Below, one piece after another: positions 1 through 64,000 of a stretch of 64,000 nucleotides of DNA; position 1 is the first letter of the stretch; each line of letters begins with the position of its first letter. The notes under the pieces are model-generated. The model had not been told where the DNA came from, did not search any database, and was given only the letters and a program-made list of their open reading frames with translations. This DNA comes from Caulifigura coniformis. Lineage in GTDB: Bacteria > Planctomycetota > Planctomycetia > Planctomycetales > Planctomycetaceae. The translations under genes and the position numbers were made by a program. The stretch lies in NCBI RefSeq assembly GCF_007745175.1, contig NZ_CP036271.1, forward strand, positions 3,856,314-3,920,313. Reading direction: 5' to 3'.

Positions 1-25
1 TGCGCTGAGACGAACAGGACTTGTC

Positions 26-733
26 ATGAAAATCCGGAGCCGGTTTGCGATCCGACTGCTTGGTCGAGCGCTCGCCGCCTGCGCGCGTGTTTACTTCCGG
101 TTGCTGAAGACGGAGTTCCATCTCGCGCGTCCGCTGACGTCTCCTTACGACGAAAAAGGAAACACCGTTTACCTGTACTGCCTGTGGCATCACAGCATCC
201 TGTGCGCGATCTTCTGCGGCAGGTCGGTCCGGCTCGCCGGCCTCGTCAGCAGGCATGAAGACGGCTCGTACGTCGCTGACGCGATGGAATGCGTTGACCT
301 CACGCCGATCCGTGGGTCGAGCAATCGCGGCGGCGCGGCGGCGATGAAGCAGATGATCGATGCCACGGAACGCCTCAATATTGCCATCGCCACGGATGGT
401 CCGCGCGGGCCGCATCACGTGGTCAAGGAAGGCATCATTTTCCTGGCCTCGCAGAGTGGCCGGGCGATTCTGCCGACGGGGGTTTCCGCGACGCGGTCGT
501 GGAGACCCTGGCTGAAGTGGTCGTATCTCTTGATTCCCAAACCGTTCAGTCGTGTGGTGATGGTGGGCGGAGAGCCATTCTTCGTCCCCCCGGACCTTTC
601 GCGGGAGCAACGGGAGGAGTACCGACAGAAACTGCAGGCCGAGATGGACAGGTTGCTCGAGATTGCGGAGCGGAAGGCCCGCGGCGAAGGATCGCCGCCT
701 GCCGAGTCGATGGCGCTGAACCGCGCCGCCTGA
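26..733 (+). CDS. DUF374 / lysophospholipid acyltransferase-like protein
   Basis: Predicted membrane-associated acyltransferase of the DUF374 group, related to the LPLAT/LpxL superfamily that acylates lipid A precursors or phospholipids; the real acceptor is unknown. Visible motifs are a WHHSIL block (residues 54-59, the HxxxxD-like site region), SRHEDG (75-80), RGSSNRGG (96-103) and TDGPRGP (123-129), in the order typical of DUF374. The length of 235 aa fits the family. The N-terminus is basic and amphipathic, with no clear cleavable signal. An AGGA ribosome site lies 6 nt before the ATG. A glycosyltransferase follows 70 nt downstream on the same strand, so the pair may act in cell-envelope lipid or glycolipid synthesis (inference). 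Confidence 0.82.
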   Translation: MKIRSRFAIRLLGRALAACARVYFRLLKTEFHLARPLTSPYDEKGNTVYLYCLWHHSILCAIFCGRSVRLAGLVSRHEDGSYVADAMECVDLTPIRGSSNRGGAAAMKQMIDATERLNIAIATDGPRGPHHVVKEGIIFLASQSGRAILPTGVSATRSWRPWLKWSYLLIPKPFSRVVMVGGEPFFVPPDLSREQREEYRQKLQAEMDRLLEIAERKARGEGSPPAESMALNRAA

Positions 734-803
734 GAACGAGAGTAGCAGCGTCGGGCCTGGATTCAGACCCTGACCGCCGAGTTTCAACACAAGGACGACA
801 GGG

Positions 804-1658
804 ATGTCATCCACGACACTGGTGATTCCGTGCTACAACGAAGAGCGCCGGCTTGATGGTCCGGCGTTTCTGCGTTTTGCCGCCGCCAACGCCTCCGTCC
901 GCCTCCTGCTCGTGAATGACGGCAGTCGGGATCAGACTCTCGGCCTTCTCAGGCGCCTTGCCGACGAGCGGCCGATCCAGATCAGCGTCCTCGATCTCGC
1001 GCAAAACAGCGGCAAGGCCGAGGCGGTGAGGCAGGGGATGCTCCAAGCGCTGTCTGAGGGAGCAGACTACGCAGGATATTTCGACGCGGATCTCGCCACC
1101 CCGCTTGAGGCCTCTATTGAATTCACGAGAGTCCTCGACCGTCTGCGCGGAATCGATGTGGTTGTCGGATCACGACTCCAGTTGCTCGGCCGCGCCATCA
1201 ACCGGCGACGCAAGCGGGCGTTTCTGGGGCGGGTGTTCGCGCGGGCAGCGTCAATGACGCTGGGGATCGCCATTCACGACACGCAGTGCGGCGCCAAGTT
1301 GTTCCGCGCCACTCCCTGGGTTGCGGCCGCGTTTGACCAGCCTTTCTGTACCCGGTGGATCTTCGACGTCGAAGTGCTCGCCAGAATCGCGCAATCGACA
1401 GAGGCAGCGGGCGGTCCGTCGTTGACCGAGTGCGTCTACGAGTTTCCGCTGGATGACTGGCGGGAGGTCGCCGGTTCAAAACTCAAGGCCACTGATTTCC
1501 TGAAGGCCCCTGCAGAATTGGCACAGATCTATTGGCGCTATCTCGGGCCGTTCCGGTCCGAGGCAACTCCCGTTGTGGAGATGCCCCGCGTCGTTCTCTC
1601 GCTGGCCCGTGAAGACGCGAGGCCAGCCGAACAGGATGCAGCACGCAGGGCCGCGTGA
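804..1658 (+). CDS. Glycosyltransferase family 2, dolichyl-phosphate glucosyltransferase-like
   Basis: Predicted GT2 enzyme moving a sugar from a nucleotide sugar to a polyprenyl-phosphate-type acceptor. The GT-A fold start IPCYNEERRL (8-17), LLLVNDGS (35-41), the DxD metal site in DADLATP (94-100), VVGSR, DTQCGAKLF (159-167) and RWIFDVE resemble ALG5/DPG-synthase proteins. It has 284 aa and no C-terminal membrane helices, unlike many bacterial polyprenyl GT2 proteins. AAGGA lies 8 nt before the ATG. It is probably co-transcribed with the upstream acyltransferase. The donor and acceptor cannot be read from the sequence. Confidence 0.85.
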   Translation: MSSTTLVIPCYNEERRLDGPAFLRFAAANASVRLLLVNDGSRDQTLGLLRRLADERPIQISVLDLAQNSGKAEAVRQGMLQALSEGADYAGYFDADLATPLEASIEFTRVLDRLRGIDVVVGSRLQLLGRAINRRRKRAFLGRVFARAASMTLGIAIHDTQCGAKLFRATPWVAAAFDQPFCTRWIFDVEVLARIAQSTEAAGGPSLTECVYEFPLDDWREVAGSKLKATDFLKAPAELAQIYWRYLGPFRSEATPVVEMPRVVLSLAREDARPAEQDAARRAA

Positions 1659-2379
1659 CGCCTCTTCACGTTCGATGTTGCCGATTGCCCCGGAGGGATC
1701 CCTGGGCCGCGTCCGCTCGTTTCTGGCACGTGGCCGCGATTAGCGGCGACCGCGCACGTCGATTCCCAACCTTGACGTCGTTCCTGGGCGGTGACCGAGT
1801 TTGGCCGAGTGTCGTCAGGCTGAAACGCAGCGTCGCACTTTGGATGACGGGTGCGGCCGTAGGGGATGTTCACGGGATTCCGTAGTAACTGCTTGCGAAT
1901 GCAGGTGTTGCAGGATTTGCGATGTTCGCGGTCCGCGATGGCACCGCCGCTGCAATCTCTTTCTTCCGTCCCCACGAGGGACGCCACAAACAATCACGCA
2001 GGAAGCGTGTTCATCATAGTTCGAGGCAGACTGACGGGGACCGGCCGGCACACCACCGCCCGTCCCTGGCTTCTGCTGAGACTCAGATGTCGGACGGCGA
2101 TGCAAGTGCATCGCCGGTGCAGACGTCTGGAGATGCGGAGCGTTATTCGGAGACCGCCACTCTCCAATGATCGTGAAGCAGCGAGATTTTGTCCCGTTCA
2201 GTCAGCCCGCAACGGTGTGAAATCGCTGTCCAGCAATCAATGAATGCGCTCCGCGTCTCCAGTCGCCTGCTTGTTGGAAACGAGCGGTCGTCTCTTCCCG
2301 GACGATGACTGATGACGACGGCGTCGCCCTGTCAGGACGACTCGTTGCGCCGGCAGAACATCCCATCGCGAGGAATATT
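1659..2379. other. Intergenic region without a convincing gene
   Basis: About 720 bases between the glycosyltransferase and the DUF692-like gene. Several short open frames occur here, but none has recognisable protein features, a good ribosome site or similarity to a family I know. The one clear structure is a perfect palindrome at 2095-2116, listed separately. The start of the downstream gene is placed at 2380 because of its strong ribosome site. Confidence 0.55.
2095..2116. repeat. Perfect 10-bp inverted repeat with 2-nt centre
   Basis: The arm CGGCGATGCA (2095-2104) is the exact reverse complement of TGCATCGCCG (2107-2116), separated by AG. No T-run follows on either strand, so it is not an ordinary intrinsic terminator. 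It could be a dimeric regulator site, an RNA hairpin in the leader of the downstream gene, or a factor-dependent transcript end for the glycosyltransferase. Function unknown. Confidence 0.6.
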
Positions 2380-3234
2380 ATGCTGCCTGTGATCGGCTAC
2401 TCCCTGCCATGTCACGCCCTCGAATGCCTGTCAGATCCGGCGGTCGAGGCCGTCGACATCCTGTTCGACAACAGCCTGGATGCAGGACGCGTTGCGGCTC
2501 TCCACAGTCGGCATCCGTTCGGCGTGGTGAACTTCGATCTCGGCTCGCTGGCTCTCACGGAAGACTTCCAGGCGTGGCGCAGGCAGCGCCAATCGCTGGG
2601 GCAACTGGCCGCTGCCGGTTGGGGAACCACCGTCAGCGTGAGCCTCACTGCCCAGTCTCCCGAACCGGGCGACGACACGACGCTCATCCGGGTTGTGGAA
2701 CTTGTCCGCAGCCTGCAGGCCAGTTTTGAAGGTTCGCGTCTCTATCTGGAGATCGTGCCGGCGGTGAAAGAGCCGGCCACTCTCCAGCGTGACGCCGATT
2801 TTCTGGTGGACGTTCTGCAGAAGACGGGGTGTGGCTGGCTGCTGAACGTCGCCGATACGTATGCCCGCAGCAGGAATCTCGGGTTCGACCCGTATGACCA
2901 GATCGCGGAGGTCCTTCCCTCCGCGACGAATGTCCTGATTCGCGCCTCTTCAGTCCGGTTTGAGAAGCGCATCGGCGCTGTTGTGACCGTGACTGAGGGC
3001 GCGATTCCGGACGAGGTCTGGTCGCTGCTGCGTCATTCACTGGTGCTCGGGATCCACAAGACCCGGGCAGTTGTGTTCTCCGGCCGTGAGAGACGGGGAG
3101 GCGAAACGCTGCGAAAGAGCGATCTCCGCCACGCACGGTTCATCGTTGACCGTGTGCAGGGACGGCAGCGCATGTTGAAGCAGCAGGGGAGCGTTCGCGA
3201 TTTCCTGGCCCGTGGCACGATTCGGCACGAATAG
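2380..3234 (+). CDS. DUF692 (MNIO superfamily)-like protein lacking metal ligands
   Basis: The protein (284 aa) follows the DUF692 TIM-barrel pattern along much of its length. The best blocks are KTGCGWLLNV followed by RNLGFDP, which match the family pattern TGCGLLLDVNN...NLGFDP, and PDEVWSLLRHSL, which matches the PVWALYxxAL block. Active DUF692/MNIO enzymes (MbnB, TglH, BufB types) use His, Asp, Glu and Asn to hold two or three iron ions and modify Cys in peptides. Here LLDVNN has become LLNVAD, EIHLAGH has become VLIRASS, IDTH has become VTEG, and the early LHG His is Asn. It is therefore probably a catalytically dead or repurposed member. I chose ATG 2380 over the in-frame ATG at 2305 because GAGGA lies 6 nt before it and the family begins near this point. 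A terminator follows. Confidence 0.6.
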   Translation: MLPVIGYSLPCHALECLSDPAVEAVDILFDNSLDAGRVAALHSRHPFGVVNFDLGSLALTEDFQAWRRQRQSLGQLAAAGWGTTVSVSLTAQSPEPGDDTTLIRVVELVRSLQASFEGSRLYLEIVPAVKEPATLQRDADFLVDVLQKTGCGWLLNVADTYARSRNLGFDPYDQIAEVLPSATNVLIRASSVRFEKRIGAVVTVTEGAIPDEVWSLLRHSLVLGIHKTRAVVFSGRERRGGETLRKSDLRHARFIVDRVQGRQRMLKQQGSVRDFLARGTIRHE

Positions 3235-3297
3235 TCGCCGTCGTGCTGGGCCGGGTTCTCCGAACCCACCGTCCGCAAGAAAAAGAAAAGGCCCGAG

Positions 3298-3323
3298 GGG
3301 ACTCTCGATCGAGTCCCTTTTTT
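3298..3323. terminator. Intrinsic terminator, probably bidirectional
   Basis: GGGACTC (3298-3304) pairs with GAGTCCC (3311-3317) around a 6-nt loop, followed by six T (3318-3323). On the other strand the A-rich stretch at about 3276-3289 supplies a broken U-tract for the gene that ends at 3360. It lies between two convergent genes. Confidence 0.85.
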
Positions 3324-3359
3324 GTTCAAGACTCAGCAGGGCGCAAGACGCCCTGGGAT

Positions 3360-3632
3360 TCACAGAGTCGGATTGTTGGCGACAGCGGCGAACATCGGAG
3401 CGTTGCCGTATCCGGGAGCCATCGCGGTTCCGCCGACGGGGGCTGCATAACCGACCGGGCCGTATCCACAAGCGCCGCCGGGGCATCCGCCCATCGGAGC
3501 GACCTGGCCGCAAGGGCTGCAACCGCCGCCGTATCCGCCGTAAGGATGGAACAGGTGGCTCAGGCAACCGCAGCAGCCGGAACCGGAGACGGACAGCGCG
3601 AGGCCGACAATGGCGAGGGTGAAGCGTTTCAT
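3360..3632 (-). CDS. Small Cys/Gly-rich exported protein
   Basis: A 90-aa protein with a basic start (MKRF) and a hydrophobic segment (about 5-18) ending in SGSGCCGC, so it is probably exported or a lipoprotein with a non-standard lipobox. The mature part is rich in Gly, Pro, Tyr and Cys (CSPCGQ, GGCPGGACGYG), in the manner of planctomycete envelope proteins of unknown function. The second ATG (3632) is chosen over the one at 3641 because AGGA lies 8 nt before it, whereas that site directly abuts the first ATG. It is convergent with the DUF692-like gene and shares its terminator. DUF692 enzymes act on Cys-containing peptides, so this protein is a possible but unproven partner. Confidence 0.6.
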   Translation of the reverse strand: MKRFTLAIVGLALSVSGSGCCGCLSHLFHPYGGYGGGCSPCGQVAPMGGCPGGACGYGPVGYAAPVGGTAMAPGYGNAPMFAAVANNPTL

Positions 3633-4089
3633 GGGTCTCATCCTTGAAGGGCGGGGCCGTCAGTGAACCTGCAGGAACACAGAGGCTGGGGCGATGCCGG
3701 ATTCGTTCCCAATGCTGGCCGTGGCGTCACAACCGGAAGCAGGAGACGGAAACTGGCGGGCTGAAGTGAGGGGTCTGAGGGGAAGTGAGTTGTGCAGGTG
3801 ACTCGAGAACCGAATCAGGACGCTGCGGCGGAGTGTTTATCCCGACCGGCAATTTTTGGTCAATAGTTTTTTTGAAAAACGGCTCAAGTTCAGCGGCTCC
3901 TAAGCCGACGGCGCGGCCCGAGATCTCGCACGCTGAGTTCTAAGTGCTGTCTCTCGCGGGGGATAGCCTCTCGGTGCGCGCTCTGCGAATTTGTGGAGAG
4001 CGGGGAAACCCGCAGGGTCTTCGGGCGACGTTTTTCAAAACTGCTCTATACTCCGGCCGCGCTTTTCCTCTCAGCCCGTTGCCGACTCC
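3633..4089. other. Divergent intergenic region upstream of gcvPB
   Basis: About 457 bases between two divergent genes. It holds the minus-strand promoter candidate at 3836-3863 and, near 4047-4052, a TATACT element that could be the -10 box for gcvPB, although no good -35 box sits at the proper distance. I looked for a glycine riboswitch before gcvPB and could not recognise one. Confidence 0.4.
3836..3863 (-). promoter_or_regulatory. Candidate promoter for the Cys/Gly-rich gene
   Basis: Read on the minus strand, TTGACC (3863-3858) is followed after 16 nt by GATAAA (3841-3836), in an AT-rich island within GC-rich DNA. It would give a leader of roughly 195 nt before the start at 3632. The match is to the housekeeping sigma consensus only; no experiment supports it. 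Confidence 0.42.
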
Positions 4090-5568
<1,479 letters not shown>

Positions 5569-6003
5569 TGTTGACCTTGTCCTCCCCCAGGGGAGGGCGA
5601 TGCGCGGGCGGACTGCGAATGGCATCTCCGCCGGCAGTTTCTGCGCGGCGGAGATGGCTGTTAAAACGCCTTGTACGGCTGCAATTGCAGCCGAAGATGA
5701 CACTCAGTGACGGGAAAGAACTTTTTCCCAAATGAGAACTGAGCGGTTTCGCCGAAGAGTCGCTTCCACTTCGCAGCGGCGCGAGTATATGTTCGCCCCA
5801 TCAACTACTCGTGGCTGATGGATGACGAGCTGACTGCGCCGGTCGCTGTGTCCTTTCGACCGAGTCTAAGCAGGCAGTGATCCCCGTCGATGAGACGATC
5901 GGTCGCCCCTCTGTGGGCGGTTGATGCGCCGCTTGCAAAGCTCAGCTACGTTTCAGCAACGTTGTTACGCCGCAACTTTGAAGGTTCGTGAAGGTCCGAG
6001 AGG
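5569..6003. other. Intergenic region before the respiratory operon
   Basis: About 435 bases with no supported gene. It contains a hairpin soon after gcvPB (5624-5657, listed separately) and presumably the promoter of the act/cox operon, but no clear -35/-10 pair was found. GAAGG lies about 9 nt before the ATG of actA. Confidence 0.5.
5624..5657 (+). terminator. Possible terminator hairpin of gcvPB
   Basis: CATCTCCGCCG (5624-5634) pairs perfectly with CGGCGGAGATG (5647-5657) around a 12-nt loop, 55 nt after the gcvPB stop. Only a weak T-poor stretch follows, so it may end transcription with a factor or protect the 3' end. Confidence 0.45.
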
Positions 6004-6648
6004 ATGGCCCAGGTCTTTCATCCGCTGGCGAATGCACTCGCCAGAACGACAATCTTCGGCGCGGTTTTTATCGCGCTCGGATTGCTCGCGACCATCTACG
6101 CCTTTTCGACGTCCGACTACGCCACCCAGGCGCACGTCGTTCGGGCGCAGCCGGTCGAATTCAGCCACCAGCATCACGTTGGCGGGCTGGGGCTCGACTG
6201 CCGCTACTGCCACAGCACTGTCGATAAGCAGGCTTTTGCCGGTATGCCGGCCACGGAAGTCTGCATGAGCTGCCATTCGCAGATCTGGTCGGACAGCCCC
6301 AAGCTGGCCAAGGTCCGTGAAAGCTTCAAGACGGGCAAGCCGCTCGAGTGGACCCGTGTCACGGACGTCCCTGACTACGTTCACTTCGATCACAGCATTC
6401 ACGTGACGAAGGGGATTGGCTGTGCGGAATGTCACGGTCGCGTCGATCGCATGCAGATGATGTCCCGCGAGCACTCGCTGCACATGAAGTGGTGTCTCGA
6501 CTGTCACTGGACGCCCGAAAAGCACGTTCGTCCCCGAAGCGACGTCTTCAAGATGGCGCTCGCTTCGCCGACGCCTGAGGAGTCCAAAGAACTCGTCGAG
6601 AAGTATCGCCTGAAGGCGCCGACTCATTGTTCCGCCTGTCACTACTGA
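6004..6648 (+). CDS. actA: Alternative complex III subunit A, pentaheme cytochrome c
   Basis: Electron-carrying subunit of alternative complex III, a quinol:electron-acceptor oxidoreductase that replaces cytochrome bc1. A single N-terminal membrane helix (about 16-36) anchors a periplasmic domain. Five CxxCH haem sites are present: CRYCH (66), CMSCH (87), CAECH (140), CLDCH (164) and CSACH (209), the count expected for ActA. Several extra His residues (SHQHH, FDHSIHV, HSLHMKW) can serve as second haem ligands. It is the first gene of a long operon whose order (actABCDEF, sco, cox) matches other Planctomycetes and Bacteroidetes clusters. Confidence 0.93.
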   Translation: MAQVFHPLANALARTTIFGAVFIALGLLATIYAFSTSDYATQAHVVRAQPVEFSHQHHVGGLGLDCRYCHSTVDKQAFAGMPATEVCMSCHSQIWSDSPKLAKVRESFKTGKPLEWTRVTDVPDYVHFDHSIHVTKGIGCAECHGRVDRMQMMSREHSLHMKWCLDCHWTPEKHVRPRSDVFKMALASPTPEESKELVEKYRLKAPTHCSACHY

Positions 6649-6712
6649 GATCGACGGGCAGGTTGATCGCATTGAAAGAGCCGGCCGGCCCGCGAGCCGT
6701 TCCAACGCACTG

Positions 6713-9700
6713 ATGTCAAACCCCAATCCCCAAACCCCGACCCTTGATCGCTGGCGGACGCTGACGGATATCCATCCGGAGCTGCCGATCATCGACCCGC
6801 CGGTCAATCACCAGTTTGACCTGATCAAGCTGCGCGCGGGGTTTGACCGCCGGCATTTTCTCGAAGTCATGGGCGCATCGATGGCGCTCGCGGGGGCCAC
6901 GGGGTGCCGACCCCAGCCGACCGAGACGATCGTTCCGTATTCGAAGCTCCCCGAGCAGATCGTCCCCGGACGCCCCCTCTACTTCGCGACCACTTTTTCC
7001 GATTGCGGGCGGACCCTTGGCCTCCTGGTGGAAAGCCATGAAGGCCGGCCGACGAAAGTCGAAGGGAATCCTGCACATCCCGCCAGCCTCGGGGCGACGG
7101 ACGCTGTCTCCCAGGCATCGATTCTCTCCCTTTACGATCCGGATCGCTCCCAGGGGGTGAAGCGGATCGACGAAATCAGCACCTGGGAAGCCTTTCTCGC
7201 CGACCTGCGTGACGCCCTGCGGGCCCAGAGTGGGCGCCAGGGAGCAGGGCTCCGGATTCTGACGGAAGCCGTCGTCTCGCCGACCCTTGGCCGGCAGGTC
7301 AAGGAACTGGTCGCTCAGTTCCCGGCTGCAAAGTGGCATCAGTACCAGCCAGGGCATGCCGATGGCGCGTTTCAGGCGCAGCAGAAAGCCTTTGGCCGGA
7401 ATGTGACCGTCATCCCGCGGTTTGATCGCGCGGAAGTCGTGGTCTCGCTCGATGGAGATTTTCTGGGCGGCATGGACGGCAGTGTGGCGAACACGCGGCA
7501 CTTCATGTCGCGCCGCGACGTTTCCGCAGGTCAGAAGGCACTGAATCGTCTGTACCTGGCCGAAACCTCGGTTTCGACGACCGGTACGATTGCCGATCAT
7601 CGCCTGCCGGTCTCGCCTGGCGGGCTGGTCTCGGTCGTGCAGTTGCTGGCGTCGCTTTCCGGCGTCGCCGGAATGGAAGGCGTGAAGCCGGTCGGGCTCA
7701 GTGAACAGTCGATCGGGTGGGTCGGTGCCGTTGCAGAAGACCTGAAGGCCCACCGCGGGACATCGCTCGTCATCGCCGGCGACAGCGCTCCCTGGCAGGC
7801 GCATCTCGCCGCCTACCTGCTCAATGACCTCCTCGGCAACGTCGGCAAGACGGTCGAATACATCGATCCCGTCGAGGTCGAGCCCGCCGATCACGGGGCG
7901 TCGATTGCCGATCTGTACGGCGACATGACGGCCGGCAAAGTCGAAGTGCTGCTGATCGTCGGCGCCAACCCGGTGTACACCGCTCCGGCCGACTTCGACT
8001 TCAAGTTGGCTCTGAAGAACGTCAAGAGGCTGGTGGCCCAGCTGAGCCCCTACGAAGACGAAACGTCTCCGTACTGCCACTGGCATCTTCCCCAGACTCA
8101 TTTCCTCGAGAGTTGGAGCGATGCCCGCGCCTTCGACGGCACGGCCAGCATCGTTCAGCCTCTCATTGCTCCGCTGTTCGACGGCATCTCGGCGCATCAG
8201 TTCCTTTCGGCCGCGACCGGCAAGACCGTCGTCACCGCTTACGACGCCGTTCGGGAAACCTGGAAGTCGCTGGGTGGAGAAGGGGGCTTTGAAGGAGCTT
8301 GGCGGCAGTCGGTGCATGACGGAGTGATCGCGGACACGGCTTCAACGGCGATTGCCGTCACCCCCAAGGTCAGCCCAGAGGATCTGGTGGCTCTGCAGAC
8401 GGCATCTGCGGCGGCGACCGGAACCTATGAAGTCAAATTCGCTCTCGATCCCACGATTCTCGACGGTCGATTCGCCAACAACGGCTGGTTGCAGGAGCTG
8501 CCCAAGCCCTGGACGCGCCTGACCTGGGACAACGCCGCACTGATTTCGCCTCAGATGGCGAAGGAACTGGGCGGAGTCCGCGAAGGCGACCGCATCGAGC
8601 TGAAACTCAAGGACCGCTCGGTCGTCGCGCCGGCATGGCCGACCCCCGGACATCCGGACGGTGTCGTCACCCTGCACTTCGGCTACGGGCGTCAGGCCGG
8701 CGGCAAGCTGGCCAGCAAGTTCGGCTTCAACGCCTATGCCCTCCGCTCCCGCGATTCGATGAGCGTCGCGACCGGTGTCACGGTTGATGTGAAGGGGGGG
8801 CGCGAGAAGCTCGCCTGCACCCAGACGCATCACAGCATCGAAGGCCGCGACATCGTCCGCACCCTCACGCTGGACGATCTGACGAAAGGCGGAACAGGTG
8901 CTCCTCCCCACTTCCACGATCTCGGCGAGAAGCCGCCGTCACTGTATCCCGACTGGGAATACAACGACCGCAAGTGGGGCATGGTGATCGACCTGTCCAG
9001 GTGCGTCGGCTGCAATGCTTGCGTGCTGGCCTGTCAGTCGGAAAACAACATCCCGGTGGTCGGCAAGTCGGGCGTCCTGATGGGACGCGAGATGCACTGG
9101 CTGCGAATCGACCGGTATTTCAGCGGCGCGGAGGACAACCCGCAGGTGCTCCAGCAGCCAATGCTTTGCCAGCACTGCGAGCATGCACCGTGCGAAACGG
9201 TTTGCCCCGTGGAGGCGACGACGCACAGCCCGGAAGGTCTCAACGAGATGACCTACAACCGGTGCGTCGGCACCCGCTACTGCTCGAACAACTGTCCGTA
9301 CAAGGTCCGTCGGTTCAACTTCCTCAATTACGTCGACAACACGCCATTGCACGAACTGTCGGCCAACCCCGACGTTACAGTGCGAACACGCGGCGTGATG
9401 GAGAAATGCACGTACTGCGTACAGCGGATCAGTGCCGTGCGAATTGAGGCCTCCAAGGAATCGGCGATCACTGGCCAGCCTCAGAAAGTCGCCGATGGCT
9501 CCGTCGTGACGGCATGCCAGGCCGCCTGTGCCGCTCAGGCGATCGCCTTCGGCGACCTGAACGACAAGGAAAGCCGCGTCGCGAAGTGGGCCGCATTGCC
9601 GCACAACTACGGCGTGCTTGCTGAACTGGGAACCAGGCCACGCACGACGTATCTCGCCCGAGTGACGAATCCGAATTCCGCTCTCGCCAAACCGGCAGAA

Positions 9701-9745
9701 CAGACACACGCAGGAGGAAGCGGCACGGCCGCGGCACTGTCATGA
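6713..9745 (+). CDS. actB: Alternative complex III subunit B, molybdopterin-like plus iron-sulfur protein
   Basis: Large periplasmic subunit of 1010 aa. It has a Tat-type signal late in the leader (RRHFLEVMG, 46-54) ending in a Cys (C65) that may be lipid-anchored. The middle (about 80-720) resembles the MopB fold but ActB proteins bind no molybdenum. The C-terminal part carries four-cluster ferredoxin-like motifs: CVGCNACVLAC (from about 764), CQHCEHAPCETVC, CVGTRYC with CSNNCPY, and CTYC...CQAAC. These clusters would wire quinol electrons to the haems of ActA and ActE. The stop overlaps the start of actC by 4 bases, which indicates coupled translation. Confidence 0.93.
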   Translation: MSNPNPQTPTLDRWRTLTDIHPELPIIDPPVNHQFDLIKLRAGFDRRHFLEVMGASMALAGATGCRPQPTETIVPYSKLPEQIVPGRPLYFATTFSDCGRTLGLLVESHEGRPTKVEGNPAHPASLGATDAVSQASILSLYDPDRSQGVKRIDEISTWEAFLADLRDALRAQSGRQGAGLRILTEAVVSPTLGRQVKELVAQFPAAKWHQYQPGHADGAFQAQQKAFGRNVTVIPRFDRAEVVVSLDGDFLGGMDGSVANTRHFMSRRDVSAGQKALNRLYLAETSVSTTGTIADHRLPVSPGGLVSVVQLLASLSGVAGMEGVKPVGLSEQSIGWVGAVAEDLKAHRGTSLVIAGDSAPWQAHLAAYLLNDLLGNVGKTVEYIDPVEVEPADHGASIADLYGDMTAGKVEVLLIVGANPVYTAPADFDFKLALKNVKRLVAQLSPYEDETSPYCHWHLPQTHFLESWSDARAFDGTASIVQPLIAPLFDGISAHQFLSAATGKTVVTAYDAVRETWKSLGGEGGFEGAWRQSVHDGVIADTASTAIAVTPKVSPEDLVALQTASAAATGTYEVKFALDPTILDGRFANNGWLQELPKPWTRLTWDNAALISPQMAKELGGVREGDRIELKLKDRSVVAPAWPTPGHPDGVVTLHFGYGRQAGGKLASKFGFNAYALRSRDSMSVATGVTVDVKGGREKLACTQTHHSIEGRDIVRTLTLDDLTKGGTGAPPHFHDLGEKPPSLYPDWEYNDRKWGMVIDLSRCVGCNACVLACQSENNIPVVGKSGVLMGREMHWLRIDRYFSGAEDNPQVLQQPMLCQHCEHAPCETVCPVEATTHSPEGLNEMTYNRCVGTRYCSNNCPYKVRRFNFLNYVDNTPLHELSANPDVTVRTRGVMEKCTYCVQRISAVRIEASKESAITGQPQKVADGSVVTACQAACAAQAIAFGDLNDKESRVAKWAALPHNYGVLAELGTRPRTTYLARVTNPNSALAKPAEQTHAGGSGTAAALS

Positions 9746-11148
9746 GCGAGCACCAGCACGCAACCGCGACCGTCGCCGATGAGGGGCTCATCCCGACTCC
9801 GATTCTGGAGCCGGGACACTCCTACGCGACCGTCACTGACCAGATCAGTTCAATCGTCCTTCAGAAGGGATTGAAGAAAGGGTGGCTCTTCGGATTCACC
9901 CTCTCCTTCGCCCTGCTGATGATGCTGATGTACACCCTCTGCTACCTGGTGGCGACGGGCATCGGCATCTGGGGCAACAATGTCCCCGTCGGCTGGGCGT
10001 TCGACATCGTGAACTTCGTGTGGTGGGTCGGTATCGGCCACGCCGGCACCCTCATCTCCGCCGTGCTGCTCCTGCTCCGTCAGGAGTGGCGGACCTCGAT
10101 CAACCGCTTCGCGGAAGCCATGACGCTCTTCGCGGTCGCGTGTGCAGGCCTGTTCCCCCTGTTCCACATGGGGCGGGTCTGGTGCTTCTACTGGCTGTTT
10201 CCGTATCCCAATACGATGGGCCTGTGGCCTCAGTTCCGCAGTCCCCTGATGTGGGACGTGTTCGCGGTTTCAACGTACGCCTCGGTCTCGACGCTGTTCT
10301 GGTACGTCGGCCTGATTCCCGACCTCGCGACACTGCGTGACCGGGCCCAGAACAAGTTCGCCAGGATCACCTTCGGGTTCCTGTCGCTCGGCTGGCGCGG
10401 GTCGGCCCGGCACTGGCATCGCTATCACGTCGCCTATCAGCTGCTCGCGGCCATCGCCACGCCGCTGGTCGTTTCTGTGCACACCGTGGTGAGCTTCGAC
10501 TTCGCCGCCGGCATCGTCCCCGGATGGCACAACACGATCTTCCCGCCCTACTTCGTGGCAGGCGCCGTTTTCTCCGGTTTCGCCATGGTGCTGACGCTCG
10601 CGATCCCGCTGCGGAAGTTCTACGGACTGGAAGACTTCATCACCGCCAAGCACCTCGACAACATGGGCAAGATCGCACTTGCGACGGGGTTGATCGTGGC
10701 CTACGGATACCTGGTCGAAGCCTTCGGCGGGCTGTACAGCGGCAACATCTTCGAGGAATACCTCGTTGTCGATAACCGGATGCTCGGGCCCTATGCCCCC
10801 GCGTACTGGATGCTGATCCTGTGCAACATCATCACGCCGCAGTTCCTGTGGTCGCACAAGATCCGGTCCAGTCCGATGGCCCTGTTCATCATCTCGATCA
10901 TCATCAACATCGGGATGTGGCTGGAACGCTTCGTCATCGTTGTCACGAGCCTCAGCCGCGACTTCCTGCCGTCGTCCTGGAAGATGTACACCCCGACCGT
11001 CTGGGACTTCACGACCTACATCGGTTCGCTCGGGCTGTTTTTCACGCTGCTGTTCCTGTTTGTTCGCGTGCTCCCCGTCATCTCGATTTTCGAAATGCGG
11101 GAGCTGGTCGAAAAAACGTCGTCCACAAACGGCAACGGCCACCACTAA
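9742..11148 (+). CDS. actC: Alternative complex III subunit C, NrfD-type membrane subunit
   Basis: Integral membrane subunit (468 aa, about ten predicted helices) of the NrfD/PsrC family, which binds quinol and is thought to move protons. The N-terminal 55 residues are soluble, then hydrophobic segments begin around 50-70. Polar and charged residues inside helices (GIGHAGTLISAVLLL, HNTIFPPYFVAGA) are typical of ActC. It overlaps actB by ATGA and ends 6 bases before actD. Confidence 0.92.
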   Translation: MSEHQHATATVADEGLIPTPILEPGHSYATVTDQISSIVLQKGLKKGWLFGFTLSFALLMMLMYTLCYLVATGIGIWGNNVPVGWAFDIVNFVWWVGIGHAGTLISAVLLLLRQEWRTSINRFAEAMTLFAVACAGLFPLFHMGRVWCFYWLFPYPNTMGLWPQFRSPLMWDVFAVSTYASVSTLFWYVGLIPDLATLRDRAQNKFARITFGFLSLGWRGSARHWHRYHVAYQLLAAIATPLVVSVHTVVSFDFAAGIVPGWHNTIFPPYFVAGAVFSGFAMVLTLAIPLRKFYGLEDFITAKHLDNMGKIALATGLIVAYGYLVEAFGGLYSGNIFEEYLVVDNRMLGPYAPAYWMLILCNIITPQFLWSHKIRSSPMALFIISIIINIGMWLERFVIVVTSLSRDFLPSSWKMYTPTVWDFTTYIGSLGLFFTLLFLFVRVLPVISIFEMRELVEKTSSTNGNGHH

Positions 11149-11154
11149 CGATCC

Positions 11155-11706
11155 ATGTCCGCCGAATTCATTGCACCTGATCCCGTCTACGGCGTGATCG
11201 CCTCGTTCGCCGAGCCCGATGAGCTTCTGCGCGCATCGAAGGCGTCGCGCGAGGCCGGTTACAAGGTGATGGACGCGTTCACCCCGTTTCCCGTCCACGG
11301 GATCGAGGAAGCCCTTGGCATCCCGCGCACGAAGCTGCCGCTTCTGGTGCTCGCCTGCGGCATCGCCGGGGCGCTCGCCGGATACGCCCTGCAGTACTAC
11401 TGCGCCGTGATCGCCTATCCGCTCAATATCGGAGGCCGGCCTCTGCACAGTTGGCCGGCGTTTATCCCGGTCACCTTCGAAACCACGATTATGGGGGCCG
11501 CGTTTTCCGCGGTCTTCGGAATGCTTGCGTTCAACGGCCTGCCGACTCCTTACCACCCGGTGTTCAACGCTCCGGAGTTCGGACTGGCGAGCCGCGACCG
11601 GTTCTTCCTGTTGATTGAAGCCCGCGACCCCAGGTTCGACGCGGAGGAAACGCTCCGTTTCCTCCAGCAGCAATCTCCATTGCAAGCGAGCGTCGTGCAC
11701 CGATGA
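11155..11706 (+). CDS. actD: Alternative complex III subunit D (DUF3341)
   Basis: A 183-aa protein with the DUF3341 pattern: YGVIASFAEPDELLRASKASREAGYKVMDAFTPFPVHGI at the start, two central hydrophobic segments (about 60-85 and 100-125) and a soluble end. In solved alternative complex III structures ActD is a two-helix peripheral membrane subunit near ActC with no cofactor. It overlaps actE by 4 bases. Confidence 0.9.
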   Translation: MSAEFIAPDPVYGVIASFAEPDELLRASKASREAGYKVMDAFTPFPVHGIEEALGIPRTKLPLLVLACGIAGALAGYALQYYCAVIAYPLNIGGRPLHSWPAFIPVTFETTIMGAAFSAVFGMLAFNGLPTPYHPVFNAPEFGLASRDRFFLLIEARDPRFDAEETLRFLQQQSPLQASVVHR

Positions 11707-12380
11707 ATTCACGATCAGAAAACGTCCGGCTTCTCACTGGATCGCAAAAGCGTGCCTGCGCCGCCCGCGCGCCCCTTTCTCGCAGAAGTCGGGCTTTGAG
11801 CCCGCTCCTGCTTCTCATGGCGTTCGCCGCCGGCTGCCATCAGGACATGTACGACCAGGCCAAGAAGGAATCGCTCGAAGCGAGCGCTTTCTTCAAGGAC
11901 GGTCGGACCGCCCGGCCGCTGGTTCCCGGGACGATCGCTCAGGGCCAGCTCGAAACCGACACGCCAATGTTTACGGGGCGGCAGGACGGTCAGTTCGTCG
12001 ACTCGCTCCCCATGCCGGTCAGTCAGGAACTGCTGGCGCACGGGCAGACGCAGTTCAACATCTACTGCACACCCTGTCACGGAAGCATTGGCGACGGAAA
12101 CGGCATGATTCCGGCGCGCGGCTTCAAACGGCCTCCGTCATTTCATATCGAACGGCTCCGCGGCGCCCCGGTGGGACATTACTTCGATGTGATTTCCAAC
12201 GGCTTCGGCGCGATGCCGGTCTACAAGAACCGCATTTCTCCGCAGGACCGCTGGGCGATCATCGCCTATGTCCGGGCTTTGCAGTTCAGCCAGTTTGCAC
12301 CGGTCGACGCTCTCAGCCCGGCCGACTTGAATGCCCTGAATAACCCCGTGCGAGGAACGACCGATGCTCCTCGCCAGTGA
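11703..12380 (+). CDS. actE: Alternative complex III subunit E, mono-haem cytochrome c lipoprotein
   Basis: A 225-aa exported cytochrome. A long basic leader precedes a hydrophobic segment ending in the lipobox-like FAAGC, so it is probably lipid-anchored on the periplasmic face. One haem site, CTPCHGSIGDGNG, is present, with a likely Met ligand in GAMPVYKN. Known ActE proteins pass electrons out of the complex toward the terminal oxidase, whose genes follow here. The stop lies inside actF (17-base overlap). Confidence 0.9.
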   Translation: MNSRSENVRLLTGSQKRACAARAPLSRRSRALSPLLLLMAFAAGCHQDMYDQAKKESLEASAFFKDGRTARPLVPGTIAQGQLETDTPMFTGRQDGQFVDSLPMPVSQELLAHGQTQFNIYCTPCHGSIGDGNGMIPARGFKRPPSFHIERLRGAPVGHYFDVISNGFGAMPVYKNRISPQDRWAIIAYVRALQFSQFAPVDALSPADLNALNNPVRGTTDAPRQ

Positions 12381-13512
12381 ACCTGTAATGTCCTACGTGC
12401 TGGCTTTTGCCGACACCGCGCATGCTGCTGAACACGCCGCCGGGAGCCACCCGGTGGCGAGCGTCCTGCTGCGGGGCTACCTGATCGCCTGGCTGTTCTG
12501 GCTGGGCGTCAGCCTGGGCGGGTGCGCCCTGACCTGGCTGCATCACCTGACCGGCGGGAAATGGGGCAGGGCGATCCGCCTCGAGTTGACGGCGGCCGGG
12601 CAGACGCTGCCCCTGCTCGCCATCGGCGTGATTCCCATCCTGCTGAACCTCCCCGCGCTCTACGAATGGGCCCGGCCAGAGGTCGTCGCGCACGATGCCC
12701 TGCTGCAGAAAAAGGCGTTGTGGCTGAACACATCGTTCTTCGCCATTCGCTCGGTCCTCTATTTCGTCGTCTGGGTTGCTCTGGGCGCCTGGATCACGCA
12801 ATTGCGTCGCAAGGCGCAGGCCAACCCGACCTTCGAGCACGAGCACTCGCTCAGGTTCTTCAGCGCGATGGCCCTGGTGGTCTACGGCATCACGGTCACC
12901 CTCGCGGCTGTCGACTACAGCATGTCGCTTGAGCCGCACTGGTATTCGGGCATTTACGGCGTGATCTATATGGTCAGCCAGGCCCTCGCCGCACTCGGGT
13001 TTGCCACCGCCGTCGGATCGACGCGCAGCGCGTCGAAAGATCCTGCTCCATTCGTGACACGCGATCTCGGCAACCTGATGATGGCGTTCACGATGCTGTG
13101 GACCTACATGAACCTGTCGCAGTTCCTGATTATCTGGATGGGCGACCTTCCTGAAGAGAATGTCTGGTACCTGCACCGCCTCGACGCCGCGAACGGCGGC
13201 TGGATGTGGCTCGCGCTGGTCTTGATTTTCTTCGGCTTCGCCGCACCGTTCTTGACGCTGCTCAGCTCTGCTGTGAAGGAAAGCCGTAAGTTCATTGGCC
13301 TCGTCGCGATCTGGATCGTGGTTCTGCGGTGGTTCGACATCGTCTGGAACGTCGAGCCCGCGTTCAGCAAGTTCGATCCGGCCACCCTGACGTCGCATGC
13401 CATTGTGGCGGCTGCGATGGGGGCCGTGTGGATGGTCGTGTTTTTCTGGCGACGGGGGGCACTCAAGAATGATTTCCCCTATGAACCTCCGGTCGCGGTG
13501 GAGGGACACTAA
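12364..13512 (+). CDS. actF: Alternative complex III subunit F, NrfD-like membrane subunit
   Basis: A 382-aa protein with about ten helices, a paralogue of ActC that forms the second membrane half of the complex. The ATG at 12364 is preceded by GAGGAA at 6-8 nt and overlaps actE by 17 bases. A second ATG at 12388 follows the actE stop but lacks a ribosome site, so the upstream start is preferred. The hydrophobic run GYLIAWLFWLGVSLGGCAL and the WHxxG-poor helices are typical of ActF. Its stop TAA shares one base with the next ATG. Confidence 0.9.
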   Translation: MLLASEPVMSYVLAFADTAHAAEHAAGSHPVASVLLRGYLIAWLFWLGVSLGGCALTWLHHLTGGKWGRAIRLELTAAGQTLPLLAIGVIPILLNLPALYEWARPEVVAHDALLQKKALWLNTSFFAIRSVLYFVVWVALGAWITQLRRKAQANPTFEHEHSLRFFSAMALVVYGITVTLAAVDYSMSLEPHWYSGIYGVIYMVSQALAALGFATAVGSTRSASKDPAPFVTRDLGNLMMAFTMLWTYMNLSQFLIIWMGDLPEENVWYLHRLDAANGGWMWLALVLIFFGFAAPFLTLLSSAVKESRKFIGLVAIWIVVLRWFDIVWNVEPAFSKFDPATLTSHAIVAAAMGAVWMVVFFWRRGALKNDFPYEPPVAVEGH

Positions 13513-13934
13513 TGGTTGAAACTCCTGCCGACGTCAGCCCGCACGCAACGGCTCACGAAGAGACGGACGTCAACGTCCGCGCCCTCAAGACATTCCTGAT
13601 CTGCCTGGTCGTCTCGCTGAGCGTGACCGCTCTCCTGGTCTACTGGCAATACCGGCGGGCTGAGGCACTGGCGCTCGCGAACGATCCGCCGCCGTCCCCC
13701 CGGGCGGATGAGCGAACGACGCTCACCGGCCCCGGCCTGCAGATCAACGAACTTGGAGACGGTGCTGAGTTTCGCCGCGGGCAGGAAGCCGAACTGAACT
13801 CGCTGGCCTGGGTCAGCAAGGAGGAAAAGCTCGTCCGGATTCCCGTGAGCCAGGCTATGGAGCACGTTGCAAAACATGGCCTGCCGAAATGGCCCGCTCC
13901 TCCCGCTCAGCCGGCGCCTGGCGCCAATCCCTAG
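13512..13934 (+). CDS. Small single-helix membrane protein of the act/cox operon
   Basis: A 140-aa protein with an acidic N-terminus, one membrane helix (about 28-46, TFLICLVVSLSVTALLVYW) and a hydrophilic C-terminal domain with a Pro/Ala-rich end. No haem, metal or iron-sulfur motif is present. The sequence SLAWVSKEEKLVRIPVSQAMEHVAK recalls small proteins seen in other planctomycete act/cox operons. Its one-base stop/start overlap with actF and position before sco suggest an accessory or assembly role for the complex or the oxidase (inference). Confidence 0.72.
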   Translation: MVETPADVSPHATAHEETDVNVRALKTFLICLVVSLSVTALLVYWQYRRAEALALANDPPPSPRADERTTLTGPGLQINELGDGAEFRRGQEAELNSLAWVSKEEKLVRIPVSQAMEHVAKHGLPKWPAPPAQPAPGANP

Positions 13935-13988
13935 TCCCGTTTTCGGCGACCACAGCGGCCGCCCACCGACCAGAACTTCAAAGGCAAC

Positions 13989-14858
13989 TTGAGTCGTATG
14001 AACCTCCGGACGCTGATCCTGATGCTCCTCGCCGTGCAGGCGACGTCAGCCAGCGTGCGCGCTCAGGCCCCGTTCGTTCCGAAGACGGGGCTGGTGACCG
14101 AAAACCAGAACACGGACCTCCTCAAGGCGGTCAAGTTCGACCAGCACCTCGGAGCGCAGCTCTCGCTCGACACCGAGTTCCGCGATGAGTCGGGGAAAAC
14201 GGTCAAACTGAGGGACTATTTCGGCAAGCGGCCGATCGTGTTCGCGCTCGTCTATCACGAGTGTCCGATGCTCTGCAACGTGGTCCTCAATAACATGGTG
14301 ACGAGCCTGCGAGCGCTCGAGTTCATGCCCGGGAACGAATACGACGTCCTCACGATCAGCATCGCTCCCAACGAAACTCCGGCCCTCGCTTCGGCCAAGA
14401 AACGCGGCTATGTCACCAAGTTCCAGAAAGTCGAGACTCTGCCGCACTGGCACTTTCTGACAGGCGACGAACCGAATATCAGGAAGATCGCCGACGAGGT
14501 GGGCTTTCACTACGAGTGGGATGCGAAATCGGGCGAGTACGCTCATGCGAGCGGAATCATGATCCTCACGCCGGACGGCCGGATCTCCCGCTACTTCTAT
14601 GGAGTGGAATACCCGACGCGCGACCTCCGTTTCGGAATCATGGAAGCCTCGCAGGAAAAGATCGGCTCGCCGATCGCCCAGGTGCTTCTGTTGTGCTTTC
14701 ACTACGACCCGACCACAGGCAAATACAGCCTGGCGGTGATGCGGATCCTGCAGGCCGCCGGTCTGGTCACAGTCATCGGAATAGGAATGTCCATCGTGAC
14801 GATGTTGCGGCGGGAACGCCGTCAAAGGCTGGGAGGAGGGCTGCATGGGCTCAGCTGA
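13989..14858 (+). CDS. SCO1/SenC copper chaperone for cytochrome oxidase
   Basis: Thioredoxin-fold protein that delivers copper to the CuA site of cytochrome oxidase subunit II. The copper motif CPMLC (CxxxC, about residues 92-96) and the distal His in EYAHASGI are present. There is a signal peptide at the start and, unusually, a C-terminal membrane helix (about 250-272) followed by an Arg-rich tail. The frame can start at TTG 13989 (AAGG 4-5 nt upstream) or ATG 13998, which has no well-spaced site; the former is listed. The end overlaps coxB by 14 bases, consistent with coupled expression. Confidence 0.9.
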   Translation: MSRMNLRTLILMLLAVQATSASVRAQAPFVPKTGLVTENQNTDLLKAVKFDQHLGAQLSLDTEFRDESGKTVKLRDYFGKRPIVFALVYHECPMLCNVVLNNMVTSLRALEFMPGNEYDVLTISIAPNETPALASAKKRGYVTKFQKVETLPHWHFLTGDEPNIRKIADEVGFHYEWDAKSGEYAHASGIMILTPDGRISRYFYGVEYPTRDLRFGIMEASQEKIGSPIAQVLLLCFHYDPTTGKYSLAVMRILQAAGLVTVIGIGMSIVTMLRRERRQRLGGGLHGLS

Positions 14859-15813
14859 CTTCCAGTTTCATCCTGAAACGGCCTCGACCTACGCCGCCCG
14901 AGTCGACGGCGTGTACTGGTTCCTGGTGGCGATGACGGCGTTCTTCAGCATCGCCATCGCAGCGGCCATCGTGTACCTCGGCGTCCGTTACCGGAAGAAC
15001 GCCCAGGTCAACCGCACGCCCTACTCGCCGCCCATGTGGCTCGAACTGTCGTGGCTGATCGCCCCCGCGCCGATTCTGCTGTTCATCTTCTTCTGGAGCG
15101 CCCAGGTGTTCCTCGAGATGCAGCGGCCCCCCGCGGACGCCATGCAGATCAACGTCGTCGCGCGGCAGTGGATGTGGAAATTCCAGCATCCTTCCGGCCG
15201 TCGTGAGATCGACCAGTTGCACGTGCCCGTCGGCAGGCCTGTCCGCCTCAAGATGATCAGCGAAGACGTGATCCACAGCTTCTACGTGCCGGCCTTCCGG
15301 ACCAAGCAGGACGTCCTGCCCGGAAGGTTCACCACGGCCTGGTTCGAAGCCACCAAGCCCGGGACTTACCATCTGTTCTGCGCCGAATACTGCGGAACAC
15401 AGCATTCCAAGATGGTCGGAAGCGTCGTCGTGATGTCGCCGACGGAATACGAAGAATGGCTTGCCGGCCGCGGAAGCGATGTCTCGCCCGAAGTCGCCGG
15501 AGCGGCGCTCTTCGAACAGCATCGGTGCGGTTCCTGCCACGGCCCGGCGACGGCCCAGATGCGTGGACCAACCCTCGAAGGAATCTTCGGAAAGATGATT
15601 CCGCTCGTCGACGGATCGTCCGTCCCGGCGGATGACACTTATCTCCGCGAGTCCATCGTTCGCCCCGGCTCGAAGATTGTCGCCGGCTACCAGAACCTGA
15701 TGCCCACATTTGAAGGCCAGCTCAGCGAAGAGGAGCTGAACGACCTGCTGGCTTACATCAAGACGCTGAGCGGTCCCGTTGCGGCGGCTGCTGCGAAGGA
15801 GGACCAGCCATGA
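14845..15813 (+). CDS. coxB: Cytochrome c oxidase subunit II with fused cytochrome c domain (caa3 type)
   Basis: Accepts electrons at CuA and passes them to subunit I. Two N-terminal helices (about 22-45 and 65-85) precede the cupredoxin domain with the CuA ligands in [12 protein letters not shown] (about 179-190) and the earlier His in IHSFYVP. A C-terminal cytochrome c domain with CGSCH (about 229) and a Met ligand in NLMPTFEG makes it a caa3-type subunit, able to receive electrons directly from the alternative complex III. The 322-aa length fits this fused form. It overlaps coxA by 4 bases. Confidence 0.95.
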
Positions 15814-17480
15814 GTGCAGTTCTTGATCCTCCGATCCACGGGCACGACAACGGACCCGAACAGCATCCCGAGCACACCCATGTCGTCAACTATCTCAACG
15901 TTGACTACAGCCTGAAATCCTGGCTCCTGACTGTCGATCACAAGCGGATCGGCATCATGTACCTGATTTCGATCACGCTCTTCTTCCTCATCGGCGGCGC
16001 CGCGGCGGTGCTGTTCCGCGTCGAACTGATGACGCCGGACGGGGAGATGTTCCAGTCGGAAACCTACAACAAGCTCTTCACGATGCATGGCGTCGTGATG
16101 ATCTTCTTCTTCCTGATTCCGTCGATACCGGCGGTGATGGGGAACTTCTTCGTGCCGCTGATGATCGGTGCGCGCGATATGGCGTTCCCCAAGCTCAACC
16201 TCGCCAGCTGGTATCTGTTCATGATCGGCGGTGTCACCGCGGTCTGGACGATGATGATCGGCGGCGTCGACACCGGCTGGACGTTCTACACCCCCTACAG
16301 CAGCACCTACGCGAACACCTATGTGATGGCGACGGCCGTCGCCGTCTTCATCACCGGGTTCTCGTCGATCCTCACCGGCCTCAACATTATCGTCACGGTC
16401 CACAAGCTCAGGGCCCCCGGCCTGAACTGGTTCCGGCTCCCGCTGTTCGTGTGGTCGCACTACGCAGCCAGCCTGATCATGGTTCTGGGAACGCCCGTTC
16501 TTGCCGTGACCATCCTGCTCGTCGGCATCGAACGCGGACTCGGCATCGGCATCTTCGATCCCAAACTCGGCGGCGACCCCGTCCTGTTCCAGCACCTGTT
16601 CTGGTTCTATTCGCATCCGGCCGTGTACATCATGATCCTGCCGGCCTTCGGTGTGATCAGCGAACTCATCGCCGCCTTCAGCGGGAACCGCGTCTTCGGA
16701 TACCGCTTCGTCGCCTTCGCCAGCCTGGCCATCGCGATGCTCGGGTTCCTCGTCTGGGGACACCACATGTTCGTGAGCGGACAGTCGGCCTATGCCGGCA
16801 TGGTGTTCTCGATCCTCAGCTTCATGATCGCAATCCCCTCGGCGATCAAGGTCTTTAACTGGACGGCGACGCTCTACAAGGGGCGGCTCCTGTTCCACAC
16901 TCCGCTCCTGTACGCCCTCGGATTCATGGGGCTGTTCACCATCGGTGGCTTGACCGGCCTGTTCCTTTCGGCCCTGGCTGTGGATGTGCACGTGCACGAC
17001 ACGTACTTCGTCGTCGCGCACTTCCACTACATCATGGTCGGCGGGGCGGTCATGGCGTACCTCGGCGGCATCCACTACTGGTGGCCGAAAATGACCGGCC
17101 GCATGTACCCGGAGAACTGGGCCCGTTTCTCGGCCGTGCTGGTGTTCGTCGGCTTCAACCTGACGTTCTTCCCGCAATTCGTGCTCGGGTATCTCGGAAT
17201 GCCACGGCGGTATCACATCTACCCCGAAGAGTTCCAGATGCTCAACGTGATGTCGTCCGCGGGAGCGTCGATCCTCGGCATCGCCTACATGTTCCCGCTG
17301 ACCTACCTCACGTGGTCGCTGTGGTACGGAAAGAAGGCCTCCGACAATCCCTGGAATGCGACCGGCCTCGAATGGCAGGCTTCCAGCCCCCCCTCACCTC
17401 ATAACTTTGCACGCACCCCCGTGGTGACGGAAGACGCGTATGCTTACCCAGACAGCGCCATTCGCGGCGATGCCCACTGA
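15810..17480 (+). CDS. coxA: Cytochrome c oxidase subunit I, A2-type
   Basis: Catalytic heme-copper oxidase subunit (556 aa, 12 or more helices) that reduces oxygen and pumps protons. The CuB/cross-link motif reads [15 protein letters not shown] (about 264-278), with H269 and Y273; the usual Glu (HPEVY) is Ala and a Tyr-Ser pair precedes the His. This YS pattern defines the A2 family, as in Rhodothermus and Thermus caa3 enzymes. Other ligands are visible in [19 protein letters not shown] (haem a3 and haem a His) and in [12 protein letters not shown]. It overlaps coxC by 41 bases. Confidence 0.96.
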
Positions 17481-18171
17481 CCATTCGCAGTCTACGACTG
17501 CACCGGTGGTCGACAGTGCGCTCGAAGCAGTGCCGGTCGCCAGCCATTTCGATTCGGCGAAGCAGCAGCACGATTCCGTGATGCTGGGAATGTGGTTATT
17601 CCTGGTCACGGAAATCATGTTCTTCGGCGGCGCCTTCGCGGCGTACACCATCTACCGCATCTACTATGGCGAGGCGTTTCACCTCGCGAGCCGCACGCTC
17701 GACGCCATGGTCGGCACGGTCAACACTCTCGTCCTGCTCACCAGCAGCCTGACGATGGTCCTGGCTGTCGACGCCTCCGAAAAAGGGAAACGCGGTCTGA
17801 CGATCGGCTACATCGTGGCCACTCTCGTCCTCGGCGGAATCTTCCTCGGGGTCAAGGCCGGCGAGTACCAGCACAAGTTCCACGAGCATCATGCCCCGAT
17901 GCTCGGGCTCCCGTTCCACTGGGAGCCGGGGCCCGCCACCGAAGGCGGAGCGAAGCTGTTCTTCGGTCTGTATTTCGGAATGACGGGGCTGCACGCGCTG
18001 CACATGGTCATCGGCATGGCGATCCTCGGCATCTTCATCGTGCGTTGCGCCATCGCGAAAGACGTTCGAGCGCGAAGCCAGGGCCTGGAAGTGATGGGCC
18101 TGTACTGGCACTTCGTCGACATCGTCTGGATTTTCCTGTTTCCGTTGCTGTACCTCATCGATCGCACATGA
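17440..18171 (+). CDS. coxC: Cytochrome c oxidase subunit III
   Basis: A 243-aa membrane subunit stabilising the proton path of subunit I. It has the usual blocks [30 protein letters not shown] and [18 protein letters not shown] near the end. The ATG at 17440 has GGAAG 6 nt upstream and overlaps coxA by 41 bases; a later in-frame ATG at 17470 lacks a site. The overlap is long for this operon but both frames are clearly coding near it. The stop overlaps the next ATG (ATGA). Confidence 0.94.
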
Positions 18172-18473
18172 GCGCCACGTCCCGTATCGGCCTGTATCTG
18201 AAGATTTACGTCGCGCTGATCGTTCTCCTGCTGGCGACAGTGGGAGCGGCGTATGTGAAGCTCGGGCACTTTGCGATTGTTGTGGCCCTCGCAATCGCGA
18301 CCGTCAAAGCCTACCTGGTGCTGATGCACTTCATGCACCTCGACCACAGCGCCCTGCTGGTCCGGCTGGTCGTCATCGGGTCATTTATCTGGCTCGGCAT
18401 TCTGATCATCGGCGTGCTGATGGATTACGTCAGCATGCCGGTCAGCCGATTCGGACAGGAACTGAAGTTCTGA
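18168..18473 (+). CDS. coxD: Cytochrome c oxidase subunit IV-type small membrane protein
   Basis: A 101-aa protein with three hydrophobic helices (about 12-30, 34-52 and 65-85) and the motif KAYLVLMHFMHL, typical of prokaryotic subunit IV of caa3/bo3 oxidases (COX4_pro). The start is set by the ATGA overlap with coxC; an in-frame open stretch continues upstream but only as a shadow of coxC. It is the last gene of the act/cox operon. Confidence 0.9.
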   Translation: MSATSRIGLYLKIYVALIVLLLATVGAAYVKLGHFAIVVALAIATVKAYLVLMHFMHLDHSALLVRLVVIGSFIWLGILIIGVLMDYVSMPVSRFGQELKF

Positions 18474-18578
18474 CGCCCATGGGGGCGGTGCAGGAGGTGG
18501 ATCGACGTCGGTTCACTCGCGCGAGCGGGGCAGCGACGACCTCCGCATCGGAAAAGGGGACCTCAACAGCCTGAGGCC

Positions 18579-18995
18579 TTACCCCCCTTTTCGCCGGAAT
18601 GGATAGAACCAGACGCCATAGGGCAGGAAGCGGACCGGCAGCGGTGTGGCCAGCCGGTGAGGCTTCTCAAGTCGCCAGCCCAGCTTTCCGGCGATGATCT
18701 GCGGCGTCAGGCAGGCAGCCTCTGCGTCCGATGGTCGGCACGACTCGCACCCGACGATGTCGATCGTTCCCACCAGCAGGCCGCGGGGCAGGGCGATCGT
18801 TTCGATGCCGTGCCGTGCTGCCGCCGCCTCGGCCGCCGGCGTCTCCGCCAGTTTCTTGGACGAGTACAGGTAAATCGGCCCGCGGACATTCGTCGGCAGC
18901 GAGCGGACTTCGATCGTCTTGATGCCTCTCAGGATGAGTTCCGCCCAGGGCTGCCGAACGCCGAGCGCGATCAGTTCCTTGTCTGGATGCTCCAC
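18579..18995 (-). CDS. ASCH-domain protein
   Basis: A 138-aa protein with the ASCH fold, a PUA-like beta-barrel that binds RNA or modified nucleotides. The family start LGVRQPWAELILRGIKTIEVRS carries the signature GxKxxExR, and LLVGTIDIVGC matches the core strand. No fused domain is present. ASCH proteins have been proposed to act as RNA-binding regulators, and some hydrolyse N4-acetylcytidine; which applies here cannot be told. It converges with the cox operon. Confidence 0.8.
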   Translation of the reverse strand: MEHPDKELIALGVRQPWAELILRGIKTIEVRSLPTNVRGPIYLYSSKKLAETPAAEAAAARHGIETIALPRGLLVGTIDIVGCESCRPSDAEAACLTPQIIAGKLGWRLEKPHRLATPLPVRFLPYGVWFYPFRRKGG

Positions 18996-19057
18996 TCCGG
19001 ACGCCCCTGTTCGTCTGCCTTGAGGACGCGGCGCGGCCGCGTTGCGGTCGCCAGAAT

Positions 19058-20503
19058 CTAGCGGCCTGGATTCGTCGCGGCACGCTCAGAGACGATCTCA
19101 GGTTTCGCAAATTCGGTCGACATGATCGCGGGCAGCCGCCAGACATGGTCGCCCGTGCGGTTTGTGAAATACAGCCGCGACTCCGACGGCTGTCGCCCAT
19201 GCCCATCGGCCCAGATCGCGTAGAAATCGGGGTGCGCGAGGAGCGGCCTCCGAGCATACGTGTGATTCATCGGGCTGTGCTCGGTCAGCTGTTTCACTTT
19301 CGTCCAGGTCTTTCCCTGGTCACCGCTGGTCCACATCACCATCTCGCCACCCGGGTTGTAGGGCTGAGGGCCCAGTTCAGTCGGGCCGATGATCCGCCAC
19401 GTTCCGTCCGGCTCGATGTACAACGAACCGTGGTCGTAGTTGTTGCCGGAGGTCGTGACGACGTTGTCGATCCATTCGCTCCCGGTCCAGCGGATCGTCC
19501 GCCATTCCCTCGGGCCTTTTTCCGGCCCCGGTTCGAACCCGTTGCTCGTGAGGAACAGGATGACCGGCCGTCCCTCCGAATCGAAGTTGAGGTCCTTAAG
19601 GTAGACGAGCTTGCCTGCGGCGCTCGCGTCATAGATCAGCGCCGGGTTCGGAGTCTCGGTGATCGGCAAGGGTACTCCGTCGCCGCGAATGGTCGTCCAC
19701 GACTTTCCCAGGTCAGGCGTCTCGAGATAGTAGATGTTCGTGCGGGCGTTGAGGCCGCCCTTCTGAGGATGATGATCGAACGCCGTGGCGATGCGGTTCT
19801 TGTGCCGCCAGCTGATCTGGTAATCGCCCTGCTCGATCCCCGCAATCATTCCGGGTTCGCTCCAGGTCCGGCCATCTCGGCTGCTCATGGCGAACAGCCC
19901 CCTCGTTGCAGAGATGCCCATTGCTTTTCCTCCGTCATACCGCGTGTGGAGGAACAGGAATCCCTGGCCTGGCACGTGCCAAGGCTGGGTGTAGGAAAAG
20001 TTCGTCTTTTGAATCAGCTCGAAGGCCTCGATCGACCAAGGCTTCACGCTGCGGTGAATGTACGACGGCCTCGACGTTCCATGAGACGCAGAAAAGATCC
20101 ACAGATATCCCTCGTCGTCGATGGACAGGGTCGGGTTATCGTGGGCGTCGTCCGTGTTTTTGTTCAGGAGCACGCGCGGACGCGGCACCATCCCGGTGCG
20201 GTGATTGAAGTACGACACCATGTGCAGAAGGCCCTGCTCATCGTCGGCCCGCCGGGCGATCGTCCCCCCATAGACGAAGAAGGTCTTTTCGACCTCGGGG
20301 GCATAGATCGCAATCGGAAGCTGCTGCTGGGGATAAGTCGCCATTCCGCCGCTGTACTTGTAGCGATACTCATCCCGTGTCGCCTGGTTGAAATACCAGA
20401 TGCCGCGGTAGCCACTGTCAGCCGGAAGCTCCCCGGCGATCGTGGTGCCTGCAAGGCCGCAGAGTCCCAGCAAACAGGTCAAAGCCCAGCGTGCCGCCAT
20501 CAT
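19058..20503 (-). CDS. Secreted BNR_4-type beta-propeller protein
   Basis: A 481-aa protein with a clean signal peptide (ARWALTCLLGLCGLAGTTIAG) and repeats with Asp-box-like turns (SSRDGRTWSE, TPDLGKSWTT, SGDQGKTWTK), typical of BNR-repeat propellers. The N-terminal block YRGIWYFNQ...YKYSGGMATYPQQQLPIAIY and the following YFNHRTGMVPRP and DDAHDNPTLSID match the BNR_4 group common in Planctomycetes. Some related propellers are polysaccharide lyases or sialidase-like enzymes, but catalytic residues cannot be assigned here. It follows the FecR gene by 57 bases on the same strand and so is likely a target of the ECF sigma factor. Confidence 0.8.
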   Translation of the reverse strand: MMAARWALTCLLGLCGLAGTTIAGELPADSGYRGIWYFNQATRDEYRYKYSGGMATYPQQQLPIAIYAPEVEKTFFVYGGTIARRADDEQGLLHMVSYFNHRTGMVPRPRVLLNKNTDDAHDNPTLSIDDEGYLWIFSASHGTSRPSYIHRSVKPWSIEAFELIQKTNFSYTQPWHVPGQGFLFLHTRYDGGKAMGISATRGLFAMSSRDGRTWSEPGMIAGIEQGDYQISWRHKNRIATAFDHHPQKGGLNARTNIYYLETPDLGKSWTTIRGDGVPLPITETPNPALIYDASAAGKLVYLKDLNFDSEGRPVILFLTSNGFEPGPEKGPREWRTIRWTGSEWIDNVVTTSGNNYDHGSLYIEPDGTWRIIGPTELGPQPYNPGGEMVMWTSGDQGKTWTKVKQLTEHSPMNHTYARRPLLAHPDFYAIWADGHGRQPSESRLYFTNRTGDHVWRLPAIMSTEFAKPEIVSERAATNPGR

Positions 20504-20560
20504 CGTTCCTCCGGATGTTTCGCCGATCCGGGCGTGATTCGGCAGATGGACGTTGCCCGG

Positions 20561-22045
20561 TTACTGAGCCGAATCACTCGCCGACAGTCGTGACGGAGCG
20601 CCGAGCGATGGAGTCGTCAGACGCAGCATCGGTGCGGGCAGGGTGGGGTGTCGACGGCTGGCGAAGGCATGGACGATGTCTGAGATGTCCGTTCCAATCG
20701 TTTCACGGACAATCATCAGCGTCGTCAGTCCGTTCGTGTCGGTCTTCAGGAAGTCGACAAGCTCCGGTGAGTCGATCCCGAAGGTTCCTGAGCATTGTCC
20801 CTGCGGAATGGTGAACGTCCCAAGATAAACGGTCCGGGCCGCGTCCATATGATTGCCGTCCGGGAAGTTGCCCGGGGCGTCGTTCCATGTCAGCGTCTCG
20901 TCGCCCCAGTCGTCTTTGGCTTCATCCGTCAGGCCGTATACGGAGAACCTGGCGTCCGGGCAGTGCGCGGCGAATCCCATTCCGCTTCGGTCGGCGTGCA
21001 GTTCCAGCCTGGCCGTGTCGATCTCCTGGCCGTCCAGGAGGCCAAGATCGAACCTCAGGTACACCTTCCGGTGCCAGTCGTAATAAGTCTCATTTCCGAA
21101 ACCGCGGTTGTTCCGCTTGAGGAGCAGCAGCGTGTCGGATCGCCGGTCGGCCGGCGGCACGATCGGCTGGATATAGGCGTCCATGCCGCGACCGATCGCC
21201 GTCGAAATCTGGATCGTGTCCTGCATCGGCGGCTGTGGCGCGGTCGACCCCTGCAGTCGGAATGGGGCGTTCTCGTCGTGAATCACCTCCATCTCCTGAT
21301 TCGTCAGCCGCAGTCCCGTGCCCGTGGTGGCCGAGACGAGCTTGCCTGTGCCCCGATGTTTCGCGTCGACCTTCCCCTTGAAAACCATCAGGTCAGAGAC
21401 ACCCCCCACCCGAACATGGACGCCGAACTCGGTTCCACGGTCGACGAGCGTGGCCGTTGGCGTGCGGACCACGAACCCCTCGCCGCCGCGACGGACTTCC
21501 GCCCGCAGTTTCCCCTGGTGCAGCCGGAACTCGTTGGCGTCGACGAGTTCGAAGACGGCAGGCGCTTCAAGAATGACCTTCACCCCCTTGTCGAAATCAA
21601 TCGTCGCCATCCCGTCCGAGAGCTCCATGCGCCCCGCTCCGAGCCGCTTTCCCTCACCGATGGGCAGCGTCGATTCGTTCCAGCGGGCGCTCTGCAGGCG
21701 TTGCAGCGTGGCAAACTCGGCCGGGGATGCGGGCGGTTGCTGCGACCACGCGACGAAGACTGCGCATGAGACCAGCGTCGCAATTCCGAACCATGCGAGC
21801 GCCTGGCGCCGGATGGTGGGCCAGCGTGTCGCGGGAGCCGGGCACAGTGCTGGGATGGGGAAGTGCTGCGGATGAAATGCCCCCCACGCCAGGGCCGCGT
21901 GCTGCTGCGAATACTCCATGTAGAAACGAGTGCACTCCGGCGACGACTGGGCCAGTTGTTCCAGCCGGTCGACTTGCGACTGATCCGCGCGGCCGTCGAA
22001 CACGGCGTCGCACAGCTCACGAAGTTCGGCAAACTCGTCAGACAT
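20561..22045 (-). CDS. FecR-domain membrane protein with C-terminal DNRLRE/CBM96-like domain
   Basis: A 494-aa protein in the planctomycete FecR pattern. The N-terminal cytoplasmic helix region (about 1-75, DGRADQSQVDRLEQLAQSSPEC) would bind the partner sigma factor. A membrane helix follows (about 80-100), then a FecR domain (EGKRLGAGRMELSDGMATIDFDKGVKVILEAPA through RGTEFGVHV, about 140-230). The end (about 290-470) has KVYLRFDLGLLDGQEIDTARLEL and WGDETLTWNDAP, the DNRLRE/CBM96 signature of a carbohydrate-binding jelly roll. The ATG overlaps the sigma gene stop by 8 bases, so translation is likely coupled. It is probably an anti-sigma or signal-sensing protein. Confidence 0.85.
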   Translation of the reverse strand: MSDEFAELRELCDAVFDGRADQSQVDRLEQLAQSSPECTRFYMEYSQQHAALAWGAFHPQHFPIPALCPAPATRWPTIRRQALAWFGIATLVSCAVFVAWSQQPPASPAEFATLQRLQSARWNESTLPIGEGKRLGAGRMELSDGMATIDFDKGVKVILEAPAVFELVDANEFRLHQGKLRAEVRRGGEGFVVRTPTATLVDRGTEFGVHVRVGGVSDLMVFKGKVDAKHRGTGKLVSATTGTGLRLTNQEMEVIHDENAPFRLQGSTAPQPPMQDTIQISTAIGRGMDAYIQPIVPPADRRSDTLLLLKRNNRGFGNETYYDWHRKVYLRFDLGLLDGQEIDTARLELHADRSGMGFAAHCPDARFSVYGLTDEAKDDWGDETLTWNDAPGNFPDGNHMDAARTVYLGTFTIPQGQCSGTFGIDSPELVDFLKTDTNGLTTLMIVRETIGTDISDIVHAFASRRHPTLPAPMLRLTTPSLGAPSRLSASDSAQ

Positions 22046-22646
22046 GGGGAGTCTCTGCCGCCAGGGTCCGCGTGACGCATTCATGCAGCGACTGTCGGAT
22101 TCGGCTCAGCATTCGGTACACGGCCTCCGTGCTCCGATTCAATTGTTCAGCAATCTGCTCGACAGCCTCGCCCGAGGCGTATCGAGCTCGAATCAATTCC
22201 TGGTGATGTGACGGCAGCTTCACCACGCAGCCTGCCAGGGCCGCCGTTCGTCGATCCAGGTCGTCACCGTAGACATTCATTTCTCTCGCGACGGCTGTCA
22301 GAAACTGCTCACTGAAAACAACCCGGCTACGAGTCTTTCGTTTCCGATGGGCAAGCGTCTGGTTCAGCGCCACTTGTGCCCCCCAGGCGGAGAAGTTCGT
22401 TCCCGGAACGAACTTCTCGAACTCCCTCCAGAGGACCAGGCTGGTCTCCTGAAACACATCCTCAACGTCTCTGCTGTCCGGAAGCAGGCTCGCAATAAAC
22501 TGATACAGCTTCCGCTGATGCAGGGAAAAGAGGCGGACGAATTCGTCCATTCGCCCTGTCGGACCGCCTGCTCCAGCCGGAGCATTGCCAAACTCGTCGT
22601 GATTCGACGCCGCGTCGTGCATAAACAAGAGCCGGAGAGACGCCAA
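22038..22646 (-). CDS. ECF RNA polymerase sigma factor, Planctomycetes type
   Basis: Sigma-70 family ECF factor of 202 aa as listed. Region 2 is seen in FVRLFSLHQRKLYQFIASLLPDSRDVEDVFQETSLVLW and KFVPGTNFSAWGAQVALNQTL (about 36-95). Region 4 is LPSHHQELIRARYASGEAVEQIAEQLNRSTEAVYRMLSRIRQSLHECV (about 145-193). This is the Rhodopirellula/Verrucomicrobium ECF subgroup. The listed start is TTG 22646; ATG 22622 gives a protein 8 residues shorter and is equally possible, because neither has a good ribosome site. It heads a sigma / FecR / BNR_4 operon. Confidence 0.92.
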   Translation of the reverse strand: MASLRLLFMHDAASNHDEFGNAPAGAGGPTGRMDEFVRLFSLHQRKLYQFIASLLPDSRDVEDVFQETSLVLWREFEKFVPGTNFSAWGAQVALNQTLAHRKRKTRSRVVFSEQFLTAVAREMNVYGDDLDRRTAALAGCVVKLPSHHQELIRARYASGEAVEQIAEQLNRSTEAVYRMLSRIRQSLHECVTRTLAAETPHV

Positions 22647-23158
22647 TTGGACGGGAAATGCGAATGTTCGTCGAATTTTGGAAAATTCTCGAAATTCGTG
22701 TCCATGCAGCCGTACTAATGCTCTTCACACTACACGCCCGTCCCGCCATTGTCTGCTCTGCAGGCCAAAGTCGGTGCGGGTGGGCATGGTCGCGATCATG
22801 CCTTGAAGGTGCTTAAGGCTGTAGATGCGTTTTGCTGTAGATGCGTTTTATTGAGGTCGGCCCTGGGTAGGGTCGGCGGAATCGGGGGATTCTGGCAGTT
22901 GCCAGGCGGTTGTTCGCCTGGTGGCCCTCTGTGGACCAGTGGATTGCGCGTTTGTTGCGTCTCCGCAAAGGTTTAGGACGCTGCGGCTGCGTTTTTCGAC
23001 TGTCCCAGTAATGTTCACTGGTCTGCGGCCTGTTCTGGGCGCGTGGCGGTGAATGGGCGTTGGCACAATCTCCCGGGGCCGCAGGCCACTCCGGTCTGAT
23101 TTGATTGTTGCATTTCTTCTCGTGTCTTTCGGTTCGCTCTCCAGTTGGAAGATGCTCC
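22647..23158. other. Divergent intergenic region between sigma factor and pseudopilin
   Basis: About 510 bases without a supported gene, presumably holding promoters in both directions. It contains an exact 16-bp tandem duplication at 22818-22849 (listed separately). The start of the pseudopilin at 23159 is fixed by GGAAG 7 nt upstream and by the leader length. Confidence 0.5.
22818..22849. repeat. Perfect 16-bp tandem duplication
   Basis: The unit GCTGTAGATGCGTTTT occurs at 22818-22833 and again, identically, at 22834-22849. It lies about 310 bases before the DUF1559 gene and about 170 bases upstream of the sigma gene. It could be two binding sites in phase (1.5 helical turns) or a recent slippage duplication. 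Confidence 0.85.
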
Positions 23159-24139
23159 ATGGTCAGTCTGTCGCTGCAGGGATTGCGCTCTCGTCGGGCG
23201 TTTACCCTGATTGAGCTTCTCGTCGTGATTGCAATTATCGCGATCCTGATCGCGTTGCTTTTGCCCGCCGTTCAACAGGCCCGCGAGGCTGCACGACGGA
23301 CTCAGTGCAAAAACAACATGAAGCAGTTGGGGCTCGCCTTCCACAACTACCACGACGCTCACCAGCGGTTCCCAATGTCCTATGTGGCCGGCGGGCTGGC
23401 CCCGACCGCGTCGCAGGATGTTGATTTCAACTGGGCCTATCCGACGATGTTGCTGCCGTACATCGACCAGGCTCCCCTGTACAACCAGATTTCGCCGGGC
23501 GTTGCGCCGCGAGTCCCGCGCAACTCGGCAAACATGACCAACATCAACGACTACACCACGGCTCAGGCGGGCACGCCCGAGTCATTGCTGACGACGATGA
23601 TCCCGGTCTTCCACTGCCCGACCGCGCCCGGGGCGCGAGTAAACAAGTATCAGAGCAATCTGGGCACCATGATGTATGGCGCAAACAACCAGATCATGTT
23701 GTCATCCTCCCCTCCGCCCGCCACGCCAATCGGAGACGTCGCCGACGGAACATCGAACACGATTCTGATGGGTGAAAAGGCACTCATGGATCGCCCGTTC
23801 GCCGCAAACGGGGGGACGTGGGCCGCTGCTCGCGGATGCACCCAGGCACGGCTCGGGATCGTCGCGGCCCAGTGTCCAATGAATACGCCCTTTGACGGAA
23901 CGCACGTCACCGCCACCAACTGCTACACCGAACCGGGAGCTTCAACGCTGGTCAGCCGGGCATCGGCAGCCAGTGCTCACGTTGGCGGTTGCCACTTCGT
24001 GATGTGCGACGGCGCCGTCCGGTTCATCAGCGAGAACATTCAGGCAAACCCGGTCACCGGGGGAAGTGGAGCCTCCGGCAACTTCACGTACCAGAACCTC
24101 TACAACCTCAACGATAAGAACCCGCTTGGCGAGTTCTGA
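23159..24139 (+). CDS. DUF1559 pseudopilin (type II secretion-like), copy 1
   Basis: A 326-aa exported pilin-like protein of the large planctomycete DUF1559 family. The prepilin site is [14 protein letters not shown] (about 17-30), with Ala at position -1 instead of the usual Gly, followed by one hydrophobic helix and the family tract [15 protein letters not shown]. The soluble part contains FHNYHDAHQRFP, PYIDQAPLYNQ and, at the end, the H-X9-DG signature HVGGCHFVMCDGAVRFISENI. These proteins are thought to form pilus-like or surface structures; individual roles are unknown. A small lipoprotein gene follows at 52 bases. Confidence 0.93.
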   Translation: MVSLSLQGLRSRRAFTLIELLVVIAIIAILIALLLPAVQQAREAARRTQCKNNMKQLGLAFHNYHDAHQRFPMSYVAGGLAPTASQDVDFNWAYPTMLLPYIDQAPLYNQISPGVAPRVPRNSANMTNINDYTTAQAGTPESLLTTMIPVFHCPTAPGARVNKYQSNLGTMMYGANNQIMLSSSPPPATPIGDVADGTSNTILMGEKALMDRPFAANGGTWAAARGCTQARLGIVAAQCPMNTPFDGTHVTATNCYTEPGASTLVSRASAASAHVGGCHFVMCDGAVRFISENIQANPVTGGSGASGNFTYQNLYNLNDKNPLGEF

Positions 24140-24191
24140 TCAATGGACGTCGGACTTTGGGTAGACCGGTCTTTGTCGAGGGAGATTTGGA

Positions 24192-24707
24192 TTGAACTGT
24201 CATTGGAGAATGGTCACGGGATCGCTGCTGCTGTTGCTCATAACGGGGTGCGGCGGCAGCGAACGGCCCGCCCTGGTGGAAGTGACGGGGACAGTGACGC
24301 TGGACGGTAGGCCGCTTGAAGGCGCTCAGGTCGTACTGAAGCCGATCAAGGTTGATGATCCAAAGTTCCAGCGTCCGGCGAGAGCGACGACTGACGCGCA
24401 GGGGAAATTCACCCCGAACGCCTATGGCGATGCGAAGGGATTGCCCCCCGGCACATACGGAGTGGGCGTTTCCAAGCGGGAGGTCGTGGGAAAACTCCCG
24501 GACAACTTCAATACGGAGAACCCCGCGCTGACTCCAGCAAACTTCCGGCTGCTCGTTCCCAAGCCATACGAGTCTCCGGATACGTCGAACCTGGAGATCG
24601 AAATTGCTCCGGGGGGAATTACTCCCGATCCCATCGCCCTCGAAACCGGTGGTGCGAAGCCTCAGGTCGAGTCGACCGGCAAGAAACGCAGTGCCAACGA
24701 GCCTTGA
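24192..24707 (+). CDS. Small lipoprotein with carboxypeptidase-regulatory/transthyretin-like fold
   Basis: A 171-aa lipoprotein with lipobox LLITGC (C23 or so) and a beta-sandwich domain shown by VEVTGTVTLDGRPLEGAQVVLKP, TTDAQGKFTPNAYGDAKGLPPGTYGVGVSK. Such proteins accompany DUF1559 genes across Planctomycetes. The TTG at 24192 is chosen because GGAG lies 7 nt upstream; the next ATG (24210) has its site too close. Predicted to sit on a membrane face and bind or display the pseudopilin (inference). Confidence 0.82.
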   Translation: MNCHWRMVTGSLLLLLITGCGGSERPALVEVTGTVTLDGRPLEGAQVVLKPIKVDDPKFQRPARATTDAQGKFTPNAYGDAKGLPPGTYGVGVSKREVVGKLPDNFNTENPALTPANFRLLVPKPYESPDTSNLEIEIAPGGITPDPIALETGGAKPQVESTGKKRSANEP

Positions 24708-24784
24708 GACGCGGGCAGTTCACCGTCGGATTGAATCGATTGAATTCTGTTCCATTCTGTGCATGCATATAGAGAGATCTTGAA

Positions 24785-25741
24785 ATGCGTTCGATGCGCC
24801 GAGTCGGCTTTACGCTGATTGAGCTTCTGGTGGTGATCGCAATTATCGCGATCCTGATCGCGCTCCTGCTTCCGGCTGTTCAACAGGCCCGCGAAGCAGC
24901 GCGCCGCACGGAGTGCAAGAACATTCTCAAGCAGTGGGGACTCGCACTTCACAATTACCATGACACCGTAAATTGCTTGCCGTACGGCGGGATGGCCCTC
25001 GCGAATTCAGCCGCCAACCCGGCAAACTGCCTCAGCTTCCACGTCCTGCTTCTGCCATACGTTGACCAGGCGCCGCTCTACAATACGTTCAACTTCTCCC
25101 AACACTACAACTCGGCCACCAACTATCCGAGGAAGGCAGACTCGTTTCCACTTCTGCACTGTGCGAGTTCCCGTCTTTCGGACCGTAAAGGTGGACAGGA
25201 GACGTCCCCCTTCACTCAGGTTCCCTGGACCGCACACTACGTCGGAATGATGGGCGCGAAAGGGCCCAAGCCGAATGTCACGCCAGTCGTGAACTTCACG
25301 TTCACAGGGAACTCTGCAACCGATCACGGTGGCTTCACCAACAACGGCATGATGCCGCCCAATCTGGCGCTCAATTTCCGCGTCGCCACCGATGGACTCT
25401 CCAACACGTTCCTGCTGGGAGAACAGTCCGCGAGTGTCACGCCGGGCTGGTCAGCCAGCTATCGCGCCTGGACTCAGGGGGCAAGCGGCGCGGCGAGCGG
25501 TGGATCTGCATCTTATCCCGCCAAGAACGTAACCCGCGGCATCCAGTCTGGTTCGGGCTATAGCTCAAACAATGCGTCCCGCCTGTTCAACGACGTCGCC
25601 TTCTGCAGCCAGCATACCGGCGGTTGCCACTTCCTGATGGGCGACGGTTCGGTTCGCTTCGTCTCCTCGAACATCGACTTCGCCACCTACATCGCGGGCG
25701 TCACCCGTGCTGAGGGTGAGGCGCTGTCTGTCAATCAGTAA
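24785..25741 (+). CDS. DUF1559 pseudopilin, copy 2
   Basis: A 318-aa paralogue with the prepilin site [14 protein letters not shown] at residues 7-20 and a very short leader (MRSMRR). The first 45 residues after cleavage are nearly identical to copies 1 and 3, while the body differs. The family blocks [39 protein letters not shown] and the H-X9-DG end [21 protein letters not shown] are present. The leader AGAGAG before the ATG is the ribosome site. The gene follows the lipoprotein of copy 1 by 77 bases. Confidence 0.93.
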
Positions 25742-25763
25742 GAGTCAGTCTGCCAGTTTCCAT

Positions 25764-25801
25764 CACCCGTCGCCCGGTCCTCCGTGTGGCGGGTGTTCTT
25801 T
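25764..25801 (+). terminator. Hairpin between pseudopilin copy 2 and its lipoprotein
   Basis: CACCCGTC (25764-25771) pairs with GGCGGGTG (25788-25795), one G-U pair, and is followed by TTCTTT. It lies 22 nt after the pseudopilin stop and before the lipoprotein, so it would lower lipoprotein transcription or protect the pilin mRNA. Confidence 0.5.
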
Positions 25802-25838
25802 GGGATCCAGCATCCGTTTTGCAGGCGAGGAGGCGATT

Positions 25839-26291
25839 TTGGCGCTGCGACAGCTCAGTATGTTTTTGGCCGCCGTGGTCCTGGTCGGGTGCGGTTCTGG
25901 TGAGCCGGAGTTCCATCAGCTCCGTGGCAATGCCACCTTCGACGGCAAACCGATTGTCTACGGGACGATCGAGTTCATTCCTGACAAGGGCCTGCAGGGC
26001 CCCGCCGGGAACGCGGACATCGTCGATGGCGTCTATGACACGTCGGCCGCCGGCGGAAAGGGGCTCTCCAAGGGGCCGCATATCGCCCGCATCACGTTCT
26101 TCGCCGAGAAACTTCCTCCGACCAACGACGACGAAACCGTCACGGTCAAAGGCCCCCTCCCGATCGCGATCGGTTTTCCGATCGAGGTCACCGTCGATGG
26201 GCCTACACTCGACCTTGCCGTGCCGGCCAACGCAAAAGGATTCGATATGTTCAAAGGAGCCTCGCACGGCCGGCGGTCCAACGAGACCTGA
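25839..26291 (+). CDS. Small DUF1559-associated lipoprotein
   Basis: A 150-aa lipoprotein with lipobox VVLVGC and a beta-rich domain starting HQLRGNATFDGKPIVYGTIEFIPD, similar in outline to the lipoprotein at 24192. The TTG at 25839 is preferred: GAGGAGG stands 5-6 nt before it, and the frame further upstream overlaps copy 2 of the pseudopilin with no protein features. The domain VTVDGPTLDLAVPANAKGFDMFKG closes the sandwich. Ends 48 bases before the sulfatase terminator. Confidence 0.78.
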   Translation: MALRQLSMFLAAVVLVGCGSGEPEFHQLRGNATFDGKPIVYGTIEFIPDKGLQGPAGNADIVDGVYDTSAAGGKGLSKGPHIARITFFAEKLPPTNDDETVTVKGPLPIAIGFPIEVTVDGPTLDLAVPANAKGFDMFKGASHGRRSNET

Positions 26292-26332
26292 GTGCAGGGC
26301 ATCGACGGCGTCCTCCGCCGCGAGGAACCAAA

Positions 26333-26355
26333 GGCCGCTTCACGCGGCCTTTTTT
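26333..26355. terminator. Bidirectional terminator overlapping the sulfatase 3' end
   Basis: GGCCGC (26333-26338) pairs with GCGGCC (26344-26349) around a 5-nt loop, with T6 after it (26350-26355) and A-rich bases before it. On the plus strand it ends the lipoprotein transcript. On the minus strand the stem itself encodes the last codons and stop of the sulfatase (Lys-Lys-Ala-Ala-stop). Confidence 0.85.
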
Positions 26356-27686
26356 CGTGATGTCCGGTTCGCGGGCGGCGCCTTCATGTTGTCCTGATAA
26401 CCCTTGCCATCCCGCGCCTTCAACTCGGCCGGTCGGGCCGACGCAAAGCGGCTGAGGACCTTCTGCAGGCGCTCCCGGGCCGCGGTCGTCTCCGCGGTGT
26501 TCTCGGTGATGTCGTGTTCCTGCTGCGGATCCCGTCCGTAATCGACGAGACGGCCATCCGCGTAGAGCTTCAGGGTTTTCTCCGCAGCGAATTCCCGGCT
26601 GGCCGTCGGATGCCAGGAGTAGATCCATTCGCGCGGCTGGCCCAGCTGGCCCTGGAGCATGGCCAGCAGGCTGTGGCCATCGAGCCTGGAAGGTTCAGCC
26701 GGTTTCACCCCTGCCGCGTCAAGCAGGGTCGGCAGCACGTCCGTGGTATCAACCAGGTCGTTGTTCACCCGGCCCGCAGGGATCACTCCCGGCCAACTGG
26801 CAATGAACGGCACATGCATCCCGGCGCGGGTGCTGAGCCCTTTTCCGCCGGCGTAGTCCCGGCCACGCCAGCGCGTCGTCAGTCCCTTGCCCGTGCCGTT
26901 GTCGCCGATGAACAGCACAAGCGTCTTTTCCAGGAGGCCATGCTGTCCCAGCCGGCGTTCCAGTTCGCCGACATGGGCGTCCATGTGTTTGACCATGCTG
27001 GCAAAAAACTTCTTGTTCTGGCCGGCGTTTTCATTCACGGCCTTGGGGTCGTATTCGGGATCGGATGGCGTGGGGATGAAGGGGCCGTGCGTCAGGATCA
27101 TCGGGTAGTACAGGAAGAACGGCCGCTCGCGGTTCGCGTCGATGAACTTCAGCGCCTCGGCCTGGACGACGTCCGGTCCGAATTCGCCGTTCGTAAAGTC
27201 GCGCTCGACGCCGTTGAATTCCAGCCCCGGGTTCGGAAACCGCGACGGCCGCCGCGTCTGCTGCCACAGGCACGAGACGTCGAAACCGAAGTGCTGAGGA
27301 GAGTCCACTTCCTGCCCCAGCTGCCATTTGCCGAAGATGCCCGTGGCATAACCCGCCGGCTTGAGGAGTTGCGCGAACGTCGTTTCCTTGCGGTTGAGCT
27401 CCCCGAACGACGTGTAATTCCAGACGTTGTACCGGCCCGTCATCAGCTGGAGCCGCGTCGGTGTGCATAGTGGTTGAGCATAGGCCCGATCGAACCGCAT
27501 CCCACCGGCGGCCAGCTTGTCGAGATGCGGCGTCGAGTACGATTCGCCTCCGTCCGTTCCGAGGCATTCGTAGCCGAGGTCGTCGGCGAGGATGACGATG
27601 AAATTCGGTTTCGCCGGCGGGGCGGAAAAGGCCGTTGCATCGGCCAGCGACACACACAGCAGCGCAATGACTATCGAGCGAATCAT
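26340..27686 (-). CDS. Sulfatase, formylglycine-dependent, exported
   Basis: A 448-aa type I sulfatase hydrolysing sulfate esters, probably on polysaccharides. The signal peptide is MIRSIVIALLCVSLADATAFS. Metal ligands are in LADDLG (33-38) and the maturation motif CTPTR has its Cys at 74, which becomes formylglycine. Further metal residues are in FIGDNGTGKG and the conserved region KGLSTRAGMHVPFIASWPG is present. The ATG 27686 is used, with GGAG 9 nt upstream; the in-frame extension to 27746 lacks family features. No anaerobic or aerobic maturase gene is in the window. Substrate unknown. Confidence 0.93.
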   Translation of the reverse strand: MIRSIVIALLCVSLADATAFSAPPAKPNFIVILADDLGYECLGTDGGESYSTPHLDKLAAGGMRFDRAYAQPLCTPTRLQLMTGRYNVWNYTSFGELNRKETTFAQLLKPAGYATGIFGKWQLGQEVDSPQHFGFDVSCLWQQTRRPSRFPNPGLEFNGVERDFTNGEFGPDVVQAEALKFIDANRERPFFLYYPMILTHGPFIPTPSDPEYDPKAVNENAGQNKKFFASMVKHMDAHVGELERRLGQHGLLEKTLVLFIGDNGTGKGLTTRWRGRDYAGGKGLSTRAGMHVPFIASWPGVIPAGRVNNDLVDTTDVLPTLLDAAGVKPAEPSRLDGHSLLAMLQGQLGQPREWIYSWHPTASREFAAEKTLKLYADGRLVDYGRDPQQEHDITENTAETTAARERLQKVLSRFASARPAELKARDGKGYQDNMKAPPANRTSRKKAA

Positions 27687-27788
27687 CGAGCGACGCTCCG
27701 AACACGGATCGAGCAGAGGACTTCGACGAATCCAGGGTGGACCCATCGGCGGACGGACAGCATATCGACGCCAGCGCAGGCGGGTAAA

Positions 27789-28328
27789 TCAGACCGTCGA
27801 ACCACCGGCCGCCGCAATCCCTCGCCGTTCCCGCATCTCGCTTTCGTCCATCAGCATCTTGAGTGTCATTCGGGATTCGAACACCAGAATGGTCGATCCG
27901 CTGACCAGGCCCCCCACGCCGAACAGTCCTGAAACAAGGGCCACGGCCATGCAGGCCATTCGAAGTGTCTCGAGGTGGGCCATGAAGAAGGCCGCCCCGA
28001 TCAGTGAGATCAGCGCGGCCGCCGCGAACGAACCGACCGCCAGGTAGAAGCAGGTCAGCGCCCGCACCAGCATGTGCGTCCGCCGTTCGGCCGTCTTCAG
28101 GAGCTTCAGGTACAGGTTGAGGTCATCATCGGGATTAGCCCGCTTGTTCTCCACGAGAGCAGCGAGGGCCCGCGTCCGATCGATGGACCGGGCGAAGCGA
28201 TTCGACGTCCCCATCGTCATGACGGACGACGAATTCGTGAGAATCGCCGGAGCCGCGATAAACGTGAGCAGGGCGAACGGGTTGTCACTCCAGTCGGGCA
28301 TGTCCAGCGATCCTGAAAGATGCTTCAT
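27789..28328 (-). CDS. DUF2721 family membrane protein
   Basis: A 179-aa membrane protein with the DUF2721 pattern: FALLTFIAAPAILTNSSSVM, then NRFARSIDRTRAL, a short charged linker and two helices (about 92-115 and 122-145), ending in ESRMTLKMLMDE. The RxxxxxDRxR block is the most diagnostic. Function of the family is unknown. It lies alone, about 100 bases from the sulfatase and divergent from the DUF1592 gene. Confidence 0.8.
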   Translation of the reverse strand: MKHLSGSLDMPDWSDNPFALLTFIAAPAILTNSSSVMTMGTSNRFARSIDRTRALAALVENKRANPDDDLNLYLKLLKTAERRTHMLVRALTCFYLAVGSFAAAALISLIGAAFFMAHLETLRMACMAVALVSGLFGVGGLVSGSTILVFESRMTLKMLMDESEMRERRGIAAAGGSTV

Positions 28329-28541
28329 TCGAGGCGTCTGTCACGCAACGTTAAACAGCAGTCGGTCGAATGGGAACACTCCGGAAATGCCCGGGGAAAC
28401 CCGCAAGAGGCCCCCGTTTTCCGGGAGATTCTGTACGCCGGGCTCCTCCCGCGGCTATGATGCTGTACCACCCTGCGGCCCCGTGATTCCCGCCATACGG
28501 CCGCTCAGTTGCACGCGTCGTCCCACCTGCCGAGCACTTCG

Positions 28542-30905
28542 ATGTCACGGAGACGTTTCCAGCCGGTTTTCTCACGCTCCTTGATGATGGCCGCCATCGT
28601 CGGAGGGCTGGTGATTCCGTCCGCGTCTGCCGTCTGTGCCGACGACTCCCGCGGCCAGGGTCTCTTCAAGGAACGCTGCGCATCCTGCCACGGCGAGAAA
28701 GGGGAGGGAGTTCATGATGAGTTCGCCAATCCACTGATCGGCGATCGATCGCTCAATGAACTCTCGAAGTACATCGACGACACGATGCCCAAGGATGAAG
28801 CCGACTCGATGAACGCCGAAGATTCGGCGGCCGTCGCGGCCTACATCTACGACGCCTTCTACTCGCCGACCGCACAATTCCGGAATCAGCCTGCCCGTGT
28901 CGAACTGGCCCGCCTGACCGTCAGGCAGTATCGGCACGCGCTGATCGATGTGATCTCCGACTTCCGCGGCCGAAACGACTTCAGCGACGAACGCGGCCTG
29001 AAAGCCGATTACGGCGAGTTTCTGAAGCCCCGCGTCGGCGACAGGCCGGAGAACAAGATCGAGCCGGGAATCGACCACGTCTTCAATCCGCCCAAGGACG
29101 AAAAGCCGCTCACCGAAGAGGAACTCAAGGAGGCGAAGAAGAATCCGATGAAGGATCGCCGCCCGGGCGATTCCTTCCGCGCAAAATGGCGCGGAGCGAT
29201 CATCATCCCGGCCGATGGTGAATATGAGTTCATCGCCGAAACCGAAAACGGTGTGAAGGTCTTCGTCAACGACTCGCGCACACCGATCATCGATGCCGCT
29301 GTCCGCTCAGGAAACGAAACCGTCTTCCGCGGCTCGAGTGCTCTGCTCGGCGGAAGGTCTTACTTCTTGAACGTCGAGTTCAATAAGTCGAAGGCGGAGA
29401 AGTCCGCATCGATTGTTCTGAAGTGGAAGCGGCCCGGGCAGGTTGCGGAGCCGATTCCCACACGCTTCCTTTCGCCCCAGGAGCCGCCGGAGCGGCTGGT
29501 GATTTCGTCATCGTTCCCGCCCGACGATCGCAGCATGGGCTACGAGCGTGGAAACGCAGTCTCCCGGGAATGGGACGATGCGACGACCTCCGCAGCGTTC
29601 GAAGCGGCCGACTGGATTGCGAAGCGCCGCTTCCAGCTGGCAAACACCCGGGCTGAGTCCGACGACCGCACTGACAAGGTCAAGGCATTCAGCCGCCGGT
29701 TCGTCGAGCGGGTGTTTCGCCGCCCGTTGAGTGACGAAGAAGCCGCGCTCTACGTGGAACGTCAGTTCGCAGAATCGCGCGATGATGAAACAGCCGTCAA
29801 GCGGGTCGTGCTGCTGGCGCTGAAGTCGCCCTGGTTCCTGTATCGCGAACCGGGGCGCGACGCGACGGATCCGCATGCGGTCGCGTCCCGGATCTCGTTC
29901 ACGCTGTGGGACGCAGGTCCCGACGACCAGCTTCGGCAGGCCGCCGCGAAAGGGGAGTTGAAATCGCGTGAGCAGGTCCAGAAGCAGGTGAATCGAATGC
30001 TGAAGGACCATCGGGCGGACGCCAAGCTCGCCTCGTTCTTTGAGCAATGGCTGAAACTCGACCGCATGGGCGAACTCTCCAAGGACGCCAGGCGCTTTCC
30101 CGAGTTCACCCCCGAACTCGTGTCCGACCTGCGGACGTCGCTCGAACTGTTCGTCGATGAAGTCGTCCGGAGCGACGCCTCGGATTTCCGCTCCCTGTTC
30201 ACGTCCAACGAACTCTATGCGAACGGACGGATCGCCCGGTTCTATGGACTCGATCTTCCGGAAGACGCTCCCTTCCAGAAGGTCGCAGTCACGAACGAGC
30301 CGCGAATCGGCCTGCTGTCGCATCCTTACATGCTGGCCGGCTTCGCCTATCACGACGAGAGCTCCCCGATTCATCGCGGAGTGTTCATCGCCCGGACGGT
30401 GCTCGGCCGCATGCTGAAACAGCCTCCGGTTGCCGTCGCACCGATCGCGCCCGACCTGCACGCCGGCATGACAACCCGCGAACGCGTGCTTCTCCAGACC
30501 AAACCGGAGATGTGCATGTCCTGCCACGGCATGATCAACTCCCTCGGGTTTTCGTTGGAACACTTCGACGCCGTTGGTCGATACCGCCAGAAAGAGCACG
30601 ACAGGCCCGTCGATTCCAGCGGAAACTATCTGACAACCCGGGGAGATGAGGTGAAGTTTGCCGACGTCCGGGGGCTGTCGGAGTTCCTGGCCAACGGGCC
30701 TGAATCCTCCGCGGCGCTGACCTCCCAGCTGTTCCACTTCGCCGTCAAACAGCCGGTCCGTGCCTACGGGGCCGACCAGCCCGACCGCCTGCACGCCGGA
30801 TTCGTGGAAGGCAAATACAGCATTCGCCGGCTGCTGGGCGACATCGCCGTCACGGCCGCCCTCGATCAGCCGGCCGAACCAGCCGCCCCTGTGGCTGCAA
30901 ATTAA
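28542..30905 (+). CDS. DUF1592/DUF1588/DUF1585 cytochrome with inserted PA14 domain
   Basis: A 787-aa exported protein of the planctomycete-type DUF1592 group. A leader (RSLMMAAIVGGLVIPSASAVCADD) is followed by a cytochrome c domain with CASCH (about 48-52), the DUF1587-like region with ELARLTVRQYRHALIDV, and a PA14-like domain (about 210-310; WRGAIIIPADGEYEFIAETENGVKVFVND). Then come the DUF1592/1588/1585 blocks DRMGELSKDARRFPE, HRGVFIARTVLGRMLKQPPV, MCMSCHGMINSLGFSLEHFDAVGRYR and a final SQLFHFAVKQPVRAY. The second CxxCH is CMSCH. It is paired with the DUF1552 gene downstream, a common planctomycete pair of unknown function. ATG 28542 is used; a TTG at 28509 is an alternative. Confidence 0.9.
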   Translation: MSRRRFQPVFSRSLMMAAIVGGLVIPSASAVCADDSRGQGLFKERCASCHGEKGEGVHDEFANPLIGDRSLNELSKYIDDTMPKDEADSMNAEDSAAVAAYIYDAFYSPTAQFRNQPARVELARLTVRQYRHALIDVISDFRGRNDFSDERGLKADYGEFLKPRVGDRPENKIEPGIDHVFNPPKDEKPLTEEELKEAKKNPMKDRRPGDSFRAKWRGAIIIPADGEYEFIAETENGVKVFVNDSRTPIIDAAVRSGNETVFRGSSALLGGRSYFLNVEFNKSKAEKSASIVLKWKRPGQVAEPIPTRFLSPQEPPERLVISSSFPPDDRSMGYERGNAVSREWDDATTSAAFEAADWIAKRRFQLANTRAESDDRTDKVKAFSRRFVERVFRRPLSDEEAALYVERQFAESRDDETAVKRVVLLALKSPWFLYREPGRDATDPHAVASRISFTLWDAGPDDQLRQAAAKGELKSREQVQKQVNRMLKDHRADAKLASFFEQWLKLDRMGELSKDARRFPEFTPELVSDLRTSLELFVDEVVRSDASDFRSLFTSNELYANGRIARFYGLDLPEDAPFQKVAVTNEPRIGLLSHPYMLAGFAYHDESSPIHRGVFIARTVLGRMLKQPPVAVAPIAPDLHAGMTTRERVLLQTKPEMCMSCHGMINSLGFSLEHFDAVGRYRQKEHDRPVDSSGNYLTTRGDEVKFADVRGLSEFLANGPESSAALTSQLFHFAVKQPVRAYGADQPDRLHAGFVEGKYSIRRLLGDIAVTAALDQPAEPAAPVAAN

Positions 30906-31041
30906 CTGGACTTCATGTTTCGTCCCCAATCCGGCAGGCGTCGGCCCGATCTTCGGGCAACTCCAGATAGCCTGCATTGACGGCGACGATCGATCAACGG
31001 AAACTGATGCGTTGAACGGCCATCCTTGAGGAATCTCGGTA

Positions 31042-32358
31042 ATGCTTGGATATCGCACCCGGCGTGAGTTTTTGAAGGATCTCGGCCTGAGCGCCGCCGC
31101 GCTCCCCTTCGTGTGCAATCTGCCCAGCCTGGGATTTGCCAACTCCGTCACCCGCAAACAGCGGATGATCATCATCTTCAGCCCCAACGGCGTCGTTCCC
31201 GAAGCCTTCTGGCCGGACGAAGAAGGGGCGGAGTTCAATCTCAAGCCGATCATGCAGCCGCTGGCTCCCTTCAAGGACAGGCTGCTGACGCTGCACGGCG
31301 TCTGCGACAAAATCCGCGGCGACGGTGATAACCACATGCGCGGCATGGGCTGCATGCTGACGGGCATCGAACTGTTCCCCGGCAACATCCAGGGCGGTTC
31401 CGATACACCTGCCGGCTGGGCCAGCGGCCTGTCGATCGACCAGGAGGTCAAGAATTACCTGCAGTCGAGCGCGGAGACTCGCACACGATTCGGTTCGCTG
31501 GAATTCGGCGTCGTCGTCCCCGAGCGGGCCGACACCTGGACCCGCATGTGTTACGCCGGACCCAACAAGCCGATCACGCCGCTTGACGATCCGTACCAGA
31601 TGTTTGCCCGGCTCTACGGCCGTCAGAAAGATCAGGCCAGCCTCAAGAGCGTGCTGGACATCGTCCAGCAGGACCTCAAAAAAGTCGAGCCGCTTGTCAG
31701 CACGGAAGACCGGAAGCTGCTCGAAGAGCACGCGACATTCGTCCGGCAGATGGAAACCGAACTGAAGGCGCAGAAGGAAGACGTGGGGCACCCCGTCCCC
31801 ACGCTCGAGCCCGGCATCAAGGAAGAGAACGACAACATCCCCACCATCGCGAAGATGCAGGTCGAGCTGATGATCAACAGCTTCACCGCCGACTTCGCCC
31901 GCGTGGCCACGTTGCAGATGACCCACTCGGTCAGCAACGCGAAAATGAACTGGCTAGGAATCAGCGAAGGTCACCACACGCTTTCGCACGAACCCGACTC
32001 CAATACCGACGCCGTCGACAAGCTCACGAAGATCAACGTCTGGTACGCTGAGCAGGTCGCCTACCTGGCGAAGCGCCTGGCGGAAACACCCGAGCCGGGC
32101 GGGCAGGGCAGCCTGCTCGACAATACCACCATTGTCTGGACCAACGAACTCGGCAAAGGCAACTCGCACACGCTCAATAACATGCCGATGGTCCTGTTGG
32201 GCAACGGCATGGATTTCAAGATGGGCCGTTCACTCAAGTTCCCGAAGGTGGCCCACAACCGCCTGCTGATGAGCTTCGCCCATGCCTTCGGTCACCGCAT
32301 CGATCGGTTTGGAAATCCCGACTACTGCGGAGACGGCGTTCTCACCGAGCTGACGTAA
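31042..32358 (+). CDS. DUF1552 protein with Tat signal
   Basis: A 438-aa exported protein with an RRxFL Tat motif in TRRTREFL-like form ([19 protein letters not shown], residues 5-23) and DUF1552 blocks: [67 protein letters not shown]-like [22 protein letters not shown]1552 and DUF1592 proteins occur together, often in many copies, in planctomycete genomes; roles are unknown. GAGG lies 10 nt before the ATG. Confidence 0.9.
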
Positions 32359-32819
32359 CTCGGGACTGCATGGCGTAATCTCAGGAACTCACTGGGCAGG
32401 CGCGGGTTAACCCCCACGTCTGCCTTTTGGCGTTCTGGGGATGCAGCGCGATTCTGAAGTGAAACGCGTCCCGGCCGAGATGGTTCAGGCCGTGGAACTC
32501 CTCGACGGCGGAACCGACTGCATGCGGCCGATCCAGGGATCACTGGCACGCCCTTGCTGCTTCTCGTGGCATCAATCTGCCTCCCCGTTCAGCAGGTTCA
32601 GGTCCGCCGGTGATCATCAATCTCGGGGAAGACCCCTGCGATTGGAAATCGAAGGCCCCTGTTTTTGCGAGAAACTCGTGGAAATAATTCCTTCTCTCGG
32701 CCATTCGACTCGAATCCACGGCACTCTCGCATTCTCCTGCCGACTTCCGGTACATGTGTTGCAAGAGTGAACAACTGGTACTCTATTGAGCAGTTTGATC
32801 CTCCACGAGGCGGCGCGTA
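32359..32819. other. Intergenic region before the Anbu operon
   Basis: About 460 bases with no supported gene. Near its end TTGCAA (32761-32766) and nearby AT-rich bases could belong to a promoter for the Anbu operon, but the -10 spacing is poor. The GTG at 32820 has GAGG 9 nt upstream. Confidence 0.45.
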
Positions 32820-34325
32820 GTGGCCGATTACACCTATCCCAGGCCTGACTGCTTTGACGAACTGTTCTGTCAGGACGGCAACCCGCGTCCCGACTTCTCG
32901 GCCATCGCCCGCAAAATGGTCGCACTCTCGGCGGGCGATCTCGCCCGCAAGCAGGCCGCGGCCGAGGCCCTGCTGAGAACGCTGGGAATCACCTTCGCTG
33001 TCTACGGTCATACCGACGGCGCCGAGAAAGTCTGGCCTTTCGACATCCTCCCCCGAATCATCTCGGCCGAAGAGTGGCGGACGATCGAACGCGGCCTGCG
33101 CCAGCGGATCACCGCGCTGAACCTGTTTCTCAGCGACGTCTACAACGAGAAACGGATCCTCCGCGACAAGATCATCCCGGCCGATCTTGTCGAGACCGCC
33201 GCCACCTACCGCCCGATGTGTGCGGGCCAGCGGCCGCAGCAGGGCGTCTGGTGTCACATCACCGGCACTGATCTCGTCCGCAATGCCGACGGCCAGTTCT
33301 ACGTCCTCGAAGACAACCTGCGGTGCCCGTCCGGCGTCTCGTATGTGCTCGAGAACCGCGAAGTGATGAAGCGGACTCTCCCTCACCTCTTCGAGGGATT
33401 GTCCGTGGTCTCGGTCGACGACTATCCCGAGCGCCTGCTCGACACGCTCCAGAGCGTCGCGCCCCGCGGCATTCCCGATCCGACTGTGGTCGTGCTTACG
33501 CCGGGAGTCTTCAACTCGGCCTATTTTGAGCATTCGTTTCTCGCCCAGCAGATGGGAGTGGAACTCGTCGAAGGCTCCGACCTCGTCATCCGCGATGGCT
33601 ACGTCCACATGCGGACAACGACTGGCCTTCGCCGCGTCGATGTCATCTACCGCCGGATCGACGACGACTTCCTTGATCCCAGGTGCTTCCGCGCCGATTC
33701 GATGCTCGGCGTTCCCGGGCTGATGGAAGTCTATCGCCAGGGGAAGGTGACCCTGGCCAACGCCCCTGGAAACGGCATCGCGGACGACAAGGCGGTCTAC
33801 GCCTACGTCCCGAAGATCATCAAGTACTACCTCAAGGAAGACCCGATCCTTCCGAACGTCCCAACCTACGTGTGCAGCGAGCCCGAAGGCCTGAAGTACG
33901 TTCTCGAGCATCTCGACGAACTGGTCGTGAAGCCCGTCAACGAGTCGGGCGGATACGGCATTCTGATGGGCCCCCAGGAATCGAAGGAGCGCCGCGCCGA
34001 GTTCGCCGAATTGGTGAAAGCGAATCCGCGAAACTACATCGCCCAGCCCATGCTGAACCTTTCAACCGCGCCGACGATCATCGATGGCAGGGTGGAAGCC
34101 CGCCATGTCGACCTGCGTCCGTTCATCCTGTCCTCGGCCCATGGCGTCTTCGTCCTTCCCGGAGGGCTGACTCGTGTGGCTCTCAAGCGGGGCTCGCTGA
34201 TCGTCAACTCGTCCCAGGGAGGGGGCAGCAAGGACACCTGGGTGCTGCAAGGCGGGAAATCGGCCCCGCGGCGCCTGCACGGATTTTCGCGAACCAGTCT
34301 GCCGGTGGAATCGATCCCGTGCTGA
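32820..34325 (+). CDS. Circularly permuted ATP-grasp protein (DUF404/DUF407 type)
   Basis: A 501-aa ATP-grasp enzyme of the circularly permuted type, predicted to form amide or peptide-like bonds. The start [15 protein letters not shown] and blocks LTGxDLVR-like [86 protein letters not shown] and [11 protein letters not shown] match the family. It begins at GTG and its stop overlaps the next gene's GTG by 7 bases. In many bacteria this gene is followed by alpha-E, Anbu and transglutaminase genes, as here; a joint peptide-tagging or peptide-synthesis role has been predicted but not demonstrated. Confidence 0.92.
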
Positions 34326-35287
34326 GCCGCGTTGCTGAATCGGTCTACTGGCTGTCGCGCTACATCGAGCGCGCCGAGAACACCGCGCGATGTATCGACG
34401 TCAACATCTCGCTGACGCTCGACCTGGGCGACGAATGGGCCAACCAGTGGGCCCCCCTCGTCTTCACCACCGGCGGTCACGAGCTGTTCGCCGACCGTTA
34501 CGGCGAGCCGACGCGCGAAAACGTCCTCAAGTTCCTGACGTTCGATCGCGAGAACCCCAACTCGATTTTCTCGTGTATTGCCGCCGCCCGGCAGAATGCC
34601 CGGTCGGTTCGCGAGTCGCTGTCGACCTCGGTCTGGGAGGAGTTGAACCGGTTCTACCTCCGACTGAACGAGGCCCGGATGTCGGGCGATCTCGACACGT
34701 CGATCTACGACGACGTGAAGCGCGCCAGCCAGCTGCTGACCGGCATTATGGACAGCACGCAGACGCACAACGAAGCGTGGCACTTCGCCCGTCTCGGCCG
34801 CCTTCTCGAGCGGGGGGACCAGACTTCCCGCATTCTCGACGTCAAGTATTTCATCCTCCTGCCGACGATTCAGGACGTCGGTTCATCGTTCGACATCACG
34901 CAGTGGTCCGCGCTCCTCAAGTCGGCCAGCGCGCTCAACATGTATCGCCGGGTTCATCACCGGATCGTTCCCGCACGCGTCGTGGAGTTCATCGCACTTG
35001 ATCGCGATTTCCCGCGGTCGATGCGGTTCTGCATCAGCCGGGCCGAGCATTCCCTGCACAAAATCACGGGAACCGCCCCGGATGTCTATTCCCTGCCGGT
35101 GGAACAGGAGCTCGGCCGCGCCCGGGCCGAGCTCGAATTCGCGAAAGCGGAGCAGATCATTAAAGAAGGGCTCCACGAGTTCATCGATAAGTTTCAGGAC
35201 TGCGTGATCCGCGTGGGAACGCTGATCGCGACCAGCTTTTTTGACGACCAGCCTGATGCCTCTCAGGAAGGATCACAGACTCAATGA
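34319..35287 (+). CDS. Alpha-E domain protein (DUF403)
   Basis: A 322-aa all-helical protein with the alpha-E start [28 protein letters not shown] and the blocks [32 protein letters not shown] and [22 protein letters not shown]. It is the constant partner of circularly permuted ATP-grasp proteins. GTG 34319 is chosen from the family N-terminus and the 7-base overlap with the ATP-grasp stop; the open frame continues far upstream as a shadow only. It overlaps Anbu by 4 bases. Confidence 0.9.
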
Positions 35288-36057
35288 CTTTTTGCCTCGC
35301 GATGAAAGTCGCCAACGGGCTGGTCGGCATCGCCGACACCCGGGTGACTTCAGGTTCGGAGTGTATTACGGCCCGCAAGGTGACGCTTCACGAACACGAC
35401 GGACGATCGTTCTTCCTGATGACGTCCGGGCTCCGCAGTGTCCGTGACAAGGTCCTCACCTATTTCGAAGAGATCCTCGACATCGAGGACGTCACCTTCG
35501 ATCGCCTGTACAAGGCCGTGACGGCGTTCGCCTCGCAGTTGCGGCGCGTCGAAGAAGAGGATCGCGCCGCCCTGGAAGCCTGCAGCTACCATTTCAACCT
35601 CTTCGCCCTCATCGGCGGGCAGCTGCGGCATGACCGCGAGCACAAGCTCTATCTCGTCTATCCGCAGGGAAACTGGGTCGAAGTCGGCGCCGGAACCCCT
35701 TACTGCATCATCGGCGAATCGGGGTATGGGAAGCCGATCCTCGACCGCACCCTGAAATACACCGACTCGCTGCGGTTTGCACTGAAAGTCGGCGCGCTGG
35801 CGTTCGACTCCACCCGCATCAGCGCCGCCAACGTCGACTTCCCGATCGACGTGATCATCTTCGACCAGGAGACGAAGAAGATCCGCGAGCGTCGCTACGA
35901 AAAAGAGGACCTGGCCCCGATCTCCCAGTGGTGGCAGGAACGCCTCCGCCAGTCGGTGAACGAACTCCCCTCGGAATGGCAGTCGCTGGTCCTTGATGAC
36001 ACGGCCGAGGTTCACCAGATGAGCACCATTCCGCTCGGCCAGCCCCGCTCCGGTTGA
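35284..36057 (+). CDS. Anbu proteasome-like peptidase
   Basis: A 257-aa Ntn-hydrolase of the Anbu (ancestral beta subunit, BPH-related) family. Removal of Met would expose Thr2 (MTFCLAM) as the nucleophile, and the following GLVGIADTRVTSG matches the proteasome beta start with the conserved Asp. ARKVTLHEHDG carries the Lys of the active site. Known Anbu proteins form helical or dodecameric open rings; their substrates are unknown. The overlap with the alpha-E gene and the ATP-grasp and transglutaminase neighbours give the classical Anbu module. Confidence 0.9.
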   Translation: MTFCLAMKVANGLVGIADTRVTSGSECITARKVTLHEHDGRSFFLMTSGLRSVRDKVLTYFEEILDIEDVTFDRLYKAVTAFASQLRRVEEEDRAALEACSYHFNLFALIGGQLRHDREHKLYLVYPQGNWVEVGAGTPYCIIGESGYGKPILDRTLKYTDSLRFALKVGALAFDSTRISAANVDFPIDVIIFDQETKKIRERRYEKEDLAPISQWWQERLRQSVNELPSEWQSLVLDDTAEVHQMSTIPLGQPRSG

Positions 36058-36111
36058 GCGTGGTGTGGCCCCCACTGGATGATGTTGTCCTCCTCCCGCT
36101 GAAGGCGCCTC

Positions 36112-36957
36112 GTGCTTGTTCGCGTCGACCACACTCTCGACTACCTGTACTCGAGAGAGGTTTTCTGCGAACCGGTGACGATTCGCCTCCGGCCGCGCGA
36201 TGACCCGTTTCAGACGCTGCGCCGCTGGGACTGCACGATCGACCCGCAGCCGGCCGGCGTGTCCGACTTCCGCGATCTCGACGGAAACTTGATCCGCAGG
36301 GTCTGGTTCGAGGGACTCACCGACCATCTTCGGATCCAGTCCTCAATTGAAGTCGAGACTCTCTGCTCCGACCCGTTCCAGTATCTGCTGGCGTCCGAGG
36401 CGGCCGTCATTCCGATCCGGCTGGACGCGATCGAACAGACTCTCGCAGCGACCTATTCCAGACCGGGAACGCTGTCGCCGCGGATTGCCGAACTCGCGAA
36501 CGATCTGCAGCGGCAGGCCGGAAAGCAGACCACGCGGTTCCTGCCGGCCCTCGCTGCCCATCTCCACGCGACCATTGCCTTCGTCGTGCGGCCGAGCGGG
36601 GATCCGTGGCCGGCCGAGAAAACGCTCGCCGAGCGAACGGGGTCCTGTCGCGACATCGCCGTGCTGTTTTGCGAAGTCTGCCGCGCCTCCGGGCTGCCGG
36701 CGCGGTTCGTCAGCGGATATGCGGTCGATCCGGATCACGCCGGCTGCCATCACCTGCATGCCTGGTGCGAGGTCTATTTGCCCGGCGCCGGCTGGCGAGG
36801 GTTCGACCCGACACTGGGATTGGCCGTCGCCGATCGCCATGTCGCGCTCGCCTCGTCGAGATTGCCGGCCCTGGCCGCCCCGACATCGGGCATCTTCCGT
36901 GGCACAGGCGTCACGAGCGAGCTGCAGGCCCACGTGAACATCCTCACGGACTCGTGA
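36112..36957 (+). CDS. Transglutaminase-like cysteine protease of the Anbu module
   Basis: A 281-aa protein with an N-terminal beta domain (Transglut_N type, VDHTLDYLYSREV to SSIEVET, about 5-85) and a transglutaminase/protease core. The catalytic triad is visible as C179 in GSCRDIA, H216 in HLHAWCEV and D232 in GFDPTLG. Length and layout match the proteins found next to Anbu. GTG at 36112 is the listed start; the ribosome site is weak. It begins 54 bases after Anbu and ends the operon. It may cut or cross-link peptides made by the ATP-grasp enzyme (prediction). Confidence 0.88.
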   Translation: MLVRVDHTLDYLYSREVFCEPVTIRLRPRDDPFQTLRRWDCTIDPQPAGVSDFRDLDGNLIRRVWFEGLTDHLRIQSSIEVETLCSDPFQYLLASEAAVIPIRLDAIEQTLAATYSRPGTLSPRIAELANDLQRQAGKQTTRFLPALAAHLHATIAFVVRPSGDPWPAEKTLAERTGSCRDIAVLFCEVCRASGLPARFVSGYAVDPDHAGCHHLHAWCEVYLPGAGWRGFDPTLGLAVADRHVALASSRLPALAAPTSGIFRGTGVTSELQAHVNILTDS

Positions 36958-37315
36958 TGTTTCCCCGGTGTGTCCGGGCCGTTCGGGCTGTTTCCGAAGC
37001 ATGAGGGCAAGAATTCCGGGGCCAGGGGGTGATCCTGTCATCTTGCCCTCTTCCCCCGTGGGACGCCGGGGAAGAGCACGGGCGCGGTGCGGGATCGGAC
37101 GTTGCGGCAATCGCCGGCCGGATGCGAGCGGGTGACGGGCTGAGCGTGGTGATGTTCATCGTTCCTCCATCAGTCGCGGGCGGTTGCGCGGAAAATGGAG
37201 GAGGGCTTCTCCCAGGACCATCGACTGACGCGAGGCGGGCCCGGCGAGCATGATGTATTGACAGTCGATATATGGCGTGGCAATCTATAGTCGTCCCGGG
37301 AATGGAGCGGACGAC
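36958..37315. other. Intergenic region with candidate PadR operator
   Basis: About 358 bases with no supported gene. The last third carries the regulatory elements listed at 37221-37293. The earlier part shows no recognisable structure. Confidence 0.5.
37221..37293 (+). promoter_or_regulatory. Candidate promoter and operator of the PadR gene
   Basis: TCGACTG (37221-37227) is repeated in inverted form as CAGTCGA (37262-37268). TTGACA (37258-37263) looks like a -35 box, and TATAGT (37286-37291) like a -10 box, but their 22-nt spacing is longer than usual, and CGATATA...TATAGTCG forms an imperfect palindrome between them. PadR regulators often bind AT-rich palindromes in their own promoters, so self-control is likely. 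Confidence 0.4.
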
Positions 37316-37669
37316 ATGAGCGGGTTCGACGCGGATCTCTGGCGGGGGAGTCTGGAAATGATGGTTCTGTCCGCACTCGCGGACGGGCCGAAGTATGGCT
37401 ACCTCATCCAGGCCCGTCTCAAGGAATCGAGCGGCGAGAAACTCTCGCTCCAGGCGGGAACCCTCTATCCGATCCTGCACCGCCTCGAGGCGTCGAAGCT
37501 CGTCAAGGCGCGGTGGGATGAAGGAACAGGGCGGCGGCGGAAGTGGTATGAGCTGACAGCCGCCGGGCGAAAGCAGCTGACGCACCAGGTGCGCGAATGG
37601 CACAGCTTTGTCGAGTGCATCAGGGGCGTTCTCGGAAGTGCGTTCGAGCCGGGAATGAATCCCGCGTAA
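37316..37669 (+). CDS. PadR-family transcriptional regulator
   Basis: A 117-aa winged-helix regulator of the short PadR subfamily 2 type. The pattern LWRGSLEMMVLSALADGPKYGYLIQARLKESSG...LSLQAGTLYPILHRLEASKLVKARW...RRRKWYELTAAGRKQL is typical. ATG 37316 has GGAG 8 nt upstream; the frame open back to 37277 lacks this. It is followed after 86 bases by a HAAS-domain membrane protein, a frequent pairing in which the membrane protein is thought to signal to, or be repressed by, PadR. Confidence 0.92.
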   Translation: MSGFDADLWRGSLEMMVLSALADGPKYGYLIQARLKESSGEKLSLQAGTLYPILHRLEASKLVKARWDEGTGRRRKWYELTAAGRKQLTHQVREWHSFVECIRGVLGSAFEPGMNPA

Positions 37670-37755
37670 TGCTGGCGAGCGGGGGCGTCAGCCCCCTGTG
37701 CCGCCGGGGGACAGGGCGACGCGGTTTCAGGCAGGCGTTCGGAAGGTGAAGAACA

Positions 37756-39654
37756 ATGGCCGAGCACGAGTTCGAACGGTTTCTGGGCGTGCTCTCCAGG
37801 CTGCTCAAGCTGTCATCGAAAGAGACGGCGGCCGTCGCGGACGAGATCTGCGATCACCTGGAAGAACGCTATAGCGAGCTGATTGGCCGGGGCGTGTCAC
37901 GGGACGACGCCGTGAAGCGGGCTCTCGATGAGTTTGATGATGCGGGCGAGTTCGCGGCGAAGCTCAATCAACTGGTGAGGCAACGGACCCGGAGGCGAAT
38001 CATGACAGGGGCGCTCACAACAGCGGCGGCCAGCGCGCTGGCGATTCTCATCACGACGGCCTTCTGGCCCGATCAGCGCCTTGCCGGAAACGGTGTCGCA
38101 CAAACTGCGGCCGTCCAGCAGTCCCAGCCGCCAGCGACGCCAGACGACATTGTGTACATCGATGAAGGCCAGTTCCTGCCCGATTGGTTGCGAAAACGGG
38201 TCGAGGACGACCTCAAGCCCCAGTCGATCACGGAACTGAAGCGTTTCCTCCAGGAGTTCACGGGACGAATCGTCGGCGTCGACTATACGGAACTGAAGTC
38301 GCTGGGACTGGACCCTAAAGTCGAGATTTCGCCGACGCCGGCCGGCGCTCCACTCTACGTTGTGCTCGACCGCGCGCTGCAGAATGTCGGCGGCGAAGAC
38401 CTCGACTGGCTGATCGATCCGGACGACGGCATGTTGAAGATCACCGGTCGGGAGAAAGTGGCGACGATCAAATTTCCGCTGACGGTCGATGTCTCCCCGC
38501 TGCTCAGCAGGGGGCTGGACATGGACGGGGTGATCGACCTCCTCCAATCGCAGACAACAGGTCCCTGGCATGCCGTCGATGGGGAGGGAGGCGTGATGAC
38601 GCCCCTGGGAAGCCGGATCACGATCATGGCAAGCCGGCGCATCCACCTGGAGTGTCAGGCCGTCCTGGCTGCCCTGGCTGCCAAGGGGAAAATGGTCGCC
38701 CTGAGCGAACCGTTCTCCACGAAGTCGATCGGCGAGGCATTGAAAAAGGAGGTCTCCTGCGACTTCCAGAAAACCCCCTTGCGCGAAGCCCTCGTCGACT
38801 TCACGCGGCAGACAGGCCAGCATTTTGTCTTCGACCATCGGGCACTTCAGGACGCTGGCATCGGGCTGGACGGGCCCGTGACCCTGTCGATCAGGAAGGC
38901 GCCCCTCGGAACGGCCTTGAAGCTGTTGTGGCTTGCAGTGGCCGAAGAACAGGGCGTCGAACCGAAGGTCGTCTCGAAGGATGGTCTGCTGTCCGTCACC
39001 TCCGACGAGGCCGAACCGATGCAGCAGGTCTATGTGCTCGATGTGTCCGACCTCGTGAGCCAGGACGACCTGCCTCAATTGATCTCGCTGATTTTCCACG
39101 CGACTCCCGGTCCCTGGCACGACATTGACGGCGATGGAGGGACAATCAAGGAGATCCCGGATGCGAGGATCATCGTCCGCCAGGATCGCCGAAATCTGGA
39201 TCAGTTGGTCAAGCTGCTCGATGATCATCGGGCCGTTGCGAAACAGGCGGTCCCCGTTCCTGCGCACGATCCGAATGCCATCGAAGTTCGTTACTACCGG
39301 ATGACCGAGTCCCAGGCCCAGACCCTGATGAGCATCATCCCGAAGTACGTCGCCGCCAATTCCTGGTCCGTCCAATTCGAGGATGGCAGCTTGCCCTCGA
39401 TGGATACCATTGCGATTCCAGGGGTGCAGGGGGGAGGCTTCTTTCAGGTCGGCGGAGTTCCCGGCGAGCCGCAGGTCGTTCTGGGACCAAAGGTGATGCT
39501 GGTCATCCGCCAGACCCGCAAGGTTCACCGCGAGATCGAAAAGTTCCTGAAGGATCTTTCGCGGAAATCGGGCGCTTCCTTCTTTGATCCCGTGGACGGC
39601 GTCAATGGCGGAGCAGGGAGCCTCGATGGATCTGGAGGAGGCGGCCTCAACTAG
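37756..39654 (+). CDS. HAAS-domain membrane protein fused to duplicated STN/secretin-like units
   Basis: A 632-aa protein with three parts. The N-terminus (about 1-75, FERFLGVLSRLLKLSSKETAAVADEICDHLEERYSELIGRGVSRDDAVKRALDEF) matches the HAAS/permease-prefix helices found next to PadR genes. One membrane helix follows (about 83-103). The long exported part carries two copies of a unit: an STN-like segment (LYVVLDRALQNVGGEDLDWLID; TALKLLWLAVAEEQGVEPKVV) then a block ending in PWHAVDGEGG (about 271) and PWHDIDGDGG (about 454), about 183 residues apart. The end has a secretin-like IRQTRKVHREIEKFLKDL segment and a Gly-rich tail. A HAAS plus STN fusion is not one I recognise; function unknown. Confidence 0.72.
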   Translation: MAEHEFERFLGVLSRLLKLSSKETAAVADEICDHLEERYSELIGRGVSRDDAVKRALDEFDDAGEFAAKLNQLVRQRTRRRIMTGALTTAAASALAILITTAFWPDQRLAGNGVAQTAAVQQSQPPATPDDIVYIDEGQFLPDWLRKRVEDDLKPQSITELKRFLQEFTGRIVGVDYTELKSLGLDPKVEISPTPAGAPLYVVLDRALQNVGGEDLDWLIDPDDGMLKITGREKVATIKFPLTVDVSPLLSRGLDMDGVIDLLQSQTTGPWHAVDGEGGVMTPLGSRITIMASRRIHLECQAVLAALAAKGKMVALSEPFSTKSIGEALKKEVSCDFQKTPLREALVDFTRQTGQHFVFDHRALQDAGIGLDGPVTLSIRKAPLGTALKLLWLAVAEEQGVEPKVVSKDGLLSVTSDEAEPMQQVYVLDVSDLVSQDDLPQLISLIFHATPGPWHDIDGDGGTIKEIPDARIIVRQDRRNLDQLVKLLDDHRAVAKQAVPVPAHDPNAIEVRYYRMTESQAQTLMSIIPKYVAANSWSVQFEDGSLPSMDTIAIPGVQGGGFFQVGGVPGEPQVVLGPKVMLVIRQTRKVHREIEKFLKDLSRKSGASFFDPVDGVNGGAGSLDGSGGGGLN

Positions 39655-39909
39655 CGGGTCGCCGGAGAACCGCGGCCGGAAGCCGATTTGGCGCTGATTG
39701 TCCGCTGGAACTCGCCGGTCCTCGCCGGTCGCACGGCCCACGGATTCGTCGCACCGGCGTTCCTCGGCCGCCGATCTTTCACTGGCCCGCCGATTGCCCT
39801 TGACCCTTTTTGCAATTCCGCCGCATCATCCCGCCCGTTCACCGGGACGGACTCCGCGGAAATGATGCCGCATACGGCCGCCACCCGGTTCCAGGGAGGG
39901 AAACGGACT

Positions 39910-40572
39910 ATGGCGCGTCACGCCGCCGTCGCATTTATCGTCGGCTATCTCGGAATTCTCGGCTACGGTCTCAGCGCCCACACCGTCGGCTACAAGACAT
40001 ACGCCCATCTTGGGATGTATTTCGTCGTCTGGGACATGTACTGCGGCTGGACAGGCTGGGAGAGTCGCAACCAGATCCTCGCCGAGGGTGAGAGCGGCCA
40101 GTACTACGACGTGGGGAAACCTCCCTGGGGAGAAATCTGCGTCTATGGCGAGCCCGATCGACGCCATTACGACATCTACGGCCTGCACTCCTACCGGATC
40201 GCGGACAACATCGCCCGACACACGGACCACGAGCCGTTTGTCCGGTATCTGATGATCGAAGAGGCGTGGTCGAAGAAGTACAACCTGCCCGATTCGCTTT
40301 GGGCACAACGGTTCGAAGAGCCTCGCGAGCCGCGGATCTACCGTCGCATTCGTTCGGCGTTTGAAGGGGACGGCAACTGCATCGCCTCCAACCCAAGCTG
40401 GTCCAACTGGCTGATGGCGCAGGCGCTGGGCAACAACCCGCGTCTGCAGAAGGACATGACGATCCGGACGCCGTTCATGACGACGGACCAGTTTGCACGC
40501 AGTCCCAACGTGATCGTGCCGGTGGGCGGTTATGGGCCGTTCGCATCGGGCGATAGCGGTTCGTCGAATTAG
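39910..40572 (+). CDS. Uncharacterised protein paired with HTTM protein
   Basis: A 220-aa protein with one N-terminal hydrophobic segment (VAFIVGYLGILGYGLSAHTVGY) and a soluble domain rich in Trp, Tyr and Arg (YFVVWDMYCGWTGWESRNQIL, PPWGEICVYGEPDRRHYDIYGLHSYRIADNIARHTDHEPF). I recognise no known domain. ATG 39910 has GGAGGG 9 nt upstream; the open frame back to 39688 is discarded for lack of features. It precedes the HTTM gene by 49 bases and so probably works with it, for instance as a partner of a membrane-bound carboxylase-like protein. Function unknown. Confidence 0.65.
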   Translation: MARHAAVAFIVGYLGILGYGLSAHTVGYKTYAHLGMYFVVWDMYCGWTGWESRNQILAEGESGQYYDVGKPPWGEICVYGEPDRRHYDIYGLHSYRIADNIARHTDHEPFVRYLMIEEAWSKKYNLPDSLWAQRFEEPREPRIYRRIRSAFEGDGNCIASNPSWSNWLMAQALGNNPRLQKDMTIRTPFMTTDQFARSPNVIVPVGGYGPFASGDSGSSN

Positions 40573-40621
40573 CCAGCAATACAGGCCGGGCGGCAGCAGA
40601 TTCCAGGGAAGGAAAGTGGCG

Positions 40622-42127
40622 ATGTCTCATGCGACCCAGGGCAGGGCGAGCCTGCGCGAGCAGGTGCGGGAGTTCTTTTTCGCGGAGGAGGTCCCCTACG
40701 CCCTCGCGCTGCTGCGGATCACGATCCCGGCCATCCTGATGGTCCTCGTCGTCCAGCACTGGCCCTACGTACGGCAGATCTATTCGCAGGATGGGGCCCC
40801 GGCCCCTCTCTGGGAGAATTATCTTCACGACGGGTTGCTGCCGATTCCGACCGCGACGGTCGCCGTCGGGCTGTACGCCGTCCTGACCGTCGCCCTGATC
40901 ACGGCCTGCATCGGCTGGCACACCCGTATCTCGCTTGGGGTGGCGACCGTGCTCTACACGTGGTTCACGCTCATCGACTCGATTTCGACGATGACCAAGT
41001 TCACCGTCATCCTGTCGCACATCCTGCTCCTGCTCACCATTTCCCGGTGCGGCGACATCTGGTCGGTCGACGCCTGGCTCAGCCGCAGACGGTCGTCGCC
41101 AACGCCGTGGCCCGGCACGAACGGCCACCCGAAATCGCCTGTCTGGCCCCGTCGGCTGATCGCCCTGTTCATCGGCATCGTCTATCTCGGCGCGGCCGTC
41201 ACCAAGATGCACACAACCGGTTATTTCAGCGGCGACCAGATGGCCTACTGGATGCTGACGAACACCAACTTCGCCAATCCAATGGGCGAATGGTTGAGCC
41301 TCTTCCCGGCATGGCTGGTCGTGTCGTCCTACCTCGTGATCATCTGGGAAATCACGTTCCTGTGCCTCTGCTGGCGGGGCTACGGACGATGGCTTGCGGT
41401 CGGCTTCGGGTACATGTTCCACCTGATGACGACGCTGCTCCTGGGGTTGATCATTTTCCCGCTGATCTACGTGACGCTCTATCTCGCGCTGTTCAACGAG
41501 GCCGATTTTCAGTCGTTCGGTCGCCGCATCCGCCGGGCGGGCCGCAGGTTCACGGGAGTCGGCGCGCTGCTCGCGAAGGTTCGCGGGCTCCGTGCATGGC
41601 AGCCGCCACGGGTGACGGCCTCGGGCAACTTCGCCGCGATTGGAACCCTCGCCGCGGTCGCCGCTCTTGCCGCGATCGAGCTGGAGCATTTTGCGGACGT
41701 GTATGGCGAGCGTGGCTCGCAGGGACGCCACACGCTTCAGCCACTGCCGCAGGAACGCTACCAGGAACTCCTGACGGTCGCCGACCGGATCGAGCCCGTC
41801 GACAAGATGTTCTCGTTCGATGTCGGAACCGAGATGCTGGGCGACGTCCTGATGGATCGACGGCGCACCTTCCAGCACGGCGAGAACGCGATCGTCCAAT
41901 GCGCGCTTCAGCCGGCGCATGAAGACCTGTTTGTGGAAGTTCAGATCCGGGACGCGGACGACCGCATCGTCAGCCGGGGTGGCGTCGTTGTCGCCCGCGA
42001 AAACCTGCGAGGCAATGTCACATACCGGCTCGATGAATCGTTCGCGCCTGGCGACTACTCATTCGTGATGCGCATCGACGGCCGCGAAGTCGCCCGGCGG
42101 CGCATCCGGTTGAACGGAGCGAGCTGA
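40622..42127 (+). CDS. HTTM-domain (vitamin K-dependent carboxylase-like) membrane protein
   Basis: A 501-aa protein with about seven or eight helices of the HTTM domain, homologous to vertebrate gamma-glutamyl carboxylase. Family blocks include ALLRITIPAILMVLVV near the start, FIGIVYLGAAVTKMHTTGYFSGDQMAYWM with the Lys that corresponds to the proposed catalytic base, and IIWEITFLCLCW. A soluble C-terminal region (about 350-500) has no known domain. GGAAGG lies before ATG 40622. Enzyme activity of bacterial HTTM proteins is mostly untested. Confidence 0.82.
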   Translation: MSHATQGRASLREQVREFFFAEEVPYALALLRITIPAILMVLVVQHWPYVRQIYSQDGAPAPLWENYLHDGLLPIPTATVAVGLYAVLTVALITACIGWHTRISLGVATVLYTWFTLIDSISTMTKFTVILSHILLLLTISRCGDIWSVDAWLSRRRSSPTPWPGTNGHPKSPVWPRRLIALFIGIVYLGAAVTKMHTTGYFSGDQMAYWMLTNTNFANPMGEWLSLFPAWLVVSSYLVIIWEITFLCLCWRGYGRWLAVGFGYMFHLMTTLLLGLIIFPLIYVTLYLALFNEADFQSFGRRIRRAGRRFTGVGALLAKVRGLRAWQPPRVTASGNFAAIGTLAAVAALAAIELEHFADVYGERGSQGRHTLQPLPQERYQELLTVADRIEPVDKMFSFDVGTEMLGDVLMDRRRTFQHGENAIVQCALQPAHEDLFVEVQIRDADDRIVSRGGVVVARENLRGNVTYRLDESFAPGDYSFVMRIDGREVARRRIRLNGAS

Positions 42128-42154
42128 AGTTCCGCATTTAGGGGACGTTCCGAT

Positions 42155-44323
42155 TCAGGGGCGCTGCTGTCCGTATTGTTCCGGAATGACAATGCCGTCA
42201 CGGTAGGCGGGCTGTGCAGGCCTCCCTACCGGAGCGAATGGCTCGGGCTGCGTCACGGGCATCCTTGACGCTGAGGGGTTGACCGAGGGGAGCGGGGCGA
42301 AGTCGGAGCTGCGTCCGTTGTTCTGCGGCTGCTGCGACGTGTGAGGGTAGGGGGCCGGCGCGACAGGCTGCCGTCCCCAGCTTTCGTTCATCATTTGCGA
42401 CTGCGGCGGAGGCGTCTGGTACGGAACTCCGCCCGCGGGTGAGGGAATCGCCCCTGAAGGCGTGCCGGCCCAGGTGGACTGCAGCGTCTGCTGGAGCTGG
42501 TGGTCCGCAATGCGGCGCGTGTCGTCATATCCCTGCATGCCGCCCTGCATGTTCCCCTGCCGCCACGTATTCGGAGCAGGCGGAAGCTGCGGCATCTGGC
42601 CGCTGGCCGGACTCACAAAGGCCTGCCGAAACTGGGCGTGGGGATCATTCACGCTTCCGGGCGTCATCATGGTCGACGTTCCTCCGGGCATCGACTGGCC
42701 CATCGAGTTCGTCGGCGGGGTCACCGGCCCTTGCTCAAAGAAGCTCGGCTGCTGCCGGAGGTCGGGGGGAGGCGTCAGGTCCGGAGACTGCACCGGAGTC
42801 GGTGCGAACGCCGCTCCGATTTGCGAGTACGAACCGGGTGACACACGATCAGACGGCTGTTCGAGGTTGGAGAAAGGTTGTCCTGGTCCCAGTCCCAGTC
42901 CCATGAGGGCGGCATCGCGACGGGCCTTTTCCAGGGCCGCGGCGGTTGGACGACGATCGCCGGCGACCTGCTGGTCAGGCGACTGGCCATAGCCAGTCTG
43001 CGGCACGGCGGACGGCCTGGGCTGCCGGAAGCTGGCTGCCACGTCGGGCATCGCAGTCGGTTGGGCTGTCATCTCAGACGCCTGGTACATCGCCTGGTCG
43101 TGCAGCCGGGGTGTTTCGATGGCCTGGGCTCGCTGGATCGGGTCGACGGTACCCGCCTGCGAATTCGCCCATTCCTGACGTCCCGCCTGCGGTGCGCGAT
43201 AGGCTGTCGCGGCGTTGCCGAAATCGCGTTGTTCGGGGCCTTGGGAATCACCGGGGTTCGATCGCATCACCGGGCCGCCCGGTTCGTAGTGCGTGAACGA
43301 TCGCTGGACCGGCTGCTGCTCAAAACCCGCGGGCGCGGCGCCCATGGGAGACTGCGACTGCTGGACAGGCGGGTTCTGCGGAACTGCGTTGCTCGCGAAC
43401 TGCGGAGCGGTGGGCTGGAACTGTGGTGAGAATTGTGGCTGGACCGGCGGGGCGGCCGGTTGCTGCGGAGGAGGGGCGTAGGCCGCGGCGTTGTTCTGCG
43501 GGTTGGGACCGAGGGTGAGCGGCTGGCCCGCGGAGGGGCCGCCGTATCGATCGACCTGCGAGAGCTGATTCCTCAGGTACTCGCCGGTGAGGTCCGGGGC
43601 GACGCCGGGCGCTGCTCCCCAGGGGCCTCGCTGAGCAGCGGCCCGCTCGTCCCACTGGGAGGGGGCGGCCCCGTTGGCGGCCCCGACCGTGGCAGGGCGG
43701 TTCGCGACCATTTGGCCGGGCTGAGCCCGTTCCGTCGAAACAAACTGGGCGGCCGGCTGGTGCTGCCGGCACTTCGCAAGGTGATCGCGCGCGATGGAGG
43801 AATTGGGGTCGAGTTCCAGTGCCCGCTGGAGGGCCCTCTCGGCATCCTGCCAGCGTCCCTGCAGAATGAACGACCAACCCATGTCGGCCGCGATGTTCGA
43901 ATTGCCCGGGTCGAGCGACAGCGCCGTGCGATAGTAGCTCTCGGACTCGCCGAAGCGCTCCTGGAGGTCGGCGACGATGGCCAGGCGGTGCTGCGCTGCG
44001 GCGTGGGTCGGCTCCAGCTTCGCCGCTGCTTCAAAGCTCATCCGCGCCCGCTGGAGGTGGGCAGGCTTGTCCTGCTTGTCTCGATAGAACTGCTGGAGGG
44101 CCTTCTCCCCGGCCTCGAACGCGACGGCCGGTGTCTGGGGAGTGGGCTCGGTGCGGCGATTCGCTGCTCCTGGAAGCCCGGCAGGAGTGCTATGCGACGC
44201 CTGCGAGACTTCGTTTCCCTTTTCCTTGCTCGCTTCATAACGGCTGAGGGCCTTCGCTGCGGAAGATTGGCAACCGGCGGCCAATCCTGCAGCGCATGCC
44301 AATCCGAGAACTCGCGATTTCAT
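42155..44323 (-). CDS. TPR lipoprotein with long Gln/Pro-rich region
   Basis: A 722-aa lipoprotein with lipobox GLAAGC. The N-terminal third has about three TPR repeats (AHLQRARMSFEAAAKLEPTHAAAQHRLAIVA, FGESESYYRTALSLDPGNSNIAADMGWSFIL, RWQDAERALQRALELDPNSS). The rest (about 190-722) is low-complexity, rich in Gln, Pro, Ala and Ser with many QPP and PQQ runs, and probably unstructured. ATG 44323 is fixed by the signal peptide; the frame back to 44689 shows no features. The gene lies downstream of glmS on the same strand. It may be a surface or periplasmic scaffold, exact role unknown. Confidence 0.78.
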   Translation of the reverse strand: MKSRVLGLACAAGLAAGCQSSAAKALSRYEASKEKGNEVSQASHSTPAGLPGAANRRTEPTPQTPAVAFEAGEKALQQFYRDKQDKPAHLQRARMSFEAAAKLEPTHAAAQHRLAIVADLQERFGESESYYRTALSLDPGNSNIAADMGWSFILQGRWQDAERALQRALELDPNSSIARDHLAKCRQHQPAAQFVSTERAQPGQMVANRPATVGAANGAAPSQWDERAAAQRGPWGAAPGVAPDLTGEYLRNQLSQVDRYGGPSAGQPLTLGPNPQNNAAAYAPPPQQPAAPPVQPQFSPQFQPTAPQFASNAVPQNPPVQQSQSPMGAAPAGFEQQPVQRSFTHYEPGGPVMRSNPGDSQGPEQRDFGNAATAYRAPQAGRQEWANSQAGTVDPIQRAQAIETPRLHDQAMYQASEMTAQPTAMPDVAASFRQPRPSAVPQTGYGQSPDQQVAGDRRPTAAALEKARRDAALMGLGLGPGQPFSNLEQPSDRVSPGSYSQIGAAFAPTPVQSPDLTPPPDLRQQPSFFEQGPVTPPTNSMGQSMPGGTSTMMTPGSVNDPHAQFRQAFVSPASGQMPQLPPAPNTWRQGNMQGGMQGYDDTRRIADHQLQQTLQSTWAGTPSGAIPSPAGGVPYQTPPPQSQMMNESWGRQPVAPAPYPHTSQQPQNNGRSSDFAPLPSVNPSASRMPVTQPEPFAPVGRPAQPAYRDGIVIPEQYGQQRP

Positions 44324-44621
44324 GGCGGGACCGATATGGCGACAACGACCTGAGGTGGGCGATGACTCTGGCTCGCTGGGAACGAGTTGAGCCTCATCAA
44401 GTGCCGGCGGCGACCGCGGTTTGCGGAATCGCAGCGATCGCTGCTGGCGGGAATGCCCCCGCCTTATAAGAAGGCGTTTTTGAAGAGGTCCAGCCCGCTC
44501 AGGCGAAGATTGGAATCCAGGAGGTCCTGGTAATCCCGGGGGGAATTTTCGAGAGAGTGCGGCAGTTTTCGCCGCTTTGCCCCGCCTGCTGTCAGCAAGC
44601 CATCGCGAGCCCTGTCCGCGC
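44324..44621. other. Intergenic region between glmS and the TPR gene
   Basis: About 300 bases, no supported gene. No intrinsic terminator with a T-run for glmS was found here, so the TPR gene may be reached by read-through. Confidence 0.4.
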
Positions 44622-46487
44622 TCACTCCACGGTGACGCTCTTGGCCAGGTTCCGGGGACGATCGACGTTGCACCCCCGCAGCACGGCAATGTGGTATGCC
44701 AGAAGCTGCAGCGGGACGGCCGTCACCAGCGGCTGGAGGAATTCCTCTGTATCCGGAACGCAGATCACGTCGTCGGCGATCTCCGCCACCTTGTCGTCCC
44801 CTTCGCAGGCGATGGCGATGATCGGGCCTTTGCGGGCCTTGATCTCCTCCATGTTGCTGATCACCTTCGGGTGAATATGTCCTCGCGGCACGACGAAGAT
44901 GCTCGGCGTGTCACGGTCGACGAGGGCGATCGGGCCATGCTTCATCTCCGCGGCGGGATAGCCCTCCGCATGGAGATAGCTGATTTCCTTGAGCTTCAGG
45001 GCGCCTTCGAGCGCCACCGGGAAGTTGTACAGACGGCCCAGGTACAGCGCGTTGCGGGCCTGGAAGTATTTCTCGGCCACTTCCCGGACGGCGTCGTTGC
45101 ACTCGAGCGTCCGCTGCACCACTTCGGGCATCGAGCGCAGGTGCGAAATGATCCGTTGGCCGGCCTGATACGACAGGTTCCGCATCCGCCCCAGGAACAG
45201 GCCGAGCAACGTCAGTACGGTCACCTGTGAGGTGAACGCCTTGGTGGATGCGACGCCCACTTCCGGCCCGGCATGCAGGTAGACGCCGCCATCGGCCTCA
45301 CGGGCGATCGTCGAGCCGACGACGTTGCAGATCGCGAGGGAAGGGAGGCCCTTGCGCTTGCATTCCCGCATGGCTGCGAGGGTGTCCGCGGTTTCACCAC
45401 TCTGGGTGATGGCAAACACCATGGTTCCTTCCGCCAGCGGCGGATTGCGGTAGCGGAGTTCGCTCGCGTATTCGACTTCGACTGGCAGACGCGCGAATTC
45501 CTCGATCAGGTATTCGCCGACCAGTCCCGCGTGCCAGCTCGTTCCGCAGCCGGTCAGTACGATCCGGTTGATCCGCCGCAGCTGCTGCGGCGTCAGGTTC
45601 AGGCCGCCGAAATGGGCAGTCGCTTCCTCGTCGTCGAGGCGGCCGCGCATCGCGTTTTCGATCGTCTGTGGCTGCTCGAAGATCTCTTTGAGCATGTAAT
45701 GCTCGAAGCGTCCCAGGCCGATGTCTTCCGCCGCATGCTCGATGATATGGATCGAGGGATCGCGGCGACCCGACTCACGGTGCCGCACCTCGAACGAATC
45801 GCTGTGAACGATCGCCAGTTCGTGATCGGCCAGGTAGACGACTTCGTTCGTGTGCCCCACGAGCGGGCTGGCATCGCTGGCGACGAAGTTCTCGCCCTTG
45901 CCGACGCCAATCACCAGCGGACTCCCGTTGCGCGCCGCAATAATCACATTGGGAAGCGACTGGAACAGGATGGCGAGTCCATAGGTTCCCTTGAGCTTGG
46001 AAATCGCGTTCTCGACCGCCCGGACGCAGATTTCCTTGTCCGCAACGTCTTCGCCGATCAGTTCCAGTTCATCGAGTTCGTGGGAGACGAGGTGCGCGAC
46101 CGCCTCGGTGTCGGTTGCGGTCCGGAATACATATCCAATCGCCTGCAGCTGGCTGCGCAGCGACGTGTAGTTCTCGATGACACCATTGTGGACCAGCACG
46201 ACATTGCCGTTGCCGCCGACGTGGGGGTGCGAATTGACGTCGGTCGTCTCGCCGTGAGTGGCCCACCGCGTATGCCCGACGCCGATGTTGCCGGAGACCG
46301 GGCTCGATTCCACCAGTCCGGCGAGTTCCTGAACCCGGCCGGCTTTCTTGCGAATCTGGATCGCCCCGTCATCGGTCGTGACGGCGATCCCAGCGCTGTC
46401 GTAACCACGGTATTCCAGCCGCCGCAGGCCCTCGAGCAGGAACTCAGTGACGTTTCGCTTGCCGACGTATCCGACAATGCCGCACAT
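44622..46487 (-). CDS. glmS: Glutamine:fructose-6-phosphate aminotransferase (isomerising)
   Basis: A 621-aa enzyme that makes glucosamine-6-phosphate from fructose-6-phosphate and glutamine, the first step toward UDP-GlcNAc. The start MCGIVGYVG supplies the N-terminal Cys2 nucleophile of the glutaminase domain (about 1-240; GHTRWATHGETTDVNSHPH present). Two SIS domains follow with VLTGCGTSWHAGLVGEYLIE, AITQSGETADTLAAMRECK and SYLHAEGYPAAEMKHGPIALVD, and the end is LAKSVTVE. ATG 46487 is preceded by GGAG at 8 nt; upstream in-frame residues cannot be part of an active N-terminus. A possible promoter lies at 46587-46616. Confidence 0.97.
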   Translation of the reverse strand: MCGIVGYVGKRNVTEFLLEGLRRLEYRGYDSAGIAVTTDDGAIQIRKKAGRVQELAGLVESSPVSGNIGVGHTRWATHGETTDVNSHPHVGGNGNVVLVHNGVIENYTSLRSQLQAIGYVFRTATDTEAVAHLVSHELDELELIGEDVADKEICVRAVENAISKLKGTYGLAILFQSLPNVIIAARNGSPLVIGVGKGENFVASDASPLVGHTNEVVYLADHELAIVHSDSFEVRHRESGRRDPSIHIIEHAAEDIGLGRFEHYMLKEIFEQPQTIENAMRGRLDDEEATAHFGGLNLTPQQLRRINRIVLTGCGTSWHAGLVGEYLIEEFARLPVEVEYASELRYRNPPLAEGTMVFAITQSGETADTLAAMRECKRKGLPSLAICNVVGSTIAREADGGVYLHAGPEVGVASTKAFTSQVTVLTLLGLFLGRMRNLSYQAGQRIISHLRSMPEVVQRTLECNDAVREVAEKYFQARNALYLGRLYNFPVALEGALKLKEISYLHAEGYPAAEMKHGPIALVDRDTPSIFVVPRGHIHPKVISNMEEIKARKGPIIAIACEGDDKVAEIADDVICVPDTEEFLQPLVTAVPLQLLAYHIAVLRGCNVDRPRNLAKSVTVE

Positions 46488-46586
46488 GGCCGTCGCTCCA
46501 CCCTGGGCCGCCGTCAAGGGAGGCACAAGGCTCTGATTTGAAAGGACTCACGCGCCGGAGGTTGATGGCTCCAGAGTTTCCACCGG

Positions 46587-46616
46587 GTTCTATCACCGTC
46601 CAAATAAAGGGGTCAA
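46587..46616 (-). promoter_or_regulatory. Candidate glmS promoter
   Basis: On the minus strand TTGACC (46616-46611) is followed after 18 nt by TAGAAC (46592-46587). The predicted transcript would have a leader of about 93 nt before the glmS ATG at 46487. The same -35 form, TTGACC, is seen at 3858-3863. Prediction only. Confidence 0.42.
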
Positions 46617-46829
46617 CAGGGGTTACGCACTCGCGGCAACGGAGCAATGTTCCATGCGAGCGCTGTTCAGAGCGCCTGATTCCCGGAACAGACGCGCTCC
46701 GGAGCCTGAACGCCCTCATCGACCCGGCGTTGCAATTCGCCACGCTTGATTCGGGCTTGGCGCGATTTAACACAGTGGAAACCCGGTGTCCGGCGCGACC
46801 TGCGCACTATCACGTCGTTTGGCATCCAC

Positions 46830-46845
46830 GTTGCAACTTTGCAAC
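46830..46845. promoter_or_regulatory. Operator-like palindrome
   Basis: GTTGCAA (46830-46836) and TTGCAAC (46839-46845) are exact inverted copies separated by CT. It stands 90 bases before the small gene at 46936, next to the hairpin at 46848-46876. The size fits a dimeric regulator site, but no regulator is known to me. Confidence 0.45.
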
Positions 46846-46847
46846 AT

Positions 46848-46876
46848 CGGACGCATGTTCAGACATCGTGCGTCCG
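46848..46876 (+). other. Stable hairpin in the leader of the gene at 46936
   Basis: CGGACGCA (46848-46855) pairs with TGCGTCCG (46869-46876), and inside it ATGT pairs with ACAT around TCAG. No T-run follows. It may act as an RNA structure of the 5' leader. Confidence 0.5.
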
Positions 46877-46935
46877 GCTGGACGGGGCAGAAAGCTCGTG
46901 ACCGCGCCCCTGGTTGTTTCGGAGAGCTGAGAGCT

Positions 46936-47346
46936 ATGGGCGCACCACCCCGGTGGCTGGAACATTTCGTCCGCGACATCTCATCGATGGTTCGCTCATA
47001 CGACAATGCGCCCCTTGGCTGCCATTACTACCTGGCTCACGACTGCTGGGAGGTGACGATCTTCGTGATGCCCGTCGAAGTCGTCGGTGGCGGACGCGAT
47101 GGTGAGAACCTGGTTCTCCCCTTTCATGTCGACCTCCCCTCCGTCCCGATGCTGTTCGACGAAGTCGAGACTTTCACCTGGCAGACGGCGCGACTCGGCG
47201 CCAGCGATGACCTGGGCCAGCACATCAGCGTCACGGGCCGCGTCGGCGACGACGCCGTATGGCTGAGAATTCTCGCCGAAGCCCCCGACAAGACACCCGT
47301 GGCCGGGACGCTGTGCGCCTCGACCCTCGCCTTTGAGCCTTCGTAA
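46936..47346 (+). CDS. Uncharacterised small cytosolic protein
   Basis: A 136-aa protein with no signal peptide or helix (MGAPPRWLEHFVRDISSMVRSYDNAPLGCHYYLAHDCWEVTIFVMPVEVVGGGRDGENLVLPFHVDLPSVPMLF as listed in part). The mix of beta-strand-like segments, WEVTIFVMP and TFTWQTARL, and the acidic composition suggest a compact alpha/beta protein. I recognise no family and infer no function. ATG 46936 has GAGAG upstream. Confidence 0.6.
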   Translation: MGAPPRWLEHFVRDISSMVRSYDNAPLGCHYYLAHDCWEVTIFVMPVEVVGGGRDGENLVLPFHVDLPSVPMLFDEVETFTWQTARLGASDDLGQHISVTGRVGDDAVWLRILAEAPDKTPVAGTLCASTLAFEPS

Positions 47347-47374
47347 CGCGCCGGTTGCGCGGATCGTCATCCAC

Positions 47375-47725
47375 CTACGGCAGTTTTCGAGCAGGCTCCG
47401 GCGGAGCCGCGAACAGTTCCGCGACCGGATCGCCTCCGAACTCCAGCGGGAGAGGAGGGGCCTGCGGAGGGGTCAGATGTCGGCTCAGGCGGCGGATCGC
47501 CTCATCTTCACGGGCGATGGCAAGCTCCTGCTCCCGTCGCTTGCGGGTCGCCGACAGCCCAACCGACGCCAGGATTCCCACCAGGCCGCAGGCAACGACA
47601 TAAGGAGTCAGGGTCTGGTTGATCAGTCCCAGTTCGGCCAGTGCGATCAGCACACCCGCCGAGACGAAGATGATGGCGTTCGTGACGACCGGACGTCTTG
47701 CTTCGTCCGTTCCCGGCATGGTCAT
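47375..47725 (-). CDS. Small two-helix membrane protein
   Basis: A 116-aa protein with two adjacent membrane helices (about 16-35 and 42-60, TNAIIFVSAGVLIALAEL and PYVVACGLVGILASVGL) and a cytoplasmic basic/acidic tail (RKRREQELAIAREDEAIRRLSRHL) that could form a short coiled coil, ending in a Pro-rich segment. GTGGAG stands 8 nt before ATG 47725. Function unknown; it converges with the gene at 46936. Confidence 0.6.
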   Translation of the reverse strand: MTMPGTDEARRPVVTNAIIFVSAGVLIALAELGLINQTLTPYVVACGLVGILASVGLSATRKRREQELAIAREDEAIRRLSRHLTPPQAPPLPLEFGGDPVAELFAAPPEPARKLP

Positions 47726-47865
47726 CGATTCAACTCCACGTCCGATCAGTAAGAACTGTCGCATTCGGCTCTCTGGCGTCTGTCGTCCCCGAGAGACTTG
47801 ACGACCACCTCGCGGCCGCCTGGTTCAGTCCCTGATTCCAGCAGGGGCCGGAACGACTCGCCGCC

Positions 47866-47896
47866 AACAAAAACACGGCCGACCCAGGGTCGACCG
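47866..47896 (-). terminator. Intrinsic terminator of the Wza-like gene
   Basis: On the minus strand a near-perfect hairpin built from CGGTCGACC and GGTCGGCCG (47896-47876) is followed by TGTTTTTGTT (47875-47866), 20 nt after the stop of the export gene. Confidence 0.75.
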
Positions 47897-47916
47897 TGCT
47901 TCGCGTCAGTTTCAAC

Positions 47917-49272
47917 CTAGTTCCGCAGTCCGTTTCCGAACAGGTAGTTGAACTGCAGGAGTCCGAGGGCCGTGTTGTAGACTTCTTCGCAGAGGGTGTA
48001 CCGCAGGATCAGGGTATCTCCGGGCTGCACCAGGATTCGTTCGCTGTCGTCGAGGAGAGCCTTCTTCAGGTCCACACGGATCGGGATCTGGCCTCCGCAG
48101 GGGAGCTTGCGAACCACGATGAGGTTGGTCGGGGGCAGGCCGCCGCGGGTTCCGCCGCCTCCTCCTCCGAACCCACCGCCGCCTCCCTGGCCTCCGATTC
48201 CGCTCAGGCCGCTGCCTGCACCACCCACCGGACCGCCTGCGACAGCAATCGCCGCCATCACGTCCAGGTCGTAGTCGCGGGGGAGCAGGTGCTCGCCGCC
48301 AGGCAGGATGCCGCCCGTGTAGAACTTGTCCGTTTCGCGACCCGGCACATACACCACGTCGCCTTCTTCCAGGATGATGTCTTCTTCAGTGAACTGGGGA
48401 ACGTTTTCCGGGTAGAACCGCAGCGGAATCCGGAGGACGTTCGGCGGATCAGGAATCACCGGCGGGCATTCACACGGCTGCCGGCTGCTCAGGATCTGGG
48501 CGACGATCTGGTCGTACTCGCGGCCATCCGTGAACCCGCCGCGGATCACCAGCACCTCGTTGGCCGCGTCCAGACCCGGCAGACCGCCGGTTTCCGTCAG
48601 GGCGTGGAGCACGTCGTTCTCGTAGGCCGGAAGTTCCACGTTGGTGCCGCTCCCCTTCTTGAGAGCCGTCTGGATCACCACTCCCTTGCCGCCGGTATTG
48701 GACCCTCCGCTTCCCGTGTCTTCACGCATCACCATGACGCGGAACTTCCGCCGGGAGTAGATGTTGACCAGCACCCGGTCATTGCCGGCCTTCAGGATGT
48801 TGACATCCAGGTAGGCCCGCCGGATCACTTCCGCAAGCTGTTCGAGCGTCAGGCCGCTCGCCTGGATCGGTTCAATCGAACGCAGGGCCACGGAGCCGTC
48901 GGCCCGGACGATCACCGGCACGCCTTCGGCCGGCGGTGCGTTCGTGTCGACCTGGTAAACGACCCGTTCCTCGCTCTTCACCATCACCTGCTCAGCCGAG
49001 GAGATGATTTCCGGATAGACGCCCGGGACGTGCAGCAGAATCACGTCGCCCGGACCGATCTGGTACGTCTCGACAGGATTCTGCCGCAGACGTGTGAAGG
49101 ACAGGTCTTGCATGTCCGCCCGGGGCCGGCCCAGGAGATTCCTCGGAATCTTCCGGACTGGAATGGCCGGGATGTCACAGCTGAGGCTCAGCGAAGTGCA
49201 ACCCGGGAGGCCCGCGAAGCCCGCGAGGGCGACGGTGTAGAGCATCGCCGTAAGTAAGGACCGACGAGACAT
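47917..49272 (-). CDS. Polysaccharide export protein, Wza-like with SLBB domains
   Basis: A 451-aa outer-membrane-type lipoprotein for export of capsule or exopolysaccharide. The lipobox is GLPGC (about 22-26). A poly-export domain begins at YQIGPGDVILLHVPGVYPE (about 70-90) and continues through GSVALRSIEPIQASGLTLEQLAEVIRRAYLD. SLBB-like segments follow (VHALTETGGLPGLDAANEVLVIRGG; MAAIAVAGGPVGG). A run of about 30 residues rich in Gly (GGQGGGGGFGGGGGG) interrupts the C-terminal region and is unusual. The C-terminus ILRYTLCEEVYNTALGLLQFNYLFGNGLRN may form the outer-membrane helix. No ligase, flippase or Wzc gene is nearby. Confidence 0.85.
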   Translation of the reverse strand: MSRRSLLTAMLYTVALAGFAGLPGCTSLSLSCDIPAIPVRKIPRNLLGRPRADMQDLSFTRLRQNPVETYQIGPGDVILLHVPGVYPEIISSAEQVMVKSEERVVYQVDTNAPPAEGVPVIVRADGSVALRSIEPIQASGLTLEQLAEVIRRAYLDVNILKAGNDRVLVNIYSRRKFRVMVMREDTGSGGSNTGGKGVVIQTALKKGSGTNVELPAYENDVLHALTETGGLPGLDAANEVLVIRGGFTDGREYDQIVAQILSSRQPCECPPVIPDPPNVLRIPLRFYPENVPQFTEEDIILEEGDVVYVPGRETDKFYTGGILPGGEHLLPRDYDLDVMAAIAVAGGPVGGAGSGLSGIGGQGGGGGFGGGGGGTRGGLPPTNLIVVRKLPCGGQIPIRVDLKKALLDDSERILVQPGDTLILRYTLCEEVYNTALGLLQFNYLFGNGLRN

Positions 49273-49341
49273 GGGCTACGACTCCTTGACTGTTCGCTTT
49301 GTTCGCAGTGTGCGGATGGACCGAACGGAAAACCGGGCGAG

Positions 49342-49977
49342 TTACTCGATCGGGCGCGGCGGATCGAGAAGTGCCGAGGGAAGGTTCTCCTCCGGCGGTG
49401 CGGGCAAGGTGTTCGGCGAGTAGTCGAGCGGCGGCGGCTGGGGCGGCAGGGCTCCGGGAATCGTCTCCGGAATCGGCGGCAGGCCGTTCTCCATCATCGG
49501 AGGGATCGTCGTGCCGTTCTTCGAAGCCTTGTAGGCCTCCAGGTCGATGTGCACCGGCTTCGGTCCGCAGTTCCGGTACATCGCGCCCGAGTAGGGCAGT
49601 TCGTTGTACCCCCCGTAACCGTCAGCCAGAGCGACGGCCACACCGTGGTGGTAGCCGTCGAAGTAGGCCGCCGATGCGCACCGGCCGCTGTCGTTCTGGT
49701 AGCAGATGCCCCAGTAGCTTCGCGGCGGGAACGGAGGCGTGCATGTGCTCTTGCCGTTGAGGACGTCCTCGTAGCCCTGGCGGAAGCCCGCGCCAAAGTC
49801 CCACAGGTTGTCCTGGCATTCGACGTAGTTGGGCCGGCAGGCACACCATGCCATCTTCGCGCGGTGCTTGTTGCAGCATCCGGCGACCTGCTCGTCCACG
49901 CACTCCTGGAGCGAATAACACCCTGAGAACGCGGCGAGGCCGACAACCCAGACTCGCAATTTCTTTGTGATGGGCAT
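49342..49977 (-). CDS. Cysteine-rich lipoprotein upstream of the Wza-like gene
   Basis: A 211-aa protein with a signal peptide and lipobox-like FSGC (MPITKKLRVWVVGLAAFSGC). The mature N-terminal domain holds about ten Cys (ECVDEQVAGCCNKHRAKMAWCACRPNYVECQDNLWDFGAGF, then GYEDVLNGKSTCTPPFPPRSYWGICYQND and SGRCASAAYFDGYHHG), and the C-terminus is Pro-rich. I recognise the general shape from planctomycete genomes but no domain. It starts 69 bases upstream of the export gene and is likely in its operon. The Cys residues could form disulfides or bind metal. Confidence 0.7.
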   Translation of the reverse strand: MPITKKLRVWVVGLAAFSGCYSLQECVDEQVAGCCNKHRAKMAWCACRPNYVECQDNLWDFGAGFRQGYEDVLNGKSTCTPPFPPRSYWGICYQNDSGRCASAAYFDGYHHGVAVALADGYGGYNELPYSGAMYRNCGPKPVHIDLEAYKASKNGTTIPPMMENGLPPIPETIPGALPPQPPPLDYSPNTLPAPPEENLPSALLDPPRPIE

Positions 49978-50248
49978 GGCAGTCCATTCACCAAAACGAA
50001 AGACGCCTGGAAAGATCACCCCAGTCCGAGGGCGGCCGAGCGCGTCTGTCAGGTCCCTGCCATCCGTATCGGAAGCGCGGGATGGCGCGGTCTATCGCTT
50101 TGGATCGTTCTTGACGTCGCAAGAAAACGCCTGTGCCCGCCGTTCCTGTCGCGTAATCTGGTGAAGCTGGAGAACTCGTTTCCCGAGAATCAGTCGCACC
50201 GGAGGATCACTTCGCCAACCTTCGCTCGTGAATCGTCCGCGCGCAAAG

Positions 50249-50278
50249 GAACCCCGGCGGTTCTGGACGCCGGGGTTC
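50249..50278 (-). terminator. Terminator hairpin of lpdA
   Basis: GAACCCCGGCG (50249-50259) pairs perfectly with CGCCGGGGTTC (50268-50278) around an 8-nt loop, about 30 nt after the lpdA stop. On the minus strand only CTTTGCG follows, so the U-tract is weak but the stem is strong. Confidence 0.65.
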
Positions 50279-50306
50279 TCGAATGGCCGGTTGTCTGTAG
50301 GACAGG

Positions 50307-51698
50307 TCAGATGTTGAGTGCCCGGCCGTCGACCGCCAGTGCCGCTTCCTTGACCACTTCCGCCAGGGTCGGATGGGCGTGGCAGATCCGCGCCAGGTCT
50401 TCGCTGCTCGCGCCGAACTCAATCGCCGCCACAGCCTCGGCGATCAACTCGCCAGCATGCAGTCCGATGATATGCACGCCGAGGATGCGGTCGGTTTCCT
50501 GGTGCGCCAGCACTTTCACATAACCGTCCGTCTGGCCGCTCGCCCGGGCGCGGGCATTGGCCAGGAACGGGAACTGTCCCTTGCGGTAAGGGATCCCCTG
50601 CTGCTTCAGCTGGTCTTCATTCAAACCGACCGTCGCGATTTCCGGCTCGGTGTACACCACTCCGGGAATGACGTCGTAATTGACGTGGCCGTGCCCCTTG
50701 AAGATGTACTCGACGCAGGCCACCCCTTCTTCTTCCGCCTTGTGAGCCAGCATCGCTCCGCCGATCACGTCGCCAATGGCGTAGACGCCCGGCGCCGTCG
50801 TCTTGAAATTCGGATCGACCGTGATGAAGCCTCGCTTGTCGGTCTGAACGCCGACGCTCTCCAGACCCAGGTTCTGCGAGTTCGGCTTCCGGCCGACGGA
50901 CACCAGCACGCGGTCTCCCTTCACCGACGCCGCACCATCGATCTGCACTTCCGCGCCGTTCTTCGATTTGGTGACGCCCGTCACCTTGCAGCCCAGCTGG
51001 AACTTCAGTCCCTGCTTCTTGAAGATCTTCAGCGCGTCCGCCGCCACGGCCGAATCCATGCCCGGAAGAATCCGGTCGAGGTATTCGAGGATGGTCACCT
51101 CGGCACCCAGGCGACGCCAGACCGTTCCCATTTCAAGGCCGATGTAGCCGGCCCCGATCACAATCAGGTGTTTCGGCACTTCCGGGAACGACAGCGCCTC
51201 GGTGCTCGAAACGACGCGGTCGCCATCGAGTTCGACCCCCGGCAGCGTCGACGGCGAGCTTCCCGTGGCCACGATGATGAACTCGGCGGTGATCGTCTGG
51301 TTCTCCGCCCCTTCGATCGTGACCCGGCCCGGGCCATCCAGCCGGGCCCGCCCCTTGAGCCGCGTGATCTTCCGCTTCTTGAAGATGCCGTCGATCCCGC
51401 CGGTCAGTGCCTTCACCACTCCGGTTTTGTGATCCATCATCGCCGGCAGGTTCAGTTTGACGTCCGGCACCTCGATCCCGCGGCCGCCAAACTGATGCTT
51501 CGCCGCCTCGTACATGTGGCTCGATTCAAGCAGCGCCTTGCTGGGGATGCAGCCAACGCGCAGGCAGACGCCCCCCAGGGTCGATTCCATCTCCACGCAG
51601 GCAACCGACTTGCCGAGCTGGGCCGCGCGAATCGCAGCGATGTACCCCCCCGGGCCTCCCCCGATGACAACGAGATCGAAATGTGAAGTACTGCTCAT
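50307..51698 (-). CDS. lpdA: Dihydrolipoyl dehydrogenase
   Basis: A 463-aa FAD enzyme (E3) reoxidising dihydrolipoamide in 2-oxo acid dehydrogenase complexes or the glycine cleavage system, passing electrons to NAD. The FAD site GGGPGGY (13-19), the redox disulfide C45-C50 in LGGVCLRVGCIPSK, the NAD site VIGAGYIGLEMG, TTAPGVYAIGDVIGG and the C-terminal base pair H442 and E447 in HAHPTLAEV are all present. No E1 or E2 genes are nearby; the orphan gcvPB at 4090 is a possible partner in the cell but is 46 kb away. Confidence 0.96.
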   Translation of the reverse strand: MSSTSHFDLVVIGGGPGGYIAAIRAAQLGKSVACVEMESTLGGVCLRVGCIPSKALLESSHMYEAAKHQFGGRGIEVPDVKLNLPAMMDHKTGVVKALTGGIDGIFKKRKITRLKGRARLDGPGRVTIEGAENQTITAEFIIVATGSSPSTLPGVELDGDRVVSSTEALSFPEVPKHLIVIGAGYIGLEMGTVWRRLGAEVTILEYLDRILPGMDSAVAADALKIFKKQGLKFQLGCKVTGVTKSKNGAEVQIDGAASVKGDRVLVSVGRKPNSQNLGLESVGVQTDKRGFITVDPNFKTTAPGVYAIGDVIGGAMLAHKAEEEGVACVEYIFKGHGHVNYDVIPGVVYTEPEIATVGLNEDQLKQQGIPYRKGQFPFLANARARASGQTDGYVKVLAHQETDRILGVHIIGLHAGELIAEAVAAIEFGASSEDLARICHAHPTLAEVVKEAALAVDGRALNI

Positions 51699-51862
51699 GC
51701 GATTCCAGACTTTGAACGACCGACCCGGCCGGCTTCCGACGCGGTGGATGGATAGAACGCGAACCTAGCGAATGAAGTGGCGGTTTTCGAGCAGACGGAG
51801 CCGGTTCTTCCGGCCTCGTCGCCCGCAGGAAGAGTGGGGGGAGGCACGACCTCGCGGATATC

Positions 51863-52459
51863 CTACCCACCCGGTGCCTGGATGTACGATCGCCGGGCGA
51901 CGAAGCCGACGCTGCGATAAAGCTCGACCGCCGGCGTATTCAGGGAGGTGACTTCGAGTTCCACCGCGTCGTAGCCGAGCGACCGGCAGCTCCGCAGGCA
52001 GCGAATCAGGGTCGCCCGGGCAATTCCACGCCCGCGGACTTCGGGAATGACCGCCAGATTCTGGATCCGGGCCACTCGCGACAGCGAACCAATCACCTGG
52101 ATCGTGCCGACCGGCAGCGATGCACCCGATAATCCATACTGCACGGCGAGCCACGTTGCTTCCGGAAGGAAGTGCTGGTGATGGCTCGTCGCGGTGATCA
52201 GGTCGTGGCAGCCGTCCAGTGTCGACAGGGCCTTCATGAACCCGGCGTCGATGCCGTTGCGGAATCCGTCGAAGAGGACGGACGTGTGGGCCGCAGCCCG
52301 TTCCGCCTGCCACGACTCCCATCCGAACCTGAGCGGGAGCATCGCGACCGGCAGGGGCGTCGATTGGAGGTCGACCTGCATGAGCAGACGCCGCATGGCG
52401 CCCGGTTCCGAGGCGGGCGGGGCAGTGACCTGGACGGCGGGGAGCGGCGAAGAAATCAC
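51863..52459 (-). CDS. GNAT-family N-acetyltransferase
   Basis: A 198-aa protein with the GNAT core in the C-terminal half: LAVIPEVRGRGIARATLIRCLRSCRSLGYDAVELEVTSLNTPAVELYRSVGFVARRSYI. The R/Q-x-x-G-x-G/A acetyl-CoA loop is RGRGIA. The N-terminal half is less typical and may bind substrate. Start at GTG 52459 is uncertain; ATG codons follow within 27 residues. Substrate unknown. It is on the lpdA strand, 164 bases from lpdA. Confidence 0.82.
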   Translation of the reverse strand: MISSPLPAVQVTAPPASEPGAMRRLLMQVDLQSTPLPVAMLPLRFGWESWQAERAAAHTSVLFDGFRNGIDAGFMKALSTLDGCHDLITATSHHQHFLPEATWLAVQYGLSGASLPVGTIQVIGSLSRVARIQNLAVIPEVRGRGIARATLIRCLRSCRSLGYDAVELEVTSLNTPAVELYRSVGFVARRSYIQAPGG

Positions 52460-52734
52460 GGGACCGGCGAGAACATCGACGGGAGGGAAGCGGCAAATTC
52501 AGCTTAGGCGCGCCGGTTCCCGGAACGAAGCAGATTCCTGGTCGGGAACCTTCGTTTGTAGCGGATTCTCAGCCTTCAGAAACCGCACCCACTGTGATCC
52601 GCCCGCGGCCGCGCGACGTTCTTCTATTCGCAATTCCGAATTCGACCTACCATCCCGTGACGGATGGCGGGCCGCCCGACAGGTCGGCACAGATCGCGCC
52701 GGACGGGAGCGGTCACGGATCGGCCCAGGGACCC

Positions 52735-53445
52735 ATGAACTACTCGCAGCTCGACCCGAACCTGATCGTCGCGACGGCTGAACAGCTCTGCCGTCGCGTT
52801 CGCGAACGCTTTCCCGTCGCCGGCCTGAACAACTGCAGCAACCAGCTGCTGGAGATCACGAAACAGGCCAAGGTCCGGGCGGCGGCGATCGGGGCTCCAA
52901 TGCGCTGGCTGCGGGTTCTGCTGGCCATCGCCGTGGCTGTGATCGTGGTGTTGTTCGTGTTGACGGCCAGGCAGGTGCGATTGCGGGACGCGGATCTCGA
53001 AGGGGGCCAGCTGATCCAGATTCTGGAGGCGGGATTCAACGCGACCGTCCTCGTCGGCGCGTTGATCGTCTTCCTGTTCACGATCGAGCTGCGGGTCAAA
53101 CGCCGCAGGGCATTGAAGGCTATCCACGAACTGCGGTCCCTGTCGCATATCATCGACATGCACCAGTTGACGAAAGACCCCGAGCGGATGCTGCAGAAAG
53201 GGGCCGATACCGAGTCGTCCCCGAAACGGACGATGACTCAATTCGAGCTGAGCCGCTATCTTGATTACTGCACGGAGATGCTGTCCCTGTGTGGAAAAGT
53301 GGCCGCCCTCTACGTGCAGAATTTTGAAGACGCCGACGCTGTCAGCGCCGTCAACGACCTCGAGGACCTGACTTCGGGCCTGACCCGCAAGATCTGGCAG
53401 AAAATCATGATCATCCACGCCGCCCGCGAGACGCAGCCGGCCTGA
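52735..53445 (+). CDS. Uncharacterised two-helix membrane protein
   Basis: A 236-aa protein with two predicted helices (about 61-81, LRVLLAIAVAVIVVLFVLTA, and about 98-117, FNATVLVGALIVFLFTIEL) joined by a short acidic loop. A cytosolic helical region with Arg/Lys-rich segments follows (RVKRRRALKAIHELRSLSHIID). I recognise no family. ATG 52735 is taken because AGGG precedes it; an in-frame stretch to 52594 is unsupported. The gene leads directly into the HEAT lipoprotein. Confidence 0.62.
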   Translation: MNYSQLDPNLIVATAEQLCRRVRERFPVAGLNNCSNQLLEITKQAKVRAAAIGAPMRWLRVLLAIAVAVIVVLFVLTARQVRLRDADLEGGQLIQILEAGFNATVLVGALIVFLFTIELRVKRRRALKAIHELRSLSHIIDMHQLTKDPERMLQKGADTESSPKRTMTQFELSRYLDYCTEMLSLCGKVAALYVQNFEDADAVSAVNDLEDLTSGLTRKIWQKIMIIHAARETQPA

Positions 53446-53468
53446 TGATCATCCGGAAAGGATTCCCT

Positions 53469-54356
53469 ATGCGTCACACTTCCGTTCAGCCGGTCCTGGT
53501 CGGGCTGGCCCTGCTGGCGGGATGCCAGAAGGCCGCTCCGGAACCGCCTGCCGCGACGTCGACGACCATTCCCGCCCCGACGCCGGAGGCCGCACCCGTT
53601 CCGGATCCGGTGGTTGTCGCGATGGGCGACGACATTCCCGCGCTCCCGCTGATTCCCGCAGGGCAGGTCATCGCCGATCTCCCTCCGGCCACTCCCCTGG
53701 GCGAATTGCCGCTGGCGATTGCGCCGGCCCAGGTTGCCGAGGAGATCAAGCCGGAACTTGCCGCCGCGTTCGAGAAGCTGTTTGAGCCCGGGCTCGAAGG
53801 CGACCAATGGGAAGCCGTGCACCTTTCGCTCGTGGAAGCCGGCGGCGATGCCGTTCCGGTTCTCAGGCAGGCGCTGGAATCGAAAGACGTCGCTCGCCGG
53901 GAGCAGGCGTCGTCGATTCTCTCTCTCCTGGGGGCGGTGGGTGAACCGGCGGTCCCCCAGCTGCTCAAGGGGCTGAAGGATGATTCGGCGTTCGTTCGCG
54001 CCACATCCGCCGCGGCCCTGGCCTCGTTTTCCGCCCATCAGGAAAAGGCAAAGACGACACTCCTCGAACTTCTCGATTCCAAGGACCCCGAATTGAGGCG
54101 CCTCGCGGCGACGAATCTTTCGATCCTCGGAGAATCGGCGTCCGACCTGGTCCCGCGTCTGACGCTCGCCCTCGACGATGCGGACAGCGAAGTCGTCCGG
54201 CCGATCGCGCAGCTTCTCGGCCAGATCGGCGGTCCCGCCCGGGCGGCCGTTCCCCGCCTGCAGCAGATCGCCTTCGAAAAGCAGGGGGAGGTGAAGGAAG
54301 CGGCGACGCTCGCCGTCGAGCTCATCGAAGGCAGGAGCGAAGCCACTTCGAAGTGA
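53469..54356 (+). CDS. HEAT-repeat lipoprotein
   Basis: A 295-aa lipoprotein with lipobox ALLAGC, a Pro-rich linker (about 20-70) and four to six HEAT-like repeats (about 120-290) such as LGAVGEPAVPQLLKGLKDDSAFVRATSAAALASF and DPELRRLAATNLSILGESASDLVPRLTLALDDADSEVVRPIAQLLGQIG. HEAT proteins form scaffolds. GGAAAGGA lies before ATG 53469. It starts 23 bases after the membrane protein, and 107 bases separate it from the GlmL-like gene, so the two genes may belong to the same transcription unit. Confidence 0.8.
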   Translation: MRHTSVQPVLVGLALLAGCQKAAPEPPAATSTTIPAPTPEAAPVPDPVVVAMGDDIPALPLIPAGQVIADLPPATPLGELPLAIAPAQVAEEIKPELAAAFEKLFEPGLEGDQWEAVHLSLVEAGGDAVPVLRQALESKDVARREQASSILSLLGAVGEPAVPQLLKGLKDDSAFVRATSAAALASFSAHQEKAKTTLLELLDSKDPELRRLAATNLSILGESASDLVPRLTLALDDADSEVVRPIAQLLGQIGGPARAAVPRLQQIAFEKQGEVKEAATLAVELIEGRSEATSK

Positions 54357-54463
54357 AACACGCCGCCGCAACCATCTCCAAAGACGTGCGCCTTCTCGCT
54401 ACCATCCAGTCGCGCTGAAGGCCCATCGATCGACACCGCGAACTGACGGACTGCCGGATCATC

Positions 54464-56287
54464 ATGCCGTTGCCCGCACCGGAAAACCTCAACGTCATCC
54501 TGGCGACTGACTGCGGCAGTACGACGACGAAGGCGATCCTGATTGAAAAGGTCGACGGGCATTTCCGGCAGACCTACCGCGGTGAAGCCCCGACCACCGT
54601 CGAAGAACCAGTGGCGGACGTCACCGTCGGCGTCACCAATGCAGCCACGGAAGTCGGCGAACTGGCCGGACGGCAGCTGGTGGATGAGAACGGCATCCTG
54701 ATCCGGCCCGCACAGGGAAACCGCGGCTGCGACATCTACATCTCCACGTCGTCAGCCGGCGGCGGTCTCCAGATGCTCGTCACCGGCGTCGTCCGGGAGA
54801 TGACGGCCGCAAGTGCGAAGAGAGCCGCACTCGGCGCCGGAGCGATCGTCATGGACGTTCTCGCCTCGAACGACAAGCGGAAACCTCACGAACAGATCCA
54901 GCGGATCCGGGAGCTGCGTCCGGACATGATGCTGATGTCCGGCGGCACCGACGGTGGAACGATTACGCATGTCGTGCAGACGGCCGAGTTGATTGCCCCG
55001 GCCCGGCCGCAGCCGCGTTTCGGCGGGCAGTATCGCATGCCGGTCATCTTCGCGGGCAACAAAGAGGCCGCGCCGCACGTCCAGAAAGTGCTGGGCGACG
55101 TCGTCGAGCTTTCGGTCGTCGAGAATCTCCGGCCGGTCCTGGAGCGTGAGAATCTGGCCCCCGCCCGCGACGCCATCCACGACCTGTTCCTCGAACATGT
55201 GATGGCCCACGCCCCTGGATACGACAAGCTGATCGCCTGGGCCGATGCTCCGATCATGCCGACCCCGGGAGCGGTCGGCGACATCCTCCAGCAGATCGCA
55301 CGTCAACGCGGCATCAACGTGGTCGGCGTCGACATCGGCGGAGCGACGACCGATGTCTTCAGCGTGTTTGCTGGCGAAGGGGGTCAGTCGGTCTTCAACC
55401 GCACCGTCTCCGCCAACCTGGGAATGAGCTATTCCGTCTCCAATGTCTGCTCGGAGGCCGGTTTCCCGAACATCCTGCGGTGGGTCCCGATCGATATGGA
55501 CGAGCGGGAACTGCGGAACCGCGTGAAGAACAAGATGATCCGCCCCACGACGATCCCGCAGACGCTGGAATCGCTGATCTTCGAGCAGGCGGTCTCGCGT
55601 GAGGCCCTGCGCCTGGCCTATCTCCAGCACTGCGAGTTCGCCACGACGCTCAAGGGCGTCCAGCAGCAGCGCTCGGTGGGCGATACCTTCGCCCAGCAGG
55701 GCGGGGGGGCCTCCGTCGTCGACAACATGAAGCTCGACCTCCTCGTCGCCTCCGGCGGAGTGTTGTCCCACGCGCCGCGGATGGAGCAGACGGCCGCAAT
55801 GCTCATCGATGCCTTCGAGCCGGAAGGCGTGACGGAACTCGCCAAGGACAGCATCTTCATGATGCCCCATCTCGGAGTGCTCGCGCAGGTGCATCCGCAG
55901 GCGGCGCTGGAAGTCTTCGAACGCGACTGCCTGATCTATCTCGGCACCTGCATCGCTGCGACCGGCGAGGGAAAGGAAGGCCGCGACTGTTTCCGGTATC
56001 GCCTCGAAGGAGGTGGACTGCGTGAAGAAGGAGAACTGAAATACGGCGACATCAGGCTTTTCCCGCTTCCCGGCGATGCGCGGACCAAAGCGACAATCAC
56101 CCCGGCGCGCGGCGTCGATGTCGGCGCGGGGCCCGGGAAGACCCTCGATCGCGAAGTCCGCGGCGGAACGGTCGGAATCATCCTCGACGCTCGCGGCCGG
56201 CCCCTGAAGCTGCCGGAAGATCGCCAGCGCTGCCGTGAAACGGCAAACCGCTGGCAACGCGAACTCCAGCTCTACCCCGAACTCTGA
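54464..56287 (+). CDS. GlmL/MutL-like ASKHA ATPase
   Basis: A 607-aa protein of the glutamate mutase L (MutL/GlmL) family with an actin-like ATPase fold. The phosphate loops DCGSTTTK (16-23) and VGVDIGGATTDVFSVF (about 287-302) and the adenosine loop LLVASGGVLSHAP (about 426-438) are clear. In known systems GlmL is an accessory protein of B12-dependent glutamate mutase and its relatives, but no mutase (MutE, MutS) is in this window, nor any B12-binding protein. The next two genes start within 32 bases and 8 bases, making an operon with a biotinyl-like protein and a DUF6754-type membrane protein. Function unknown. Confidence 0.82.
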   Translation: MPLPAPENLNVILATDCGSTTTKAILIEKVDGHFRQTYRGEAPTTVEEPVADVTVGVTNAATEVGELAGRQLVDENGILIRPAQGNRGCDIYISTSSAGGGLQMLVTGVVREMTAASAKRAALGAGAIVMDVLASNDKRKPHEQIQRIRELRPDMMLMSGGTDGGTITHVVQTAELIAPARPQPRFGGQYRMPVIFAGNKEAAPHVQKVLGDVVELSVVENLRPVLERENLAPARDAIHDLFLEHVMAHAPGYDKLIAWADAPIMPTPGAVGDILQQIARQRGINVVGVDIGGATTDVFSVFAGEGGQSVFNRTVSANLGMSYSVSNVCSEAGFPNILRWVPIDMDERELRNRVKNKMIRPTTIPQTLESLIFEQAVSREALRLAYLQHCEFATTLKGVQQQRSVGDTFAQQGGGASVVDNMKLDLLVASGGVLSHAPRMEQTAAMLIDAFEPEGVTELAKDSIFMMPHLGVLAQVHPQAALEVFERDCLIYLGTCIAATGEGKEGRDCFRYRLEGGGLREEGELKYGDIRLFPLPGDARTKATITPARGVDVGAGPGKTLDREVRGGTVGIILDARGRPLKLPEDRQRCRETANRWQRELQLYPEL

Positions 56288-56318
56288 GTCCGACTCACGA
56301 CCAGCGACCAACCAGGCA

Positions 56319-57446
56319 ATGGCCCACGCATACACCCCAGGATTGCTCGTCTCGCCCCGCATGCGGCTGCGTGTGCGCCGCGTCTTGCCGATCTCTGGCG
56401 AAGTGCTTGTCTCCCACGGAGAGAAAGTCGAGGCCCGGCAGGTCGTGGCCCGCACATTCATGCCGGGCGACGTCACCCCGGTGAACATCGCCAACCAGAT
56501 GTCGTTGTCCCCTTCCGAGGTGGCGGCAGCGATGCTCAAGAAGGTGGGTGACCCGGTCGCCAAAGGGGACGTTCTCGCCCGGTCCAAGGGCATGTTCGGC
56601 TTCTTCAAAACGGAGTTCGCCGCGCCGACCTCCGGAACGATCGAATCCATTTCGGACGTCACGGGCCAGGTGATGATTCGCGGCGCGGCGCTCCCCGTCC
56701 AGGTCCTCGCCTACGCCGGCGGAACAGTCGTCGAGGTCCTGCCTCAGGAAGGCGTGATTGTCGAGGCCGATGTGGCCTTCGCCCAGGGCGTGTTCGGTGT
56801 CGGCGGAGAGGCCTTCGGTGTTCTGAAAGTGGTCTGTGCGAACCCGTCCGAAGACCTCACGCCCGACAGAATCACCGCGGACTGCAAAAACGCGGTCATC
56901 GTCGGAGGCGCGCGCATTCACGAAGCCGCTGTCCGTCGTGCGGTCGAGGTGGGAGTTTCTGCGATCATCGCCGGGGGAATCGACGATGCCGACCTCAAGG
57001 CGATTCTCGGATACGACCTGGGCGTCGCCATCACGGGCTCCGAGAAAATCGGCCTCACGCTCATCATTACCGAAGGCTTCGGCGATATCGCGATGGCCGA
57101 CCGCACGTTCGCCCTCCTCAAGAAGCACGCCGGAGCTGACGTCTCGGTGAATGGAGCGACTCAGATCCGGGCCGGCGTCATGCGGCCCGAGATCGTCATT
57201 CCCGTGGCCGACTCTGCCAACGTCGGCTCGGTTCAGGAAGCCCACGGCGGAGGCTTTCTCGAGATCGGCTCGCAGGTCCGCATCATCCGCGATCCATACT
57301 TCGGCATCCTCGGAAAAGTGACGGCGCTCCCCCATCAGCCCACAGTCCTCGGCAGCGGTTCGTCGGCACGCGTGCTCGAAGTGGCCTGTGCCGACGGGAA
57401 AACCGTGACGGTCCCGCGGGCGAACGTCGAGATCACAGGAGGTTGA
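56319..57446 (+). CDS. Biotinyl/lipoyl-like plus KOW-like protein next to GlmL-like ATPase
   Basis: A 375-aa protein. The N-terminal third (about 20-130) has barrel-sandwich traits: GEVLVSHGEKVEARQVVA, KVGDPVAKGDVLARS and AAPTSGTIESISDVTGQV, like halves of a biotinyl/lipoyl domain with no clear Lys site. A middle region (about 135-300) has Rossmann-like segments (DCKNAVIVGGARIHEAAVRRAVEVGVSAIIAGGID). The C-terminus (about 315-372) reads EIGSQVRIIRDPYFGILGKVTALP, a KOW-like beta-barrel. It begins 32 bases after the GlmL-like stop. No enzyme activity can be assigned. Likely a soluble partner of the ATPase. Confidence 0.7.
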   Translation: MAHAYTPGLLVSPRMRLRVRRVLPISGEVLVSHGEKVEARQVVARTFMPGDVTPVNIANQMSLSPSEVAAAMLKKVGDPVAKGDVLARSKGMFGFFKTEFAAPTSGTIESISDVTGQVMIRGAALPVQVLAYAGGTVVEVLPQEGVIVEADVAFAQGVFGVGGEAFGVLKVVCANPSEDLTPDRITADCKNAVIVGGARIHEAAVRRAVEVGVSAIIAGGIDDADLKAILGYDLGVAITGSEKIGLTLIITEGFGDIAMADRTFALLKKHAGADVSVNGATQIRAGVMRPEIVIPVADSANVGSVQEAHGGGFLEIGSQVRIIRDPYFGILGKVTALPHQPTVLGSGSSARVLEVACADGKTVTVPRANVEITGG

Positions 57447-57453
57447 ATCGCCG

Positions 57454-58782
57454 ATGGCCAGTACTGAATCACCATCCATTTGCGTCGCGATGGAAACTCG
57501 CAGCGCACTCTCCTTGATCACCAGGAGCGGGTTTGCGGGCCGCCTCGTAATGGGGCTATGCCTTCTCCTCCTCGCAGCAACGGCTGACGCTGCTCCGCCC
57601 GCTCCCCCGAGATTCGTCTCCATCACCGATAAACCATTCGACAACGGCCACGCTCTCGTGGTCGTTCTCGACGTCGATCCCGAGCCCGCGGCCACGACCT
57701 GCATCCTGGAACGCTCCTTCGAACGAAAAGGGCTCTACGGCGAACCCCAGACGCTCGAGCGGCCGACGCCTGCCGAACCGATCCAGACGAGCGAACTCCC
57801 CTCGAATGCGGAAGTCGTCAAGCTGGTGACGCACATTGAAACTGAAGTCGGAGACCTGCCGACGGACAAACCGGTCTGGTTCCGGGCGTATGCCGTCAAC
57901 GCGGCCGGCGAGAAATCCGCATTCGTCTACAGCGACCAGCCCACCGTCGCGACCGAGCAGTTCTTCGACGGAAATCGATTCTGGTTCTTTGTCGTCACCG
58001 TCTTCGTCTGCGGTTCCGTGATTGCGATGATCCTCGTCGCCCGCACCGGGGCCCCGATGTGGATTCGCAAGATCAGCGCGCTGGACGCCATCGACGAAGC
58101 GGTCGGCCGGGCTACGGAAATGGGCAAGTCGTGCCTGTTCGTGGCCGGCGTCCAGGACCTGAACGAAATCGAAACCATCGCCGGCGTCACGGTTCTCTCG
58201 CGCGTCGCCGAAAAGGCCGCCGAATACGACGCCACCGTCGTGGTTCCCACCAGTCGCTCGCTGGTGATGACGGCTGCCCGGGAAACGTCGCAGGCCGCGT
58301 ATCTCGCGGCCGGGCGGCCCGACGCCTACCAGGAAGACCGCATCTACTACGTCACGGATGACCAGTTCGGCTTCGTGGCTCACCTCAGCGGCTACATGAT
58401 GCGCGAGAAGCCCGCCGCCTGCTTCTACATGGGGCAGTTCTACGCCGAGTCGCTGCTGCTCGGCGAAACCGGCAATACCATCGGAGCGATCCAGATCGCG
58501 GGAACCGCACAGCCGGCCCAGCTGCCGTTCTTCGTCGCCGCCTGCGACTACACCCTCATCGGTGAGGAATTCTTCGCCGCGTCCGCCTACCTGTCGCGCG
58601 ATCCCGACCAGCTGGGCAGCCTGAAAGGGCAGGACATCGGAAAGCTGCTCGTCATGTCGATCATCGTGATCGGAGTCTCCCTGCTCACCATCGTGAACCT
58701 CGCCCCCTCCGGCACCGCGGTTCACGATCTCGCCAGTGCGGCCGCCGACTACCTCCAGAATCACATGCTCACGTCGTCGTAA
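57454..58782 (+). CDS. DUF6754-type membrane protein
   Basis: A 442-aa protein with a signal peptide or first helix (about 30-47), a fibronectin-like exported domain (about 50-165, SITDKPFDNGHALVVVLDV to WFRAYAVNAAGEKS), a helix (about 174-197) and a cytosolic domain (AMWIRKISALDAIDEAVGRATEMGKSCLFVAGVQDL in part, then TVVVPTSRSLVMTAARE), with a final helix (about 397-418). This layout fits DUF6754 proteins. It lies 8 bases after the biotinyl-like gene, with GGAGG 11 nt before ATG 57454. The GlmL-like/biotinyl-like/DUF6754 trio probably works as a membrane-linked ATP-driven unit (inference). Confidence 0.75.
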   Translation: MASTESPSICVAMETRSALSLITRSGFAGRLVMGLCLLLLAATADAAPPAPPRFVSITDKPFDNGHALVVVLDVDPEPAATTCILERSFERKGLYGEPQTLERPTPAEPIQTSELPSNAEVVKLVTHIETEVGDLPTDKPVWFRAYAVNAAGEKSAFVYSDQPTVATEQFFDGNRFWFFVVTVFVCGSVIAMILVARTGAPMWIRKISALDAIDEAVGRATEMGKSCLFVAGVQDLNEIETIAGVTVLSRVAEKAAEYDATVVVPTSRSLVMTAARETSQAAYLAAGRPDAYQEDRIYYVTDDQFGFVAHLSGYMMREKPAACFYMGQFYAESLLLGETGNTIGAIQIAGTAQPAQLPFFVAACDYTLIGEEFFAASAYLSRDPDQLGSLKGQDIGKLLVMSIIVIGVSLLTIVNLAPSGTAVHDLASAAADYLQNHMLTSS

Positions 58783-58960
58783 CACCCCGGCGGCCCCGAT
58801 CGCTTCCGCCGATCATTTCGGGCTCCGCCCCGTCTTCCAGCCGTCATAATCGGCAGAGTACCGGCGTCCGCCCGGCGTCTTCGATGGAAGTTGGGATGAA
58901 CTGAATCAAAGGCCGGTCTGCAAACGCGGGAAGCCGCCGTGCTTTTCCGATGGTTCTGTC

Positions 58961-59932
58961 ATGTCACAAGCGGCGACGAGCACCGAGATCCCCTACGTCG
59001 GCGATGAACTCGAGCTGTTCTCGCATGCGCTGAACTGGAAAGCCTGCCTTCGACGCCAGATTTCTCCGTTCCTCGGCCGGCGTGTCCTGGAAGTCGGCGC
59101 CGGCATCGGCGCGACCACCCGCATGCTCTGCGACGGCAGCCAGGAGCATTGGCGCTGCCTCGAGCCGGACGTGCCGATGGCCCGTCTGCTGACCGCCCAG
59201 GTGCAGAACGGGGAACTCCCGGCCTGCTGCGAGGCCCAGGCAGGGACGGTCGCCGACGTGACCGAGCAGTTCGACAGTGCCATCTATATCGACGTCCTGG
59301 AGCACATCCCCGAAGACCGGGTTGAAATCGAATCCGTCGTCGATCGCGTGAAAGTGGGGGGATATGTCGTCGTCCTCTCGCCGGCCCACCAGCATCTCTA
59401 CACCCCTTTCGACAAGCGGATCGGTCACTGCCGCCGCTACTCCAAGAAGATGCTCGCCGGCCTGACGCCGCCGCTGTTGAGCATCGAACGGCTGAGATAC
59501 CTCGACTGCGTTGGATATTTCGCTTCGCTGGCGAACCGGCTCATGCTCCGCCAGTCGATGCCGACACTGAACCAGATCCGGGTCTGGGACGGCCTGATGG
59601 TGCCGATCTCGCGGGTGATCGATCCGCTTCTCGGCTACAGCGCGGGCAAATCAGTGCTCTGCATCTGGCGGAAAGAGGCCGCCCCGATTCCACCAGAGAC
59701 GCCCCGCACGACAGCGCAGTCCCTGGCACGGATCGCCGGCCTGGCGGCGCTGACCATCGCAGGTGCGATCATCGCGTTCTTTCTGCTGTCCGGTCCGCCG
59801 GAGCAGGGAGTCCGGCCCAGGCGCGGGGCACGGCCCTTTCGGACAACGCCGGCGACAGCCATCACCATTGGTGCTCTGGGCGGGGCAGGGCTGTTTGGGC
59901 TGTGGACGCGCGGACGAAGACGCCGACGATAG
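58961..59932 (+). CDS. SAM-dependent methyltransferase with C-terminal membrane helices
   Basis: A 323-aa class I methyltransferase: VLEVGAGIGATTRML (about 42-56) is the SAM site, CLEPDVPMARLL gives the acidic motif II, and YIDVLEHIPED with GGYVVVLSPAH continue the core. After about residue 245 come two hydrophobic segments (LARIAGLAALTIAGAIIAFFLLSG and ATAITIGALGGAGLFGLW), then an Arg-rich tail (GRRRRR). The tail would anchor the enzyme at the membrane and suggests a lipid or envelope substrate. Start ATG 58961 has no strong site. Confidence 0.8.
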   Translation: MSQAATSTEIPYVGDELELFSHALNWKACLRRQISPFLGRRVLEVGAGIGATTRMLCDGSQEHWRCLEPDVPMARLLTAQVQNGELPACCEAQAGTVADVTEQFDSAIYIDVLEHIPEDRVEIESVVDRVKVGGYVVVLSPAHQHLYTPFDKRIGHCRRYSKKMLAGLTPPLLSIERLRYLDCVGYFASLANRLMLRQSMPTLNQIRVWDGLMVPISRVIDPLLGYSAGKSVLCIWRKEAAPIPPETPRTTAQSLARIAGLAALTIAGAIIAFFLLSGPPEQGVRPRRGARPFRTTPATAITIGALGGAGLFGLWTRGRRRRR

Positions 59933-60005
59933 GTGCAGACTCATCGGTCAGCGACATCGGGGGCGAGCGTCGCGATTTTCCCAGCGCCACTTCACCATGA
60001 GGCAT

Positions 60006-60022
60006 GCCATTTGCTAAATGGC
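60006..60022. repeat. Short perfect hairpin upstream of pseudopilin copy 3
   Basis: GCCATTT (60006-60012) and AAATGGC (60016-60022) are exact inverted copies with a 3-nt loop, in the leader before the pseudopilin at 60203. It could be an operator or a minor RNA structure. Confidence 0.4.
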
Positions 60023-60202
60023 GTACGCAGCGACAGGCCGCTACTGCGATGCGATTTCCGAGCGCTCGTGTGTCTCCTCTGCTGGCAGCGCCGTCCATTT
60101 TTCGTGCATCGCTCTGTTTTCGCGCTCTGCGATGTCAGTGCATTGATTTCTTGTCGGTCGTCTCTTTGCGTTTGCCTTTTTTGATTTCTTGAAAGGTCGA
60201 AT

Positions 60203-61126
60203 ATGATTTCGAGGCGTGGCGTGCGGAAGTCTGGTTTCACATTGATTGAGTTGCTGGTCGTGATCGCCATCATCGCGATCCTGATTGCTCTGCTCCTGCC
60301 TGCCGTCCAGCAGGCCCGCGAGGCGGCTCGACGGACTCAGTGCAAGAACAACCTGAAACAGCTCGGGTTGGCCATGCACAACTATCACGACACCCATCGG
60401 GTGTTCCCCTACGGCGTCCTCAACGTCGGCACCTTCCACCTGCGGGACACCTGGATGCAGCAGGTGCTTCCGATGATTGAGCAGGGGCCGCTCTACAACA
60501 AGTACCAGACGTCCATCGTGCAGTGGGTGATGGATACGCCGGCGGACATCAAGGACATGCCCCTTGCCGGGTTCCAGTGTCCCTCTGACCCCTCCAGCCC
60601 TGCCAAGGGCGCTTCGGGCGGTCTGCGGTCGGGCGGCGACGGCTTCCAGGGCAACTACGTCGTCTGCCACGGCAAGACGCAGAACTACAACGCCGACAAC
60701 GGCGGCATGTTCAACAACAACTCCCGTCACCGCATGGAGAGCATGAAGGACGGCTCCAGCAACACCATCTTCGCCAGTGAAGTGATGATTCGCGGCAGCG
60801 CCAACACCAACAGCGGTTGGGGTGAAGGCGGCGGATACTGGGGCGGTGGAGAAGGCGGCGGATACGGGTTCACCACCGCGGAACCCCCGAACTCCTCGAT
60901 CACCGATCAGGTCTACACCTGCAAAAGCACGACCTGGCCCAGCGCTCCCTGCCAGTCGATGAGTGCCTATACCACGCAGCGCGTCCTCGCCCGCAGCTAC
61001 CACACGGGCGGCGTCCATGCCCTGATGGGCGACGGCGGCGTGCGATTCGTGTCGAGCAACATCGACCGCCTTACCTGGCAGAACCTGGGCACCCGCAGCG
61101 GCGGAGAGACGATCGGCGAATTCTAA
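60203..61126 (+). CDS. DUF1559 pseudopilin, copy 3
   Basis: A 307-aa paralogue with the prepilin site [15 protein letters not shown] (about 9-23), a family helix and [15 protein letters not shown]. The body contains [25 protein letters not shown] and a Gly-rich stretch ([17 protein letters not shown]). It ends with the H-X9-DG signature [27 protein letters not shown] is its ribosome site. A strong hairpin follows the stop, then the lipoprotein at 61224, repeating the layout of copies 1 and 2. Confidence 0.93.
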
Positions 61127-61164
61127 CCGTCGTTCTCTCGCTCTGATTGCCGGAACTCCAGTTC

Positions 61165-61192
61165 ACCGGGGCCGCTCCTGAGCGGCCCCGGT
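61165..61192 (+). terminator. Strong hairpin between pseudopilin copy 3 and its lipoprotein
   Basis: ACCGGGGCCGCT (61165-61176) pairs perfectly with AGCGGCCCCGGT (61181-61192), loop CCTG. Only TCTCAG follows, so it is more likely an attenuator or mRNA end-stabiliser than a full terminator. Confidence 0.6.
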
Positions 61193-61223
61193 TCTCAGAA
61201 ACCATCTTCCTGAAGAGGCGTGT

Positions 61224-61646
61224 GTGAACGTGCAGAATGTTGCGTCGTGGTTTCGCGGGGGGCTGCTTCTGACCGCCTTCGGAATCGCAGGGTGCGGCGG
61301 TGGCGGTCCGGAAGGCCCTCCGCTGGCGAAAGTGACGGGAGTCGTCACCTTCGAAGGGCAGCCGCTGCCCGATGGAGAAATCATTGTCCGTGCGGCCGAC
61401 GGCTCTCACGCGGCCGGTTCGCACGTCCAGGAAGGTAAGTTCGAACTCAACGCGACCGAAGGCAAGAAGGTCGTCGAGGTCACCGCCTGGAGGGAAGTCC
61501 CCGGGAAGTTCCGTGAAGACAATCCGGGGGAGAAGACCGCCGTCCGCGAGCAGTATATTCCCAGGCAGTTCAACGAGCAGACGAAGCTCGAACTGGAAGT
61601 GAAGCTGCCCGAAACGCTGGATGTCAAACTGGATCTGAAGAAATGA
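61224..61646 (+). CDS. Small DUF1559-associated lipoprotein, copy 3
   Basis: A 140-aa lipoprotein (lipobox FGIAGC) with a beta-sandwich similar to the lipoprotein at 24192: AKVTGVVTFEGQPLPDGEIIVRA then VQEGKFELNATEGKKVVEVTAWR. GTG 61224 has GAAGAGG upstream. It matches the pairing of pseudopilin and lipoprotein seen twice before in the window. Confidence 0.82.
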   Translation: MNVQNVASWFRGGLLLTAFGIAGCGGGGPEGPPLAKVTGVVTFEGQPLPDGEIIVRAADGSHAAGSHVQEGKFELNATEGKKVVEVTAWREVPGKFREDNPGEKTAVREQYIPRQFNEQTKLELEVKLPETLDVKLDLKK

Positions 61647-61752
61647 CCGACGGTCCCGGTCCGGAGCGACAGGTTCGCTCCGGACTTCGGGAGTCCGGCG
61701 TCCCCGTTTCATGACTTTGAGAGGGGCCTGTCGCTTTAACCGGGGCCGGTTT

Positions 61753-62334
61753 CTACAGAGACAGGAAGTTCTCCAGCAGCTTGATTCCCTGGGGAGTCAG
61801 GAAGCTCTCCGGGTGGAACTGCACGCCGTGGACCGGATATGTCCGGTGCCTGAGCGCCATGATCTCCGGTGGGTGGTCGGCATCCCGAGTCCATCCCACG
61901 GCCAGCAGGTCGGGCGTCAAAGTCTCTTCCGGAACCACCAGACTGTGGTAACGCGTCGCCTGCATGGGGCTCTCGATCCCCCGAAACACCCCCTGGCCGT
62001 CGTGATGAATCATCGACGTCTTGCCGTGCATCAGCCGCTTGGCACGGAGCACCTTCGCTCCATAAACCTCGGCCATGCATTGATGGCCCAGGCAGACTCC
62101 GAATACCGGCAGCTTCGGCCCGAAGTGTTCGATCACCGCCTTCGAGATTCCCGCCTCGCCGGGAGAGCAGGGGCCCGGAGAAACGATGATCCGCTCCGGT
62201 TTCAGCTTTTCGATTTCGCTGATGGAAATCTGGTCGTTTCGTGCGACCTGGATGTCGAGCGCGGAGTCGATTTCCCCCAGTCGCTGGACGAGGTTGTACG
62301 TGAACGAATCGTAGTTATCGAGAACGAAGATCAT
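61753..62334 (-). CDS. pabA: Anthranilate/aminodeoxychorismate synthase component II (glutamine amidotransferase)
   Basis: A 193-aa class I glutamine amidotransferase that supplies ammonia to the chorismate-using partner, for tryptophan or folate synthesis. The oxyanion loop SPGPCSPGEAG (52-62), the nucleophile C81 in VCLGHQ and the base pair H174 and E176 in FHPESF are present. The name pabA or trpG cannot be separated by sequence alone; no trpE or pabB lies in the window. Its ATG sits inside the end of the transglutaminase-like gene (20-base overlap), so the two are co-transcribed, although a functional tie is not obvious. Confidence 0.92.
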   Translation of the reverse strand: MIFVLDNYDSFTYNLVQRLGEIDSALDIQVARNDQISISEIEKLKPERIIVSPGPCSPGEAGISKAVIEHFGPKLPVFGVCLGHQCMAEVYGAKVLRAKRLMHGKTSMIHHDGQGVFRGIESPMQATRYHSLVVPEETLTPDLLAVGWTRDADHPPEIMALRHRTYPVHGVQFHPESFLTPQGIKLLENFLSL

Positions 62335-64000
62335 GGCTGTCGGAGTTTACGGAGGTGCGGGAAGAAAGACAGGCTTCCAGTCGCCACAGCCGCCGTTCCA
62401 GTCGATCCTCGTCAACGGTGGAAAGTTTCTCGCCGCCGAATCGGACACGGTAAAACTCGTCCGACACCGTCCCCGGCAACTCGGTCAGGCCGGCTTCATC
62501 GAGCTGCCGGCCCAGCATCCGCTTCACGGTCTGCCCGAATTCCTGCGCCGTCTGTGACCGCTCCGGCGCCAGGCCTGCCCGATCGACGATCTTCTTGAAC
62601 CGATTGTAGAAGGCAACCTCGGGGCCGGAGTGCTCACCGCGGGTTTTGAGGCCTCCGAGCGACCCGATCCTGTAGATCAGGCGTGAGAGCAGTTTGTAGA
62701 GAATGGCCATCGTCGTCAGCAGGACGAACGCCGTCAGGCCGCCTCTCCAGCTGATCCACTGGTCAGGATTGCGGATCGTCTCCAGCGCGCCGGCCCAGAC
62801 CGTCTCAAACTTGGCCTTCAGGTCGATCACGCGCTGCCAGCTCCGCTGGCCAAGCCGCTGGATCGGCAGGTACACCTGCTCGCGCTGCTGCTGGCTGTTC
62901 ATCCCGATGCCCGTCAGCCACAACCGCACCGCCACGTCCTTGGCGAACGCCCACGTCGATTGCGTCTGGCCGGCTGCTACCTTGGCCGTCTTGTCGCGGA
63001 TGGCCGGAGTCGGATCGAACGTCACCCATCGATTGTAGATCCGCGCCTCGGTCCACGCGTGGGCAAAACGTTGCTGAATGTAGAACGTCCCGGTCGCCCC
63101 TTCGAAATTGCCCCCCTTGAAGCCGGTGACGAGCCGGGAGGGGATGTCGGCCGCGCGAAACATCAGCGCCAGCGCCGACGCGAAATACTCGCAGTGCCCC
63201 TTTTTCCGGTTGACCAGGAAGTCTTCGATCGGATCGACCCGCGAATTGTCCACCGCTGCCTTCGTCGTGTACTCAAACCGGCCGCTGTCACGCAGGTAGT
63301 GCAGAATCGCGTTCGCCTTCATCTCGTCGTCCTCCGCCGCGGAGGCGGGCAGGGTGGCCAGGATCTCTTTGGTGATCCGCCGAAGCTCCACAAGGTCTTC
63401 CGGCACCTGCAGGAGTTGTTCGTTGTACCGGACGTTGTTGGCGCCGAAGAAGGGCAGGCCGCGGCCAAGAATGTACGTCGGGTCGTACTCCAGCTCTTCC
63501 GCGTCATGCAGGCTGTAGACCTGATAGGAATAGCTGTCGTAGACCGATTCATCCTGCCGCGAATACTCGTTCGTCTGCTGGCGTCGGTAGATCTCGTTAC
63601 CTTCGAGAGGCCCGTCGCACGTCACCACCTGGCCGACCGTGAACAGCGTCGCGGAGTTGCTGGAATTCAGGCGGATGTCGACGCGCACGAGCTTCTCATC
63701 GGGCCGCGGCATCGAGCAGGCGTCCCCCCGCGACCGGAGCACCGGGTCCCATCGGCCCCGCGTGTAATCCTCGAGCGTCCTGGCTCGAAACAGTGGATCC
63801 TCGCCCAGCCAGGCTTTGGCCTTCACGGTGTTCATCCGGCGATTGGACGGGTATTCGAAGAAGTTGGCCGTGAGGGCAACGTCGTTGCTGGCCATGATCT
63901 CCCCGATATCCCCCAGTCGCACCCGTTCCGTGAAGCCGGCGATTCGATCGCCTGCCAGCGCCGTATCGTCGAACAGCCGCAGGCGACTCATCCACACCCG
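62315..64000 (-). CDS. Transglutaminase-domain membrane protein, 5'-truncated by the window
   Basis: The visible C-terminal 560 residues resemble TgpA/DUF3488 proteins; the start and upstream helices lie beyond the window. A transglutaminase core has its Cys in KKGHCEYFASALALMFRAADIPSRLVTGF, His in FAHAWTEARI and Asp in VTFDPTPA. Two helices follow (about position 420-440 of the visible part, WRGGLTAFVLLTTMAILYKL) and a DUF4129-like cytosolic end (RAGLAPERSQTAQEFGQTVKRMLG). Such proteins are thought to act on peptide or protein substrates at the envelope. It overlaps pabA by 20 bases. Confidence 0.85.
   Translation of the reverse strand, partial: RVWMSRLRLFDDTALAGDRIAGFTERVRLGDIGEIMASNDVALTANFFEYPSNRRMNTVKAKAWLGEDPLFRARTLEDYTRGRWDPVLRSRGDACSMPRPDEKLVRVDIRLNSSNSATLFTVGQVVTCDGPLEGNEIYRRQQTNEYSRQDESVYDSYSYQVYSLHDAEELEYDPTYILGRGLPFFGANNVRYNEQLLQVPEDLVELRRITKEILATLPASAAEDDEMKANAILHYLRDSGRFEYTTKAAVDNSRVDPIEDFLVNRKKGHCEYFASALALMFRAADIPSRLVTGFKGGNFEGATGTFYIQQRFAHAWTEARIYNRWVTFDPTPAIRDKTAKVAAGQTQSTWAFAKDVAVRLWLTGIGMNSQQQREQVYLPIQRLGQRSWQRVIDLKAKFETVWAGALETIRNPDQWISWRGGLTAFVLLTTMAILYKLLSRLIYRIGSLGGLKTRGEHSGPEVAFYNRFKKIVDRAGLAPERSQTAQEFGQTVKRMLGRQLDEAGLTELPGTVSDEFYRVRFGGEKLSTVDEDRLERRLWRLEACLSSRTSVNSDSHDLRSR

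Follow-up and report, generated by a model that had tools for sequence, protein, structure and literature searches.

A GlmL-related ATPase, a barrel-sandwich protein and a DUF6754 membrane protein in a candidate seven-component inner-membrane system of Planctomycetota and other bacteria

Three adjacent genes of Caulifigura coniformis, here called L, B and D, probably do not act as a unit of their own. In our preferred reading, to which we assign a probability of roughly 40%, they belong to a seven-component inner-membrane system, S-L-B-D-M1-R-M2, in which L, B and S would form an ATPase unit that drives a membrane unit made of D, M1, R and M2. The genes lie in the window, the 64,000-nucleotide stretch of DNA analysed here, which is part of a single 6.76-Mb contig (Table 1). 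An earlier sequence-only reading had described them as tightly spaced, with gaps of 32 and 8 bases; all three are where it placed them, and the gaps count as 31 bases between L and B and 7 bases between B and D. The open reading frame called for B opens at a GTG at 56235, and the start common to its family, M-A-H-x-Y-T-P-G-L, lies at 56319: all 37 of the aligned B proteins share P7, G8 and L9, and Met1 as well, in an alignment whose other rows had been trimmed to a Met. Profile and sequence searches of genomes from the phylum found each of L, B and D again, so the trio is not a chance arrangement.

Table 1. Positions of the seven components in the window, in the window genome (G000) and in a family member with a dispersed set (G024)
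Component	Features	Location	Strand	Length	Family
L	Putative GlmL/MutL-family (ASKHA, actin-fold) ATPase	window 54464..56287	+	607 aa	PF13941
B	Soluble; RnfC/NqrA-like barrel-sandwich part, middle part, KOW/SH3-like C-terminus	window 56319..57446	+	375 aa	
D	Signal peptide, exported FN3-like domain, TM, predicted cytosolic DUF6754 Rossmann-like domain, TM	window 57454..58782	+	442 aa	
S		G000:C1 2650791-2651111			
L-B-D		G000:C1, at 3.91 Mb			
M2	Flanks R	G000:C1 5866766-5867479			
R		G000:C1:5867638-5868507			
M1	Flanks R	G000:C1 5868517-5870325			
S		G024 119066			
D-B		G024 293751-296032			
L		G024 793480			
M2		G024 2302692			
M1		G024 3478579			
R		G024 3526199			

Gene order, dispersal and co-inheritance

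When regions around D were fetched from 20 genomes of the phylum and their conserved frames labelled, seven families recurred in the order S-L-B-D-M1-R-M2, not every family being present in each region. The trio is thus three parts of seven rather than the whole system that the sequence-only reading had taken it for, with S and M1-R-M2 encoded elsewhere on the chromosome. That reading had also considered that a membrane protein and a HEAT lipoprotein encoded upstream might extend the trio; these were matched in only 1 of the 20 regions, that of a genome of the same genus, and we therefore regard them as neighbours and not as parts. The check on co-occurrence across genomes that it had proposed found L, B and D co-located with no mutase genes in their stretches, which fits the independent, membrane-linked ATPase system that it had envisaged.

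A contig scan with D returned at least 577 confirmed relatives, the best 80 of which were kept as named loci, a sample that leans to the planctomycete query. Lineages represented among these best 80 of at least 577 include Planctomycetota (with anammox genera), Latescibacterota, Gemmatimonadota, Nitrospirae/Nitrospira, Elusimicrobia, WOR-3/Stahlbacteria, Zixiibacteriota, Poribacteria, Edwardsbacteria, Methylomirabilis, BRC1, TA06 and others. In the same best 80, the cassette genes found lie all on one strand at every locus (80/80), and the next gene is almost always the expected one, counted as a gene within 1.5 kb where at least 2.5 kb follow: S to L in 35/35 cases, L to B in 39/39, B to D in 42/49, D to M1 in 74/75, M1 to R in 71/72 and R to M2 in 67/68. 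D was the query that brought in these loci, and the figures for the steps at D depend on that choice.

The genes also stay together in genomes where they are not neighbours. The window genome holds all seven in three places (S; L-B-D; M1-R-M2), its genus mate G087, a draft of about 50 contigs, carries the same three groups on three contigs, and in G024 the set is found in six places (Table 1), while in six family members (G048, G069, G167, G205, G216 and G227) all seven are side by side. Each of the seven families occurs in the same 11 of 12 genomes of the family, and the twelfth, G137, has none of them, for which loss is the simplest reading. In our view this combination of scattering with complete retention and joint absence is the strongest evidence that the seven share a function, since it cannot be put down to adjacency.

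The wider phylum gives a similar picture, with some exceptions. Among 245 genomes, D was detected in 61, R in 62, B in 58 and a PF13941 match in 68; D and R occur together in 61, D never without R, and R without D once. All four are present in 54 of the 245 and none of the four in 172, and among the 19 genomes with some but not all of the four, nine have only the PF13941 match, which in some of them is weak. Counter-cases are G153 (99% complete), which encodes S-L-B (L185) but neither D nor R, and G014, G037, G041, G050 and G145 (76-95% complete, 1-8% contaminated), which have D and R without a PF13941 match.

The ATPase L and its soluble partner B

L scores 433 bits against Pfam MutL (PF13941; cut-off 27) over residues 12-489, in agreement with its earlier assignment to the actin-fold ATPases that accompany B12-dependent mutases, and extends about 118 residues past that domain at its C-terminus; it is the one PF13941 match in the window genome. 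Against the two NCBIfam models of GlmL, NF040745 and TIGR01319, L reaches 236.9 (equivalog cut-off 475) and 164.5 (subfamily cut-off 204), missing both, and the L of locus L053 scores much the same (236.6 and 163.4). The stand-alone homologues L181 and L182 pass the TIGR01319 subfamily cut-off of 204, at 273 and 403, and miss the equivalog cut-off of 475, at 362 and 436. Judged by these scores, L is not a GlmL in the strict sense and is best described as a distant relative of GlmL. The motifs DCGSTTTK, DIGGATTD and SGG, which we take to be the phosphate and adenosine motifs of the ASKHA fold, are unchanged across all 16 aligned L proteins, and L is accordingly described here as a putative ATPase with intact nucleotide-site motifs. 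GlmL itself probably serves glutamate mutase as a chaperone for assembly or reactivation. L is like the GlmL/MutL accessory of glutamate (methylaspartate) mutase, and like the GlmL-related ornithine degradation protein Or-4, in its PF13941 domain and ASKHA-type motifs, but differs from them in falling below the NCBIfam equivalog and subfamily cut-offs, in its C-terminal extension and, in comparison with GlmL, in having B, S and four membrane proteins as partners instead of mutase subunits.

The Pfam MutL membership of L would be expected if the trio were the usual accessory set of a B12-dependent mutase encoded elsewhere. Against this, the genes adjoining L are cassette genes, its constant partners include four membrane proteins, and L misses the GlmL subfamily cut-off (164.5 against 204) that the stand-alone homologues pass. 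A search for a partner mutase elsewhere in the genome, another of the checks suggested beforehand, found none with the B12-binding family PF02310 (the mutase families PF01642 and PF06368 were not themselves searched): PF02310 has two matches, a 1250-aa frame over the cut-off and a 689-aa frame below it, which, judged from size only, would be MetH and a radical-SAM-type protein, and neither has the size of a small mutase subunit. We regard a mutase accessory role as the least probable of the explanations considered here.

B combines a barrel-sandwich part, a middle part in which no family was recognised and a KOW-like part. The window protein matches Biotin_lipoyl at 25.6 bits (cut-off 22.1) and, below their cut-offs, RnfC_N at 24.3 (25.6), NQRA_N at 18.3 (25) and KOW at 14.8 (22.3); at a Pfam E-value of 0.1 or better, RnfC_N is matched by 33 of 37 members of the family, Biotin_lipoyl by 25, KOW by 13 and NQRA_N by 12. 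Sequence comparison with solved structures gave weak matches to KOW/SPT5 (E = 0.015) and RraA (E = 0.069). The description of B as a biotinyl protein stands only as regards the fold, and not as regards an attachment lysine. Residues 68-125 contain no invariant lysine column among the 37 B proteins, the best being K74 (34/37) and positions 75, 94 and 97 (28 each), where the column that would hold the attachment lysine is itself inferred. Covalent biotin or lipoyl is thus unlikely around the B hairpin, and we rejected biotinylation of B on the basis of this lysine conservation.

The weak family matches to the N-terminal barrel-sandwich domains of RnfC and NqrA fall at B residues 68-116, and one alternative reading places B in the role of RnfC/NqrA in a redox-linked ion pump of the Rnf/Nqr kind. 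Unlike those proteins, B carries the middle part without a family and the KOW-like part, and no other Rnf/Nqr part or subunit has been reported for the cassette: no Rnf/Nqr family appeared among the scanned S, M1, M2 and R proteins, no cysteine is conserved at 90% in the 37 B proteins, and an ATPase would be out of place in such a pump. We therefore consider a redox pump very improbable. Divergent paralogues of L and B, called L2 and B2, are encoded by a single frame of 839 codons in L176 and L177, two contigs from the same genome, and by two separate frames in L178 and L179; the shared frame supports direct contact between L and B.

Membrane components and genomic neighbours

D belongs clearly to DUF6754 (PF20539), with 409 bits against a cut-off of 27 for residues 167-414; the family has no assigned function and is placed here in a seven-part system. 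Its exported part matches titin FN3 modules by profile (E = 1.8e-13), which bears out the earlier description of D as a membrane protein with an exported fibronectin-like domain. Topology was assigned to D by hydropathy and charge: a charge bias of +4.5 after its TM would put the DUF6754 domain in the cytosol, and flank charges of +2.0 (N) and +3.2 (C) would put the domain of R, which has one TM at each end, in the periplasm. The AlphaFold2 model of D has a mean pLDDT of 84.7, with block means of 88-98 over residues 201-400, and the R model has a pLDDT of 92.8 and a pTM of 0.87. Both models predict the domain order H-E-H-E-H-E-H-E-H-E-H-E-H between two TM helices, leaving out one extra short helix in R. 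A profile comparison finds D and R unrelated (hhalign probability 0.7 on a scale of 100), so any kinship between them is a guess from the order of secondary structure. Foldseek returned no close fold for either model, the best matches being E = 2e-3 for D, with sugar-isomerase and FN3 types among them, and E = 9e-4 for R, of generic Rossmann types. Sequence searches of solved structures matched D only in its N-terminal FN3-like part and gave nothing useful for R, M1, M2 or L. No cofactor motif was recognised in D or R, and one position across the two, in D, holds a cysteine conserved at 90% or more.

The other components are S, of about 130 aa, and the polytopic M1 and M2. Scans of family members gave no Pfam or NCBIfam name for S, M1, R or M2; the most frequent of their scattered weak Pfam matches are TMD0_ABC for M1 (5/29, best E = 0.0039), DUF3704 for M2 (9/27, best E = 0.0092) and DUF2249 for R (3/47, best E = 0.0039), and one M1 member matches DUF998 at 7.7e-5. 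No homology among the seven families was detected in 21 pairwise profile comparisons.

The flanks of the cassette offer one lead on physiology. At 14 of the 144 loci with L, B, D or R (L035, L043, L044, L061, L062, L064, L065, L069, L070, L072, L076, L109, L122 and L127), Opp/Yej-type ABC genes flank the cassette or lie within it and share its strand; the 144 include overlapping fetches of the same place. The 14 remain from 21 loci that matched Opp-type models, after omission of L039, L107 and L114 (opposite strand), L124 (3.7 kb away), L137 (same place as L035), and L166 and L185 (polysaccharide-export type, by eye). These neighbours occur in Elusimicrobia, Latescibacterota, Gemmatimonadota, Anammoxibacter, BRC1 and other Planctomycetota including the window's family (L035), and in L109, L122 and L127 the ABC operon separates B from D. 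Pfam confirms Opp-type families for ten proteins from L122, L035, L044, L043 and L069, and in NCBIfam the two L122 permeases come closest to the permease models of the microcin C (Yej) transporter, with scores below cut-off. In Agrobacterium, YejBEF-YepA is reported to act in muropeptide recycling (PMC9790009).

Such neighbours raise the alternative that the cassette assists or energises ABC importers of the peptide type (Opp/Dpp/Yej), and both would be ATP-driven inner-membrane systems. The seven cassette families, however, include no ABC ATPase, BPD permease or SBP, and 130 of the 144 loci show no counted same-strand Opp-type neighbour in the stretch examined, some of these stretches being short. 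The alternative is weakened further by the Opp-type ATPase of L035 (G205), for which a search at E <= 1e-60 finds no match in the window genome or in its genus mate, which both carry the cassette, and finds matches in four genomes without it (G137, G105, G152 and G194, with no D or R). For the window's family we therefore rejected an obligate Opp/Dpp partner as far as this single ATPase shows, permease and SBP having stood outside the co-inheritance test, and the association is a lead on physiology at most. We consider an importer accessory improbable.

No conserved flank is general across phyla. Memo was matched by 16 of 115 scanned neighbours, and a large flank cluster, read by eye as Memo, occurs at 19 Nitrospira-type loci. 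In Nitrospira, genes named by eye as PlsY-like (6 loci) and PgsA-like (5 loci) lie upstream, and a gene likewise read as PgpA-like is next to M1 in L151 and L152 only; the PlsY-, PgsA- and PgpA-like neighbours are too lineage-bound to serve as a functional clue.

Proposed mechanism and significance

We hypothesize that L (the actin-fold ATPase), B (an adaptor) and the small S form one cytosolic unit, which would dock on the cytosolic DUF6754 domain of D, and that D, M1, R and M2 together make up a membrane unit bearing an exported FN3 arm, whose Rossmann-like domains, of the same secondary-structure order, would face the cytosol in D and the periplasm in R. Binding and hydrolysis of ATP by L may switch this membrane unit between states, and the switching would move or gate a substrate or signal across the inner membrane. 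The Opp/Yej-type ABC neighbours in several lineages are a weak lead towards a substrate that is peptide- or envelope-related. It is also conceivable, if somewhat doubtful, that S-L-B-D-M1-R-M2 represents a class of primary active inner-membrane machine not described before, where an ASKHA ATPase takes the place of an ABC, AAA or P-type one and powers a core of two oppositely facing Rossmann-domain proteins and two polytopic proteins.

The number and position of the two units vary. Two or three D-M1-R-M2 blocks occur at 5 of the 80 named loci (the best 80 of at least 577), and among the 20 phylum regions tandem blocks are found in L036, L040, L043, L044 and L045, the last four with a single L-B set upstream of two or three blocks; in L119, B precedes three blocks. 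Of the 55 named loci with at least 5 kb before D, 17 have neither L nor B in at least 5 kb before the first cassette gene, and a search for B located it at another place in each of these 17 genomes. Since D-M1-R-M2 is tandemly repeated in some genomes, one L-B unit may serve several membrane units, and the tandem copies would be alternative or hetero-oligomeric membrane units with one ATPase unit for all.

The strongest competing reading makes L-B a chaperone, in the manner of GlmL, with a membrane enzyme as its client: L-B-S would help to assemble or reactivate a D-M1-R-M2 enzyme or channel by loading, repairing or opening it, with ATP not spent on a transport step. A service module of this kind fits the distant relationship of L to GlmL, the single L-B sets (or B, in L119) before several membrane blocks and the ability of L-B to lie far from the membrane block. 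However, the PF02310 search of the genome found no B12 enzyme or other known client, D and R show neither a recognised cofactor motif nor more than the one conserved cysteine position, and a motor explains the same data equally well; we judge a chaperone unlikely, while taking it more seriously than the other alternatives.

Searches of the open-access literature returned no mention of DUF6754 and, by titles and openings of abstracts, nothing on a seven-gene system of this kind (subscription papers and preprints lay outside their scope), and four of the seven families are nameless in Pfam and NCBIfam. DUF6754 and a divergent branch of the GlmL family thus gain a system-level context. Its function can be put directly to the test: the seven genes are defined, one near relative lacks them all and some genomes carry the set split. 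The seven proteins are kept together in some ten or more named phyla, candidate phyla counted in, including nitrifiers (Nitrospira) and anammox bacteria, and a set retained so widely should do something basic.

Neighbours of the cassette

Upstream of the GlmL/MutL-family ATPase gene L in the window lie a small transmembrane protein, to which Pfam assigns no family, and a HEAT-repeat lipoprotein; among 20 fetched regions, both were matched only in the same-genus relative G087. Elsewhere in the window, the end of a gene for a transglutaminase-like protein shares 20 bases with a glutamine-amidotransferase-like gene of the pabA/trpG type, both being named by eye.

In one sister genus, a TatD gene, two ExbD-like genes and one ExbB-like gene (the Exb names assigned by eye) precede the intact cassette on the same strand; TatD was matched by 4 of the 115 neighbours scanned, and Memo by 16. 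A Memo-like gene follows the polytopic-protein gene M2 in many Nitrospira-type loci (among L080-L129), and upstream of the small-protein gene S these loci carry a PlsY-like gene in six cases and a PgsA-like gene in five (names by eye).

Variation within the cassette

The polytopic protein M1 carries an insertion between its third and fourth transmembrane regions, ~380 aa long in the window genome, that is present in the window's genus and one sister genus, the genomes with a split cassette. G153 (locus L185), from the family containing named Brocadiaceae-type relatives, encodes S, L and the barrel-sandwich/KOW-like protein B, and a search of this 99% complete genome for the membrane genes D and R matched neither, reflecting either an assembly gap or a genuine exception.

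Features and their coordinates
Feature	Locus	Position	Strand	Remark
Small TM protein, HEAT-repeat lipoprotein	window	52735-54353
Glutamine-amidotransferase-like, transglutaminase-like	window	61753-62334, 62315-63997	-
TatD/Exb genes preceding intact cassette	L034	14732-17289	-	likewise L170-L172
M1 with insertion	L151	10412-12280	-	likewise G087, G024, G121, G181
L2-B2	L176	9275-11794	-	G169 contig, one frame
L2-B2	L177	10298-12817	+	G169 contig, one frame
L2-B2	L178	9891-12832		two frames
L2-B2	L179	1995-5017		two frames

A divergent second L-B pair

L2 and B2 form a single frame of 839 codons in both G169 contigs, and are separate in the other two loci. The L2-B2 stretches (L176-L179), in which searches for D, M1, R and M2 gave no match, possibly represent a sister system to the cassette.
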